Source: Trissonchulus latispiculum (Eukaryota; Nematoda; Enoplea; Enoplida; Ironidae). From it: a stretch of DNA of 64,000 bases. The stretch covers positions 1-64,000 of the forward strand of contig JASAND010020876.1 in the NCBI GenBank assembly GCA_030248195.1. Direction: 5' to 3'. Within the stretch, counting starts at the first letter, position 1, and each line of letters begins with the position of its first letter. Below the pieces are notes generated by a model, which worked only from the letters and a program-made list of their open reading frames with translations, ran no database searches and was not told the origin of the DNA. Positions 1 to 64,000 of this stretch are shown here, piece by piece. Made by a program: the position numbers and the translations under genes.

Positions 1-2345
1 ACGTCGGCAAGGGCATACAGCACCTGCTGCAAAGTTGGAAATACCGGAAATCCACGAAAACCCGACTGTCTGATGGTTTTCGGAGAAATCAGTCCAAAGG
101 TGTGGGCAAGGGTAGCCAAACCAAGATGTGTTTCCCGGAAGCATTCCCCTGCGACAATGTCCAATTGTTCCCAAGGTAACTCGGGCCACTCCGGAATTTG
201 ACGACGGCGGGCTGCTCTAAAGCCAATCGCTTGAGCCACCACCTCGCCCAGTTCAACAAATGAGCTTTCAAGTCCGACCAACCCACAGAATCGGGCCAGC
301 CGCAATAAGTCACAGACAGTCCCGGTAGTAACAAAATACACAGTCTCTGGGGGTTGAAGAATCATTTGCAGTAAATGCAAAACCGGATAATAGTCTGAGG
401 TAGAAGCCAAAATTTCACTGACCATAATTAGATAAACAGTGGGCTGAACTGATGGAATAGGGCCCACAAGTTGGATCATAGTTACAGTTGCTTCCTGGAA
501 ATTTCCAAATTGGGGATCAGACCCACCTTCCAGGTCGAAAGCAACCACGCCAGTTTCCCGGTACATGCGATAGATGTCAGGGATGGCAACCAACAGGGTC
601 ATCAGATTATTAACGACGACCACCGGGTTGAAGTTAGCGGGAACAGCTAAGCGCTCGTTGCTGAACCGCTGGTATTGACGGATAATATCCAGAGAGACGA
701 GACCTTCCGCCGCTGCACGGAGAGACTGGCGAAGATAGTCGTCCGTGACCGGGTCCAAATTTAAGCGTAACCGATCCGCCATATGTCGATGAAGCGATAA
801 CAACAAATTTCTGGCAGATTGGGCCTCGTCACGACGCTGAAGAGGGATCCGGTTAATTTCTTCTTCGGTGACAGACGGCCGGACGAGTCTCGCCGCTCGA
901 TCTTCTGGAGTACGGGCCTCAGAGGACTGCTGCTCGATCGATTCAGTTTCCAGACGTCGACGATGTAAAGAGTGGCACTGACTCGGAGACACGACCGGAA
1001 TTCGTTGCAAAATCCGGTCCATATCACCAGCCAGCCTCTGAGCGCCAGAGGATCCCTGTAAAGGGTTAGGACCAGGAACAACCGGGGTTCCCGCATCTTC
1101 TTCTGCCGCCGATTCTTCTGGTTGTTGGTTGTCTTCGGACGAAAATTGAATAGTTCCTTCAGATAGGGCAGCGTCTGAAGCAGGATTCCCAGCATCATTA
1201 CCACCGGATAGGACCAAATTACCAAAATCACCGGTGCCAGTCGGGACTGAGCCTAGGCCACGGCCACGACTCTGAAACCGCTTGGCCCCTAGTGATGATT
1301 TGGTCCTTTTCCGAGGTTTCCGAGCAGATGGTGCTTCCGAACGAACCTCCGAGTCAGTTGAACACGCCGCATCGTAACTACGGCTCCGTCTTTCCGTTTC
1401 TACGATGCGAGTAATCGCCTTTCGTGCCGCGTCCCGAAGGGGACGAGACGCTTCCGTCGACTCTGAAAGAGGCGTTGATAGCTGTGACACACGTGCTGCC
1501 GCTTGACGCTGCAGAGCACGAATTTGTGTCATTTGATGGGTGATCTGATCGAGTTCCTGTCGAGCCCGTAAAAGCGCTTCTTCATCCGTTGTCGACTTTT
1601 CTTCCGCAGGGGTTACCGCCGATGTACCCTGCGAAGGAAGGAAATGGGCCACGGAAGGAGTCGACGTCATCTTCCGAAGCTTTCCCAAAGCTGGGTTTCC
1701 GGGCGAACCAGCTAATTCGGTCCCGTCCGAAGTTGCCGCTGAACGTTTCTGTCGCAACTCCAAACTAGCAGTCCCTGATGACGTGAAAATAGTCCTTGAA
1801 TTGGAGGATCCAGCCGTCACCGGTGCTGGCAAGGATCCCTGACCAGTAACCAATCGACCAGATGGAGTGGTCAGGCTCCCCTGGTCTGGCTCAGTTCCGT
1901 CGTTGGCTGATAGTGTAAACCGTTCAGCCTCTAGAACTGCTCCAGCCGGAGAGATCGGGAGATCCATAGACATGGGTGAAACTCCCGGTGGCGGAGGTGT
2001 CGGAACTGGCTGCAACTGGGGTTGAAGATGCAGAGCAACACTCGGCGCCGTAGCTCTGGTGGTACTGGTCGCCGCGATGTAAATCGGGGCGCCAGCTAAA
2101 TAAGGCGAATCAGAAAACGTAGTCACGGAACTGGGACTGGAAAGGTTAGCCGGTCCGGCGAAAACACTCGCAACGGCCTCCGAGTGTCTTGATTGGAGCC
2201 CAAACGGCATAGAATGAGTCAATTCCTGATCCACAGTTAAGTGTCCACCGGTTGGCGGAAAAGAGAAGCGACTGTTCGGATCCTTCGGTGGTTGACCAGG
2301 CTGACTGGCTCCAGGTGGTTGTTCTTGCTTCCTGTTGTTTGACAT
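1..2345 (-). CDS. Intronless ORF with C-terminal DEDDy 3'-5' exonuclease-like domain, open at the window edge
   Basis: The minus strand reads without a stop from ATG at 2345 to position 1 (781 codons). An in-frame TAG lies about 14 codons upstream of the ATG, so the start is well bounded; the C-terminus lies outside the window. The first ~450 residues are rich in Pro, Ser, Thr, Gln and Glu, with a possible coiled coil near residues 250-285 and a basic patch (RKPRKRTK). From about residue 595 it resembles the EXD1/RNase D/WRN exonuclease fold. FDLEG places D604 and E606 as motif I, a VCDLL-like segment may hold motif II, and after PKTIRQSGFRG the edge motif YALAD (Y777, D781) fits the Tyr-x3-Asp motif III. 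The family removes 3' nucleotides using two metals; activity here is inference. Base composition is more GC-rich than the host introns. It could be a host gene or an ORF of a mobile element next to the Gypsy relic. No close relative is recognised. Confidence 0.72.
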   Translation of the reverse strand, partial: MSNNRKQEQPPGASQPGQPPKDPNSRFSFPPTGGHLTVDQELTHSMPFGLQSRHSEAVASVFAGPANLSSPSSVTTFSDSPYLAGAPIYIAATSTTRATAPSVALHLQPQLQPVPTPPPPGVSPMSMDLPISPAGAVLEAERFTLSANDGTEPDQGSLTTPSGRLVTGQGSLPAPVTAGSSNSRTIFTSSGTASLELRQKRSAATSDGTELAGSPGNPALGKLRKMTSTPSVAHFLPSQGTSAVTPAEEKSTTDEEALLRARQELDQITHQMTQIRALQRQAAARVSQLSTPLSESTEASRPLRDAARKAITRIVETERRSRSYDAACSTDSEVRSEAPSARKPRKRTKSSLGAKRFQSRGRGLGSVPTGTGDFGNLVLSGGNDAGNPASDAALSEGTIQFSSEDNQQPEESAAEEDAGTPVVPGPNPLQGSSGAQRLAGDMDRILQRIPVVSPSQCHSLHRRRLETESIEQQSSEARTPEDRAARLVRPSVTEEEINRIPLQRRDEAQSARNLLLSLHRHMADRLRLNLDPVTDDYLRQSLRAAAEGLVSLDIIRQYQRFSNERLAVPANFNPVVVVNNLMTLLVAIPDIYRMYRETGVVAFDLEGGSDPQFGNFQEATVTMIQLVGPIPSVQPTVYLIMVSEILASTSDYYPVLHLLQMILQPPETVYFVTTGTVCDLLRLARFCGLVGLESSFVELGEVVAQAIGFRAARRRQIPEWPELPWEQLDIVAGECFRETHLGLATLAHTFGLISPKTIRQSGFRGFPVFPTLQQVLYALAD

Positions 2346-3130
2346 GGCACGAAATGGCAAGTAATTGCCGCAATAAGGCACAGAGTAAGGCTAGTCCACT
2401 CAGGCTGAGCTGATAATATGCAGAAAGTTGAATCCAAATCAGAACTAGCAAACCACAATCACTAATCCTAGAAGATGCAGAAAAAAGTGTAGGTAACAAT
2501 CAGAAGTGCATAGTTTTATTCAGTAGAGTACATACATATATACGTAACAAGGTTATATGGGTGGGGGGTAATGAGAGAAAAGGAAATGGTATAGAGAGGG
2601 TGAGAAAAAATCCAAAATTTTGACCCACCCAACCTATAAAGTTTAAGAGGGGATAAAAGAAGAAAAAAAACCCAAATAACTTGTGCTGGAAAACGTTGAC
2701 TAGGTGACCAGCAATAGTCAGTTGCTGACGAGCTAAACAACACCATACATACGTATACAAGAGCCCCATGGGGTGACTAGTCCCACAGAGACCCACAACG
2801 CACACATAAGTATGTTTTACCCAGACAAGCACCTGCACACCAAGCGAGTGCAACAAACGTATATATGTACCTACCGTAGGCTCGCATTTAAATATCAACA
2901 AATAAAATGCAAGCCACGGTTGTACGTACAAAGCAGTTAACTGCTAAGAACAGAAGAAAACACGCACTTACGTGCCCAACAAAGAAGGACCTAACTGACC
3001 AAACACCAACACTTACGTGCCCGTTGGGTGTAAACCCGATCAAAACCTACTACCTGATGGATCATTTTTCTGCTTATGAAGATACCTTGACCTCGAGCTT
3101 CAAGGTGGCTTCAATTCTTCAATGTGGATT
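2346..3130. other. Upstream region of the exonuclease-like ORF, with perfect palindromes
   Basis: No coding sequence is supported here. It should hold the promoter and 5' leader of the minus-strand ORF that starts at 2345. Perfect 12-bp palindromes ttgtacgtacaa (about 2919-2930) and gcagttaactgc (about 2931-2942) sit side by side. The 13-mer cacttacgtgccc occurs twice (near 2965 and 3010), each time forming a short stem with loop TTAC. No clear TATA box was seen. Confidence 0.5.
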
Positions 3131-3319
3131 TTTTCTGCTTCCAATGAGAAACCAATTTTCCGGATATGGAAGTTGACTTCTTCTTCCGTGGAAATTCCTG
3201 GCATCAGCCTGAGGGGGTAACCCCTGTAACCATTTGCATGACCAGCCATACCTGACTGGGAATGGATCCAATTCCGTATCTTCCTGGTAGAAGACTCCAG
3301 GCATGCTTCAATCTACCAA

Positions 3320-3840
3320 CGTTGCCAAGTGCCGTCAACAACTTCAGCAGGAAACATGTCCCATGGTCCATTGCAGCATGAGAGTTGGCGCCACAAATCG
3401 TACTTCCATTGAAAGTCATTGGCGACCACTTCCACTGCTTCAAGGCACATGCCTCGGCACCGGGTGAAGAGATCCACGGTGGCCGATTGCAAGTACTACC
3501 ACAGTCGTGGAGTTCTTCGCGCATGGCCAGACGTCCGAATTGACCAGATATAGGGGACGATGCACTCGAAGTTCGTTCTAACCCAGTCTGTGGACGAACA
3601 GACCCAGGGTTGGATGTGGTACACGCATGTACAAAAGGTGAGAACCTGAGCCATAGTTGACCAGCGGTAACGTGAGGCCAGGCTCGCAGAGTCGGCCATA
3701 TGGTTGCGATGGTCACCAACCATAAGACCTAGACCAACCTCATCTAGGATCATCTCCCGATCAGCTTTCGGTATCGCAATGACCTTAGATGCGTACCTCG
3801 TCGACGACCCCGCTCGTCCGGTGCCGTCGGAGAAGTCCAT
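3320..3840 (-). pseudogene. Integrase zinc-binding domain and core fragment
   Basis: The minus frame from 3840 contains a degenerate HHCC zinc-binding region (residues near LGLMVGDHRNHMADS, then RYRWSTMAQ and a Cys-rich stretch). The rve core is continued in a different phase around 3500-3330. Several frame changes occur, so it is non-functional. This matches the 3' end of a Gypsy-type pol gene on the minus strand. Confidence 0.6.
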
Positions 3841-4128
3841 TTTGGATGAAGTGAAGGGTCCGGAGTTTCTTCAAGCAACCCGCTAATAGACCATCCTCCG
3901 GTAGAACATTCCGTTCTAGAAGGTCGAACAGCAGCTGAAAATCGGGGCAGCCATTGCTCACGTTTCCAGGTAGGGGGTGCTACCAGATCGGTGATGGAGG
4001 TGCAATGGGCAGGGGGTACATAGTGCCGCCAGATCTATTTTTCAGGGCCAGTCCGGATCCAGCGCCGAAAAGATCAGCAACCACCATCCAGCCAAGCGGA
4101 AATCGAGCCCAAACGACTCCAGCTCCTT

Positions 4129-4633
4129 TCAGATCGGTGACCGTGTTTTTCTTTTAGAAGAAATTAACCCTGGCCGGCGTAAGCCGCTGTTTATGGTTCC
4201 ACGCGGTCGGTCGCGCCGGTTTTCTTCTTTCTTCATGGCATCGATGCCAGCTTCAAAACTCGGTCTCTTCAACCACCGATCCTTCTTCAGAAGATTCATT
4301 AGATGGCCGCTATTTTGGCATATTCCGCCGCAAAAATGACGATCGTAGCAACCAAGTCCTAGAAACGTTTTTACGCCTTTGATATCCGTCGGAGGGGAGC
4401 AGCTTCGCCACGGCTGCACACTTGACTCCACCGAGATGCCCTCCAGACCGCCGATATGCCCTATACGAAGGGACTTTCTCCCGGAAAATGTGCTTCTCCG
4501 GTTTGATCCGCAGCCCGTTGTCGCGAAAGTTATGGAACAACATGCGGAACATCAGCAGATGCTCCGACATGAGCGGTAACGGGAAGAGAACATCATCAGG
4601 ATAGACGGGTAAGCCCGTCAGGATCTTCTTCAT
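4129..4633 (-). pseudogene. Reverse transcriptase (palm, thumb, connection) fragment
   Basis: The minus frame from 4633 carries VYPDDVLF, a variant of the Y-x-D-D catalytic box, followed by SEHLLMFRMLFHNFRDNGLR and IKPEKHIF. This is the usual Gypsy-type order after the active site. A second frame from 4431 continues with DIKGVKTFLGLGCYDRHF and LMNLLKKD, the thumb/connection part. The two frames overlap but differ in phase, so at least one frameshift separates them. The first hairpin upstream (4604-4619) lies just before the catalytic box. Confidence 0.72.
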
Positions 4634-7600
4634 GATGCGCTGCGAAGCCGAGCCACTAGCTCAGAACCGTCCTAATTGCTGACGAGGATGCAAGGAGACG
4701 GACGAGCCTTGAGTGATTGATCGCAAAGGAGTGAACTTGCTTCTAGACTTCTACCTAATGTCGCAGAGCTCAAGGAGTAAGTCCTTGAAGCGGTTCTTCA
4801 TTTCTTCATGCGCATCAGCTATAACGAAATCCATGTTTGTCTCAAAATCCCGTACCGTTTCTTCGTGGATCGGACCTAGACGTGGCGTAAGGACGTCCGC
4901 CGAATTCCCAACGAAGTGTTGATCCAGGTCGTCTTCTTCACGAACAACAGTGTCAGTGCCGAATGGGCTGCTTTGGATCACAGAACGGTGTAGTAGTTGG
5001 CGAACCTCATGGCGAATGACTTGGTGAACCGGGTGTACGGACCAAACTTTGATCTCATCTGTCTGTGTCTTCCGGGACTGATCCAAAGGATAAGTTTAGT
5101 ACTCTTCCGCGTGAGTTCACTCATCCAACTGGTGTGGTCCCCTGGCCGGGCAGAAACGAGCCAGGTCTCCAAAACACCAGATGAGAAAGTGAGGACTGAC
5201 AGGAAATCCATTTCCGGTCTCCATCACCATCAACGTCGGACGGTCTTCTCTCCTTCCTGCCGAACGGGAGTCGCTCCACCCATTCCCTGGTACCTTGGGT
5301 GAGGTCAACACGTGGTCTTCCACCATTGTATACGCGGATATACAAGACCATGGGGTTTATCCAAAAATGCTAGCGAAAAGGTAATCCCGTTGACTACCGA
5401 CTATCCCGTTATAGACCTACGTCGGCCAAGTAGGAGGATGTTGCAACCAATGGGCCAAAGACCGTCGGGCTGCCTTGCGGCCGACAGCCTTAGACGTACT
5501 GTTCCTGCTCCGGGAAAAAGGTGCACCGGATCCCAGACGCATCGGGAACCGTTGGCCGTAACCGCGCCCGGTTGAAAGCATCCATCGATTACCACCAGAC
5601 GCTTCGTTGTACCCCAGCGTGGGTGGATCGAGACAACCAAGTCAGCACGAGAGTCCTTGACTACTCCTGCTGGAGGTTCGGAACCACCAAAAGGCTGTGC
5701 ATCGGGTTCCAATTTATTAGACACAGGTCAGTTGGCACTGACAAAGAATCGTCAGGGAGTTGCCTCCACCGGCGGCCAGAAATAAGCGGCATGGCGAACC
5801 TAATTGGTAGAGCACGATGAAGTTCATCGCATTCCAATAGATGATCCTCACATCCGTGATGCAGAGGTTCCAATATCCACCGACGTTAACGCTATGACAG
5901 AGTCTGCGCGAACCAGCACGTAAGGTGCTTTTCTTCAGGTGTGAACGTTACTCGACGGAGGCTGTAAAGCCAACAAGACCGCCTCCGGAATCGCTTCGCA
6001 TTCCGGTGTATGGTCAGCCCAATGCACCGATGTAACTTCCATTTGACGCGTAGTTGTTCGTTAAAACGTCAGTCCTTCCATTCAATACTCGATCTGAGCG
6101 CCAACGAGACAGTCCCAATATGCTAGCATCATATCAACTGCCAGGTCGCCCCAGTCCATAAAATAGGGTTGACCCTCGTCAACAGTTCGGATGCTGAAGG
6201 GATGGTGGGGTCATCAAAATATCAAGAGATCCCCATTGTCTCTGATCCGAACGACGTAAGGTCGATTTCGAGATTGAATCTTGAGGACGAAAGGCTTCCT
6301 GGTTCGCAGATGTTGCTTTGCCTGTAAAGGCTCGCTGACAGCTCTTCGTCATCGGGCGGTCCCCAGGGCTCGTGTCACGAGGCCGGGGCTGGCCAGACTT
6401 CGTGACACTAGCCTCACTGAGGTCCACCGGAAGATTCTTCTTAAGCGTCTGTTGGAGCGGCGGGCATTCGGGAGGTTTGAACCCCAATCGAGTTCGTCGA
6501 TCACCGTTTGATGGTTGCTAGCGTTAAACGTGGCGGTATGATCCACTGCGGTTGAAAGGATCAATTTCTGATCGTCAGGACGACCAGTGGGTTCCCATCC
6601 GTAATTCGGCCATTTGCCGGTCGATGTTGGTGGTTCCTTCATTCTTGCCCTGACCAAGCTGGTCCCATTTGAAAGAACCACCAGATATTGGCGTTCCCGA
6701 CGAAACAAAAACCCAGGCAGCAAATTCATGCTTCTGAGTTTTTTACTGTCCTGCGTCGGCTCCGGTAATCGTCGCCACGTAAACCGCGACCTGATATCAT
6801 AAATAATGTTCAGCACCATAACAGGCAAAAGTTCATCATGGACAGAAGAAAATCCATCACCAGATGTACGTGTGGGGCATCACCGGGACGACAGAGGTGT
6901 AAACCTCGTCGGTAGGATGGCATGGACAGCTGGGGGGAACACGAAGGCGGTTCCGCGCCCCTTTTGATTCAGTTCCATGATGTTCACCGGAGGAATAAAG
7001 TCCATTAAAGTCCAATAAAAGGAAACCACCGACCTCATACCCTTCCGTCTGCCCCGACGATGACCACCACCAAGGCGGCCACCAGCGGTGCCCAAAAAAA
7101 AATGAAGCCTGATAGTCCTGGTCCAAAACCCGAACGTAATGGTGGCTGAACCAGCAGTTGACAAATAGTCACGGTTACGGCAAACGAATTACCTCCGTTT
7201 TGATGGGCGGGGTTCGTTGTACCCGAGGTAATTACAGTCTGTTCGTTGACATACCAGCAAATGATGGGACATCTGTTGAAACGGTGGGTATAGAAACGAA
7301 AACCCACCGTTGGGTTTGATGACAGGGGGTGCCCGACCGGCCGGTTGCAGTATACCCATCCATTGGCCACCGAAATCTGATGGGTCCCATGAAGACGGGG
7401 GCCACCCACAGATGCCAGTTCAATTAATTGTTCGATTCGGCACCGCGGAGACCGGAAAAAATGTCCAGGTCCAAAACCGATATCCCACCGGTTGGAGGGA
7501 CTAACCACAGGAAATAGGTAATATGACCCTAGTCATGGGCCAGATCGTTCACCACCAGGTTTGAGTTGGAATCGGCCAGAGGCATTCCACATCACCCCCG

Positions 7601-8129
7601 AGCAAGCTGAGCTGACCAGACCGGGTAACCGGTCCACTTCTAATTCCAGATGTGATGGATCAACCATATCTGCCGGACTTCCAGGTGGTGGCTCATCGGC
7701 TTGCACGTGGGCTGTAAAGCCAGTGCCGATTTCTTCTGATCCAGCTGGTGAACCAGGCCAATCCAGATGTTCTGTTTTCCTGCAGTTTCCGATCAACCGA
7801 GGCCGAATGGGCCAATGCAGAACTGGTCGGTAACGACCCTGATCATAGGTGACCGCTGGAGTCACCTGGTGATTTGAGGATCTACACCAGGCCAAAATGA
7901 CGCGTAGACAGGCAACCCATGCAGCTTTGGGTCAAACACCCGTGGGCTTTGCCTTCGTAGTACGACTGTAGGCGAATGGCCTTTTCCTGCAGCTTCAAGG
8001 ACGTACTGTGCTTCTTCCTGCTTCACTCACCAATCACTTCTTCTGAGGATCCAAATTGTGATATTTTCGTCCAACAAATATCAGAATCGGCAATCCCGAC
8101 TGTTGGTGAACCATGGTGGAGGTAACTCC

Positions 8130-9573
8130 AACAGATATTCAGAAAAAACCAAAATCTGAAATTATTGACAAAAACATACGGTTGTTTGTACGTACGTACC
8201 CCAAAATTGTTAAGAAAAATACCCTATACTGGTGAAAAATAACAAAATTGAGTGGCATACTGTATGAGATAGAAAAGAACCTAGTGTGCCTGAAAGAGAA
8301 AATAGAATTAGGGCACAGTACATAATTGAGAAAGTTACAGTTAAAACAAGTAAGAAAAACAAGTAAAAAATTATTAAAGTGAACCTATAATTTTTATTGT
8401 TAGCCTAACTCAAATCCCCAAAAATGTCCCTAAATCCTATCTCAGTTTGGTGGCCCCACTAAGTCACGTATACCATTCACACAATTATATGTACATACGT
8501 ACTGCACAAACACACCACAGCCTAAGAAAAAATGTGTACTAAGGTGAAAACATACGTATAGCCGTAAGGCTGGTGGTGATAAACAGGACCCAGAGAAAAA
8601 TCGATGAGTTGTACGTAGATAGGTAAGCAGGAAAAGACCAAGTAATTGGTCTATAGCAGAAAAAGACCAAGTAATTGGTCTGTAGGCAGCTGGAAATAGC
8701 ATCAAAGGCAGGAGATCAGGATAAGTTCGCGTAAGCGAATGGAAATTTTACCTGTAAAGGTAAATTCTTCACCAGACAGGAAAAAAAATCCAAAAACTTA
8801 CACGATTGAAAAATAGGGAGAAGACCAGCTTCGACCAGTTTTCACCCTGGCAGACTAATGTAGCGCAGCCGGTGTAAACCGTTCCAATTCGGGATTCGTA
8901 GACCAACTGGCTACCCGACAAGTAATTGTCGGGGGCGCTGCCACACAATAGATAACGCGCCTGGCCGTCAGGAACCAGGCAGGGGAAGCCTCGCCAAATG
9001 TTGTAGTTGTTGATCCAACCCACCTAAGCTAACCAGCTAAACCTATCTGCCAATATAACAAGACAAATACTTTAATGAACAGTACGTACATACAGTGGGC
9101 GTAAGCCCTGACAGGCAGTCAAACCCAGTTATACAATACATAAGAACAAACATACAAACATACCTGTACAGCTACCCATTATGGGGAGAGTAGGTGATAA
9201 CAGAAGGGACCCACCAAAACAGGTAAGCTGTTATAAGGGCGAACCCAGAGAGCCCTTAGAGAACACCACTCTGTAAATAGAAAAGTAGACGACTGATGTG
9301 TTTGAGAGGTTTGAAGGGAGACCCCCAAGTAGGCGGGGCTTAGGGAGACATACAGCGCCGCCTATACACCAGCCAGCGAATGGCTGACAAACACCTATGA
9401 CAATTACAATCAATACAAGGCAGGTAAGCTGCCAAAGAAAGCAGAAATCAGACACGGAAGTAAATACATAAACATAACACAAAGGGGGTAATTTGCATAT
9501 ATTACTCCTAACACTACAGTAACGTACAGAACTTCTCTTTAGATTTAAGTCTCTACCTCAAGAAGTGGATACT
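8130..9573. other. Non-coding stretch between the Gypsy relic and the first channel gene
   Basis: No ORF of interest is supported. The stretch holds ten of the GTAA-loop hairpins, many gtacgtac-type tracts, a 6-bp stem at about 8957 (gcctgg/ccaggc) and a stem with a GCGAA loop at 9371-9385. The promoter and 5'UTR of the channel gene starting at 9574 must lie at its right end, but no TATA box is evident. Confidence 0.45.
8635..8681 (+). repeat. Tandem duplicate of one 7-bp-stem GTAA hairpin
   Basis: The 18-base hairpin agaccaaGTAAttggtct occurs twice, at 8635-8652 and 8664-8681. The two copies are separated by 11 bases, and the bases just before each copy (gcag plus an A-rich run) also repeat. 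This is a direct duplication of a unit of about 29 bp. Confidence 0.85.
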
Positions 9574-12559
9574 ATGAAATTATTATACTCGCTTTTTATA
9601 CTCAATTATTGGATTTTCGATACATTATTGGTCAACGGCCAAGAATGTGAATCAGGCAACTGTTGCCCTGAATTGGATCAGTTATTATCGCTGGCAGGGA
9701 ATAATCAATTCAGTCTGCCTCCAACAGCACCAACCGATGTTAGAGTAAAAATTATACTAGAAAAAATTAAGACTATATCTGAAGAAAAGGGTGGAGCTGA
9801 AGTGTGCCTCTACGCGCAAGGGTCCTGGTTCGATCAACGCCTGCTGAAAAATTTTACAAAAATTAGTAACTGTCCTGCAACTAGCGTGACTGGAAAGTTG
9901 AATGAAATGAAGAAAATATGGACGCCGAAATTTTTCTTCCCCTCTGTACACCAGATTACCCTCGAGCACAGTCCATATCCTAACATTGACCTGAAGCTTG
10001 AAACGAATGGACAGCTCACGTATCATGCCAAATATTGCCTTCTTACACCATGTTTTATGGATTTACGGTGAGTAGAAGAAAGAGTTAATTGTCCGTGTAC
10101 GAAGGGGACATTTGATTTTCAAATGCAGATAGGCAGCAAAAATCAAGCAATTATGTTGATTTTTGCATTAATTTCTGCATAAAAATCAAATACATAGCTG
10201 TTCTGAGTTTGATTTTCCATGCGCATCAGCTTCAAAATGCAAAAATCAAACTGCTTTCTGATTGGCTAGAGTCGCGCCTGTTGTGATTGGCAGGTTAAAA
10301 TCACGAGACCTACTGTGCAAAGAAGATTTGGGTACCCGAAGATCTAAGGCGTGGCGTGCACAAAATAGTGCTGGAAAGTCGAAACGATATTGGAAATAAA
10401 TACATAATAACAATAGCGAAGACAACGTATAGAGACTATTTTGCAAAATTTTTATAAAATAATACTACTAGTAAAATTTCCAAACTAAGCTAATTCGTTA
10501 AATTGGTTTAGTGGGTTTCTTTTAACTTGGCTATATTGCAGTTGCAGTGCAGACCAAATCTCAAACCAAATGAAAAAATTTATTATATATCTGAACAGTT
10601 TTTGGGCCTTTCAAATTAATCCCCCCCACAGCTCCGTAGAAGTTGAAATTTGGTGGAGGTAGGTTTTCGGACCTGCTGATTTCAAAAATGCAAAAATTTT
10701 AAAATTTAAAACAATTTTTAAAAATTTAATAGTTTTAGTTTGGTAAGGGGGAACCAAGGGGAACCGAAAAATTTTTTGAAAAAAGTTTTGTTGAAAACTT
10801 GCGTACAGGGGTTTTCTAGGGTGCCGGTCACGAATTTTTCGGTGCCGATCAGTTTTCGATTCCGCTTTTCGTTAGCTTAATATTAGCTAAAGTTTTAAGC
10901 TTACGATTTCAGATTCGTGATCAGCACCCCAGAAAACCCCTGTACGAAAATTTTCAGCAAAATTTGTTTCAAAAGATTTTTCGGTTCCCCTTGCTGTCCA
11001 TTCTTACCAATCTAAAGTTTTTAAAATTTTTTTAAAATTTTAAAATTTTTGCATTTTTGAAATTAGCAGGTCCGAAAACCTACCTCCACCAAATTTCAAC
11101 ACAATCAGTCAAATTGAGCTTCTTCGGTACTTTATCAGAGCTATGGGGGGATAATCCCCCACAGCTCCGAAGAAGTACAGAAGAAGCACAATTTACCCTA
11201 CGGAAACAGAGTATAAAAAAGATAAGTAAGGAAATTAGGGAGAGGGACGCAGGGACGCAGACAAAAAACTATGATTAACCATAAACTAAATAACTTAACT
11301 TCAGATCTTAATGCGAAAGAAGAAGATTAAGCAATAAATTTCCAGAAGAAATTCCTAGTTTAACCACATTCCTGCAAATTTTTTAAAAAAGTTTTAATCC
11401 TGGGGTGCGAAAAAGTTTGTCACTTCTGTTGCTGAAAAGCTGTATATAGGGGTTTTCAGGGTCGTAGAACACGAATCTAAAGTCCGTTTACAGGAACAGG
11501 AACAGTGGTCTGCTTTTATGGAAAGGAACGGAAGCCTAATTTTAGGAATATGTAGGAGTAGAAATGGGGATCCAAAAATCGGAACAGGAAGCAGAGACAC
11601 TTTTCAGGAACCGGTAGGAAATTTATTTTCAGGACCAGGATCCAAAACAGTTTCCAGGACCAACAGAGTTTACTTTTAGCAACAGGAACAGGAGTCTAAC
11701 TTCAAACAGGAATCTATTTTAAAGACATAAATTGCACCTTAAAGTATATTTGAGCTTGCGGGTTGTCGGTCAATGTATAAAATATCCGCATATGTTCCTG
11801 TTCTTGTCCCTGAAATCATATTCCTTCTGTTCCTGTTCCAGGTATTAGACGCCACCTTAGAATATCTAACATTTTGGAATGTCATCAAGAAAACATGATT
11901 TTATTTGCTTTAATTTTCAAAAAATCTATTGCATTATTTGCTTGCAACACATGTTTATGATTGTTTCAGAGTATACTTCGCACTAAGAAAATTAGCGATA
12001 AAATATAAATACCCAATAAAATAAAAACATTGTCGTTTTAATTTAGGTTTCCACGTGAGCGGGGCAAAAATTTTGAGGTATCTTGCGGGATTCACTTGTT
12101 TGCGGGCCGCGGGCCGGGGCGGGTAGCAATAATCCGGCCAGTGACCAACTCTGTTTCAACTTATACCTTGATCCGTAGAAAAGATACCGACCTCTTCCGT
12201 TCCTGTTCCTGATATTATGTGCACCCGTTCCTGATTCTATTCTTAAAATTAGACAACGGTTCCTGATTCTGTTCCTGAAATTAGACCCCTGCTCAGTTCC
12301 TAAGTTTAGACCACGGTTCCTGTGTCTTTTCCAAGTTTAGACACCACCAATTTAGAAGGCCACCACGTCCACGGACAGCAGCCCCGTTCCCATATTTACA
12401 ACAGTTTTTCTAACATTTTATAAATAAGCAAAATAAAATTTAGAACTGATTAATCATAGCATTTTGTCTGCTTCCTTCCTCCTAATTTCTTTACTTTCCT
12501 TACTTATTTTTTACTTACTCTGTTTCCTTTTAAGTAATTAATTAATTAATTAATTACAA

Positions 12560-12636
<77 letters not shown>

Positions 12637-15168
12637 GTTATTCCATATTCAATTATTGAAAGAAACTAAAAAATATTGACGACTGAGAGAAATCCATATA
12701 TATATTTAAATTATTTAAAATTTTATAAGATGCAGTGTTCCAAAATTAAAAATGTGTCCTCAAAAGTACCAATTCTATGTTTGTCTTAATTGGATAAGGT
12801 TTGCAGTAATCCAAACTTGAAACTTAAAAAACTGTTTAGATATATAGTTAGTTTTTTATCATTGGTTCGGGATTCGATCTGCATTGCAACTCTAGCAGCG
12901 CCAAGTCAAAAGAAAGCCACAAAAAATTAACGATTGGCTTAGTTAGGAAATTTTGCACACTATGACCATTTAATAATAATTTTGCAAAATTATTTCTATA
13001 TATTGTATACGGTATTGTTATGTAGTTATTTCCAATATAGTTTCGACTTTCCAGCACTATTTTGTGAACGAAACGCCTTAAATATTCTTTGCACAGTAGG
13101 TCACGTGATTTAAACCTGCCAATCACAACAGGAGCGCCTCTAGCCAATCAGAAAGCAGTTTGATTTTTGCATTTTAAAACTGATGCGCAAAATGGAATGA
13201 AGGAAAATGATGGAAAATCAAACTCAGAACACCTGTGTATTTGATTTTTATGCAGACATAAATGCAAAAATAAACATAATTGTTTGATTTTTGCTGCTTA
13301 GCTGCATTTAAAAATCAAATGTCCCCTTCGTACACGGACAGTTAATGCTATTTCAAGTATCAGTCAATTATGAAGTCATTAAACTTGCAATAGTCACTTC
13401 GATTTTTACATGTCCAACATTCTATTAACATATTTATTGACATTGTAGTTCAATTAGGAACTGGGAACAGTTAAAAGAATTTTAGATCTACTGCATTAAA
13501 ATCCTTTATTTTGTCTTACAGTGTGTTAAAGCCATATTTTCCTAATTTAGAGACTTTCCAATGGATAAAGCCGATTGCACAATTGCCCTGTATGATCTTA
13601 GTAAGGATGCTCGTAAGGTTAGATACAATTGGACAGAGCAAGATCCTTTAGAAAAGATTTGGCCAATTAAAACTGCTCAACACTTCCTCTTGTACAACAG
13701 AACTATTGCAGTTAGAACGGTAATGCTGACAAATGTTCTTCATTTAAATAAGATAAGTAAGTATAAAAAACTCCTAAAATTTAAATAAGATAAATTTAAA
13801 TCGGGGATGGGTTTGTTGTAACCGCCATTGATGTCAGATTTCTGCTTCGTATATCCTACTTTACTTTGCATTACATTACATTGCATTACGTTATGATAAC
13901 TTTTCATTTACTGAACAACACCACAATATTCCAGGACAACTCGACAGTTCCTACATCAATATTGTATCTGAAGTTGGTATTCAAGCGTCTGGAAGGATGG
14001 TATCTTCTCCAGGCTTACACTCCGTCATATCTAATAGTCTTGATTTCCTGGCTTTACAACATTATGGGATTGGAAACTAGGGCTTCGAGGCTTCAGCTCC
14101 GAGCAGCCCTTCTAATGGCACTCATGCTATTGTTTTCCAATATCTACCGGCAAATCCCAAAAGTCGGCTACATCAAAGCGTTGGATATTTGGCTGCTTAT
14201 TGTGTTAAGTAAGCTTCTCTGTAATGTTAAGGTTGCTTTGCTTTCACAATGACAATTCTCGGTCATTGCAAGAGCTGGAAAGTATAAACCATTTGATATT
14301 TTGTTACAGCTGGGCACTATCGATAAGACATCTCTTACCTCATTGCATTGACAATTAATTAAATTAGTTAAGTAGGTAGTACATAGTTTGGCTTTTTGAT
14401 TTTGGGCTCTTAATTTTTGCTTTCAGTCATAACGTTGGAGAGCATAACTTTAGGTTTCCTTATACTCAGCTGCATAGAAGACACCTTAGTGACCTATCTC
14501 TGCAATAAGCCGGACAGGTTGGCCGAGAAGATTTCTTTCCAAAAAGCGCTAGAAACCGAGCCATCCACTAATAATGGTAGGTTTGCATGCAACATTAAGA
14601 GTAAAAAACAATTCTTTCCGCTAACGCTGGTAAATGGTAAGATAATTCACGAAGTAGTGGACTTGCCTCTGTGCTGGCTATCCTAAGAACCATACCATAA
14701 CAGTGACTGTCAAACCTACTGTTAATACATAGATTTGTTATATGCTTCAACTTTTAGCTTATAAAGTGTTAGGAAGGAGTTTGTTCACGACATGGCTGTA
14801 CAGTAATATTATGTCACATCCTACAGTCAACTGACACTGTAAGGCTTCATTGCGCCACAAGTTCCATTTTCCAGTTCTTCATTGTTCTTCAAACATATCA
14901 ATCCTGAGGAAGTATTCTTTTATATTATACTATTTCAGAGAAGCACAAAGGATCTATTAGACTCTTCAGTTGTGTTCTCAGCCGCCGTCAGAAACATAAA
15001 TGTCGTAAAGGTGTGAGAAATGCGTCCAGAACTGCCGGTACGACCCCACCACTGCCCACAGTATCATGCTATGAACGACTAGCAGCACGAATTGACTATA
15101 TCTTTACATTCATTTATCCTTTCTTGTTTCTATGTGCTAATGTGGGATATTGGGCCCATTATCTGTGA
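9574..15168 (+). CDS. Cys-loop ligand-gated ion channel subunit, gene A (five exons)
   Basis: Exons 9574-10067, 13551-13719, 13935-14208, 14454-14576 and 14939-15168 join in phase to 429 aa. The first ATG precedes a hydrophobic signal peptide (LLYSLFILNYWIF). The ligand-binding domain carries the Cys-loop C160-C174 with the FPMD signature. M1 (about 243-263, WYLLQAYTPSYL), M2 (272-290), M3 (306-326) and a C-terminal M4 follow, with a short basic M3-M4 loop. Overall it is closest to the anion-type GlyR/GluCl/GABA branch (IPKVGYIKALD before M3). The usual Pro-Ala-Arg at the M2 start is Ala-Ser-Arg, and Arg277 and Met282 stand at 4' and 9'. No second loop-C disulfide is seen. The subunit would form a pentameric plasma-membrane channel; its ligand is unknown. 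Exon 2's donor (gtaatg) is chosen because it gives the family-typical spacing from Trp to M1. A close paralogue lies at 21246. Confidence 0.85.
10618..11160. repeat. Nested palindromic (foldback) element
   Basis: Two inverted arms of about 230 bp meet near 10870-10890. The left arm, from about 10618, contains ggtaggttttcggacctgct and gtacaggggttttctagggt. The right arm ends near 11100 with the inverse of the first block, then 11140-11172 repeats the cccccacagctccg start. A related half-unit (gaaaagctgtatataggggt) occurs at about 11430. Confidence 0.7.
12560..12636. repeat. (TTA)n microsatellite
   Basis: About 25 uninterrupted TTA units, preceded by a short TTAA tract. It lies within the long inverted-repeat element in intron 1 of channel gene A. 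Confidence 0.97.
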
Positions 15169-15249
15169 CGACATGATTTACTGGTTCAAATAGCATCTTG
15201 CAGTTTACCTTTCATTGTACATATGTACTCTTGATATTATTAGATACAA

Positions 15250-15317
<68 letters not shown>

Positions 15318-16949
15318 CATCCATCTGATCAGGCATGTTCTCGCTGATCTTGGGAAGGGCAATCGCTGCAGGAAACCGGAGCTTTTTCGGTTTTTGTACC
15401 CAAAAAGTACTGGGCGACCACTTTCAGATTGAGTTCCTTCCGTCGGGGCCACATGTGTGTACCGACTACTGATGTGCATTTTCAAATAAAAACAAGAAAA
15501 ACTACAATAGCAAACTATTTAATGTTTGATGCAGCCCTGCCTTAATATTTCAAATATATGCTTTTTCCATTCCATTTTCGTTCCATTAAAGCCACTCAAC
15601 CTTCATCTTATTCATAAAAACTGATGTAGTTCTAATCTGCTAAACGCAGCCAGAAGCCCCATAGCATGCCAACAAATGAAAAAGTTGAACAAAAGCCTTG
15701 CTCCTGTTTTCTCTGTAATAACTTATAAGCTAACCTAATCAAAGGCCCACCCACCAGGAACTGAAAAAACGGAAATTCACATGATTGAGTTTTTGTGAAC
15801 TCCCCCCACTTTAGGGGCTATTAAAGTAAAAAGTAAATGTTGCGGAACCTTGGTGTAAACCAATGTGCAGAAAGACTAAAGACTGTGACATTGTTATTCT
15901 ATTTTTCTAAATTTTTCTAAACGGTTTTTGTCTAAAACATTTCATTGTTAACTAAATCTTTAATAAAATAGATTCATATAGGTTGTATTTTTAAATCTGA
16001 AAGTTCCGTGACATTGCGTAACAGGCTGTGGAATTTTCGAATAACTAAGACTGATGGAATACCTAAATGTTTTCAGTCCCTGAAGCAACGTTTTATCCAA
16101 TTTGGTGTAACATTCTTGGCTGAGCTTGCACAAGCCGACAACTTTTATCTTTTATCGTCCTTTTCGGACATCTCCAATTCTCATCTTTAAATGGTTTCTT
16201 TTAAATTTTAATTACTTTTATTTTTGTTTATTACTATCTATGGAAATGGAGCATAGATTCTCGTTACCCAATGCATACATTAGCACGGGTTCCGATTCTC
16301 TGGGATCTAATTACTCCGATTTCATGTTTCCAAAATCTAAAGGGAATCTAGCCGATAACCAGCCAAAATTGCACATTAAAATGTAAAACCTAAGCTACAT
16401 ACATGCGTAGATATGTAGCTCGTAATGGTAAAACTTACAGTATACGAAGTATATATATAGTGTTCTGGAAAACAAGAACAAATTTAAAGCCTGTCACTGA
16501 AAATGGGACAGCTTCTGATGTTTTCACTTCTTAGATTATCGGATTAATATCTGTTTTAATCAGTTACTCTTGATTTATTGCGCAGCCAGCAAACAGCTAA
16601 TAAATTGGAGAGTGAAAGGCGCCTCCTCGAAAGTTATGAAACTTCTTTCTTTGGAGGACGAACCTTAGAAATAAATTTTTCTGGAAAACTGATACATGCT
16701 AATTTTGCATTCCTAATTCCGTGAGACTTTGTAGGTAATAACCTGCTCTGACCCACGCTCCCTTAAAGTCAACGTAATAAACTTTCAAGGTGTAAACGTG
16801 GTCTGCATACGTAATGTGCTTTATTGCCACATCCTTGTCTCAACATTCTAAGCAGTTAAGAAGTTAAAAAGAAGAACACTGGCGTCAAGAAGCTATCATA
16901 ATGGTGATTGATGGTGATAAAGGTAATGATGGCAATATCATAGTTCCAG
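15169..16949. other. 3' flank of channel gene A and intergenic region
   Basis: The 3' flank includes a (TTA)n run at 15250-15317 and an AATAAA at about 15485-15490 that could end the transcript. One isolated GTAA-loop hairpin with a 5-bp stem (ttggt/accaa) occurs at 15850-15863. No further coding sequence is supported; the small ATG frames near 16.0-16.4 kb show no domain. Confidence 0.5.
15250..15317. repeat. (TTA)n microsatellite in the 3' flank of channel gene A
   Basis: About 22 uninterrupted TTA units some 80 bp after the stop codon, probably inside the 3'UTR. Confidence 0.95.
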
Positions 16950-17410
16950 TAGTGTTGTTGCCCGGCCGGTTTTCTGACTCGGCCGGCCGGACCCGGCCAG
17001 CTGGCCGGGCCGGCGGCCGGCCGTTTCCGACTGGCCGGGTGATGCAAACCGGCCGGCCGGCCGGGTCAAACAGGCCGGCCGGCCGGGTCAAACAGGCCGG
17101 CCGGCCGGTCAAAAAAGGCCGGCCGGTACCAGTTTTACCCTATTTTTCTTGTATTTTGCAAAATATTTAGCATTAATTGATGCATACAGTTACCCTGGTT
17201 GGATGGGCGCATGATAAAGTCAAGGCGTAGTGTTCTTTTTCTGAAGACCGGCTTCCCCACGGCCGTCTCTGGCTTCTGACTGGGCGGACCGACAAAACCG
17301 GCCTCCTACTTCTGGCCGGCCGGCCGGCCGGCCATTGCCACGGCGGCGGCTGGATTCGACGGCTTGATGAGACGAAGCCAGGTTTTACTTTCTGCCAGCC
17401 AACAACTCTA
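16950..17410. mobile_element. GGCCGG-rich non-autonomous hAT element, copy 1
   Basis: Starts TAGTGTTGTTG and ends CAACAACTCTA, forming short inverted termini of hAT type. Flanks agttccag and agttcaac are a degraded 8-bp target duplication. The inside carries repeated ccggccggcc blocks separated by gtcaaacag and then a unique AT-rich segment. The copy at 36622 shares termini and internal order. No transposase frame is present. Confidence 0.8.
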
Positions 17411-18189
17411 AGTTCAACGTGGCAAGCGATCGCAAACGTGTAGACCGCGTCGACGTGGCGTAAGTAAAGGTCTACATGGGCTTAAACTTCTAAACGGCAT
17501 GTTGCACCACTATATGAAATCACCTTAGTCGGCGTACTGATCATCGCTGCAATTAATATGATATGCAGCTGCATGATCGTATCAGAGCTGTATACAGCAC
17601 ACAAGTTGTCGGCTACGCAAATGTTCTACGACGCTGAATGACGCTTTCTGGTTTGATGGAGTTTCTTTTAAACACTTGCCGTATCCACATTACAAATATG
17701 GAAAGAGGATGAAAATGGATGATTCTAGCCTGTGCAAAAAATTGTTGCTCGGTCTATTGATCAATATTTGCAATTGTTTTCCAACCAGCTTCTGCACGTC
17801 CTTAATAAAAATCTTTTAAAATAGTAAAAAATCTAGTTGTCTCTGACTGATTTTACGGGAGCATCCTGGAGCTGCCTGCAGACACTGATTCCGATTTATA
17901 GAGTCTCGGAGATATATTTGAGCTAGGTTCTCATTTTGCAACGCTACCGATACAACAGCTGCAGCCAGCATTTTTGTAACTTACAGTTTTGGCAGAAACT
18001 CTGCTTTGCTCGAACAATGGTTCCGGACTTTTTGCGTGCGTCGGGGCGAAGATGATTCAAACATTAATTATAAAATGTAAAGTAATCAATTAGGTTTCTG
18101 TTAAGTTTTTTCTGGATTCGAAGATTAGGATCAGGGATTACGGATTGATTATTAAAAAAAAAAAAAAAAAAAAATTGCTATTTTCAGCA
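17411..18189. other. Intergenic region, no gene seen
   Basis: No ORF or repeat family was recognised except a 21-bp poly-A run at 18154-18174, which could mark the 3' end of an old retroposed copy. Confidence 0.4.
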
Positions 18190-19560
18190 GGGGTACCTTG
18201 TGGCGGTTATTCAGTCCGGATCATGGGCTAGAAGGGACAGCGACCCATGATTGCTGGAGAGGCATTGACCGCGAGCTTGTGCATTTTTCCAAGACTTCAT
18301 CCACATGTCGGCGTCTCATAGATAACAGGACCCGTACGACGCACCACCAAGCCCTGCGCCCAGGTAGCCTCTTTTCCCGAATAGATTTTAAACCAAACTT
18401 TTTGTCCTGGAACAAAGGATCTTGCACTAGGGAAGAAACCTTTCCCTCTGTTGCATGGTCTCCTTGGCGGTTTCAGAAGAGACAGGCTTGCGCGCAATTC
18501 CTCTTTCAGCATCAGTTTGGCTGGCGTGATACCGATTTGGAAAATGGGCTGGACCGATAGGCTAGCAGAAAGTTGGATACACGGCAAGGGAGTTCCAGTT
18601 CGCTCCAGCTTTCGCGAAGTTACGCTTGAAGGTTGGTTTTTGGATGATAAGGGGACGCAAAGATGTGCTGAATTCCGCATTGTTCTATGTAGCTGCGAAA
18701 TTCTTTAAGGTGCCTTCATAGTTGCGAACGCTGGTGTACGCGCGTCGACGCCCGTCTACGCGCGTCTACAAACGTCAATATCATTTTGCGCGCATCAACG
18801 CGCGTCGACGTGCGTCGATGCGCGCAAACTGGCATGCTACAAATGGGCGCGTTGACGCGCGTCTACGCACGTCGACGTGCGTCTACGCGCGTCTAGAGGC
18901 GACTGGGACTATGAAATCACCATTAGAGCGGAAATTTGTTGCGGTCAATTGTCGGAAACAATCTGTTCCGGATAAACAAAACGGCCGAAAATCGGGGCTA
19001 GCGCGGAAATCGTGGCACCAACTGTAGTAGAGTTCATGGGTACTACTTCGGACCATTTGCTGTGGCTGTCAACCAAGATGAGCCATTTCTTGCCTTGAAA
19101 TAGGCCAGCAAACTCGATATGTAGTCGAATCCAGGGATTTCCTGGGTCATCCCAAGGTATGTATTATAGGAGCTGACGCTGGATTAGCTCTTTGGACTTG
19201 GCACGATGAACAAGAGCTTACCAGATTTTCAATGTCCTTGTCAATTTGGGGCCACCAGATATAGCCTCTGGCCACTGCTTTTGAACGGACGATGCCTGGA
19301 TGGGTGAGATGAAGTTCTTTCATTAAAGCTGGCCTCAACTCCACTGGAATGACGAGTCTGATTCTGTTCAGTAAACATCCTTGCGATGTCGACAAATTTT
19401 CACGACAACGGAAAAATGGCTTCACATCATTCGATAATGAAGTTTCTTTCTCAAGCCACCCGTTCTTTATAAAGTTGGCTACTTGTTGTAGTACTGGATC
19501 AGATTCCGTGAACTCTGCAACATTTTGATATGAAATGGGCAGTTGACTTTCTTGAATTAG
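18190..19560 (-). pseudogene. LTR-retrotransposon integrase relic, split by a small element
   Basis: On the minus strand, the frame from 19425 gives an integrase zinc-binding domain with the HHCC spacing (ELHLTHPGI, GYIWWPQIDKDI, then SSCSSCQ). The core follows with IRLHIEFAG, WLILVDSHSKW and a stop after EQIVSDN. A 200-bp inserted element interrupts it at 18920-18715. Core and C-terminal pieces then resume (IFASPYHPKTN, later FVPGQKVWFKIY). At least two stops and a frame change make it dead. It belongs to the Ty3/Gypsy-like group and is better preserved than the relic at 3-8 kb. Confidence 0.82.
18715..18920. mobile_element. Small GC-rich inverted-repeat element made of acgcgcgtc units
   Basis: The ends ttcatagttgcgaacgc and ggcgactgggactatgaa are imperfect inverted termini. 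The interior is a run of cgcgcgtctacg / gtcgacgtgcg units in both orientations. It sits inside the integrase core of the surrounding relic. The block gggcgcgttgacgcgcgtc recurs at about 48305, so this is a dispersed family. Confidence 0.7.
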
Positions 19561-21245
19561 TCTAACAACCTAACTAACTTGAATTAATTTTCAAACACCA
19601 CAATTCGTTTACAGTACAGCAACAAACCCTTCCTCTTTTTACAGCAGCTAAATGATTAAAATGGATTTGTTTCATTTAGGAGTTTAACTAATCTTAAATA
19701 TAAGTAGTATTTGTCAAAATCCTTACGAATCCTTTCCCTAGATAGAGGTATTACCTAAGTTTGAGTCGTTTTATAGAATTAAAGTGTTCTTATAGTTCCT
19801 AGTATTGTCTGTGGGACAGCTATTTCAGTTTTTGAAGTACGTAATGTATGCAATATTCAAATATTGAAGACCGTCAGGCCACTGTTTTTCTTTCCGGCCC
19901 GTTCTGGCTCTACTATTTCAATTAGAGATATCTTATGGGACCTTTTGTATCCCATAATAAGCATAAGGTACATACTATAGACTACGAAATTTACTTTAGC
20001 AGAAATCGTTGGCGTCAGGTCGACTGATGTAGATATTTCATAAATCTTTTCACGTCATAAAAGCATTACCTGAAACCTGCTGTGTTTTGAATGTTAAATG
20101 GTTTTAGAAACTCCATAAAAATATTCGACACTTTTTACTTCTCCATTGATGTAGTCATTAACTTTACTTATCAACCCAAGCTTAGATTTATAGTTACTGA
20201 CTGTCTGGAATCTGTAGACTGTGAAGATAGTGAGTGTTACTACCTAAAATGAACACAAAACCTGCGACATAAGCGCAATGAATCAGCTGTTGGGAGTAAT
20301 TTTTTTATTCAAAAATAAACCAGCAGTGAGTGCTCCGATTTTAGAATACTCCTAACAACAAATTAATGTGAAGTGGTAATTTGCTTACCTCACCTGTTTG
20401 TCGAAAGATTTTTACAGGTTTTTTTGGAAAGACAAAAGGGTTGTTGGTGGTGAGGAAGGTCACATACAGTCAGTCAGTCAATGTCGACAGTTTCAATTTC
20501 TGGTTGATCCACACTAATATTTGAATTACTGAAACGGTAAACCTTTCGTTCTTTTCTTTGCTGATTTTGAAATGGATGAAGTTGAGGAATAGACGTTTGA
20601 GGAGGAGAATGAACAATCACAGTCAATCACAGATGTAGGAGACAGTTCCCCTGACATAAAGAGCACTTCTTTATGTTACACCTAGTAGATTCCTGTTTAC
20701 TTATTTACTTTACTCCTGTTTACTGATTCCGGATCAATTCCTGTTTAAATCTAAAAATCTGATCGACTTAATCAAACAAGAACTTCCTTCCTTCCTTCCG
20801 AAAATGCACTTCATTTTTTGCTTTGCCTTTTATCATCTTTCTCTCCTTTCTTTCTACCACAATTTTCAATATCCGAATTAAATTTGCACCATTTAACTTC
20901 CTTGAAAGAGTTTGACCAGAGTTCTGGAACCACAAAATGCCTATTTTGATAGTGATACATAAAACACGATACTATTCTATCATATCATTCATTTAATCAG
21001 TCAAAAATGACAGTTGACCTTATTTGTCCTTGCTGCAACCTTGTCCTGTCATAACTGTGGCATTTAGATACTCTGAAACTATTAAATGCTGCAAAATTTA
21101 AGCATAAAAGCATGCTATTGTTTTTATGCTATTTTATTAACTTACTTACTTAACTTACTAAGTATTTGTTAACTTATAAAATCTAAACTTGTCTAAACAG
21201 ATTTTTAAACTAAATCCATTTTTACTCTGTAGACACATATTCAAC
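19561..21245. other. Intergenic region upstream of channel gene B
   Basis: AT-rich sequence with no supported gene between the integrase relic and the second channel gene. It must hold the promoter of gene B. Only short tracts (gtcagtcagtca near 20468, cttccttccttcc near 20790) stand out. Confidence 0.4.
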
Positions 21246-24094
21246 ATGTTAATCTTAATTCTACCTCTGCTAATCATAACCTTACATAAAACACATGCTG
21301 AAGGCATCGACTGCGCCCCTTTAGAAGAAGTTTTGTCCACCTTTGCCGTGCCAGACTGGAAATCAGTGCCCAATTTACCTACTCAGGTTTATGTCAGAAT
21401 TATCATCGAAAAGGTAAAGTCAATTTCTGAGTCGCAAGGCGGTGCCGAACTCTGTCTTTTTGTGGAATCCCAGTGGGAGGATACCAGGATTGTTGGAAAT
21501 ACCAGTAAAGCTGGACTACCCACCTGCCTACCCGGCTCAGCCATCGGTAATACTGTTTTTGCTACAAACATTTGGACACCTCGATTCTTCTTTCCCTCCG
21601 TTCACGATATCAAACTAGAATCCTCACCTCAACCGAACCTTGAAATCAGTGCAACCGAAAATGGACTGCTTACGTATCGTGTTAAATATTGCTTGCTTAC
21701 GCCCTGCTATATTGATCTGAGGTAATAATCTAATCTATAAAATATAAAATATAATATTTATGAAACAAACTGTAAACTCTTTTACATAACCCTGTAAGCA
21801 AATTAAAGAATTTTAACTCTTTTAACTGTATGATTGGTGACCAAAATGATTATAACTTGGATTGCAAAAGGTTCTATATTTTCAAACTGAACAACAGGTA
21901 GTCGTCAACCTGGCTTTTAATGACTTGACACTGGCGTCCACCCAAAAGGATCCTATTCACTTCCAATTTTGAATGATTATTAAAGAATTAAATTATTTTC
22001 CATACTTTTAGAGAGTTTCCAATGGACAATGCCGACTGTACTCTAGCTCTTTATGATCTGACTCGAGATTCCCGTCGGGTTAAGGTTGACTGGCAAGATC
22101 AGCAAGCTTTGGGTAGAATTTGGCCTGTCAGAACTGCTCAACACTATCTCAAGAAAAACATGACTCTGGTGGGAAGCAATATTCAATTTGTAATCGACAT
22201 AACAGATAGCGTTAGCTACCACACAATTCTCTATTCACCTGTATGGTGTATCTTTCGCCTTTAGTTGGGATTAATAAGTGTACTATAAAATGCTTAGAAA
22301 GAATGGTTGAAAAGTTTTATCATGCTTGTCCAAAAATTTACAAACAAATCGTTTATTAAATTACGAATTTACTTTCTGTTTTAGGTTCACAACGACGGCC
22401 CCGCGAGTACCCTTTATCTAAAGCTTCGATTCAAACGCCTGAAGGGTTGGTATCTGCTTCAGGCCTACACTCCGTCATATCTCATAATATTCATATCGTG
22501 GCTTTACAATACCATGGGTCTTGAGACTCGCACTTCCAGACTGCAGCTTCGTGCTTCACTTCTGTTGGCCCTAATGCTTCTCTTTTCCAACATTCATCGG
22601 CAAATTCCAAGGGTTGGCTACGTTAAGGCTCTTGATGTTTGGTTGCTCACTGTGTTAGGTATGAATCTTATTTTGTCCTATAAAGTAGTGTTGTTCACCG
22701 GCCCAATTTTTCGTGGGCCAGAAAACGGCCGGCCGGTCGTTGCTGCTTTTCGGCGGATATCCGAAACACAGGCAAAAATATAAGATACTTACAGCAGATG
22801 GCAGCCAGTTTTAGGCGATAAGCTGCAAAAACTGTGACCGGCCGGCCGGTGGGTACTGTGGACTTTTGCCGCGGCCGGCCACATTCCAGCAGGTCTAGAC
22901 AAGGTCGGTGCACTACTATGAAGTCTTGAAGCCAGAAAATAAGCTTTTTAAATTCTTTTGGAAACGTAACGTAACGTAACGGTCTATTGTGTGATTTTTC
23001 TGAATTTCTTCGGTTTTTGATTTCGAAAAGGACTGCTGCAAAGTCCTGCCTTTGATTTGTTAACAGCTTATTTATTTTAAGTTTATTTTTTTATTATTTT
23101 AGTTTATTTTAAACACTGAAGAATTTCTTAACTTTAGGGTTTCTTATATTGAGCTGCATTGAAGACACAATCGTTACGTTTCTCTGCAACAGAGATCGCA
23201 ACAGAGAAAGTGCAACCGCAGGAGCAGCGACACCAGCAACAACGACACATGACCAAAGTCCCACTTTATGTAATTGGGAAACTGCAATAGCACGTATGTT
23301 GAATTCATTTTTCTTTACACTTTTCGTAACTTCATCTGTAAGGGAAGCAGGCATAGGAAAGATTGATAAGCCTGATATGCGAGTTCTGCTCCGGTGGTGT
23401 ATTGCATGTCTGACTTCGAAGCAAAAGGGCCGGGATATCGGGCTCACAATCTTTCCTATGCCTGCTTCCCTTGCATACACACCTAAGTCCCTATCTCACT
23501 ACATCGAAGACTCTCATAACAACCGTGAGTGTAAAAATAGTGCTACAGTAATCTAGAAATTTCACCAAACGAATTCTCGTCAATTGGATTATTGTTTCTG
23601 TAACTTTATCGAGTGATCATTGAGACTCTGATATCCTCCCGTCCTCTCTGACACTGACTGGAGGATATTTTCCACTAACGTTACTTCTTTCCACTGCTAC
23701 TTATTATGCATGTAAACAAGAGAAAAGTGAATTAAGAAGAAATGAATGAATGAATGAGTGAAAGAAAGAATGTCAAAAGATTATATCGTTGGTTGCTTAG
23801 CATAATTATACAGTATAATTATGAATTTTGGCTGACAAATTGTCTTGCCCCATTATTGTTTCAGAAACCGTAATACAGCCGCTAATGATTGGTCGAAACA
23901 GTAGCACAGAACCCCTACTTAAAAATCATCATAGGCCGCCCAGAAGAAAAAGACACTCCTGTTGTTGTTTTAAAAAGACCGCTGAAGGAACATATCAGTC
24001 TTGGGCTCGAATTATTGATAAAATATTTATCTTCGTTTATCCAGGATTATTTGCCATTGCTAACTTTGCATATTGGAGATACTATCTGAAGTAG
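21246..24094 (+). CDS. Cys-loop ligand-gated ion channel subunit, gene B (five exons), paralogue of gene A
   Basis: Exons 21246-21721, 22012-22168, 22385-22658, 23138-23293 and 23865-24094 join in phase to 430 aa. Intron positions and phases match gene A, and intron 3 ends in aactttag in both, so the two are tandem duplicates. A signal peptide (MLILILPLLIITL) precedes the ligand-binding domain with Cys-loop C154-C168 (FPMDNADC). M1 (GWYLLQAYTPSYL), M2 (starting TRTSRLQLRASLLL), M3 and M4 follow. As in gene A, the Pro-Ala-Arg pore motif is lost and Arg is at 4'; 9' is Leu. An alternative exon 2 donor at 22241 (gtatgg) would add 24 residues and stretch the segment before M1, so the shorter form is preferred. 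AATAAA lies at 24168-24173. The two products could co-assemble; this is inference. Confidence 0.85.
22686..22915. mobile_element. GGCCGG-containing non-autonomous hAT element, copy 2 (in intron 3 of channel gene B)
   Basis: Starts TAGTGTTGTTCACCGG and ends GGTCGGTGCACTA. Flanks ctataaag and ctatgaag form an 8-bp target duplication with one mismatch. It is only 230 bp, and its interior differs from copies 1 and 3, so it is a subfamily. Confidence 0.85.
23342..23470. mobile_element. SINE-like piece bounded by perfect 24-bp inverted repeats (in intron 4 of channel gene B)
   Basis: The 24-bp arms at 23342-23365 (beginning gggaagcaggcatagg) and 23447-23470 are exact reverse complements. The unit following the left arm (gattgataagcctg, then ggtggtgta.tgcatgtct) matches the leader and tRNA-like head of the SINE at 55829. 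It appears to be a truncated SINE with its leader copied in reverse at the other end. Confidence 0.75.
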
Positions 24095-24167
24095 AGGAAA
24101 TGTTTACGACATTTGAATGACAACAGGAAATATTTTGTACATTTAATACTGTATAGTGTTGTGGTGA

Positions 24168-24173
24168 AATAAA
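24168..24173 (+). promoter_or_regulatory. Polyadenylation signal AATAAA of channel gene B
   Basis: AATAAA about 75 bp after the stop codon at 24094, in the expected place for the 3' end of gene B. Confidence 0.6.
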
Positions 24174-24214
24174 TTTTAATTGAAGGCAATATTCATAAAT
24201 TTCGCAAAATTTTT

Positions 24215-24490
24215 TGTCTTCGATTTTGCTGAAAACTGGTAATATGAGGGTTTCCTGGGTCGTATAGCACAAAACTGAAATGCGTTTTTCGATTCAGGAT
24301 TTCGTTCTTTCGATATAATCTTACATCTTAAGCTTACAACTTTAGCTTTATATACATACTGAACCAACCAAAAGCTGAATCGAAAACGGACTTCAGATTC
24401 CTGTTCTACTACCCAGAAAACCTCTACATACAGCTTTTCAGCAAAATCGGATACAGAAAAGTTTGAGTCGAAAAAAGTAATTTCGCAAAT
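24215..24490. repeat. Palindromic element downstream of channel gene B
   Basis: Inverted arms: cgattttgctgaaaactgg ... gggtttcctgggtcgta on the left; its inverse, ctacccagaaaacctct ... cagcttttcagcaaaatcgg, on the right. It resembles the half-unit near 11430 and the nested palindrome at 10618, so one family. Confidence 0.65.
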
Positions 24491-27400
24491 CCGAAAAATT
24501 TTGCGACATACCCGTAGCAGATTTTAGCTCATTTTTGTTCTAGTTTTAAATGTTTTGAGTGTTGAGGGGAAATCGAGACAAGACCCAAGCATTAGTGTGT
24601 GGTGAACTTCATTCAATTCATTTCAAAGCTGCGAAAAGTTAAAACCACCAATAACATAAAAATAGGTAAACAAATGCAGACATTTTGCGACAGAAAACAA
24701 AAGCTTAGAGCGTTAGAGGAAGCTATACGTAATGCGGAACTAAAGAATATCAGTGTTTCAAAACTTTTAGAATTCTAAAATATTTCATGAAGAATCAAGG
24801 AAGATTTGACTTGAATTTCAATATTTCAATATTTCAAGCTTCGCACCTTTCAGTTCCCCTTTCGACGGCCAGCTGTCCACGTGTTAGTCTCCTTAATTTC
24901 CTCTCTTGTTGGCTAAGGTGGACGTCAGCTGTCAAATGTTAAGGCATACCTGGGCAAACATTTGTCCACTCTCTGACCGCCAGTGACGCAACTAATGAGT
25001 GATGGTGTTATGCAAGGCCTAAGCTATAACTCATTAACGCTGTGCTTTCTTTGGAAACCGCAAATTGACTCTTCCAAGCACGAACTCTAGTTTTCGCCCA
25101 AAGCTTTTTTGACATTTGATTTGGGATAAGTTTAAAAGGAAAGGTTCTGTTTTTCTGACGTGGTCAAACCTAGATTAGTACTCTTCCATAAGCTACGGCG
25201 TTGATGGATTCTTAGAATAGTTTTCTTTCAAGTTCCATTTAATTTATAGGTCATCCGTCATTGTTTTTGTTTATCTTTCACACTGTGTTTATTAATTTGA
25301 ACTGAGATTTGAACCATGTTGATTCCATAAGATATTGTAACTTAAAAAGTTGTAAAAATGCTAGGAATAAATAACGACTGAACATTTCCTGTGAAATGTT
25401 TACCTCATTTTGCTCCCTAAAAAGCCACCAAAAATCCTACCGCGTGATGGTCAAATATGGTCAACCATTCATCATAGTTTTTTTTAGAATAAACCTGTTT
25501 GCGTCAACTTTTGAAAAGACAGACACGACAATCTCATAGAAGACGCATTTTGTCCAGAAAACTGCCAGATGTTCTCAAATTGTTTTACTGGCAAATTTCA
25601 GCAAACTGAGTTGGTTTTCAATCGAGAGATAAAAAAACGGGAGGTGGAGGTAAAAACACATGTTTGGTAGAAAATGAAATGTAGCAGTTTTATTGTTAGG
25701 TGTGTTCCTTCTTTCTGAAACAAAACACTCTTTCATTCCTCAAGTTGCTCCAGGTTTTGTCACAATTTTATGCAAGATTATATTTTCTGTAACTGAAATT
25801 AAACCCGTTTATTTTGATTACGTGATCCTATTGTAGTGCAAAGAAAGCATTATTGGCGCAACTCTTGTAACAATTTTTACTAGTAAATGTTAAAGCATAA
25901 AGCAAGCTAAAAATTTGTATGGCTCGTATCCAAAAACCAAATGAATATTCAAAAATAGGTTGATTGACATCCACACAATGAAGCGAAGGGAATCCGAAAC
26001 CCATACGGCGATAATTGAACCAACTTAATTGAACCAGTGAGCTTGAGGACACCAGAGTGTACATATCTCGCCCTGGATTATATGTTTGTCTACGTTATAA
26101 AAGTATCATTAATTCACTGTGACTTCGTTTTGGACCTTTGTACGAACTCCTTCTAGTTTCGTGCAACTGCAGCCTCGGTAGCTCAGTTGGCAGAGCGTTG
26201 CAGGATTATGCGGAAGTCGTGGATTGGCCCGAACTTTTCGGGTGCCAGGTGCTGAAGTGACAGTTTCATTTCCTACATTACCCGTTCCAAACGACAATCC
26301 TTAAGTTTTGAGCTGCGGTTACCCTCATCCAGAAATAACACACTGGCAGATTTAGTTAATTTTGCTTTGTGCTGCTTTTATTTAGATGGTACAATCTTGT
26401 TAATTGGATTTAATTGTCTAAATGTATTTCGCCAATGGCACCTAGAGTCAAAGTTTTACGGCTATTCAAACTAGTTGAAATATCGGTTGAAGACAGTTTT
26501 TTGAGATACATGAAGTGTCTTTCGTCTGTGTGGACCAGGTTCCGACTTGGACCGGCTCAGTGGTTTCAGTCAACTTATTATCAACTCTTGGACCGATTTG
26601 GCGAAGTATCAGCGACGACCAATGAATACCTGGAACGCTTCAGACGCCATGTAGACTACATGATTCATAGACTTCGAAGTATAACAGTTTGTTTCAAAAG
26701 TTTGATGTTTACTGAAAAATAAAACTCAGAGCTGAAAAATCACAGTTATAAGTCTGATGAGGTTAGAATAATTAAAACCAATGAGGTTTCAACAGTGATT
26801 AAAATAGCAATTTAAGGGAGGTCCAAGTGAATGTTTGATGTATTACAATTTCTTGTTTGTTGAATTTGTTTGGCAACAAATTATTAAATACTTCAAAAAG
26901 CTTCATTGGAAATTTAAAAAAATACAGAAAAACTAAAAATTGACCAAAAAATGGAACCCCTTAAGCTAAACTAGTAATTTAGATTTAGATTTAACACGAA
27001 AATGTCAATTTAGATGATTCCGTTAATTGTATTTATAGTACTGAGGAGTGTCATATTGAAGACAGCCTTGATTGCATTCCTGTGGAGAAGCTGCTGTAAC
27101 ATAAAGAATCGGTTGTGTAAACTTTCTCGGCAACTTGGTAGCCGAACACAAAAATCGGAATTGTTTTGCCGTTTTCGACGTGGCGGCGACGATTGTTTGG
27201 AAAAGGTGGGAAACGTTAAATGGAAAACGAAACTTTAAATTTAAACTTAAAAATCTTTTTGTCTTTCTTTCACACAGGAATAGAGGTATACTCCAATCAA
27301 TGGTAATAAGTCAATTATATCAGTTTCCTCAAGAGTACCAAGCGACTACATACAACACCATCCACAGAATAAAATGTCCATAGTTCAAAAATCGAAACAC

Positions 27401-27570
27401 AGCAAAGCTCAGTCTTTGAGCTAACTCCAGTGGCAATTTTGGCATTTAGTGTTGTTAATGATATCTCCTTTTCAATACATTAGTCTGCGTTTCAAATCTA
27501 AAAGTTCAGTTCTAAAGTCAGACTGGTATATCACTTTTTCATCAGATGAAATTAGATTTTTTTGTTCCAG
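24491..27570. other. Intergenic or intronic region with weak exon candidates
   Basis: A frame from ATG 26435 (about 90 aa, with WFQSTYYQLLDRFGEV) and a short frame near 27136 (VAEHKNRNCFAVFDVAATIV) look protein-like. Either could be an upstream exon of the gene ending at 28082, but I could not join them by phase. A tRNA-like head lies at 26172. Otherwise nothing was recognised. Confidence 0.3.
26172..26245 (+). mobile_element. tRNA-derived SINE head (degenerate)
   Basis: A good A box region (ggtagctcagttggcagagc) is followed at the right distance by a poor B box (gtggattggccc in place of ggttcgaatcc). It is too degenerate to be a working tRNA gene, so a SINE remnant is the likely reading. 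Confidence 0.55.
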
Positions 27571-28082
27571 ATATCGATTATTAGTTGCTCTTGTAGCACT
27601 GGTGCAGAGGAATTGTATTGTATGTACGAGTCCTGGAATAGAATAAATCCAATAACTCAGTTTGTGTATTCCTACAAACATGGAACTCTGCCTTATGGAA
27701 GGTACATTTGTTCAGTATTCTAAAGCCGTTAATGCAGTCTTTTTACAAAAATAGAATATACGTGTAAACGACTTGAATTTGTTTTAACTGTCCATTATCT
27801 TGGATAGAGAATGTGGCAAAGAAAATTTAATCAATGCAAATTGAGTTGTTATTATTCAATTAATTGTGTAATTGTAATGTATATTAATTTAATTATTTAA
27901 TTAATTAATTAATTAAATAATTAATTATTGATTTGAAATTTCTGTTCAGGTGCAGGAATATAGATTCTATACCGACAGATTCCGATGAATTGGTGAAACG
28001 GGTGGAAAAATTAATTGATGTTAAATCGTTAAGACGAACCGTTAAAAGCTACCAGCATGGCCTTCGTGTAAATGTTAAATAA
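27571..28082 (+). CDS. Last two exons of an unidentified gene
   Basis: Exon 27571-27701 follows a clean tttttttgttccag acceptor and ends before gtacat. Exon 27950-28082 follows atttctgttcag. They join in phase 2 to an 87-residue C-terminus with YCMYESWNRINPITQFVYSY, a Cys-containing link, then the charged end RVEKLIDVKSLRRTVKSY. AATAAA overlaps the stop codon (28078-28083). The composition and matching phase suggest a real gene, but the upstream exons are uncertain and I do not recognise the family. Confidence 0.5.
27880..27930. repeat. AATT/TTAA-rich microsatellite
   Basis: A run of attaattaa units in the last intron of the unidentified gene. Confidence 0.8.
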
Positions 28083-29452
28083 AGTCTTCATAATGATTAT
28101 TCACAAAGCTTAGTTCAACGCACTGAATGCACATCTTCAGGAACATCAAAAGTGGGTTTATTAAAAAATTCAGAGGGAAATTCAGAAACTTCAACCTTCA
28201 CAAAAAGGCCAACATAATTAAATCAAGCGGAGAATACTGAAAAGATAAGATTGAAAGGCAGTCGTGAATTGATCTGCCAATCATTAGCTGTGCTGGTTTC
28301 TGATTGGCTGATTTCATTTGGGCGCCAAATTTCTCTGCTATAAATGGCCAAACGAACAACTGATTTGCATTCATTTAAATCGTTTTCATCTCTTGATTAG
28401 TGTTGCAGACCTTAACTTGATGGTTGCACATTAATTCAAGAGATGAAAAAGAAGTAATTTTTGAGACCTTACTACAGTAGGCTTTGATTATGCAACCCGA
28501 CAATGTTTGGAGTTTGTCATTGCAGTATCAAGGCTCAATTTATACACATGTAGTTACTAGAATCAGCTTACATTTCTTACAATTTTGTGGAAAGAAAAAT
28601 CAACTCTTTCGGTAGATGGGCTTTCAAAGTCATCACCGGGTTTGATTTTTCTGACTGCAAAATTGGCTTTCTTTTGTAATGCTCTCACACTCACATCAAG
28701 AGCAAGAACTCGCTGTGACTTTAACAGAGACAGTCAAAAACTGTATCACAGTAGTTCTTGCTACTTGTTGTAGAGCATCATCTTCTGTTGCAACCCCAAT
28801 TTCTGCAATGACTTCTGCATCTCAGTCAGCTTTGGTAATGCAATTTGACGCTGTTTTGAATTTCGTCATTGCAATATTAAGGCTGACTGATCTGCAGAAT
28901 TTATAAATGTTCGCAACAATTTTTGGAAACTTCGTTCAGCCGTGGTTGTCTTTCTTCCTGTGGTTGTCCTGAGAGTGGAATCTGGTCTGCTTGGCATCAG
29001 TTACTGACTAGATGCTACTCTCAAGATAGACTACTAATTTGCATATTGCCAGATTGGACAGATTGACCAATAATGTCAGTTGCTTAAAGGCAGAGTCATT
29101 TTCTACACACCGTCATTTGGAAAACTGCCAGGAGCGGTTAATATCTGCATAAATTTATAAATCGTGCGCAGTTTAATAGGAGAAAAGAAAGGGTCTAGGA
29201 AAGATGGGTGCCTGCAAAAAGCTAGCCGAACAAGGAGGTGCTGTAGCTGTGGGTAGAGTTGTGCCCGGACCTTGAATCGAAAGACTGACTAACAAAAAAA
29301 GCAGAACGCTGACTAACAAAACAGCGATGATTTCAATAACTTAAAAATTGCGAAACATGAATGGTCCCTCCGAGACAAAATTTGACTGCATGTTGGCTAC
29401 CTCCTTCCTACATAGCAATCTGAGAGGGGAAGACCTGCAAATCAAACTTGAT
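28083..29452. other. Intergenic region, no gene seen
   Basis: No supported gene. The tract at about 28250-28330 (ctgattggctgatttc, gggcgccaaat) resembles the attggct/gcgcc block in the arms of the element at 10.1-13.3 kb and may be a related fragment. Confidence 0.35.
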
Positions 29453-29641
29453 AGCTTCGCGAGATCTGGTTATCGTTACACAATACAATAATAAGATAAC
29501 AATAACAATAAGAGAAGTTATAAAAGTTAAGTGACTTTTGATACACTGTTGTTGTTATCGTATGTATATAGTGGTTAGTTGTTCAGTGCTAGTCATTAAG
29601 ACAAAACAAGAAGCCGCGCCTGACATAATTTAAGAGATAAT
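29453..29641 (-). repeat. Pseudo-LTR, copy 1
   Basis: Begins agcttcgcgagatctgg and ends taatttaagagataat. Identical in length to the copy at 31195, with one visible base difference (gttgttcag against gttattcag). Confidence 0.93.
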
Positions 29642-30095
29642 TCAAGTAATTACCTCCACTAGGACCACCAGGTCCAACTAATATGAATAGTAGAAAAACA
29701 AATAAGCCAATCCATTTTGCAGGGAAAATCATACTTATTTACATAAACAATGCAATAAGATAATGAGTTACAGTTAACTTTACATGTCCCAAAAAGTTTG
29801 GCATTCTATTATACAATTCCGTTATTAATCAGTGGATCTAAGTCCACGACCATAAACATCTGGAGGCACTTCATCTTATGCATAAGGATAATCTTAAAAT
29901 GCATAGGTGACTAAGTACTATTCTGTAACGGTACATGTAACTGAGTGCCCCTCAGTCCGGGAGAAGGGTGCTCGACGATATTGTTAATTATGGAGTTAAA
30001 CCATATCCACTGCCCCTTGCGTCCCTTTCTACAACCGCCGCTCACAGTTCCGGAACTGCAAGGGGTACGGCGGCGGACTGAGTTCCATACATAGC

Positions 30096-31204
30096 CTATC
30101 CGAATATGTCTTTGCGTATGTTGTTCTTCCACCTGAAATTGAATTTACATTTAAAGTCGTCCGTATTCCCAAATTTATCTAACACAGTCAACATATTTCT
30201 CTTAGAGTATCCTCTATTTAATAAACAGTTAACCAGTTTTCTAATTCTGAATTTTAAATCATCAAATTCAGTAGTTAACTTCAAGTATCGTTTTAGCTCG
30301 TTTTCCAAAACGAAGTATCCACATCTATTACTCATGTTACCTCTGAGGTCCGGCATTGCTATAACATTAAAGTTAAAGTCATCACGTTTGTCATATACTT
30401 TATAGTGAAATGTTTTATTTGAGTTTACTTTTATATGAATATCTAAAACATCAGCTTCCTTGTCAGACGTGTTAACTTTCTTTAATGTTAAGCAAAGTGG
30501 ATAAATTAATTTCAACAATATGTCAAACCAGCCTTTATCATTACCTACCGTGATATCACCAATATACCTGTACACTTTACTTAAGCATTTACAGATTTCT
30601 ACATTACCTTTACTAAGCTGTTCCTTAATAAAGATATACTCATACGCTGTGAGTAACAAGTTGGCGATGTATGGTGCTGCATTCGTACCCATTGGTATTC
30701 CTACTCTTTGGATAAAAACTTTATTTCCAAGTTTAAAATATGAATTTTCAATTACCCATTTTAGTACTTGAAATACAAAATTTTTATCCTTAGCTGATGG
30801 GTTGTTAGCACTGCACCAATATGCCTTATACCTGTTCGCCATTACGTGGTATGCGTTATTCCTGAAAACTAAATTGATTATTACATTTATACCATTAATA
30901 ATTTCACTATGTGGGAGGGATGTATAAAGTTGTCTAAAGTCATAAGTATTAATTGATATACCTTTATGTTCCGCCGACAACTTGTCCAATTCTTTGACGA
31001 TAGCCATGCTATTATCAATTATCCAGTACAACTTAGTGTTACCTTTATTCCTTTCGATGGCGTTGCAGTATGCTTTCATCCTTTGTTGAATTTTCTTCAG
31101 AATACCACATAAAGTTTGTGAAACAGGTTTTGTGCAACAATTTTTACTGGATATTATGTACCTGAAACCCACGGGGTTTTTATGGAATTTTGGAAGCTTC
31201 GCGA
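30096..31204 (-). pseudogene. Penelope-like reverse transcriptase, catalytic motif broken
   Basis: An uninterrupted minus-strand frame of about 365 codons. It starts with the PKFHKNPVGFRYI block typical of Penelope-like RTs, then motif A (YDFRQLYTSLPH), motif B (GIPMGTNAAPYIANLL) and motif C as RYIGDI where the family has RYIDDI. The first catalytic Asp of motif C is therefore Gly, which should abolish activity. The frame ends at 30096 after WKNNIRKDIFG, without the GIY-YIG endonuclease that follows in complete elements. The related shifted frame continues to 29911. The N-terminal third is also missing. Confidence 0.85.
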
Positions 31205-31383
31205 GATCTGGTTATCGTTACACAATACAATAATAAGATAACAATAACAATAAGAGAAGTTATAAAAGTTAAGTGACTTTTGATACACTGTTGTTGTTAT
31301 CGTATGTATATAGTGGTTAGTTATTCAGTGCTAGTCATTAAGACAAAACAAGAAGCCGCGCCTGACATAATTTAAGAGATAAT
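31195..31383 (-). repeat. Pseudo-LTR, copy 2
   Basis: Same boundaries as copy 1. The RT frame reads into it from the left (minus strand LAKLPKFHKNPVGFR), and the foldback element at 31394 begins 10 bp beyond its right end. Confidence 0.93.
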
Positions 31384-31393
31384 CTCTGGTATA

Positions 31394-32308
31394 ACGTAAA
31401 CCGTTGTGTCTACTTTCACAACTAGTCTCATTTCACAACTAGTAGTCTCACTTCACAACTCGAAGTCTCGTTTCACAACTAAAAGTATCACTTCACAACT
31501 AGAAGTCTCATTTCACAACTAGAAGTCTCATTTCACAACTAAAAGTCTCACTTCACAACTAGAAGTCTCATTTCACAACTAACAGTATACTACTTCACAG
31601 CTGGATGTCTCACTTCACAACTAGTGTGTTGCTGCACTTATCTAAGTCTTTTGTAAGAAGATGTGTTCCTTTGATATTTGGTAATAAGAAAAATGGAAAA
31701 ATTTGTCGATGTCGAATCTGTCGGAAACATCTTAAAATGAGGATTTTGATTTTAGTAAAATTTTGAACATGAACTAGCTGATAATGACATTGTAACGCAT
31801 ACATTCAAAATTTCATAGAAATTGTGTTTACCGACAGCCTTTAGTAACTTAAATAATAATCAATTTTACAAATAGTATTCTTAATCAAACTCCAACTTCA
31901 ACTGTTTTATTTCTAAAGATTGAAGCAATTATCGTATATTCGCTTGAATAAAGTGCATTATATAAAATAGCTGTGTACCTGCAATGTAAATTTTAATTTC
32001 TACAGACTCCAAGCTTTGAATTTATATACGTACAGGTCTGTTCTGTAGAGTAAACAGCTTTAATAGCATTGTTTATGTCCTACATGTCTTGTTCTTGAAT
32101 TAGTCAAATTTTAGAATAATACACGATATAACAGACGTAATCGCAAAGAGCTATAGTTGTGAAAGTAGACGTTTAGTTGTGAAAGTAGACTTTCAGTTGT
32201 GAAAGTAGACTTTTAGTTGTGAAAGTAGACTTTTAGTTGTGAAAGTAGACTTTTAGTTGTGAAAGTAGACAGGATTGGCTGTGAAAGTCAACACAATCAC
32301 GTAAACGT
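31394..32308. mobile_element. Foldback element with minisatellite arms (ttcacaact family)
   Basis: The left arm (31394-31625) is about ten copies of a 19-21 bp unit, ttcacaactagaagtctca. The right arm (about 32155-32290) is about six copies of the inverse unit, agttgtgaaagtagactttt. The outer ends (acgtaaaccgttgtgtctac and its inverse near 32300) are imperfect inverted repeats. About 500 bp of unique AT-rich sequence lies between. No coding frame. Confidence 0.82.
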
Positions 32309-33563
32309 ATCGGCCGAAATCTGTGTTTTGAATATATTATTATATTATAAATTTTTTATTGACCTACATGTGCTGTTACAAGTTCAGGTAGTAAAAAATT
32401 TTTAGAAAATTAAAAATAAATTGTCACAATCACAATGGAATCAATTAAATAAAAATTATAATAGTGTACACATTTTGAAATTCATATTAATTTAGGCTCA
32501 CGATAATGAAAACTACATCAACGATTTTTGACATTCTATGATAGTATGTGATCCTATCATGAGTATATTGTTGACTGACAGTACTTCTACAACATACAAT
32601 GCTTGATGTGAATTTTGCAAGTGGACAACACCGTCGACGAAATTCATCCTATTCAAAAACTTCCAACTTAGGCAACATAACATTGAAAAAATTTTGGTGA
32701 AAAAAATTGAAAAACCACATTTTGGTAAATTTGCCCTTGGGATGGCGAGTAATGTATAGAACTTGTGAAACTTATAGAATTGTGGATGATATGGAATTCC
32801 ATAAATCATGGAAATGAGGTTATGTGTGTTTGAAATAAATTTCTCTGAATTGATGAAAAAAGTATCACGGTCCCCAGTTTTAATATTTAAAGTTTACACG
32901 CCACGAAATTAGCAACTTTAACATTGTTTCAACATTAATTTCTGTCACGACGTACTTACGAACATGCCACCTGCAAATAAAAATAAATGATTCTCAACTC
33001 AACGTAATGCAAAAGCAATAACGAGCAATTGAACAAAATATGTACATTTTAGGAGGATTAGAGCATCTACTGAATTCATGCAACTTCTTGTTTGCAAGCA
33101 TCTTTATGCACCCACTCATTGTTTGTTCACTAACATCAGCAATTTGAAGTTCTTGATAAGTTTGGTAAATTTTAGCAAAAACTGGATTGCTCCGAATAGG
33201 TTCCAGACTTGTGCCACAAATTGCTGATACAGCTTTTTGTAGTTGCCTGTGCATGGGACTGCCGAAAATGGAAAACTCTGTTTGCCTTCGTCAGCAAAAT
33301 TTATCAATGATAACAGTCGGGTTCAACTGAAGACAAGGTGGTTTAGCAATATAATTAGAATAATATAAACACTCTTATAATTGGCCATATAAATGTGACA
33401 AGTTTTAGACTATCAGCTTTACAGCAAATACTCAGCAAAATATTGATTCATAAAAAAATTAAACATTATTTTGACATCAGCTAACCGTCGTGCACCCTAC
33501 GATAAAAATATTTCAACCTTTCTAGACCCGGACCTGGCAAATAAACAACTGATAAGAAATCAC
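32309..33563. other. Intergenic region upstream of the BHMT gene
   Basis: Minus-strand frames near 32513-32809 and 32994-33307 are open for 60-98 codons, but show no recognised domain and no clean splice sites. Nothing else is supported. Confidence 0.35.
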
Positions 33564-33570
33564 TATAAAA
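33564..33570 (+). promoter_or_regulatory. TATA box of the BHMT gene
   Basis: TATAAAA in the context cactataaaagcagcc, 101 bp before the start codon at 33671. This leaves room for a start site near 33595 and a 5' leader of about 75 bp. Confidence 0.6.
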
Positions 33571-33670
33571 GCAGCCGAAAGAGTGGTCTAGACAATCAGC
33601 TTTCTGAATCTGATACCAATTCTATCCTACTGTCGTTTCTGTTCTTCCTGCTTTGAAACAGCTTGAAGTA

Positions 33671-36600
33671 ATGCCTCAGGAAGGAGTTAAAGGTATACTT
33701 TAATTATTATTACCTTAATTTAGGCTTCAGATGCAGCATCTAAAGAGGGGGGACGGTGTTCTAGAAATTTGAACGTCGAAACTTTTCAATCACGTTTTTG
33801 AATTTAAATTCTATTGCATTAGAGCTAGACCAGGTTAAGCAAATGGCATCTTGCTCAAATGGTTACAACTTTCAGCTTTAATTATTTAGCAATACCGCAG
33901 ATATGATCATTAGTTGCAGTATTCCAGATGTGGATAATCGTTTACTGAACCAACAGACAAGCATTTATTTAAACCGGCTGTCTGTAGTTTGTAATGGTAT
34001 TCTAGCATTGCTTTGTTCTTAACTCTTCCTTTTGTTGCAATGTCAGGTCTTCGCGAACGTCTGGCCAGCGGTGAAACCATCCTAGCCGCTGAGGGCTTCG
34101 TCTTCGAGATGGAGCGTCGCGGTCATCTCATGGCTGGTCCCTTCGTTCCCGAAGTCGTGATCGAAAATCCGGAACTGGTCACGCAGCTCACCGAGGAATT
34201 CGTTCATGCTGGCAGCGATGTCGTTCTCGCCTTCACCGTAAGACATTGTCAATGTTGGCTGATTCTTAGTTTTTCGCAGTTCGCAGTGTTGAACATTGAA
34301 TTTTAAATTAGAATTTTGTATTTACAAATGTGGATAGAATTTTTCCTGCTGCGCCTCAGCGCAGCAGGTCCCTTATGGTTGCTCGGCCCGGGCCCCTCAC
34401 ATGCATTTTGCTTGATAAAGATATTCCTCGCCGTAAATGCGTATGAATAATGGTTTAAGATAGGGCTTATATGATTTGCGTGCGAAATTTTGTCTTTCAT
34501 TCCAAAGAACTTCTTTCTCCGATTCATGTAGAAATTATGCATGTGTGTTTGCTCATGTATTAATGGCAATTCCAAAATCGCAAAGTCTATTCTCTGCTCT
34601 GATTGATGACTCATATTTAAGATTAAGCTTTCTAACAGCTCACCAACAATTTCTCATATGCATGAATCTGACCGAAAGAACTGCTAACATGTAATGCTGA
34701 ATTCTTTCAGGTTTTCTGGCGATATAAAAGTAAATTCCTGAAGCTTTAAAAAATGTTCAGACAATGTTTTGCACGTATATTTTCTGTAGTAAGCAAGTGA
34801 GAGCTCCGTATAAAATAATTAGCTGCGCAGCAAGTTTACAATTACTGAAAATGTCCGTCCAGCGAACACTTTTAACCTTTTGCACAAAATATTGCTTGCT
34901 CTGAATTTGGTGAATTTGAATAAGTTTAGCACAATGACTTCTTTCAAACAACGAATAAGCTGTTGTTGAGCTCAGCTTGGTTGAAGATTGGCAGCCTCAA
35001 ATCTGCAACAATACTTGTGTACAACTTCTCAAATTTGCATAAAATATCGTTGAGACTAAATATCTTCTTGAATTATCTTCTTCTAATTGCAAACAGCGGA
35101 ATCGTTTGAACAAATGAATTTGTATTTTATTTAATCGCTTTGTTTTAGTACTACGGTCACCGTGAAAAGCTCCGAATTGTTGGACGCGAAAATGATCTGG
35201 AGAAGCTGAACCAAAAGGCCCTGGAGATCGCTCGTGACGTTGCCACCAGAACTGGGACCTTGATGGCTGGAAACATCTGTAACACTACCTGTTACAATCC
35301 CACTGAGCCTGACAACAATGAGGAGGCTAAGAGAATCTTCAAGGTGCATATATTTCACTTATAAACTAAAAGTAGTGAAGCTGATTAATACAGCAGTTAA
35401 CTATCTTGCTGCATACCTATTCACTTAATCATTTTATTATAAACTAAAAAGTGGTGAAGCTAATAATAAGTAAGACAGCAGTAACTATCTTGTATGAGTC
35501 TGTACAGTCAAAGTTAATTCACATGAAGGGGAACACCTTGGACTTTCGTAGTGGTTATTCGTAGTGGTCAGCTGTACTTGAGGTCCGAAAAGGCGTAACT
35601 TGCTGACGTAATACTGCTGCATTTAAAAGCATTTTTGAAAACTGAACATTCGAACGTTTGAGAAACTTTGAGAAACAACTGAGATTACATGTTTATCTAT
35701 TATTTTTCGAGGGTTGATGCTTAATTTGCATAACCTACGGCAACTTTCTGCAATAATTGTTCTTTGTCGATTTCAGGAACAAGTTGAATGGGCCGTCGAA
35801 GGTGGCGCTGATTTCATTCTGGCTGAAACCTACAATGATTTCGGTGAAGCCAAACTGGCTTTGGAAGCCATCAAACAGTATGGCAAAGGTATAAAAGCTT
35901 ATTCTTGGATTTATATATTAATTGAAGGAAAACTAGCAGACTACTGGTTAATTAAAGTCCAGTTAGGATTAACTCTTGAAGATTTGAGTTTCTTTCCCCT
36001 TCGTTATCGTTTGCCGTTTTGAAATCAACTGCTGGTTATTTTCAACCATAAAAACCAATTTCAGCAGTCGCTGTAACTAATGAAATCTAAATATTTAGTC
36101 TTATCTTAGTGTTAACTAGCCATTATAACCTACAGGTTTCTACCCGGCCATCCAACAATACTTAGCAATAGCTGCACTACTAATAGTTAAATGAAAATAG
36201 AAATGAAATTGAACTGTGACACACAAACAAGCAATTGGGACAGAAATTAACTATTTTTATTTTCATTTCTCTTTCTTTTATTTCAGGTCTGCCCTCGGTC
36301 ATCTGCTTGACTCCCCAGACTGACCTTCTGACCCGGGACGGTCTGACCTACGACGTCGCCTGTCGTAAGCTGGAGGAGGCTGGAGCCGATGTTGTCGGTC
36401 TCAACTGCAACTTCGGACCGGAAACCATCATTGCGGAAATGAAGAAAATCCGTAAGGCCTGCAAGGGTCCGCTGGCCTGCCTTCCAGTCACCTATCGCAC
36501 CACTCCCGAACAGCCGCAGATGCAGTCTCTCACTCTTCCTAATGGTTAGTGCATTCGTTATGGAATGTAGTAGAAAAAGTAGTATGTAGTAAATCTTAAT

Positions 36601-38034
36601 TAAGTGAAGTCTAGTGGAAAGTAGTGTTGTTGCCCGGCCGGTTTTTTGACTCGACCGGCCGGCCGGGTGATGCAAACCGGCCGGCCGGGTCAAACAGGCC
36701 GGCCGGCCGGCCGATCCAAAAAGGCCGGCCGGTACCAGTTTTGCCCTATTTTTCGTGTATTTTGCAAAATATTTAGCATTAATTGATGCATAAAGTTACT
36801 CCTGGTTATGTATAACAAATAAAATCAAGTAATATCCTTTTTCTGAAGACCGGCCGGCCGGCCGATTGCTTCTGACCCGGCCGGCCGGCCGGCCGGCCGG
36901 GTGTTGGCCGGCGGCCGTCGGCATAGTGGGCCGCGGCCGGCCGGCTTTTCCTCGGCCGGCCAACAACTCTGGTGGAAGGAAAGCAGTGGGAAATTGAGTG
37001 GAAACTTTCTAAACTTTCACTTCTCTTAACTATGCGATCTGAACCCCAAATTTCTCAAAGTTGGCTCAACTCAGTTTCGTTCAAGCTCTGGGTAATAGTT
37101 GTCTTTCAGGTAACAAGGTTTTCAGCTTGTTCGTGGTCACAACTCACAAGTATCAAATTATCTTGTTAGAATTAGCGAGCGTTGAACAATTGCTTCTTTC
37201 AATGATTCGTCATCAAGCTCGGTCCGTAAGATTAGCTTCGAGTACTGTATGCCTATCTAAGCTTTTAATAATTGTCATGTAACCTGTTTTACTGTTCTGC
37301 TTACTGTTCTCTTTTCTTGTTTCAGGTAAACGAGCTTTCTACGAAAACCTGGACCATTTCTGCTGCTCCCGCGATGAGATGGTCAAATTCGGCGAAGCCT
37401 GCAAGGAAATCGGAATCCAATACGTCGGCCTTTGCTGCGGAAACTCCTCTCGCTATTTCCGCAAGCTGGCCGAGACCCTTGGGCGCCGACCCCCTGCCTG
37501 TCGCTACTCGCCTAACATGAAGCTCCACTTTGTTTATGGCGAGCACGAAAGCCTGCGCAAGTGGAACACTAGCGGATTGAAGTAAGTGCATTCTCCAGCT
37601 TTTTTAACCTTTTTGGTATTCTCATTTGCATACGTGTTTTAAAGTTGGCTTGGGGGGAGGTTGTCTTTCCTCCTTGGATTCTGACCTCTCAGTGACGGGT
37701 TTCTCTTCCTTTTCCTTCTGTTATTGATAATCCGGAATTTCTGTCATATAAATCCTCGGCTCATCTCTTTCTCACGTGCTTGCTTCCCAATGCATGTCCG
37801 TTTACGATAGATTTTAATAGTTATTTTATAAAAAATTTAAAACTTTGCCGCTACCTAGTTTTCACTATCAAGCTCATGTCAGCCCACTAAGTATAGTCGT
37901 AAGCCGGGTTTTTTTGCTCAAACTGGCTAATTAAAGCTCTATATTAAGTTCTATACCGTACGAATCAATTCGTCAATACTTATTTGATTTTATTTGGTTT
38001 CAGGAAGATCTATACCCCCGCTGAAGCTTCATGA
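33671..38034 (+). CDS. BHMT: Betaine-homocysteine S-methyltransferase-like protein (seven exons)
   Basis: Exons 33671-33692, 34047-34237, 35149-35343, 35777-35888, 36287-36544, 37326-37581 and 38004-38034 join in phase to 354 aa. The tiny first exon (MPQEGVK) is supported by a TATA box, a gtatac donor and the exact phase match to gtcttcgc at 34047. The family transfers a methyl group from betaine to homocysteine, giving methionine and dimethylglycine, in the cytosol. The zinc ligands are in place: C214 in GLNCNF and C296-C297 in GLCCGNS, close to the 217/299/300 positions of vertebrate enzymes. The N-terminal ERLASGE and [10 protein letters not shown] blocks also match. It is about 50 residues shorter than vertebrate BHMT and lacks most of the C-terminal oligomerisation arm, so it may be dimeric or a related homocysteine methyltransferase. 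A hAT element lies in intron 5. Confidence 0.88.
36622..36971. mobile_element. GGCCGG-rich non-autonomous hAT element, copy 3 (in a BHMT intron)
   Basis: Starts TAGTGTTGTTGCCCGG and ends GGCCGGCCAACAACTCTG. Flanks gtggaaag and gtggaagg are an 8-bp target duplication with one mismatch. The internal order matches copy 1, including the segment tattttgcaaaatatttagc. Confidence 0.88.
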
Positions 38035-38312
38035 TCAAGAAGAAATTGACTGCTTTAGAAATCCTGAAAGACTTTAACATGAACGACAAAGTTACAGTTG
38101 ATACTATTTTTTTAAAATTTAGCTACTGTAAATGATTACCAATGCTTAAATGTAAATTAAAGCTAAACTCTTTTAGCTTGTTCCGCATTGCCTAGCTCGT
38201 TTTACAAATTAATATTCTTCACAGTATTCTTAATTTCGAATTACCTGCTCTGATTAAGCTAACTATAGTACGACCAAAAAATGTGTGTACAAATTCGACC
38301 GTTTATAGCATA

Positions 38313-39065
38313 TTAACCTTCGGAGCAACAATGTATATATTTTTAGAATCCTCAGAAACCAGAAATTTCGAAAATCCGAAAAATTTGAAATTCCGGATTT
38401 CATTCTCGGAAAATAAAAAATTTTTAGTTTTTCGCCCAATTTTTATACCAATCAAAATTTGGTTTTGACAGTCGAATAGAGCTGGTCCCGCTACACATGT
38501 TTTGCTCTGAGAAGCTTTTCACGAAAATGCACCCAATTTCTGGAATTCCGGGTTTTCAAAATTACCAGATTTTAAAAATTTCCTGCAATACCCACAAGAT
38601 GAGTATTATTCGAAAGCCCTTTTCGGGCTGAACAACGTTTGTTGTGAAAATGCACTCAATTCCCGGAATTCGCGAAAACCGGATTTTCAGTATTTAACAA
38701 ATTTTCTCCAATACCCACAATATGGGTATCATTCGAAAGCCCTTGATGAGCTGAACAAATCTTGTAATAGAACCAATATCCAAAAATGCATCGAATTCCC
38801 GGAATTCACAAATTCCGGATTTCACTCTAGCTTGGTAGCTATTCTTGAATTCCGATAAGTGGGCTCATTACTGCGAGTTGGCTCTATTAAAAACCTTGCT
38901 CAACTTAACTTTTCAAAAGCGTTCGAATGATAACCATACTGAGGGGTATTGGAGAAAATTTCAAAAATGAAACCCGGAATTTCGGATTTTTCCGGATTTT
39001 CGAAATCTCGGATTCCTGACGATTCTAAAAATATATTCATTGTTGAGGTTTAGTCTGAAGGTTAA
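38313..39065. mobile_element. Foldback element with internal repeated blocks
   Basis: The left end ttaaccttcggagcaacaat and the right end, its imperfect inverse near 39065, start long inverted arms rich in attccggattttc words. The block caatacccacaaNatgNgtat followed by attcgaaagccctt occurs twice (about 38588 and 38712), and in inverse form near 38930. No coding frame. Confidence 0.75.
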
Positions 39066-40468
39066 TCTGCTATACAGATAGTTATACGTTAACGTCGAAG
39101 CTTTTACATACATTTTTTGTACTATAGGATTACACTTCTATTTTAGTTTTTACTTGCCCACCTGTGCAACTGCTGCCTTAATTCTTACTAATTTTAGAAA
39201 CAGTAGCTTAGTACACAAAATTTGTATCTAATAATCTTATGAGTGACAGCACAATGATATGAACAAGTTGTGTATAAAGCAGAATTCTGAGAAATAATAT
39301 AATACAGTAAATTACAGATTAATTAACTTAATTAGGTAACTGATAATCGGAAACTAGGGATAAGAAATAGGTATAATCTTGATCTCAAGATTCTAACAAG
39401 ATCGGAAAATAGGTTAGGGACCTTTTCACTGAACGTGTAATCTGCTACCAAAGCTTCTAACTGTAGAACTTTGCGAGCCGAAACGAAAAGAGATTTAGTT
39501 TCAATTCAACTTCAATTTAAAGTTTAGTCAAAAATGTGCAGAAGCTGTGATCAATTCTACAGCACTTCATCTAATAGATTTGAGGTTTTGCCCAAGAAAA
39601 TGCTAACGTACATTTCTTTCATTTTGTAGTGCTTTTACCCCTGAAATGGAGGAATCTTTTTTTTCAGAAAAGCTTTTTCAGGTGCTACTTCTTTAAAATT
39701 CTTTGATCCTTATCGCTTGATTTAATTCATTTATGGTGAAAAATTTTCTGTTGGCATTTCGAACCGTTTTGGCGTCCATCAGCTCTACGTCAAAGCACAG
39801 TCGGACAACTTGCAAAGACCAAAAGATTTTAATTCCTAGTGCGAGTGCCTACCAAACCTATTTCAAAATTTTCTCCCTATTTTTTCAGTTTGTAAATAAT
39901 TTTGTGTTTAGAAAAATTTTCCAGAAAAGATAGGTACCATTTTTGACTTTTAGCTCCAGAATACAGAAAAAAGAAAAATTGAGATTTTGAGAAAGATTGA
40001 CATTGAGAAAGTTTCTGCTTTTTTTTGCTATGAAAATTCCTGCATGAGGTTTCTGAAGATAATGATTACTGAATGCTGTAGAAGTGTTCACACCTTTCTA
40101 TTCAAATTGAGTATTTCTAGTGTTCAACTTAACTTCACAAAACTAACTGTCCCAAATTTGAATGGTCATGCTGGTAATTTCAAAGACATGGAAAATAAAA
40201 AAGAGCCACTTGGGTTTTTCCAAATTAGTAGATGATACATTTTTCTCTAGTTTAGCCACCAAAATTCCGGAACGCCTTTCAGATAAATTTAACACAATAA
40301 TTTTAAACTTCACCATGAAATTTTTTTAACTGACTAATTCGAAATTTTCCGTGGTAAGGAAACTTTGTTCTCCTAAGCTAACAATATTCCATAGTCACTT
40401 CCAACTCTGATACACGGTTATAGTGTCATTGGTCGCGTAGTAGAAAAAGTGTACATAAGTGTATGCTA
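39066..40468. other. Intergenic region between BHMT and the Ly6/quiver gene
   Basis: AT-rich; no gene or repeat recognised. The short frames here have biased A/T composition only. Confidence 0.4.
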
Positions 40469-42114
40469 TCAATTACGATTCAGATTGAGCAATAGAAAGT
40501 GCACCAGAGCCTCTGACAGAACCACCATTAGGGCAAACCAATAGTTTGTTCGCATCGTTCGCTTGGCCGAGCTCACACCGGCGTTGCAGAGACTCGAGGA
40601 ACAGATGCAGGCCGTGTAGTTACTGTAGTCTTCGTTCAGTCGCGGTATTCGACCACTGAACAGGTGGGTTAATCGAACGTGGCCGCAGTGCGGACTACGG
40701 GGAGAGTATCGAATCAAGTCTTTGAGGACAGATCGGTTGAACGCAGCGCTGGGAGCCAAGACGGAGTCCACGCAGCCTCTCACAATCACTGAGTCTTGTA
40801 GGATACCTAGAAAAGGCAAATTCAGATAAAAAATTAGAAAAGAACCTTTAGTTTGGTTTTTGGTTTCTTTTTCTTGCAATAAAACAAAATGTGCAGATTG
40901 ATCCAACTATCGAGTATCTGGACTCCGAATATTCAAATACCATTGCCAGTTTCAAGGGCGTTCAAAGGTGTTTAGATACTCAATCTTACAACAAAATGTT
41001 TCAATTTTAAAGAATTTTAAATTTTACAACAGAAGTTTTTAATTTTAAAGCATTTTAAAGTATTTTACTTAACGATAGGAGGTTTCAGCGAACCCGGGCC
41101 AATAACGGAATAAATTAATAAATTGACGTGACGAATATTCAAGATTTTTGCTATATGTTATGTCTTAGTATCAGTCTTAGTCTTAATCTCATATTAGTGC
41201 TTTGCCTTCATTTTTGCGCTATTACACAATGCGTTTGTATTAATCTGCATCTGATTAATACTAGTTCTATCTGAAAACGATTCAAAAAGCTCGATTTAAA
41301 TTTTGATTTTTATTAAATTCATTATTACTTAAATTTAATTTTCAGATTAGTTGGATACAAAATACTGTTTACCATGCCTATAGCTACGTTCCCGAAGCGT
41401 TATGCAGTAGGTTGAACATGGCAAGGTAGCAATACCATGAGAATATACGAGCTCGTCTTGATTACAGATCGCAGAAAAGTTTCTGGGCCTTGAATAAATG
41501 GTGTGTAAAAATTGATGCCATATATATTCGTAGTGGTCAGTCATACAACTGAAGCAGTGAATGGAATGAGACACTCTGGTACGGTAGCTGTAGTCAGAAT
41601 GACCGCGATATGATGACGATGAACTTCCTAAAAGAAACAAAATTACAATTAATAATAACTATTTTAAAACTATATAAAATACATGGAAGATAATTTTATG
41701 GCGAACACTGTCAGGATTATAAGTTTATGTTTGAACGTTTATTAAATGTTTAAATATGTTTAAATGTATTTCCACTTTTTTAGCGTAGCGGGATTTATAC
41801 CTCTATATTTTTAAATAGGTTGTACAACTGAAACCCCTATTTTAGAACGGGTTAACTACATACATTTCTGTCTTGAATTATCAGCTTGCCCTCCCTCACA
41901 ACAACCCGCCAGTAATATTTCGTTATGGCACCAAAATATTTGTACATCTATTTAAATATTCAAATTTGCTGGAAAAACCGTAGATCAATAATTGCTGTAC
42001 ATAAATCCATTAGTGAGCCTTTAAGTCCGTTACATGCTTACCATATTCTGTTGTTTCGATGGCACGGAAAGTCATAGCAAGGATAAGAAGGAAAACACTG
42101 TCATTTGCGAGCAT
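40469..42114 (-). CDS. Ly6/quiver-type secreted, probably GPI-anchored protein (three exons)
   Basis: Minus-strand exons 42114-42042, 41627-41373 and 40806-40469 join in phase to 221 aa. Residues 1-20 form a signal peptide (SVFLLILAMTF). The mature part has ten cysteines in the Ly6/three-finger order, starting HCFSCM, with RGC in the middle and ending CICSSSLCN, the family's C-terminal Cys-Asn. A hydrophobic tail (WFALMVVLSEALVHFLL) follows a small-residue segment, as in GPI-anchored proteins. The spacing and the VRGC element fit the quiver/sleepless subgroup, which modulates ion channels and nicotinic receptors in other animals; that role here is inference. The neighbouring genes are unrelated. 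Confidence 0.8.
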
Positions 42115-43183
42115 GTCTTAATCGCATTGTGAGCCGCTTTCTCTTGTATTAAAGCTTAACCTAGCATGAGCCTAATAGCCAAAGGGTGCAAAGGAGCGCT
42201 TCCTGAAAACAGTCAAAGTTAGCCAAGCAACACACACTAAGAATCACAATTATAGGACGAGTTTGCTAATTACGTGATCCCGATAAACTAGTAGCCTGTC
42301 CGACTAAATGATAAATCTTCGCACTATCTAATTATTTTGGACATTCTTTTGTGATAATAAATTATGTAAAACCTTAAGAAGCAGATTTTATAGGGCAGAA
42401 GCAACAACTCTTATAACAGAGAGGATTCTACTAGACAGAGAGCTACCTACCTACACAGTTAGTCACATCTCGGCTTTCCAATGCTTGAACAGGTCTAGCT
42501 AATGTTGTTGGATTATTAAATATGCAAAGACGAGTCGATTTTGACTACACCTATTTAAAGCGATTATGATTAGCAAAAATCTGTGTCTTTTACTGAAATT
42601 CTGTTTTTTTTGTCTTGGCAAAAAATTTATCTAGGCAAAGTTATATCGCGTGCCTCAGCAAACAAGATGTGAATAATAGATAAAGCTCACACAAAGTCTA
42701 GGCACTTTAAAAACAAGGAAATTTCGACTTTGCAAAACTTGTGGCGAACAGCTGGCAAAGTCGAACCTAAACCAGAACCCTCCTCAAAGGTTGTAACTCA
42801 TAAATTATGATGTACGGCCTCTGGCAGTAATCTGTTACATAATACAATGTCAACTTTCAAAAGTTATTGTTTCTTAGTTTTCCGCCAATATGATGAATGA
42901 GTTGGTTTCGCATTCCTGCTGGGTTTAGCGAAATTATACATTCCTTTAGCACAAAGCGAGCCACCTTACTGAGTTTCTCAATTTCTCGTCCCAAAAAACA
43001 GTAAAACTAAATAATGCATCACCTAGTTTAATAAATATAAGTTTTAGCAGACTGTTTAACGTCGCATAAATTGCACCGCCCATAATCTATATCATAACCA
43101 TAAAAAGGAAATAATAATACTAATAATACCAGAGGTGCCCGTTTTTGTGTAGCGGTAGCCCAAAATATTTATTTTTCGGAAGA
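42115..43183. other. Upstream region of the Ly6/quiver gene
   Basis: No gene seen. It should contain the minus-strand promoter, but no clear TATA box was found. Confidence 0.4.
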
Positions 43184-43300
43184 GGTAGTGTAAAGACTGC
43201 TGTAAAGATCTGGCTCCGCCGGGAATCGAACCACGAACCTCCCGGACTGCAGTCAGAAATTCAATGCACATCTCTCCCTCACTTACAAGAGGCTTGCCCC
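43184..43300 (-). mobile_element. tRNA-derived SINE fragment, copy 1
   Basis: On the minus strand it has a strong B box (ggttcgattcccgg at about 43219-43232) preceded by ctgcagtccgggag. The 5' half with the A box is lost or diverged. The segment ctggctccgccgggaatcg is shared with copy 2 about 210 bp away. Confidence 0.6.
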
Positions 43301-43389
43301 GAGCCGTACAAGCACCAAACACAGAGAAACAGCCAGAGTCTAGCCGCGCCAAGTCAGGGACACAATACCAGAAACGACACAAGGAGGGG

Positions 43390-43512
43390 TTAGATTCCAG
43401 GTTCTCCTGGCAGACTGCTGTAAACATTTGGCTCCGTCGGGAATCGAACCACGGATCTCCCGCACTGCAGTTAGGCGTGCAACCACTAAACCACTACGCC
43501 AGGAAAGAAGAG
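43390..43512 (-). mobile_element. tRNA-derived SINE, copy 2
   Basis: Minus strand reads tggcgtagtggtttagtggt (A box region), then gcctaactgcagtgcgggag and a good B box, ggttcgattcccg. The overall length of the head is tRNA-like, but the arms do not close properly. It is in the same orientation as copy 1. Confidence 0.65.
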
Positions 43513-46174
43513 CACATAACTTCGATATCAATGGTGCTCCCTGTACAGTAGGTCAGCATTTTACATCAGATTTATTAGGATTAATCAGCAAACAATGTAG
43601 ACATTTTCAGAACGTTTGCTCCATTGCAGAAAATCATCGGGCAACGTGCAACGGGGGGTGGGAAATTACATTCCCCCACCTGAAACGAGAAATTTAAGGC
43701 ATTCTGGTCGAAGAACGCGAAATAAAAAAACAAAGAAATGGGCATATGTGCAAAACGTTTTAAAATGGTGAAGTTGAAGACAAATCAGAGAAGTAACATA
43801 ACATCTTCCTCCATCCAGGATATTATTAGAAATGCTAACACTGTTTGCTTTCTGATAAAGAGTTTCTAAAACCCTTAAAAACAGGGGTCGCCAAAGCAGG
43901 TAAGGGTGTCAGCCTGCAGGTTTAAAACGCTGTTGTTCAATCCCTCCCTTGGGACAGTTAGCGCTCATCTTTCAGCCCTGATTTCAACCTTTCACAAAGT
44001 GCTAACCCAACTCGCCAAACCAAGTGAAGGGAGTCTCTGTATACCTTGATTCATATCTGATGGTCAAAGTAAGCAAAGTGTGCACCAGAATGGGTTTCAG
44101 GTATCTTCCTTTGTTCAGGAACACTTTTCCATCTGTAGACTCAACTATTAAAGTGAGTGTCAGAAATGGCCATTGAACGAAATGGGAGGGCTATAGGGGG
44201 GTACTGGAACAGCAAAAGGCGTGCACTAATGGAGTAAAAGCCACTGTCTATTTCAATGGGGACATTAATATAATGCAATTCTTGGGCACACTTGTACCCC
44301 CTTTTTCTGAGTCCTCCCGTCAGACAACGGAGCCTTTTATGAAGCTGACAGCTTCCCGCCCAGTGTGGAGAATCTTTGTATTAAATTAGATTTTTCTAAG
44401 GGAGAGTCACAAAGTTCCTTGGATGAATCCTGTCACGCAAATGTCACATAAAGTGGCTTCAAATATATCAGCCGCCCTGTGTCTGAAACAGTCATTTGGC
44501 TCTTTCAGGATTTCGATGCCGTCCAAAATACCGTTTCGCTCAAAGTTTTGCCGACGTTTGCTTCGGAAGACCTACATACGTTTATCGTAAACGGCTTCTA
44601 ATGTAAACGAATATGAAAAGTTCACCGCATTTTGGAAGCTACCATGAAGCCAAATGACCTGACTTCACCACATAACAGTAACACGATGGAAAGTATCTAA
44701 CACTGCTTAATCCCTTTCTATTAGCTCATGTAATTAATGCACCTACGTAATCAACACCAAGATTTCCTTAAGGTATTGTGGTCTAATATATAAGAAGGAC
44801 CTTTACTGGAACTAACTACCTAGCTGTCGATTCCCTAAAGCTTAATTCTTTCATAAATAACAATGTAGTAATTACAAAACTACATAATATCATTACCTAA
44901 TTCAGCAACAATGTATATTCAAGCGGGGGTGATAACTAGATAAACCAACCTACGTAATCTGTAAATCTTGCCTAAGGCTAAATTAATGAGGACAAAAACA
45001 AGAGAGTTTAGTTTCAAAATCTTAATTAATATGTAATTAAGTGTTGCCTGCATAGTGCATACTTCATGGAAACTTTGACTCATAGTAATGTTTTGCTTCT
45101 TATTTCCAATTTGAAACTTGTCAACAGGTATAAGTCATTAATTAAGCATTAAGCTATTAAGCATAAACCTTAATTGAGAGGAAATTAGATTTCTGAATAC
45201 CGTCTTTAGTAATGTTAAAGAATTGCAGCATTGAAATTTGGATTACACGGTTCTTATACCAACAGGTTTAAAAAATATTTCATTGCCCTTTTTTGTGGCT
45301 CTGTAACAAAAAGCAATAAGAAGGACAAAGAAATAGTGAAATTTCAGGTTGACTTCATTAGAAAACCAACAAATAAGAGCAGGACAAAATAATTTCTTTT
45401 CTGTTCATCTTTGTGTTACTTTTTTCAGAAGACTTCGGGGAGGGGGTCCGAAATTAGTGCTAAATTGGTCCAGAATCTTGTAAAGGTTACTTACACTCCC
45501 AGGTTCCAAGAAATAGAGCGAAGTCAGAAGAAGTGTAGTCAACTTAGACTATGGGTGAGCAAGCGCGGATAGACAGCTTAAATGAACCCAGTAGGGGTCT
45601 TTCATTAATTTAAAAAGGCAAAAGGGGCGGAAAGATTCTCGGCGACTTGAAAGGGGAGTTGGGTTATCTGCCCATGAAATGAAGTCAAGTTCCTGTCCGC
45701 ATATGGACGGGGGAAAGAAGACTGCGATTTCCTCAAAGCTACATTAATGAAATTTTCTTTACTTAAGAAGAAATCCCAAACTTTGAGATCAACAAATCTG
45801 GGGTCCCCCTTCCCTTCTTTAAGTGTTATCCTTTTTTCCCTAAACTAAACCAGATGCGGCAGTTCTATTTTCTTTTCTATTGAATCGGAACAGGAAAAAC
45901 TTTTGTCAAATTCCAAATAATATAATGCATTTATTCAGAGAAAATTTTGATAAAACTGTCACTGGGTAGGTTCTGGTACTCAAAATGTGGCAAACGACTT
46001 CAATAGACTTCCACAGAAACTTAATTTAATGAACGACGCAGGCATACTGTAACCTGGGTCTTGCATCAAAACTACTCTACCAAAATTAATGGCTATTGTC
46101 CAGCTTGGTGCCATCTCACTTTATTATATAGTTAGCAACAAAATTTATTGGTTTTACTTGCTAAATCTAATTTA

Positions 46175-46249
<75 letters not shown>

Positions 46250-47164
46250 CCAAACTGATTAGTAGAGATTAAATTGATTACGGTTAGTACTGAATGGATT
46301 CATTACGATATTGGGAATTCGGTTTCGCCAGCAACTTAGTATTGCAGTTTGACTAAAATGAGCTTTGCTAAACGTAAATCAGTCTCAATAACACTTGGCG
46401 TTCAATTTCTGTTTTAGGAAATTGGTTATTCTCCGCAGTAATTTCATGAAAGATTTAACAGGGAAGACGAAATAAAAAAGATGCTGATATAGAGGATCAT
46501 TGATTACACGTTCATGTTTCAACTCTATACAATAGAATTAAAGTAAAAGTTTGGTTTCCTTCCGTCACTTATATCCTGACGAAGGTCGCTAACTAATCTC
46601 AACTCGTTCGCAAAAACATCCACTGTAAGATTTCTGTTTGTAAAAGAAATCAGCTAGCTTAATTGCTAAAAATCAGAAAGCTTGTGTACTAACGGGGATG
46701 TTCCATTAGGCTTAATACAGAAAATTGTTGATCATTTAGGATTTACAATTTACAAGTTGGATTTCTGGTTGTGGAAAATGTGACCTGTGGTACTGAATGA
46801 AGTCTAAACGTGAGTGGAGAAAAGCCTTATCCTCTAATGAACCCTTACTTAGTCGTTTTCATTATGACACAGTGAATTATGAGTTGCACTTTTGTTTGAG
46901 TCTATAGATATAGAGCCTGAAGTTAACACAGGCAATAATCTCTGCCTCAGATTAGCATTGAATTCAGACTAGGCAGAGAGCAGCTATTAAAACTACATGA
47001 TTGCTGTCTAAAATAGGCTATAAAATCTTCGGTTGAGAGTACTGCTAGGAGTATGACTCCTGTTAAACCGGAACTGTCCTGAACAAATCTTCAAATCGAC
47101 TGGACTAGATATGGATAGTAGACTAGATAAGGATAAGATACGGACTAAGGAAGGACCATGTAAC
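43513..47164. other. Long intergenic region, no gene seen
   Basis: No coding frame of interest. It contains the TA microsatellite at 46178. Low-complexity AT-rich DNA fills the rest. Confidence 0.4.
46178..46246. repeat. (TA)n microsatellite
   Basis: About 34 uninterrupted TA units. Confidence 0.97.
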
Positions 47165-48035
47165 TGATGACATCGGTAGAGTCTCACTCGGTACGGGTTG
47201 CACTCGGTACTTTTGTAATCTTTCTCGAACAGTCCCACTCGGTATGTTTGAGTCCCACTCGATACTTTATTGTCTCACTCGGTACCTTTTCTTTTCCTCT
47301 AGGTACTTTTCATCTGTCAGTCGTCACATTACGTTTTCACAGGATTTGTTTTCACACGTTATGTTAGTTACCGAACAAGCAAACAAACAAGCAAACAAAC
47401 AAACAAACAAGCAAACTTGTCAAAATTGATAAGACTGAGAAAACATACAAACAAAATACATAATAATGCAGTCAAAACAATGCAATAACATTTACGGCTT
47501 GTTTGGTGATTTTGGCTTGTTCAATGCTTACATCGTTTTGAATGTACCGTTCTTTAAACGAAAACTTAAATAAATTTTCCGTAAACTTTCTGTAAGTTTC
47601 CTCTATGGCCATTGTTCGCATCGGCGCCAAAGGTACGTTCTACTTATTGATTTTAAAATAACTAGAGCTGACATAATTGTTACTAGCCAGCCAGTAAAAC
47701 GCAATCTCAAGTGCAGAGCTGGACAATAAAGTGTCGAGCATACATGTGCTTGGGGGTGGGGGTCCCTCACCCTCCCAGAATTCATTTTTCCCGGTTTCTT
47801 GGGCAAAAAATACCGGAAAAATATTTTTTTGAAAAAAGCCTTCGCCGCTGGTTCACCCTCCCCCCTAGAACTTGTCCTCCGGTACCGAGTGAGACGCAAA
47901 AGTACCGAGTGGGACACAAAAGTACCGAGTGGGACGCTTATTGTTTAAATTTGGAAAGTACCGAGTGGAACGCAGTACCTAGTAGGACTGAATTTTAAGG
48001 TAAAAGTACTGAGTGATACACAATCATAACATGGG
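47165..48035. mobile_element. Foldback element with minisatellite arms (cactcggtactttt family)
   Basis: The left arm (about 47175-47300) has five or six copies of a 17-22 bp unit around cccactcggtactttt. The right arm (about 47880-48020) has the inverse unit, aaaagtaccgagtgggac, five or six times. A (CAAA)n-like tract (47380-47415) and about 450 bp of unique DNA lie between. The layout is the same as the element at 31394, but the sequence is unrelated. Confidence 0.8.
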
Positions 48036-48184
48036 CTCATGGACAATGAACTGTAGGCTCATCAATGCTATCCTTAGTTTAAAAGATATTGTAAACTTAA
48101 ATTTACGAAAAATGCTAAAGTATGATGAGAAACACATTTCCATAATAAAAACATTAATTAACGAATAGTTCACTGAAAAAAGTG

Positions 48185-48360
48185 GAAGCAATGAACAAAT
48201 TCCCAAACAGCGTAACGACCGCGTATGTAAAAGCGTCTGCAAGCATCTGTGAGCATGAATCCGCTACCATGAGTTTTAAACTGCCAAAGCGGCAAGTTTT
48301 ATACGGGCGCGTTGACGCGCGTCGGTGTGCTTTTACGACTTTGAAATCATCACCTATTCA
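48185..48360. mobile_element. Fragment related to the acgcgcgtc element
   Basis: Shares gggcgcgttgacgcgcgtc exactly with the copy at 18715, and the outer tttgaaatcatcacc resembles its tatgaaatcacc flank. The rest is diverged, and only part of the unit array remains. Confidence 0.55.
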
Positions 48361-48498
48361 TACTCTATACTAACAAAAGCATGCTATTTGCATAGCAAAA
48401 GCTATGCTGTCGAAGTTAGCGACGAACTCCACACACTTATTGTTCCCCACTCATGCCGTTCCCATATCTTGGGTTTCATACTGGAAACAATTTATCGC

Positions 48499-48781
48499 TG
48501 AGTAACATGATAACTTAAGGTCGTTTCACAAAAAACTTAAACTACTTAACTTAGACGACTTAACTTAAACTATACTTAAAATTCTTAAAAATTCGTTTCG
48601 CAAATAAACGGCTTAAACTACTTAAGCTACATAAACGGCTTAGCGGCTTTCTTAACTTAAACTACTTGATTTAAGTAGCTTAAGTAATTCATTTATGAAA
48701 CAAACTTTTAAGAACTTTAAGTTTAAGCCGTTTAAGTTAAGTACTTTAAGCCGACTTTTAATGAAACGAATGTTACTCGAT
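48499..48781. mobile_element. Foldback element built of acttaaactacttaa words
   Basis: The outer gagtaacat and atgttactc are inverted. Inside, gtcgtttcac and its inverse, gaaacgaa, bound an AT-rich palindrome of repeated cttaaactacttaa and ttaagccgttt words. Confidence 0.72.
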
Positions 48782-50317
48782 ACCATCAAAATGGTAGTTC
48801 AAGGTTCTGGTTCAGAAATTTGCAGCAAACTTTGAAAGACCGTGAATAATTCTTGGAGTTCAACGATAATTTTTATATCACTTTAAAGCGCTTTCAAACT
48901 GCTGATTTCAGCAGGGAAATATGCATTGAGGAGTGGATACTAGTTTGAAAATCAGGAAACCAGAAGAATACTTTGAAACCGAAATATTTTGCGGACATTA
49001 AATTTGTGCCTGGTGGGCGGGGGCAAGCCGTTAGAGTGCATGGCTACATGCACTATGGCTTTGCCCAGTTTATTCCTACGTACGAGTGCCACATCGTTAT
49101 CATTATGGTGCTACTGACCACGTCAACATTACAGCTTGAGACAGCGTTTCTATTCCCCTCCCCGAGAGATTTCTGCATTAAATATGCCCAAAAAGATTCA
49201 AACCAGTGCAATAAAAATTGCTGGGGCGTCCGAACTGTTGTATTTCAGGCACCTTCGTCTCCTTCTCGATTTAACCTTTCGCATTGGTATGCCAAATCAT
49301 CAGCAATGTATGTACCAATCGTAACACATTAAAAAAAGCGAACTGTCATACTCTTTGAACTATCGGTTTTTATTTGGACTTCACTTCGATAATGTATCCA
49401 GATCTAACTATTAAGATTGTATTAAGAAATTTGTAAGATTGAGTGCACGAGAAATCCGATAGGTCCAAGAGATAGCATTACTGTAAAGTACCCTATTTTA
49501 TTGTTCGAACTTCGTGACAACCTATTGTTGCACGGGTTCTTTATCGTCACCAAGTCGTCACTACAAGACCAATAGAGCCAGGATTTAATCAAGCTAAATC
49601 AAACTGTGCCACGAAAAGTGTCAAGTCAGAATGGCCAATATCAGCACATTTAGCTGATTTAACGACTAAAACTGTCACGGGAAGACAAGAGAGGCACATA
49701 GACTACATTTCTTGCCCCGTGTCAGAACCCGGTGAGCAAAAACAAGCAAAGTTAAACAAGCATAGGTGCAATGCTTTTTGACATGAAGTGCATTATTCTG
49801 ATTAGTTGCCCTATATTAATTTTGATAATCAACTGAGTTCAACTCTAGAGAGACTCAGGTCTAGAGAGAGAACCTCGAAAGCCCTCTGAGCAGTTTGCTC
49901 CTTTGTGAAGTTGAGAACTTAGTCTACATACCTGAAGATATTACATTTCTAGCATTTCATAATCTAGTTGACTTCAGCTCTTAACCTGTTCGGGGAAAAA
50001 GTGGAAAATACAAATTGCTATTGCAAATTAATGTTAGGATGAAAGAGCAGATGATGTTAACAAACTTAGGACTTGTTAGGAACTTGCGACTTGCATTGCA
50101 CCTTAACATTACTAAAAGTAATTAAGGCTAAGTTAGTATAGCCTACGTTAAGCTTGGATAAAGTAGAATTAGTGGTGAAAAAACGGAGAAATAGAAAATC
50201 TTTGTGTTCCAGGTCCGAAAGATTCGCTTCGACGATGCATATTTTGAAATCGAAGTAAAAAGGTCGAAGTTGAAATGAGTATAAGCTAAATAATGCAGCA
50301 GAAGCATCATTTGGGTA
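48782..50317. other. Intergenic region, no gene seen
   Basis: A plus-strand frame of 119 codons starting at 48973 has no recognised domain and is probably chance. Nothing else is supported. Confidence 0.35.
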
Positions 50318-51548
50318 CTTAAGGGGGGGGGCTACTAAAATCGACTTGCCCCGACTTTGTCCGATTGGCCTACTTTTTGGCGAAGATGTAGAGCATGGGT
50401 GTCGTCAAAAAATATCGGGTACTGAGATCTTAGCTGCCTTCTAGTCATGTGCAGCCGTCGGGTTTATGTGCCCGACCCCCCGTTTTTCACAACTACCAAT
50501 ATAATTAATTAAAAATCTCTGCTGGATGCAAGACCCTAGCATCAAAGCTGCCATTTGCAAATATGATTTGGTACATGTAATGTACCCCTATCTGCAGAAA
50601 AATATTAGACGTCTGTATCTTATCTGTATCTTTGGGAATTACTCTTCAAAGTTGAAGTTTCGGCCAAAATTTAAAAATTTTTGGCTAAGGAAACGAAAAT
50701 TTTATTACTGGTGCGAGCTATAAGGCTGTAATTTGGCACAAAAGGAGGCCCTATAGGAGTACTCATTTGTGCCAAATGGCAAAAAATTCTGCCGCGTGAA
50801 AAAATTTTAATGTCAACTTTAATCTTCAAAAATTGCCAAAATCTCCATTTTCAGTTTGTCGGATCCTGTGTAGAGGCTTTCTGCAGCCATAGAAGTCGCA
50901 AACCTTCACTAATCGAGCTGAAATCGTTTGTGGGTGTGTTTTCGACCACGCTGAATTCAAATATCTCAAAAAAATTTAATTTCAAAAAATTTAATTTTTT
51001 CGATTTCTGGGGTACCATTACCCCAAAAAGGCGATTTTGGCGATTTTTGAAGATTAAAGTTGACATAAAAATTTTTTCACGCGGCAGAATTTCTTGCCAT
51101 TTGGCACAAATGAGTACTCCTATAGGGCCTCCGTTTGTGCCAAATTACAGCCTCATAGCTCGCACCAGTAATAAAATTTTCCTTTCGTTAGCCAAAATTT
51201 TTTAAATTTTGGCCGAAACTTAAACTTTGAAGAGTAATTCCCAGAGATGCAGATAAGATACAGACGTCTAGTATTTTTTTGCAGATAGGGGCGCATGTAC
51301 CAAATCATATTTGCAAATGGCATTTTTGAAGTTAGGGTCTTGCATCCAGCAGAGATTTTTAATTAATTATGTTGGTAGTTGTGAAAAACGGGGGGTCGGG
51401 CACATAAACCCGACGGCTGCACATGGCTGGAAGGCAGATAAGATCTCAGTACCCGATATTTTTTGACCACACCCATGCTCTATATCGTCGCCAAAAAGTA
51501 GGCCAATCGGACAAAGTCGGGGCAAACCTTTAGTAGCCACCCCTTAAG
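50318..51548. mobile_element. 1.2-kb foldback element with about 500-bp arms
   Basis: The left arm begins cttaagggggggggctac, and the right arm ends with its inverse at 51548. Arms run to about 50860 and from about 51040 and are highly similar, including the block cccgacggctgcacatg near 51410 against its inverse near 50450. The short centre holds no coding sequence. There is no clear target duplication. Confidence 0.85.
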
Positions 51549-51779
51549 CTATAGCGACTGAATTAGGATCAAAACTGCATAGCTTCCAACAAACTGCACA
51601 TTTTATAGGCAACCATATGAGAGCACCCATGACCCCAATATCATGTTGCATAAACCATACATATATCTTGTTTCAACAAAATCAAATTTCAGTTTTTTAA
51701 TTTTTTAACGGCAAATTTTCGAGCAGGACAGGTAAAAAAACCAAGTTTATATTTACAGAGTCATATTGCTGGTCAAAGT

Positions 51780-54700
51780 TCAAATCTTTATAACAGTGGC
51801 TTCGTGATAGGGCTTTGTTTTGTCGCTTTTGCTTCTGGCATCCAACAAGGCACCCCAGAGATCACAGATCACATTTTCTGGAAGTTCCAATTCTTTCAGA
51901 TCAGGGGCTTTCTGAACTGCATTCAGAAAATCTGACGGATTGTCATGACACTGCCCAATTTCATAAATTCTTAAAGCTGAAAATCAACACGAACATTAAA
52001 TAATAATTAATAATAATTAAACAATAAGCATTAAATAATAAATTCTGTAATAATTAGCAACAATTAATAATTACCAATTGAAGATTTCATCGTGCAATTT
52101 TAAACATAATTTTATGGTGTGTAATGGCGTATTTTAACAAATTATCTTAATTATAGATAAACCAATTTAAGACAAAAGAGACAATGTTTCGTAGTACAAA
52201 GCTGCATGTTAGTTAATATGTACCTAATTGAAAAATAAACAGGACTTGCCTAATTCCTCATCATTAATGCCAAAATAGGTTTCCAGCACAGCGTTCAGTT
52301 GGTCTAACAAGTCCGGAACAGGCTAAAAAATAAAGCTACTTACATGAAACCTTACCAGGCCCGGCCCGGAGCTCAAGACCCGCTACTATAGGTTCGGCGC
52401 CCACACAAAACCTGGAGACCGATACCAGACATTGGCCCAACCTTGGGCCTGAAGCCCGCCACACAGCTTGGAAGCAACCCTAACAGACACCAAGTAAATG
52501 AATATGTAAGATTCACTTACTTGTGTATAATGCTCAACAAAATTTGAAATCGTAAAAGTGAGATCTAACTTATATCCAACTTATGGTCTAATAGGCCTTT
52601 GCGCAGCTAGTTAATACTAGCTCAACCATTTGTTGAAACTGTGTTGTTGGATTAAACGATTTTAAAACTTTTGATTTTTATTCTCAGTCGAAAATGGCGA
52701 TATTGTTTATTATTTAAGCATTCAGTTGCCTATATACAGGTTGACAGGAAATGCAACTTACCGGGACCTGGAATATTGATCCTCCCTGGGCAGTGAATCG
52801 CACAGTTTGACTCCCATCCAGACCATTTAATCCTGGCTTAGATCCATTGGCTTTTGAGGAACGGGGGCCGATGCAAGCTGAAACAAAGAACGACACATTA
52901 CGGAAAACAGTCCATGTATACAGTTACAACAAGAGTGTTCACTATACTTAACCAGTTGTACAGTGACGTCTGAAAAGCTGTGTGCAACTGTTGGATTATA
53001 AACAAATCAGTTTTGGCGTATTCAGAGTAGATTGAACAAGACCAAAAGTTGAAGAAAGTTGAATAAAAATCTTACAAAATCCAGCTTTCAGTGGCTCTAT
53101 AAGTCGCAGTTTTAATTTACATCCGATGGGGACTTCACGGAGTGCTTTCGCAACTTCAAAATGACGACGACCGACCATGCTCGTACCGTTCTAAAAAAAT
53201 CAAAAATATAAACTTACACTAAAATTGTTAGGCTAATTGAAATTGAGTTTTCAAAACTGGACACTATGTACGTATTCTCCTTTATGCATTTAATATTATT
53301 AATTAGATTCTACTTGATTAATTTGATTTATATAATTGATTTACTTGATTACTTAAGTGATTGGTTGGTTGGTTCAGTGGTAAGACTCTGACTATACACC
53401 TGAAGATTACGAAATTACCCAGTACAACTGCAAAAACGATTACATGGCTTCACATATATAGGATCATTTTTGTCATAGAAAGAAACTAGAAATCAAATTC
53501 AATGTTTTGAGTTAAGCAGAACTGTCAGAAACGGGAAGTCGTCTTTTTGGAATTATCTTTTTAAAATTACATACCACGCTCTCAATATGATCTCCCACAG
53601 AAATCACTGAGTCAAGTTTCGCTGCAGTGGTGTTGGGTCTGATTCGTTTAACAAATGCATAACCAGTTCCATTATCAGTTATGGTGAGACCTAAGGCTTC
53701 GGCTTCTTTCTCAACCTCAACCTCCTTTTTCTGACCTGAAAAATGTGCCATAAACCGTCAGAATTTGGCAATAAACTTGATGTGATGTGATAAAATGGAT
53801 AAAAGACCGCAATAAAATAACTGCGCTATCACAGCTGTAATAGTGAAAATATGTTGACTCAACCATAAGTGTCTATTCATTCAAATCTAATTTCGCATTT
53901 TAAAATGTTAAAATTTCAATTTCAGTAAAAAGAGGTTAATGAATTTCTGCAAGTTTTCCCTTGATGCTTTTGCGCCAGGCTTCATTGGTTATGCATTAAT
54001 CTTTTCTGTGTAAATGTTGTAAATATTATACTGTTGTAGATGTAAACTGGGTCATATATATACCTACCTAGTTACTGTAAGGGAGTTAAAGCAAACAGTG
54101 GCTTCAGCCTTCTACAGAAAGCTATATGTTTACTCAATCTAGGACTGACTACCTTTCAAATGAGCAAAGATGAAATCACTGAAACCCAGCTGACTTCCAA
54201 GCAAATAACGCATGTCAATTTTGTGGGTGTTCAGCGTGCAGAACAGAATCTAAATAAAAGGAAACGTCAAAAAATAAGCGTGGCTGAAAAACCGAAGTCT
54301 AACAACATAACCTCAAAAACTGAACAATTTGTAGATTGACAATGAAAACACCCGATGACGCAGTCAAATTGGGTTCAAACTGAAGAGTGATAAGTACATA
54401 CCAAGAAGACAATTCTTAAAACCGCAACGGAAGCTATATATTCCGTTTTCCTGGGGCTACAGCTAAAACAAAGGTTCTACCTAACATGGAATGTCTTGCA
54501 CTTTCCATGATAAGCGGACCTGAGAGAACAAGAGAGATATTCCCAAAAATATATGGAAAATGGCTCAGAGGAACCGGTAATAAATTAATATTGGAATGCA
54601 GTAATGAATAGATTTATTATATACTACTCTTAAGCGGAACGACACTTTGCTAACATTCTGCAGAAGTTCAAGCAACCTGCTTCTCCCTCTTAACATAAAA

Positions 54701-55507
54701 TATTCGTTTTAAAAACCGGTATTGTAAAAAATGCGTAGAAATTGAAAATAATGAATATATTTCTAACATACATCTGCTACTGGGACATCGAAGCACTGAG
54801 CCAGCTTATCATAGACATCTCGAATGGAATTCAGACCACTGATAAGCCCATTTGGAGAGCCGTGCGCCAACTGACAGCGAAACATTTTCCCTGTACTGAT
54901 CTGTTGACTCGGCAAAGGATGTTGCAGTGTTGCATTCTAAATTGAAAAAATCATTTCATGACAGTGTAAACATTAAAAAAAACTTGCTGGAAGTAGATAT
55001 CTTGGTGATTAATATTGTTCAAGATGAGGGCTGTTTTGCAAATGCTTTCTGAAAGTGTTTTAAACTGAAAAGAGAACATGAATTTTACTATTAAATAGTC
55101 CAGGCCTTCTCCAATATTGAAATTTTTGAAATTAAAAATCGCAGGGGCTGTCCTTTTCTCTGTAATAAATCTTGTCAGCTCCAGCTTATCTTACTCTTCC
55201 TATATACTTATTACAAACTTATTAAATCACTTAGAGATAATCGCAGCACAATGCTTACATTTTTGTACTGTGTAGCTAATGGTGGCAAATCTCCTGCGCT
55301 TCCATTTTCGACACCAAAGTTTTTATTTACGACCGAGTTCTGGTTTTGATCCACCGGTTGAGGCTTTTCTGCATCTTTCTTCAACTTTGAGTTTAGGTTT
55401 TTCTTGTTTCTCGGGGGCAGTGGTGGCGGCGACCCATTGACGGCATTCTTCAATCCCACTCGCTTCACTTCCAATGGTGATCGTTTAGCAAATTCAGTCG
55501 ACTGCAT
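51780..55507 (-). CDS. GIPC: GIPC-family PDZ adaptor protein (eight exons)
   Basis: Minus-strand exons 55507-55259, 54936-54772, 54249-54153, 53735-53575, 53190-53076, 52877-52762, 52322-52250 and 51976-51780 join in phase to 390 aa. A Pro/Lys-rich N-terminus with [10 protein letters not shown] is followed by the GH1 region ([37 protein letters not shown]). The PDZ domain (about 172-262) carries [19 protein letters not shown] and [16 protein letters not shown]. The GH2 region follows ([29 protein letters not shown]). GIPC proteins link receptor C-termini to myosin VI during endocytic transport. Every block aligns with the family in order, so identification is firm. Intron 7 has a GC donor (gcaagt) instead of GT. 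The ATG at 55507 is the first in frame with the family's start region. Confidence 0.93.
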
Positions 55508-55828
55508 AGCATTTAAAGATCATTTTCTAAAACGTTGTAAGAAGTGGATTAAATCAGCGTCAAAGTAAATAAATTAAATAAAAATAGAATTGGCGAACCA
55601 TTTTAAGGGAATAACTAAAATTTTTTCACTCAAATTTGTTAGTTTGAGTGAAATCAGTTATTTATCAGTGCTTGATCATTACCATCACTTAATCATAAAC
55701 GGTAATCCGAATTTTAGCCTGGAACATTGCTTCCTCCTAGTTGAAAACACAAGATCCGCTCATCAGTGGTGCAAAATCTTTTACCCTAAGTCTCACAGCC
55801 AGGCGTCTTCTTGTCGTTAGGGAATTGT

Positions 55829-56105
55829 AGCGGAAGCAGGCATAAGAGCGATTGATAAGCCTGCTTTTAGCGTTCATCTGATGGCCCTGTGGTGTAGTGG
55901 GATAAGCATGTCTAATTCTGGTGCAGAGCACCGGGCCGTGCTTCGAACCCTGGCTGGGCCAATTCTTTACTTTCAATGGTGGATGAAAAGCTGAGCATCC
56001 CTCTTCCCTTCTCTCTCCTAGGTCCTGGCATCGTAGGTACAAGGGTGCCTGACGCCTCCCGTCTTGAGCTTGACCTCTGTTTCCACTAGGTCCATCAGCC
56101 ATGGT
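55829..56105 (+). mobile_element. tRNA-derived SINE
   Basis: The leader ggaagcaggcataagagcg is followed at about 55872 by a tRNA-like head, with an A box region (gtggtgtagtgggataagca) and B box (gcttcgaaccc), and then a 150-bp unrelated body ending near ccatcagccatggtagaag. The leader and head match the piece inside intron 4 of channel gene B. Confidence 0.75.
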
Positions 56106-57825
56106 AGAAGCGTCCTGGTATAAGACTTAAGGAAGTCTAATCAGAATCGAATATCGAAAACGTAAAACTTCTTTTTATTTAAATTGCTCATGAAAAACTG
56201 TAACATATGATACTTCAGTTGAATTGAGCTAACAATTGATCCCCAGATAAAGTTTCAGTTTAAGCAGATCCAAGTTAGTATCTACTTTAAAAAGGGCAAG
56301 TTCCTGAATCTTTTTCGGAACAAAAATTAATACTGAAACCTAAGGCTGTTATCAGTCTTATCAGCAATGCGTTCAGCAAGCCATGAAACAGTACCTACAC
56401 CTTTTAGATTGACGATAGTGGTGATTCAAATCATTTCATTATAAGACAAGATTTTTGTGCTAATAAAAGGAATGACTAAGCAAACACAGACGTCAGGCGA
56501 GCCAGCTGTAGCTGTAACCTAACTGGCCTATGTTTAGTCATTAATGTCCTTGGTTAGCAAAAACCCTCTACACGCCTAAGCAATATGTTTTATTACTCCG
56601 GTAAAGTGAAAGGAAGGGGAAAATTCAGAGGGGATGAAGTCAACAAGAAGAAAACATGCGAAAAGAAGAATGGGAGAAAAGCTAGTAGTCCGGCTTTAAG
56701 GCTGATGCTGGCTGAATCAATTCAGCTAGCACAGAAAATACCAGTCTGAACATTCAAAAGCGTACACACTGGTGGAGTTTAGTAGGTAGAGGATGCAGAC
56801 TGAAATGGATAGCCCAGAGTAGAGTAGTGCACTTTCAATTCACCGTGTTTACAGAAGTCATACATTGCTGGATAGCATCTGTGATTACGTATACAATATT
56901 GTGAGCACTTTATGTGATCGCATTAGACTCCCTAGTGTGAGTGCAAAAAGGGGGGAACGGATGACTTGAATTTGCAGACTGGCAGACAATGCAAAAGTGC
57001 CATAAGTTTTTGAGGTCTTCTTGGAGGGGCGTAAATTTTTCACACATAAGAGTGCATTAAGTCTAATTCAGACCTAGTTAGTCAAGACTAGTTTTTACAA
57101 CACAAACTGTTCAGAAGTTAACCGTAGGATGACATTGAAATAACATTGATCTAACGGACTGATTAGCGTAATCATGATCGGGGCAGAAAATGGAATTACA
57201 CGATTAGCGTTTATCGTAAACAAATAAACAACCATGGCGCTGTAAAATATTCAAAATGTCAAACAATGTTATAATCAAAAAGTGTCTGCATCTGCGTTCC
57301 TCTCTTTTGACAGATTTTAGTATTGAAAATGTGTAAATTTTAATGACGTATTCTTTGTTGGAATAGAAATTTTGCAAATTATATTTTGATTGTTCTAATA
57401 ACTAACTAAATAACTAGTTCTAGTTGTAACCATAGGTACAGTTTTAAGTAATAATAATAATAATTTAATAATTAGAGGTGAATGTAGCTAAAAGGATTAC
57501 GGTAGGTAGTGACATTTAGATGGATTTGATGTTCTTATCTTTTTATATTATTTTGACTTGTTCTGTCTCTTTAAGAGTTTCTTAGCCAAAACATTGCTCC
57601 AAGAATAGAGTTAGACTTTGATCTTAAGTTGATGTAAAAGTGAAGCTGAATTGTTAAACCAGTCTTAAATTGTGTTGCGATGGAATAAAGTTTGACCAAG
57701 TGTCTGGTTGGGAAGGCTTCTCTCTTAGGCTGCTAAGTTGAGCAGCTGTTATATAACTCGACCGTAACCATTGAACTAGACTATTTTCTGAGTTTCTGAC
57801 CCGAAGGCCGGTGGAAGTTGGACAT
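56106..57825. other. Intergenic region, no gene seen
   Basis: Only diffuse AT-rich sequence and a short (TAA)n run near 57450. No supported gene or repeat family. Confidence 0.4.
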
Positions 57826-58106
57826 TGCGAAAGGATAACTTAATTTTTTTAACTCTTTTCGCGAATGCAGAGAGTTAATTTTAACTTTCCCAATTTTAAC
57901 TCTTTTAACTCTTTTCGCGAATGCACAATAATTTAACTCTGCCAGTTTTAACTCTTGTAACTCTTTGATTTTTAACCCTGCAGAGTTAAAGGAGTTAAAA
58001 ACGGGCAGAGTTAAATTTAACCGTGCGCATTCATGAAAAGGGTTAAAAGAGTTAATTTTAACTCTACTCTACTCTACTCTACTCTAGCCATTCGCGAAAA
58101 GGCCCT
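57826..58106. mobile_element. Foldback element built of gagttaaaa words
   Basis: Near its ends are cattgcgaaaggataac and gccattcgcgaaaaggccc. Inside, ttaactcttttcgcgaatgc occurs repeatedly on the left and its inverse words (gagttaaaagag) on the right. A (TCTAC)n run of about four units lies at 58065-58087. Confidence 0.7.
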
Positions 58107-58399
58107 TGGATACATGCATACGTGCATACTCGGAATGACTAAATTTATACCATAATATTGCGGGAGCATCTGGAATCATTTCCCTTGGATTTTCAACCAC
58201 CCATGCTTGAGCCATTCGCTTTAAGCTAAGATTCTGTTTTGTCGGACCTCACTGACGTTCAGTAGGATGCAACCTCCATTCAGGTGGATCTGATGGACAA
58301 CCGCCGGAAAGGAGTACTGTACCAAGGTTTCTTCACAATTCCGTTAGAACAACGCAGTTGTTTTCGAAACCTGACAGGCCCAAAAACCGAGTCAATCTA

Positions 58400-60720
58400 A
58401 GCGCGTCACAATCAGCACCTACTGACATAAATACTGCCCCATTTTAGGGTCGACAATTTCCTCAATCTGGTCGTCAAAGGTTGTTGTCAAAATTGTATCC
58501 AACCAAATAAAGATTTTATGTTTAGGGATTGGATCTTCTAAACTGATAGCACCCGCTAATTGATTAGCGTCTACGGTAGCTGCCTGTTTCTGACCAAAAC
58601 AATCACTCCGAATCTTTTCCAAGTCCATCACGATGTATCTCCCTTGCAGCATTTCCCTCAAAGACTTTTCAACATGTCCTCTAAAACTAAAAATGGATGT
58701 GATGCCCTGTTTCTGGCAATATTCATTAATTAGCCATTGTCACCGTAATAGGTATTCTGGGATCACACCTGGTTTCGAGGTGACAAGCTGCGATACCTCA
58801 GTCACTGCAACTTCTGAGAATTCCCAAGATAAATTAAAACTAGTTTCCCTCCATCTACTGACCATGCTTTCTATCTGACATTGACTGAAAAAATAGCAGC
58901 TATCCTCACGAAAAGGTCACTCTCCTCATCGATCTTTTCCAGCTGATTTACACGCTTCCAATGATCCTTCCACGCTTCCTGCCTGAGGAGGTAATTTATG
59001 TCCAAGAGCCTCCTCCAGGTCAAAATCACGGTATTCCCCATCAGATTCTTCCTCTACAGCTTGCTGTTGCTGCGCCTCTTTCTCCAAACCTTTCTCTCGC
59101 CGATTCCGATTTCGTCTTTGTCGAATTAAGGCATCTCTGTGTTCCTTTGTAGGAGCTTTCTCATAGGTCTAGAAACACAGTTTTTCATTATCGCTCCAGC
59201 TTCCATGACTACGTTGGGCATCTTTTAGTAGGCTTTTGGGTAATTGAACGATTGGTGCTGGAATAGATTTGCGATTTAATTGCATTCTTAAATGTGATTT
59301 GATGTTGTCCCGTCCGCTTTCGTTTCTAAACCAGGCAACTGCCGTTGCATTAAAATAGGTTGTTTACTATTTGCTTCAATTGGTTCTGCTTGTTTCAGTG
59401 TGTTCTATTATACAGTGACGGACAGTTGCATTATTATTCGTAGCTGCGGTATCATGCTTATCATAGGTACGTACAACATTATCATCACCAAGAGCAGTTG
59501 GATCGTCAATGTCAATTTCCAACTCCTCAAAGGTCACGGGATCAATATCAGGAAGCAATTTTAGACGATTCACACATGAATAATTTTACTATTGTCTCTC
59601 CTTTTCATATTTAACAAACGTTTCACAACAAATGACGGGACAAAACCTCAGTTATTCTGTGAGGTCCGTCGTATTTAGAAGCTCGCTTAGCCATTCTACC
59701 CGTTGGCTGAGGGACTGGGCTGAGGTACTTGAGTTATATTTCGCATTACAATTTGATGCAAATATTTTATACGTATGTACACGTTTATAGTACCTTTGTT
59801 GAACAAGGTCCGCTTTATCAGCTATAATTTGAGTAATAATATGCCAGTTTTAAGTTAAAGTACGACTTTAAGAAGTCTTGTAATTTGCCAAAGAAGAATT
59901 TACCATTTCTGGCTTATCCGGAATTTAAAACAATAAATCCTCCGGAACGTCTGCATCCCGACCAAACAGTTGAAAAATTTCGTATAGTTGAACGTAGTGG
60001 AGGCATGCATAGCACATGCAAGTTTAACATTCCAATCACGTTGGTCAATATCTACGTACTTTTTAGCAATTTCCCGTATAGTACCGTTTATCCGTTCACT
60101 AGGCCATTCGACTGGGGGTGCTACACAGTAGTACGTAATTTCTTTGTACCCTTCAATTTAAACAAAGCAGTTATTACTTCCGCTTTGAAAATTTGGACCT
60201 TGGTCCGATATCACCTCAATAGGTACCCCGTATCGCAAAATAAATTCATTTAAAACACCCGTATTAACGTTTCGGCCTTTTCATTTCGTAGGAGCCAGGC
60301 TTCTGCCCAAGGGGTAAGCTGATCAATTATTACCAAAACACAAACATTCTGCATTTCGCTTGTCGGAACGTGCATAACGTCTACATAAACTCCTTAAAAT
60401 GGTTTAGTTACTGGTGGATAAATTTTCATAAGAGATTGAGGGTGCTTCTGTCCTATCGTAAATTTACCACAAACAATACAATTACGTATAAACAACTTAA
60501 CATCCGTAAGTAAACTAAGGCCAGTAATATCTAGTTGCAACTTTATAGGGAATTCGAGGTACACCCTGATGACCACCAGTGTCAATTGTAGAATGGTATT
60601 GTTCAAGAATATAATTACGAAATTTTCTTGGAATGCAAGTTGAACGTGCAGAACCCGTTTTAAGTCTTGCGTGAATATCAGTACGATATCGATAAAATAT
60701 AAATCGGTTGAATATATGGC
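58400..60720 (-). pseudogene. LTR-retrotransposon integrase and downstream relic
   Basis: Read on the minus strand from about 60720. The integrase zinc-binding region (DTGGHQGVPRIPYKVATRYY, then FIRNCIVCGKF) is followed by the rve core (VIIDQLTPWAEAW, GVPIEVISDQGPNF, later REIAKKYVDIDQRDW) in alternating frames with stops. Below 59900 the frames DIDPVTFEELEIDIDDP (59573) and RGHVEKSLREMLQGRYIV (58661) have real-protein character, but I cannot assign them; they are presumably the 3' part of the same element. The integrase N-terminus is cut at about 60705 by the foldback element that follows. Confidence 0.75.
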
Positions 60721-62895
60721 AGTTACGTTGACCATTCCCGCTGCGAACAGCAAAGTAAAAACTAATCGTTCGAAATTGAATTCTACAGGATATTTCATAA
60801 TGCTTTTGTGTTGAATTTGTTTATTATTTTATGAAATACGATATGCAACTTATTAAAAGAATAATATATGCGCAAAACATAAGAGATTAGTGCGAAATTT
60901 TCTAAATTAGTTTTCTCATAAATGCTTCAACCAAAGTCGTTCAAATTTTGCATGTACGTTATTGGAAAGGTTAAGTATTTAGTTTTTGTTGAAAACGTAT
61001 ATTCAGTGAAATTGTGATTTTCAAAGATTTTGAACATTAAAATTTTCAAAATTGCATAAATCGAGAAACTGAAACTGAAGAAATTTCCCCTGCGTTAGGT
61101 TTATTTATACATTTGTGCAAAATTTGAGCTAATTTCATTCAGCCGTCAATGAATGACACCGTTTTGAAAATTTAAAGTTATCCTTGTTGTGTAGGTGGCA
61201 AGCCAAGCACTGGATTCTTCAAATTCCACATACTGCTACTATGTAACACCAGCTACCACTGCTGAAAATTTGAAATGGATTGGTTGAAAATTGGACTCAA
61301 GAGAACCGTTCCCGGTAATACAAGCGTCCCCTTAAGATTTTGTATAGTAGATAAGGAATTCTCAAACTTTATGGTCTTTACGCAGTGATTTTGACAATTC
61401 TTCACTTTAGTGCTTTATGCCGAGTTAAGTTTATTGCCAAACTTAGAAAGTTTATACCAGATCTAACTATGCTTTTTCCTATTTATTAAACGTAAGGCAG
61501 TCCCAGAAATAGGAAAAGAAAGATTTTTATGTAAAGAACGTTTTGGAAAAGTCGAATAACCTCGTTTATGACATCTTCAAATACATTCCACATTTGATCA
61601 ACGGTCAAACATGAATCAGACAAATAATGTCAATTTGTATGCAACAGTGTCCAGATAATCTTAGCGTTCCGATGACATGGTGACTGAGTACATGTATTCT
61701 AAAACCAACCATATACGTGCTGACTATTGATTCAGCTAATACGTCTACTCTGTTAAGGGGACGCTTGCATTAAAAAGAACGGTTATCCTGAGTTTATTTT
61801 CCAACGAATCCATTTAAAACTTTCAGCAGAGGTCGTTGGTGTTGAATGCTAGCAATATATAGAATTCGAATAATCCAGTGCATGGCTTGCGATTTACACT
61901 AAAGGGAAAAGCTGGAATTTTCAAAACGGTGTCACTCATTAACGGCTGACTGAAATTAGCTCAAATTTTGCACAAATGTGTACATAAACCTAACGCAGGG
62001 ACAATTTTTTCAGTTTATCGATTTATGAAGTTTTGAGTGTTTTATGAATATTCGAAAACTTTGAAAGTCAATTTCTCACGGAATAAACTATTTAAACAAG
62101 ATCTAAAAAATTGCTCCTGCGTACCCGTTGTAGAATATAGGACATAATCTGTGTGTTAAGCCTAAGTATACGGTAGATGAGTTTGAACCTAAAATTGAAT
62201 ATTTCATGAACGATCAAGATAAAATTATCATTAGCTAATTTTGTGGCTCAAATATGACTCATGAATGTGAACTAGTTCAAGATGGCGGAACACAGTCAGT
62301 TGGGGTTGTTCCGTACTGCGGGTAGGTTGGCCGAGTAGTGAACACATGTCTGCCATTTTGTAGTGCGAGGTAGAGTTGTTCTTTTTATTTCATGCCCGAA
62401 ATATAACTTTGAGCTGTTTGTATTATTTTCCATGGTTACTGAAATAAATATCAGTTTGTAGAGAATCTTTTTAGTTTTCCTAGTGATCTTGAATGCGCAG
62501 CGAGCACGACGCAACAATTCTTTATTTGACGTTCGGACATCACACACCTTTGACAACAACTTGCAATCTAACGGTCTGTCCAGTTGTGAATCTAGCACCA
62601 GGGTTTCATACCCGACACCGTCAAATAAACGTGCATGCAAAATTTAAACGAGTTTGGTCGCAGAATTTATGAGAAAATCAAAATGAAAATTTTCGCACTA
62701 ATCAGTTCAGTTTTGTGCAAATATTATGCTTTAAATAAGTAGCACAGTGTATTTCATAAAACAATGAACAAATCCAACACAAAAGCATCATTATAAACCC
62801 TGTAGAATTCATTTTCGAACTATTGATTTTTACATTGCCATTTGCAATGGGAATGGTGAACGTACCTTTGTCATATATTCAACCGCCTGTAACGT
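60705..62895. mobile_element. Large inverted-repeat element interrupting an integrase relic
   Basis: The left arm 60705-61340 begins cggttgaatatatgg. Its inverse runs from about 61750 to 62895, with roughly 80 percent similarity by eye. The right arm is about 500 bp longer because of an insertion around 62085-62640. The central 400 bp has no coding sequence. Sequences such as caagcgtccccttaag and cttaaggggacgcttg mark the inner ends. Confidence 0.72.
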
Positions 62896-63257
62896 TTGAT
62901 AGAAACCACGTAGAAATGAGATATGCGCATCGTTGTAAAGCCCATTTTACGCTCTTTAACGCTGTGGATTCAATTTACCATGTGAAGTTTAAATAATATT
63001 TTGATTTTCTTAGCCATTCCGGTACCTATCCAATCCTGGAGCCGAAATTTTGTCACAAGATAACCCTCCAGCCAGACTAGACTCACTTAGGCTTTTTTCA
63101 AAATTGAACAATCGGTCCAAATCTTATATCAATAATCCCGATAATGCAAGCGCTACCTTAAGGTTGTAGTACTACAACCGGGCTGGACTGCTTTTTATCA
63201 TGTTTTACATCAAATGCGCTTGCCTGCAACGTTGTGGGCATAGGATAACGTGGGGGG
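62896..63257. other. Short region without a gene
   Basis: Nothing recognised apart from a possible trace of the neighbouring element near 63150 (gcaagcgctaccttaagg). Confidence 0.35.
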
Positions 63258-63595
63258 AATGGGGGGGGTGCAGACCCCCCCAGACCGACAAAAAACGGGT
63301 AGACCCCCTCAGCGAAAAGGGAAAAAGGGCAGACCCTCTCGTCCAGACAGGAAAAAGGGTAGACCCCTCAGCGATTTCTACCAAAAATAGGTAATTTTTT
63401 AGCAAATTTCAGCGATTTTTTCAAAAAATTTCTTTAAAATCGCTAAAAACTGTCATTTTTTACTAATTTTTGATCAAAAACGTTAAAAACTCGCAAGTTT
63501 TGCTAATTTCGGGGCAGACCCCCTTAAAATTTTGGAATTTGTCAGGGGTAGACCCCTCGCCGAGGTCGGGGTAGACCCCCCCAGAATCGGACCCC
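63258..63595. repeat. Interspersed gggtagacccc minisatellite
   Basis: The word gg(t/c)agacccc recurs about seven times, at about 30-40 bp intervals at first and then after a 150-bp AT-rich gap. Each word is itself a near-palindrome (gggg-tagac-cccc type), giving a compact structured block. Confidence 0.7.
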
Positions 63596-64000
63596 GTGTT
63601 AATGTATGGTTGTGGGTGCTGGATTACCGTCTACACAAAAGGAAATATATTAAAAGCTTTGAATTTAAATATCTCCTTCATTCCATTATGAATTTGTTTG
63701 AAATTTTCCATGTGCAAGCTTTATTAATTTATACACTCAGGCCGTTTTTATAGTTTTTCGTAAAAGTGCATTTCGATTTTTTGCTTATTTTGAAATATTG
63801 TAAATTCTATATCCTGCTACTGCGTTGTTTCAAAAACAAAGAAAACCGCCTGAGCGTATGTAGATATAAGGCATGTCTGGAAGATTTGGTCAAGTTTGGT
63901 TGAAGCAGTGGCGAGAAAATCAAAAACAAAGAATTTGCAACTTTTCATTGTTTGCTTTGTTTTTAGGAATTCGCTATCATTCAATCAGCCGCATAGTGGT
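63596..64000. other. Right end of the window, no gene seen
   Basis: AT-rich sequence without a supported feature. Confidence 0.35.

Follow-up and report, generated by a model that had tools for sequence, protein, structure and literature searches.

The window (the whole stretch of 64,000 nucleotides analysed here) begins with a minus-strand LTR retrotransposon (3..9518), whose 5' end lies at 9518 and which is truncated by the contig start at position 1. We listed 40 matches to this element and fetched 20 copies besides the window copy at length; L013, L026, and L027 each contributed a second, partial copy as a separate row, giving 23 alignment rows from 20 loci. Homology among the 20 fetched copies stops at 9518-9523 (pieces longer than 100 nt considered), and the flanks beyond the element are unlike between copies, except for the duplicated pair of L026. 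Adjoining the element, at 9523-10068, we observed a Cys-loop receptor domain (Pfam, 1.2e-11), for which a homologue search returned no match; this domain suggests an animal host.

The 5' LTR (8859..9518, minus strand) is 660 bp long and reads TGTAGTG...GCTACA, with its inner edge between CTGGCAGACTAA and TGTAGC in the 5' LTRs of the 20 fetched copies. The LTR ends TGTAG...CTACA follow the TG...CA pattern of Ty3/gypsy LTR retrotransposons, the 3' LTRs in L013, L027, and L031 are bordered by the polypurine tract GGGGAGA (sense), and the two LTRs of copy C12656 are 97.9% identical. Directly after the LTR in the sense direction lies TTAGTCTGCCAG, a candidate tRNA primer binding site to which no tRNA was matched. 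A target site duplication (ATGG) was seen at L013 and none at L027 and C12656 (one of three copies).

A leader of about 6.5 kb with a decayed Ty3/gypsy pol follows (2346..8858, minus strand). Its RVT_1 match was weak and below the cut-off, and pol is equally placed in sister families. In the family of the window element pol is present only as decayed pieces, and the longest ORF of the leader in the window copy and the 20 fetched copies has 357 aa. Sister families presented the Ty3/gypsy order of RT, RNase H, H2C2, and rve integrase, from the end of RT to integrase in L072 and from RNase H to integrase in L071 and L073 (the RT motifs of L073 being recognised by eye), and their pol and ORF3 are separate ORFs. 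The CCHC motif was absent from L071-L074 and L081 as read, the Gag region of the sister families lying outside the sequence read.

The window contains the N-terminal 781 aa of ORF3 (3..2345, minus strand), which reaches 2300-2500 aa in many relatives; intermediate families have an ORF3 identity of 59-71%. ORF3 gave no Pfam match of weight, and a profile search recognised no RNA-binding domain in it; none of the 7992 and 7996 candidates listed was a homologue at an E-value of 0.001, and no solved structure was found for one 266-aa part. By eye only, we noticed DEDD-exonuclease-like motifs (FDLEGG, YALAD) in ORF3; an AlphaFold model of part of it presented a mean pLDDT of 31.

LARDs are non-autonomous LTR elements that resemble the window family in their decayed pol, many similar copies, and presumable mobilisation in trans. 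The same likeness holds for the non-autonomous TRIM elements (PMC6934838, in the part of that article available to us); unlike both, the window family still has a large ORF3, which in some copies is free of interruptions. With the planarian Burro elements it shares a gypsy-type pol, large additional coding capacity, and an animal host. However, Burro elements exceed 30 kb and encode one giant polyprotein, whereas a complete copy of the window family has about 10.7 kb and a separate ORF3 after pol, and Burro elements are described without a hairpin array (PMC6431247, as far as the available part of the article goes). Membership in the Burro giant elements was rejected on this length and on the separate pol and ORF3 of the sister families.

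The element carries an array of hairpins that are real and far above chance. Between 2300 and 9500, 41 perfect stems of at least 4 bp enclose a 4-nt loop; in 19 of the 41 the loop is GTAA on the plus strand, and five further stems surround GTAAG. Any other 4-nt loop occurs in at most two stems and TTAC, the opposite orientation, in one, whereas 100 first-order Markov sequences gave a mean of 0.17 GTAA stems and a maximum of three for any single 4-nt loop. This bears out the earlier note, which had reported about 23 perfect stems, far above chance and biased to one orientation, and had held that similar counts for other tetramers would speak against them; we counted 18 GTAA and five GTAAG stems within 2964-9433, at the positions given there. 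Other figures had to be revised. About half of the GTAA words of 2300-9500 lie within such stems (24 of 49) instead of more than half, and the stem at 2964-2975, taken as the start of the cluster, has a TTAC loop, the array extending to 365, 1054, 1407, 2075, and 2356. Besides the two stems reported elsewhere (1054 and 15850), 4-bp stems also occur outside the element at 12530 and 49479.

Hairpins with the GTAA loop are present in the LTR, the leader, ORF3, and the 3' internal part. Within ORF3 lie tttgca-GTAAA-tgcaaa (365..381; loop GTAAG in L012 and L029), ccct-GTAA-aggg (1054..1065, from the perfect-stem scan), gcga-GTAA-tcgc (1407..1418), and cgat-GTAA-atcg (2075..2086); ggcaa-GTAA-ttgcc (2356..2369) stands directly upstream of the ORF3 ATG. 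In the leader, the scan together with the copy alignment gave gggt-GTAA-accc (3026..3037), agggg-GTAA-cccct (3212..3225), cggc-GTAA-gccg (4175..4186), tcaagga-GTAAG-tccttga (4770..4788), agcac-GTAAG-gtgct (5915..5929), cgac-GTAAG-gtcg (6252..6264), gcct-GTAA-aggc (6320..6331), gaggt-GTAA-acctc (6894..6907), gaccgg-GTAA-ccggtc (7619..7634), ggtcg-GTAA-cgacc (7825..7838), tggag-GTAA-ctcca (8117..8130), agcc-GTAA-ggct (8560..8571), ttcgc-GTAA-gcgaa (8726..8739), and tttacct-GTAA-aggtaaa (8747..8764). The LTR holds cggt-GTAA-accg (8870..8881) and gggc-GTAA-gccc (9097..9108), both found in the same two ways, as well as cccgacaa-GTAA-ttgtcggg (8914..8933), aacag-GTAAG-ctgtt (9218..9232), and ggcag-GTAAG-ctgcc (9419..9433).

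The arms are mostly unrelated between hairpins. The exceptions are agaccaa-GTAA-ttggtct at 8635..8652 and 8664..8681, which form a 29-nt tandem duplicate, and ggct-GTAA-agcc at 5960..5971 and 7710..7721, with a common arm; a dispersed DNA repeat was thus rejected, as the first reading had already done. Hairpin density per kb is 7.6 in the LTR and 7.2 in the adjoining leader, against 1.7-2.9 elsewhere, and one copy contains 37 constant-loop stems when both LTRs are counted. The internally deleted derivatives L013 and L027 retain the LTR and the adjoining part of the leader.

Selection on the hairpins is well supported by the copy alignment (covering aligned pieces of about 150 nt or more and, in the diversity and control counts, columns with at least eight rows). 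Hairpin diversity was 0.0136 versus 0.0405 for random placements, and none of 1000 placements was as low. Over 3038-9518, pi was 0.0124 in arms, 0.0167 in loops, and 0.0418 at other sites; for the leader, which lacks a long ORF, the values were 0.0087, 0.0032, and 0.0396. In the LTR, loops were barely below their surroundings (0.0603 vs. 0.0628). With the window row left out, arms presented 0.013 in GTAA-type stems and 0.029-0.036 in stems with other loops, and stems were perfect in 420 of 441 row-by-hairpin cases, compared to 75-81% for other-loop stems; loops gave 0.0173 vs. 0.0232 for other 4-nt loops, so that conservation is clearer in the arms. Since the hairpins persist in a leader with decayed protein coding, RNA-level selection can be separated from selection on protein.

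Stem, loop, and 10-nt flanks at 8914..8933 were identical in 21 of 21 aligned rows. At 9419..9433, at least 8 of the 23 rows have a GGAAG loop. For the 3' internal part, 38 stretches fetched from 46 matches were used together with C12656: the cores of three hairpins (7, 6, and 6 bp with loop) were exact in 29, 29, and 33 of 39 copies, and their flanks were variable. The more distant L070 (aligned blocks 72-86% identical) keeps five of five window hairpins in the covered span, including 1407..1418, with two differences in 64 positions, one compensatory pair. Paired changes in both arms, which the earlier note had proposed to look for among genomic copies, were found only once in an intact shared hairpin (2077/2084, relatives having cgct-GTAA-agcg) and once where the window loop is TTAA.

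In a sister family with an ORF3 of about 40% identity, the constant loop is another one: 11 ATGA-loop stems in 7.7 kb versus 0.125 in the null, six of them in L073 and five further ones in L074, fetched afterwards. Compared to synonymous-codon shuffles, there were five vs. 0.083 and three vs. 0.023 in ORF3, and two vs. 0.092 in pol (4 of 1000 shuffles reach two). ATGA hairpins of 4 and 6 bp lie within ungapped codons of the sister pol, integrase core included. Two ATGA hairpins checked in diverged copies (six short stretches from 43 matches) presented differences of 4/168 vs. 108/2172, an only about twofold conservation. The reading of GTAAG as a splice donor was rejected, because the sister loop is ATGA.

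We suggest that the hairpins are cis-acting recognition marks distributed over the LTR retrotransposon. The ORFs of the element lie on the minus strand, and the genomic RNA thus carries UUAC, not GUAA. With a probability of about 0.5, our main explanation is that many dispersed hairpins with a family-specific loop bind a protein and most likely recruit the element RNA to its own Gag/ORF3 particle. The constant loop would be read by the protein and the stem, of arbitrary sequence, would be a scaffold only, while many weak sites per RNA could provide high total affinity and selectivity. Each family would have its own loop, in sense UUAC in the window family and UCAU in the sister family; as the loop is family-specific, the reader would most simply be an element-encoded Gag/ORF3 protein diverging along with its RNA. 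We infer that sense-strand RNA is the form in which the hairpins act, that a protein encoded by the element binds them, and that their most likely task is to let virus-like particles package the RNA of their own element. Several results speak against this explanation: the wobble test showed no strand preference and local folding slightly favoured the antisense strand, loops are less clearly conserved than arms, two other families gave no clear constant loop in the sequence read, two ATGA hairpins were only about twofold conserved, compensatory pairs are few, and neither an RNA-binding domain in ORF3 nor a CCHC motif in L071-L074 and L081 was recognised.

The packaging stem-loops of hepatitis B virus reportedly vary in their stems. 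They have a common loop motif, RGAG (PMC7612645), and dispersed RNA packaging signals are described for hepatitis B virus (PMC7612645), satellite tobacco necrosis virus (PMC3593212), and enterovirus E (PMC7793301), in the parts of these articles available to us. The window element resembles all three in its multiple sites along the genome, and hepatitis B virus in the layout of a shared loop motif: we found multiple stem-loops, a shared loop with variable stems, and sites conserved between variants. Unlike those viral signals, the array here belongs to an LTR retrotransposon, its stems are perfect, and its loop is strictly constant but not the same in sister families; binding is only predicted.

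For Ty1 and Ty3, the accessible part of one review states that packaging sequences are not clearly defined, that scattered sites beyond the main regions probably contribute, and that cis-acting packaging sites of Ty1 lie near the ends (PMC4974528). The window element is likewise an LTR retrotransposon with scattered putative sites, also near the ends, and its hairpin density peaks in the LTR and adjoining leader, where those Ty1 sites lie, which we counted in favour of packaging. Unlike Ty1 and Ty3 as described there, it presents a constant-loop hairpin array, and in the literature on LTR elements searched, as far as its texts were available, no description of such an array was found.

The same RNA hairpins could have another task or reader, such as a host or element protein that acts through them in nuclear export, in localisation, in the control of translation, or on RNA stability instead of in packaging. 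We consider this rather unlikely, yet a realistic alternative: neither their conservation nor the specificity of the loop tells at which step the hairpins act, and hairpins are also found in ORF3 and the 3' internal part, distant from a classical 5' packaging region. However, a single host reader would not predict a loop that differs between sister families of one host, and the clustering in LTR and leader fits packaging, though export or translation elements are possible there too.

It is more doubtful that the hairpins act as DNA, either in first-strand cDNA, where the loop is GTAA, or in cruciform shape, perhaps marking points at which reverse transcription pauses or strand transfer takes place. 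GTAA belongs to the GNNA loops, a very stable type in DNA, and the loops keep one orientation with respect to the cDNA. G-U pairs met with no more tolerance than in the control stems (25 of 43 vs. 75 of 112 non-Watson-Crick events). The G-U pair stayed on the sense strand in 14 distinct variants and on the antisense strand in 11, compared to 42:33 in control stems, so this wobble test gave no strand preference (rows L047, L066, and L069 and gapped rows of the 3' set left out). Against DNA, the sister family departs from GNNA with ATGA on the cDNA strand as well as with TCAT on the other, and a role as DNA would not obviously call for some 30 sites whose loop is specific to the family.

Very improbable is an antisense transcript whose GUAA tetraloops, of the GNRA type, would dock to a protein or to RNA receptors, although GUAA is GNRA on the plus strand. 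Local folding was slightly better on the antisense strand (mean stem pairing 0.597 vs. 0.525 on sense), with control stems behaving likewise (0.407 vs. 0.304), and Rfam gave no RNA family at gathering score within the window. The ORFs on the minus strand oppose the plus-strand transcript that the first reading had proposed as carrier, and the sister loop ATGA (sense UCAU), not GNRA on either strand, makes the GNRA reading doubtful; its array of constant-loop stem-loops held up, with conservation, one compensatory change, and a second constant-loop family in its favour.

It is scarcely credible that the hairpins are functionless products of mutation, made by template switching, by correcting palindromes around GTAA, or by inserting the loop together with an inverted arm, the other option of the first reading. 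Local copying would give mostly unrelated arms, as seen here, and about 130 bp containing the hairpin at 3605 of L012 are missing from the window copy, an indel but not of loop-plus-arm size. Against this, GTAA hairpins are more conserved than their surroundings, ATGA hairpins occupy ungapped pol codons, and the alleles at 9218 that lost the stem by substitution (L014, L015, L019, among 23 rows, with the loop altered in L017, L018, and L024) are of equal length. The insertion-scar model was rejected on these equal lengths and ungapped codons.

How LTR retroelements choose their own RNA in the cell is poorly defined. If the hairpins are packaging sites for the element's own particle, such sites can be spotted in the sequence by eye and counted, and sister families that differ in their loops can be set side by side; the protein that recognises the loop, and how its specificity changed, would then be open to direct tests. 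More tentatively, a clade of LTR retrotransposons in one animal may write a self-identification code in its RNA, with dozens of stems of arbitrary sequence carrying a family-private loop (UUAC, UCAU, perhaps ACA) and a co-diverging element protein. If true, pol-less families would be sorted and mobilised selectively among their relatives in the genome, and RNA-protein co-evolution could be read straight from sequence.

A fourth family, C7041 (L071), presented no constant loop in the 4.2 kb read. In the third, C14184 (L072 and L081), the most frequent loops were TGT (six, reached by 0 of 200 Markov sets) and CGA (five, reached by 4 of 200); TGT may be its family loop, which is suggestive only. 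Finally, the window element also has GAATG, a weaker 5-nt loop, in three places.

Scanning for perfectly paired stems of 4 bp or more bore out the stem list of the earlier note, with 18 GTAA and five GTAAG hairpins in 2964-9433. Among 4-nt loops in 2300-9500, GTAA accounted for 19 of 41 stems, the runner-up for two, and TTAC, its reverse complement, for one. In 100 first-order Markov sequences modelled on 2300-9500, the mean number of GTAA stems was 0.17 and the maximum for any single 4-nt loop was three. In sliding 4-kb stretches (loops of 3-6 nt), GTAA reached 13 different arms, and the best other loop, TTT, had six in AT-rich sequence. The cluster had been bounded at 2964-9433: its stems stand, but not its boundary, since the array runs on to the window's left end (hairpins at 365, 1054, 1407, 2075, and 2356). 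Stems with a GAATG loop at 7801, 7970, and 9374 were perfect in 21/21, 19/21, and 21/23 rows, and are perhaps a second loop type.

Shared ends, the terminus, a constant LTR edge, and polypurine tracts identify the carrier as a minus-strand LTR retrotransposon (9518 to 3, running off the contig start) with a 660-bp LTR. One 601-base piece, used as query against the genome (733.8 Mb, 21,732 contigs), had at least 40 matches of 93-100% identity, window included. We fetched 20 copies for comparison with the window. Homology stopped at 9518-9523 in all 20, and the flanks beyond differed, except for the duplicated L026 pair and two 3' LTRs sharing the element interior. The minus-strand end reads TGTAGTG, the 5' LTR has the same inner edge (8859) throughout the 20 copies, and the polypurine tract GGGGAGA precedes the 3' LTR in L013, L027, and L031. 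A copy with both LTRs (C12656) measures ~10.7 kb, with LTR-LTR identity of 97.9%; one of three copies having both LTRs shows a 4-bp target duplication. The 6.5-kb leader downstream of the 5' LTR has a longest ORF of 357 aa across the window copy and the set of 20 (some partial), and carries degraded remnants of gypsy RT, seen by eye and as sub-threshold Pfam RVT_1 similarity. L013 and L027 are internally deleted short derivatives, and C4830 (L026) holds two copies in the same orientation ~4.4 kb apart. Thirteen copies (L010-L012, L016-L023, L025, and L028) are ~90-96% identical to the window in LTR and leader and only ~75% at the ORF3 start, a contrast that argues for modular exchange between subfamilies. 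At 4252-4254, the window copy misses ~110-130 bp present in 10 of 16 fetched copies spanning the place.

Conservation was measured on the window and 23 rows drawn from the 20 copies. Nucleotide diversity in 3038-9518 was 0.0124 for arms and 0.0167 for loops vs. 0.0418 for other sites; placing these segments at random gave nothing as low in 1000 trials. The leader, which retains no long ORF, had values of 0.0087, 0.0032, and 0.0396. The contrast was weaker in the LTR (0.0249, 0.0603, and 0.0628), where the loop of hairpin 9419 is often GGAAG and the loop of hairpin 9218 is altered in three rows other than those that lost its stem. Without the window row, GTAA stems had an arm diversity of 0.013 vs. 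0.029-0.036 for other-loop stems, and were still perfect in 420 of 441 cases vs. 75-81%; loop diversity showed a small contrast (0.0173 vs. 0.0232 for other 4-nt loops). The 3' internal part holds three more hairpins, whose cores are exact in 29, 29, and 33 of 39 copies (C12656 included, two rows covering the span incompletely) amid variable flanks; the second and third often fail to form their outermost pair. A diverged relative, L070, keeps all five window hairpins in the covered span, with aligned blocks 72-86% identical (hairpin 2356 was assigned from its position ahead of ORF3). Only 2 of 64 hairpin positions differ, both in one pair, A-T in the window and C-G in L070. A paired change of the arms is also seen at L070 1856; the corresponding window loop, however, is TTAA.

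ORF3 begins at ATG 2345, after the leader. A genome search with part of it, in which 100 of 690 candidates were scored, found relatives from 100% down to 38% identity, and many of these have open frames 2300-2500 aa long. L071, L072, and L073, from three sister families, each have a pol frame (674-864 aa, without interruption in the part read) immediately upstream of ORF3, and this accounts for the decayed leader of the window element. Families with an open pol have an open ORF3, and so has the contig of L070, which showed no long pol frame over the part read. ORF3 (window 3-2345 minus strand, L074, and L081) had no Pfam match and no homologue among the candidates scored; by eye, it has exonuclease-like motifs.

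A sister family carries another loop. In C21568 (L073 and L074), whose ORF3 is ~40% identical to that of the window family, 7.7 kb contained no 4-nt GTAA stem and one GTAAA stem (L074). L073 has six ATGA stems, each with its own arms; L074, which adds 3.5 kb of that element, has another five (4-8 bp), inside a 1167-codon frame free of interruption. This total of 11 compares with a null mean of 0.125, and no 4-nt loop reached that number in any of 200 Markov sets. Over 1000 synonymous-codon shuffles, the means were 0.083, 0.023, and 0.092 for C21568 ORF pieces with five, three, and two ATGA stems (two were reached in 4/1000 shuffles), and 0.135 for the ORF3 frame of the window, taken from the stop codon preceding its ATG, with four constant-loop stems. 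Across six diverged copies, two ATGA hairpins differed at 4/168 positions vs. 108/2172 elsewhere. C14184 (L072 and L081) has six TGT and five CGA triloops; all six TGT stems are closed by an A-T pair. C7041 (L071) had no constant loop in the 4.2 kb read; therefore, the property is not universal among the families read.

The earlier note had also offered scars of a flank-copying process, and we reject insertion scars: L014, L015, and L019 lost the 9218 stem by substitution with length unchanged, and the L073 hairpin TGGTCG-TCAT-CGACCA (sense) sits in integrase-core codons for LVVIDHF that align gap-free with the other two families, which have nearly the same residues and no stem. Some ORF3 hairpins fall in gapped, poorly conserved stretches, uninformative on this question, and a GTAAG hairpin (L012 3605, 9/20 copies) lies within the ~130-bp piece absent from the window.

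We favour the hairpins as putative multi-site packaging or recruitment signals, because their density per kb peaks in the LTR (7.6) and adjoining leader (7.2; elsewhere 1.7-2.9), the internally deleted copies retain both these parts, and Ty1 cis-acting packaging sequences lie near the RNA 5' end (PMC4974528). A protein reading the loop would select a constant loop on arbitrary stems, and the different loops of sister families in one genome favour a reader that evolves along with the element. The ORF-sense RNA loops UUAC and UCAU are both UYAY. Loop UCAY is a target of KH-domain proteins, Nova among them. G-U wobble showed no strand preference (14 vs. 11 variants; control stems 42 vs. 33). Dispersed stem-loop packaging signals have been reported in HBV (PMC7612645) and in some RNA viruses (PMC3593212 and PMC7793301). 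Our literature search, limited in coverage and no proof of absence, found no comparable array for LTR retrotransposons. If confirmed, a family-private loop code would be of high interest.

Outside the element, the plus strand at 9523-10068 encodes the initial portion of a Cys-loop ligand-gated channel (Neur_chan_LBD, 1.2e-11) next to the LTR end, with no homologue at E 0.001 among 55 candidates scored; this receptor domain points to an animal host. Next to it, nested inverted repeats at 10085-13345 (136 nt at 93%, 110 nt at 94%, and others, ~3 kb apart) are perhaps a fold-back or TIR element.
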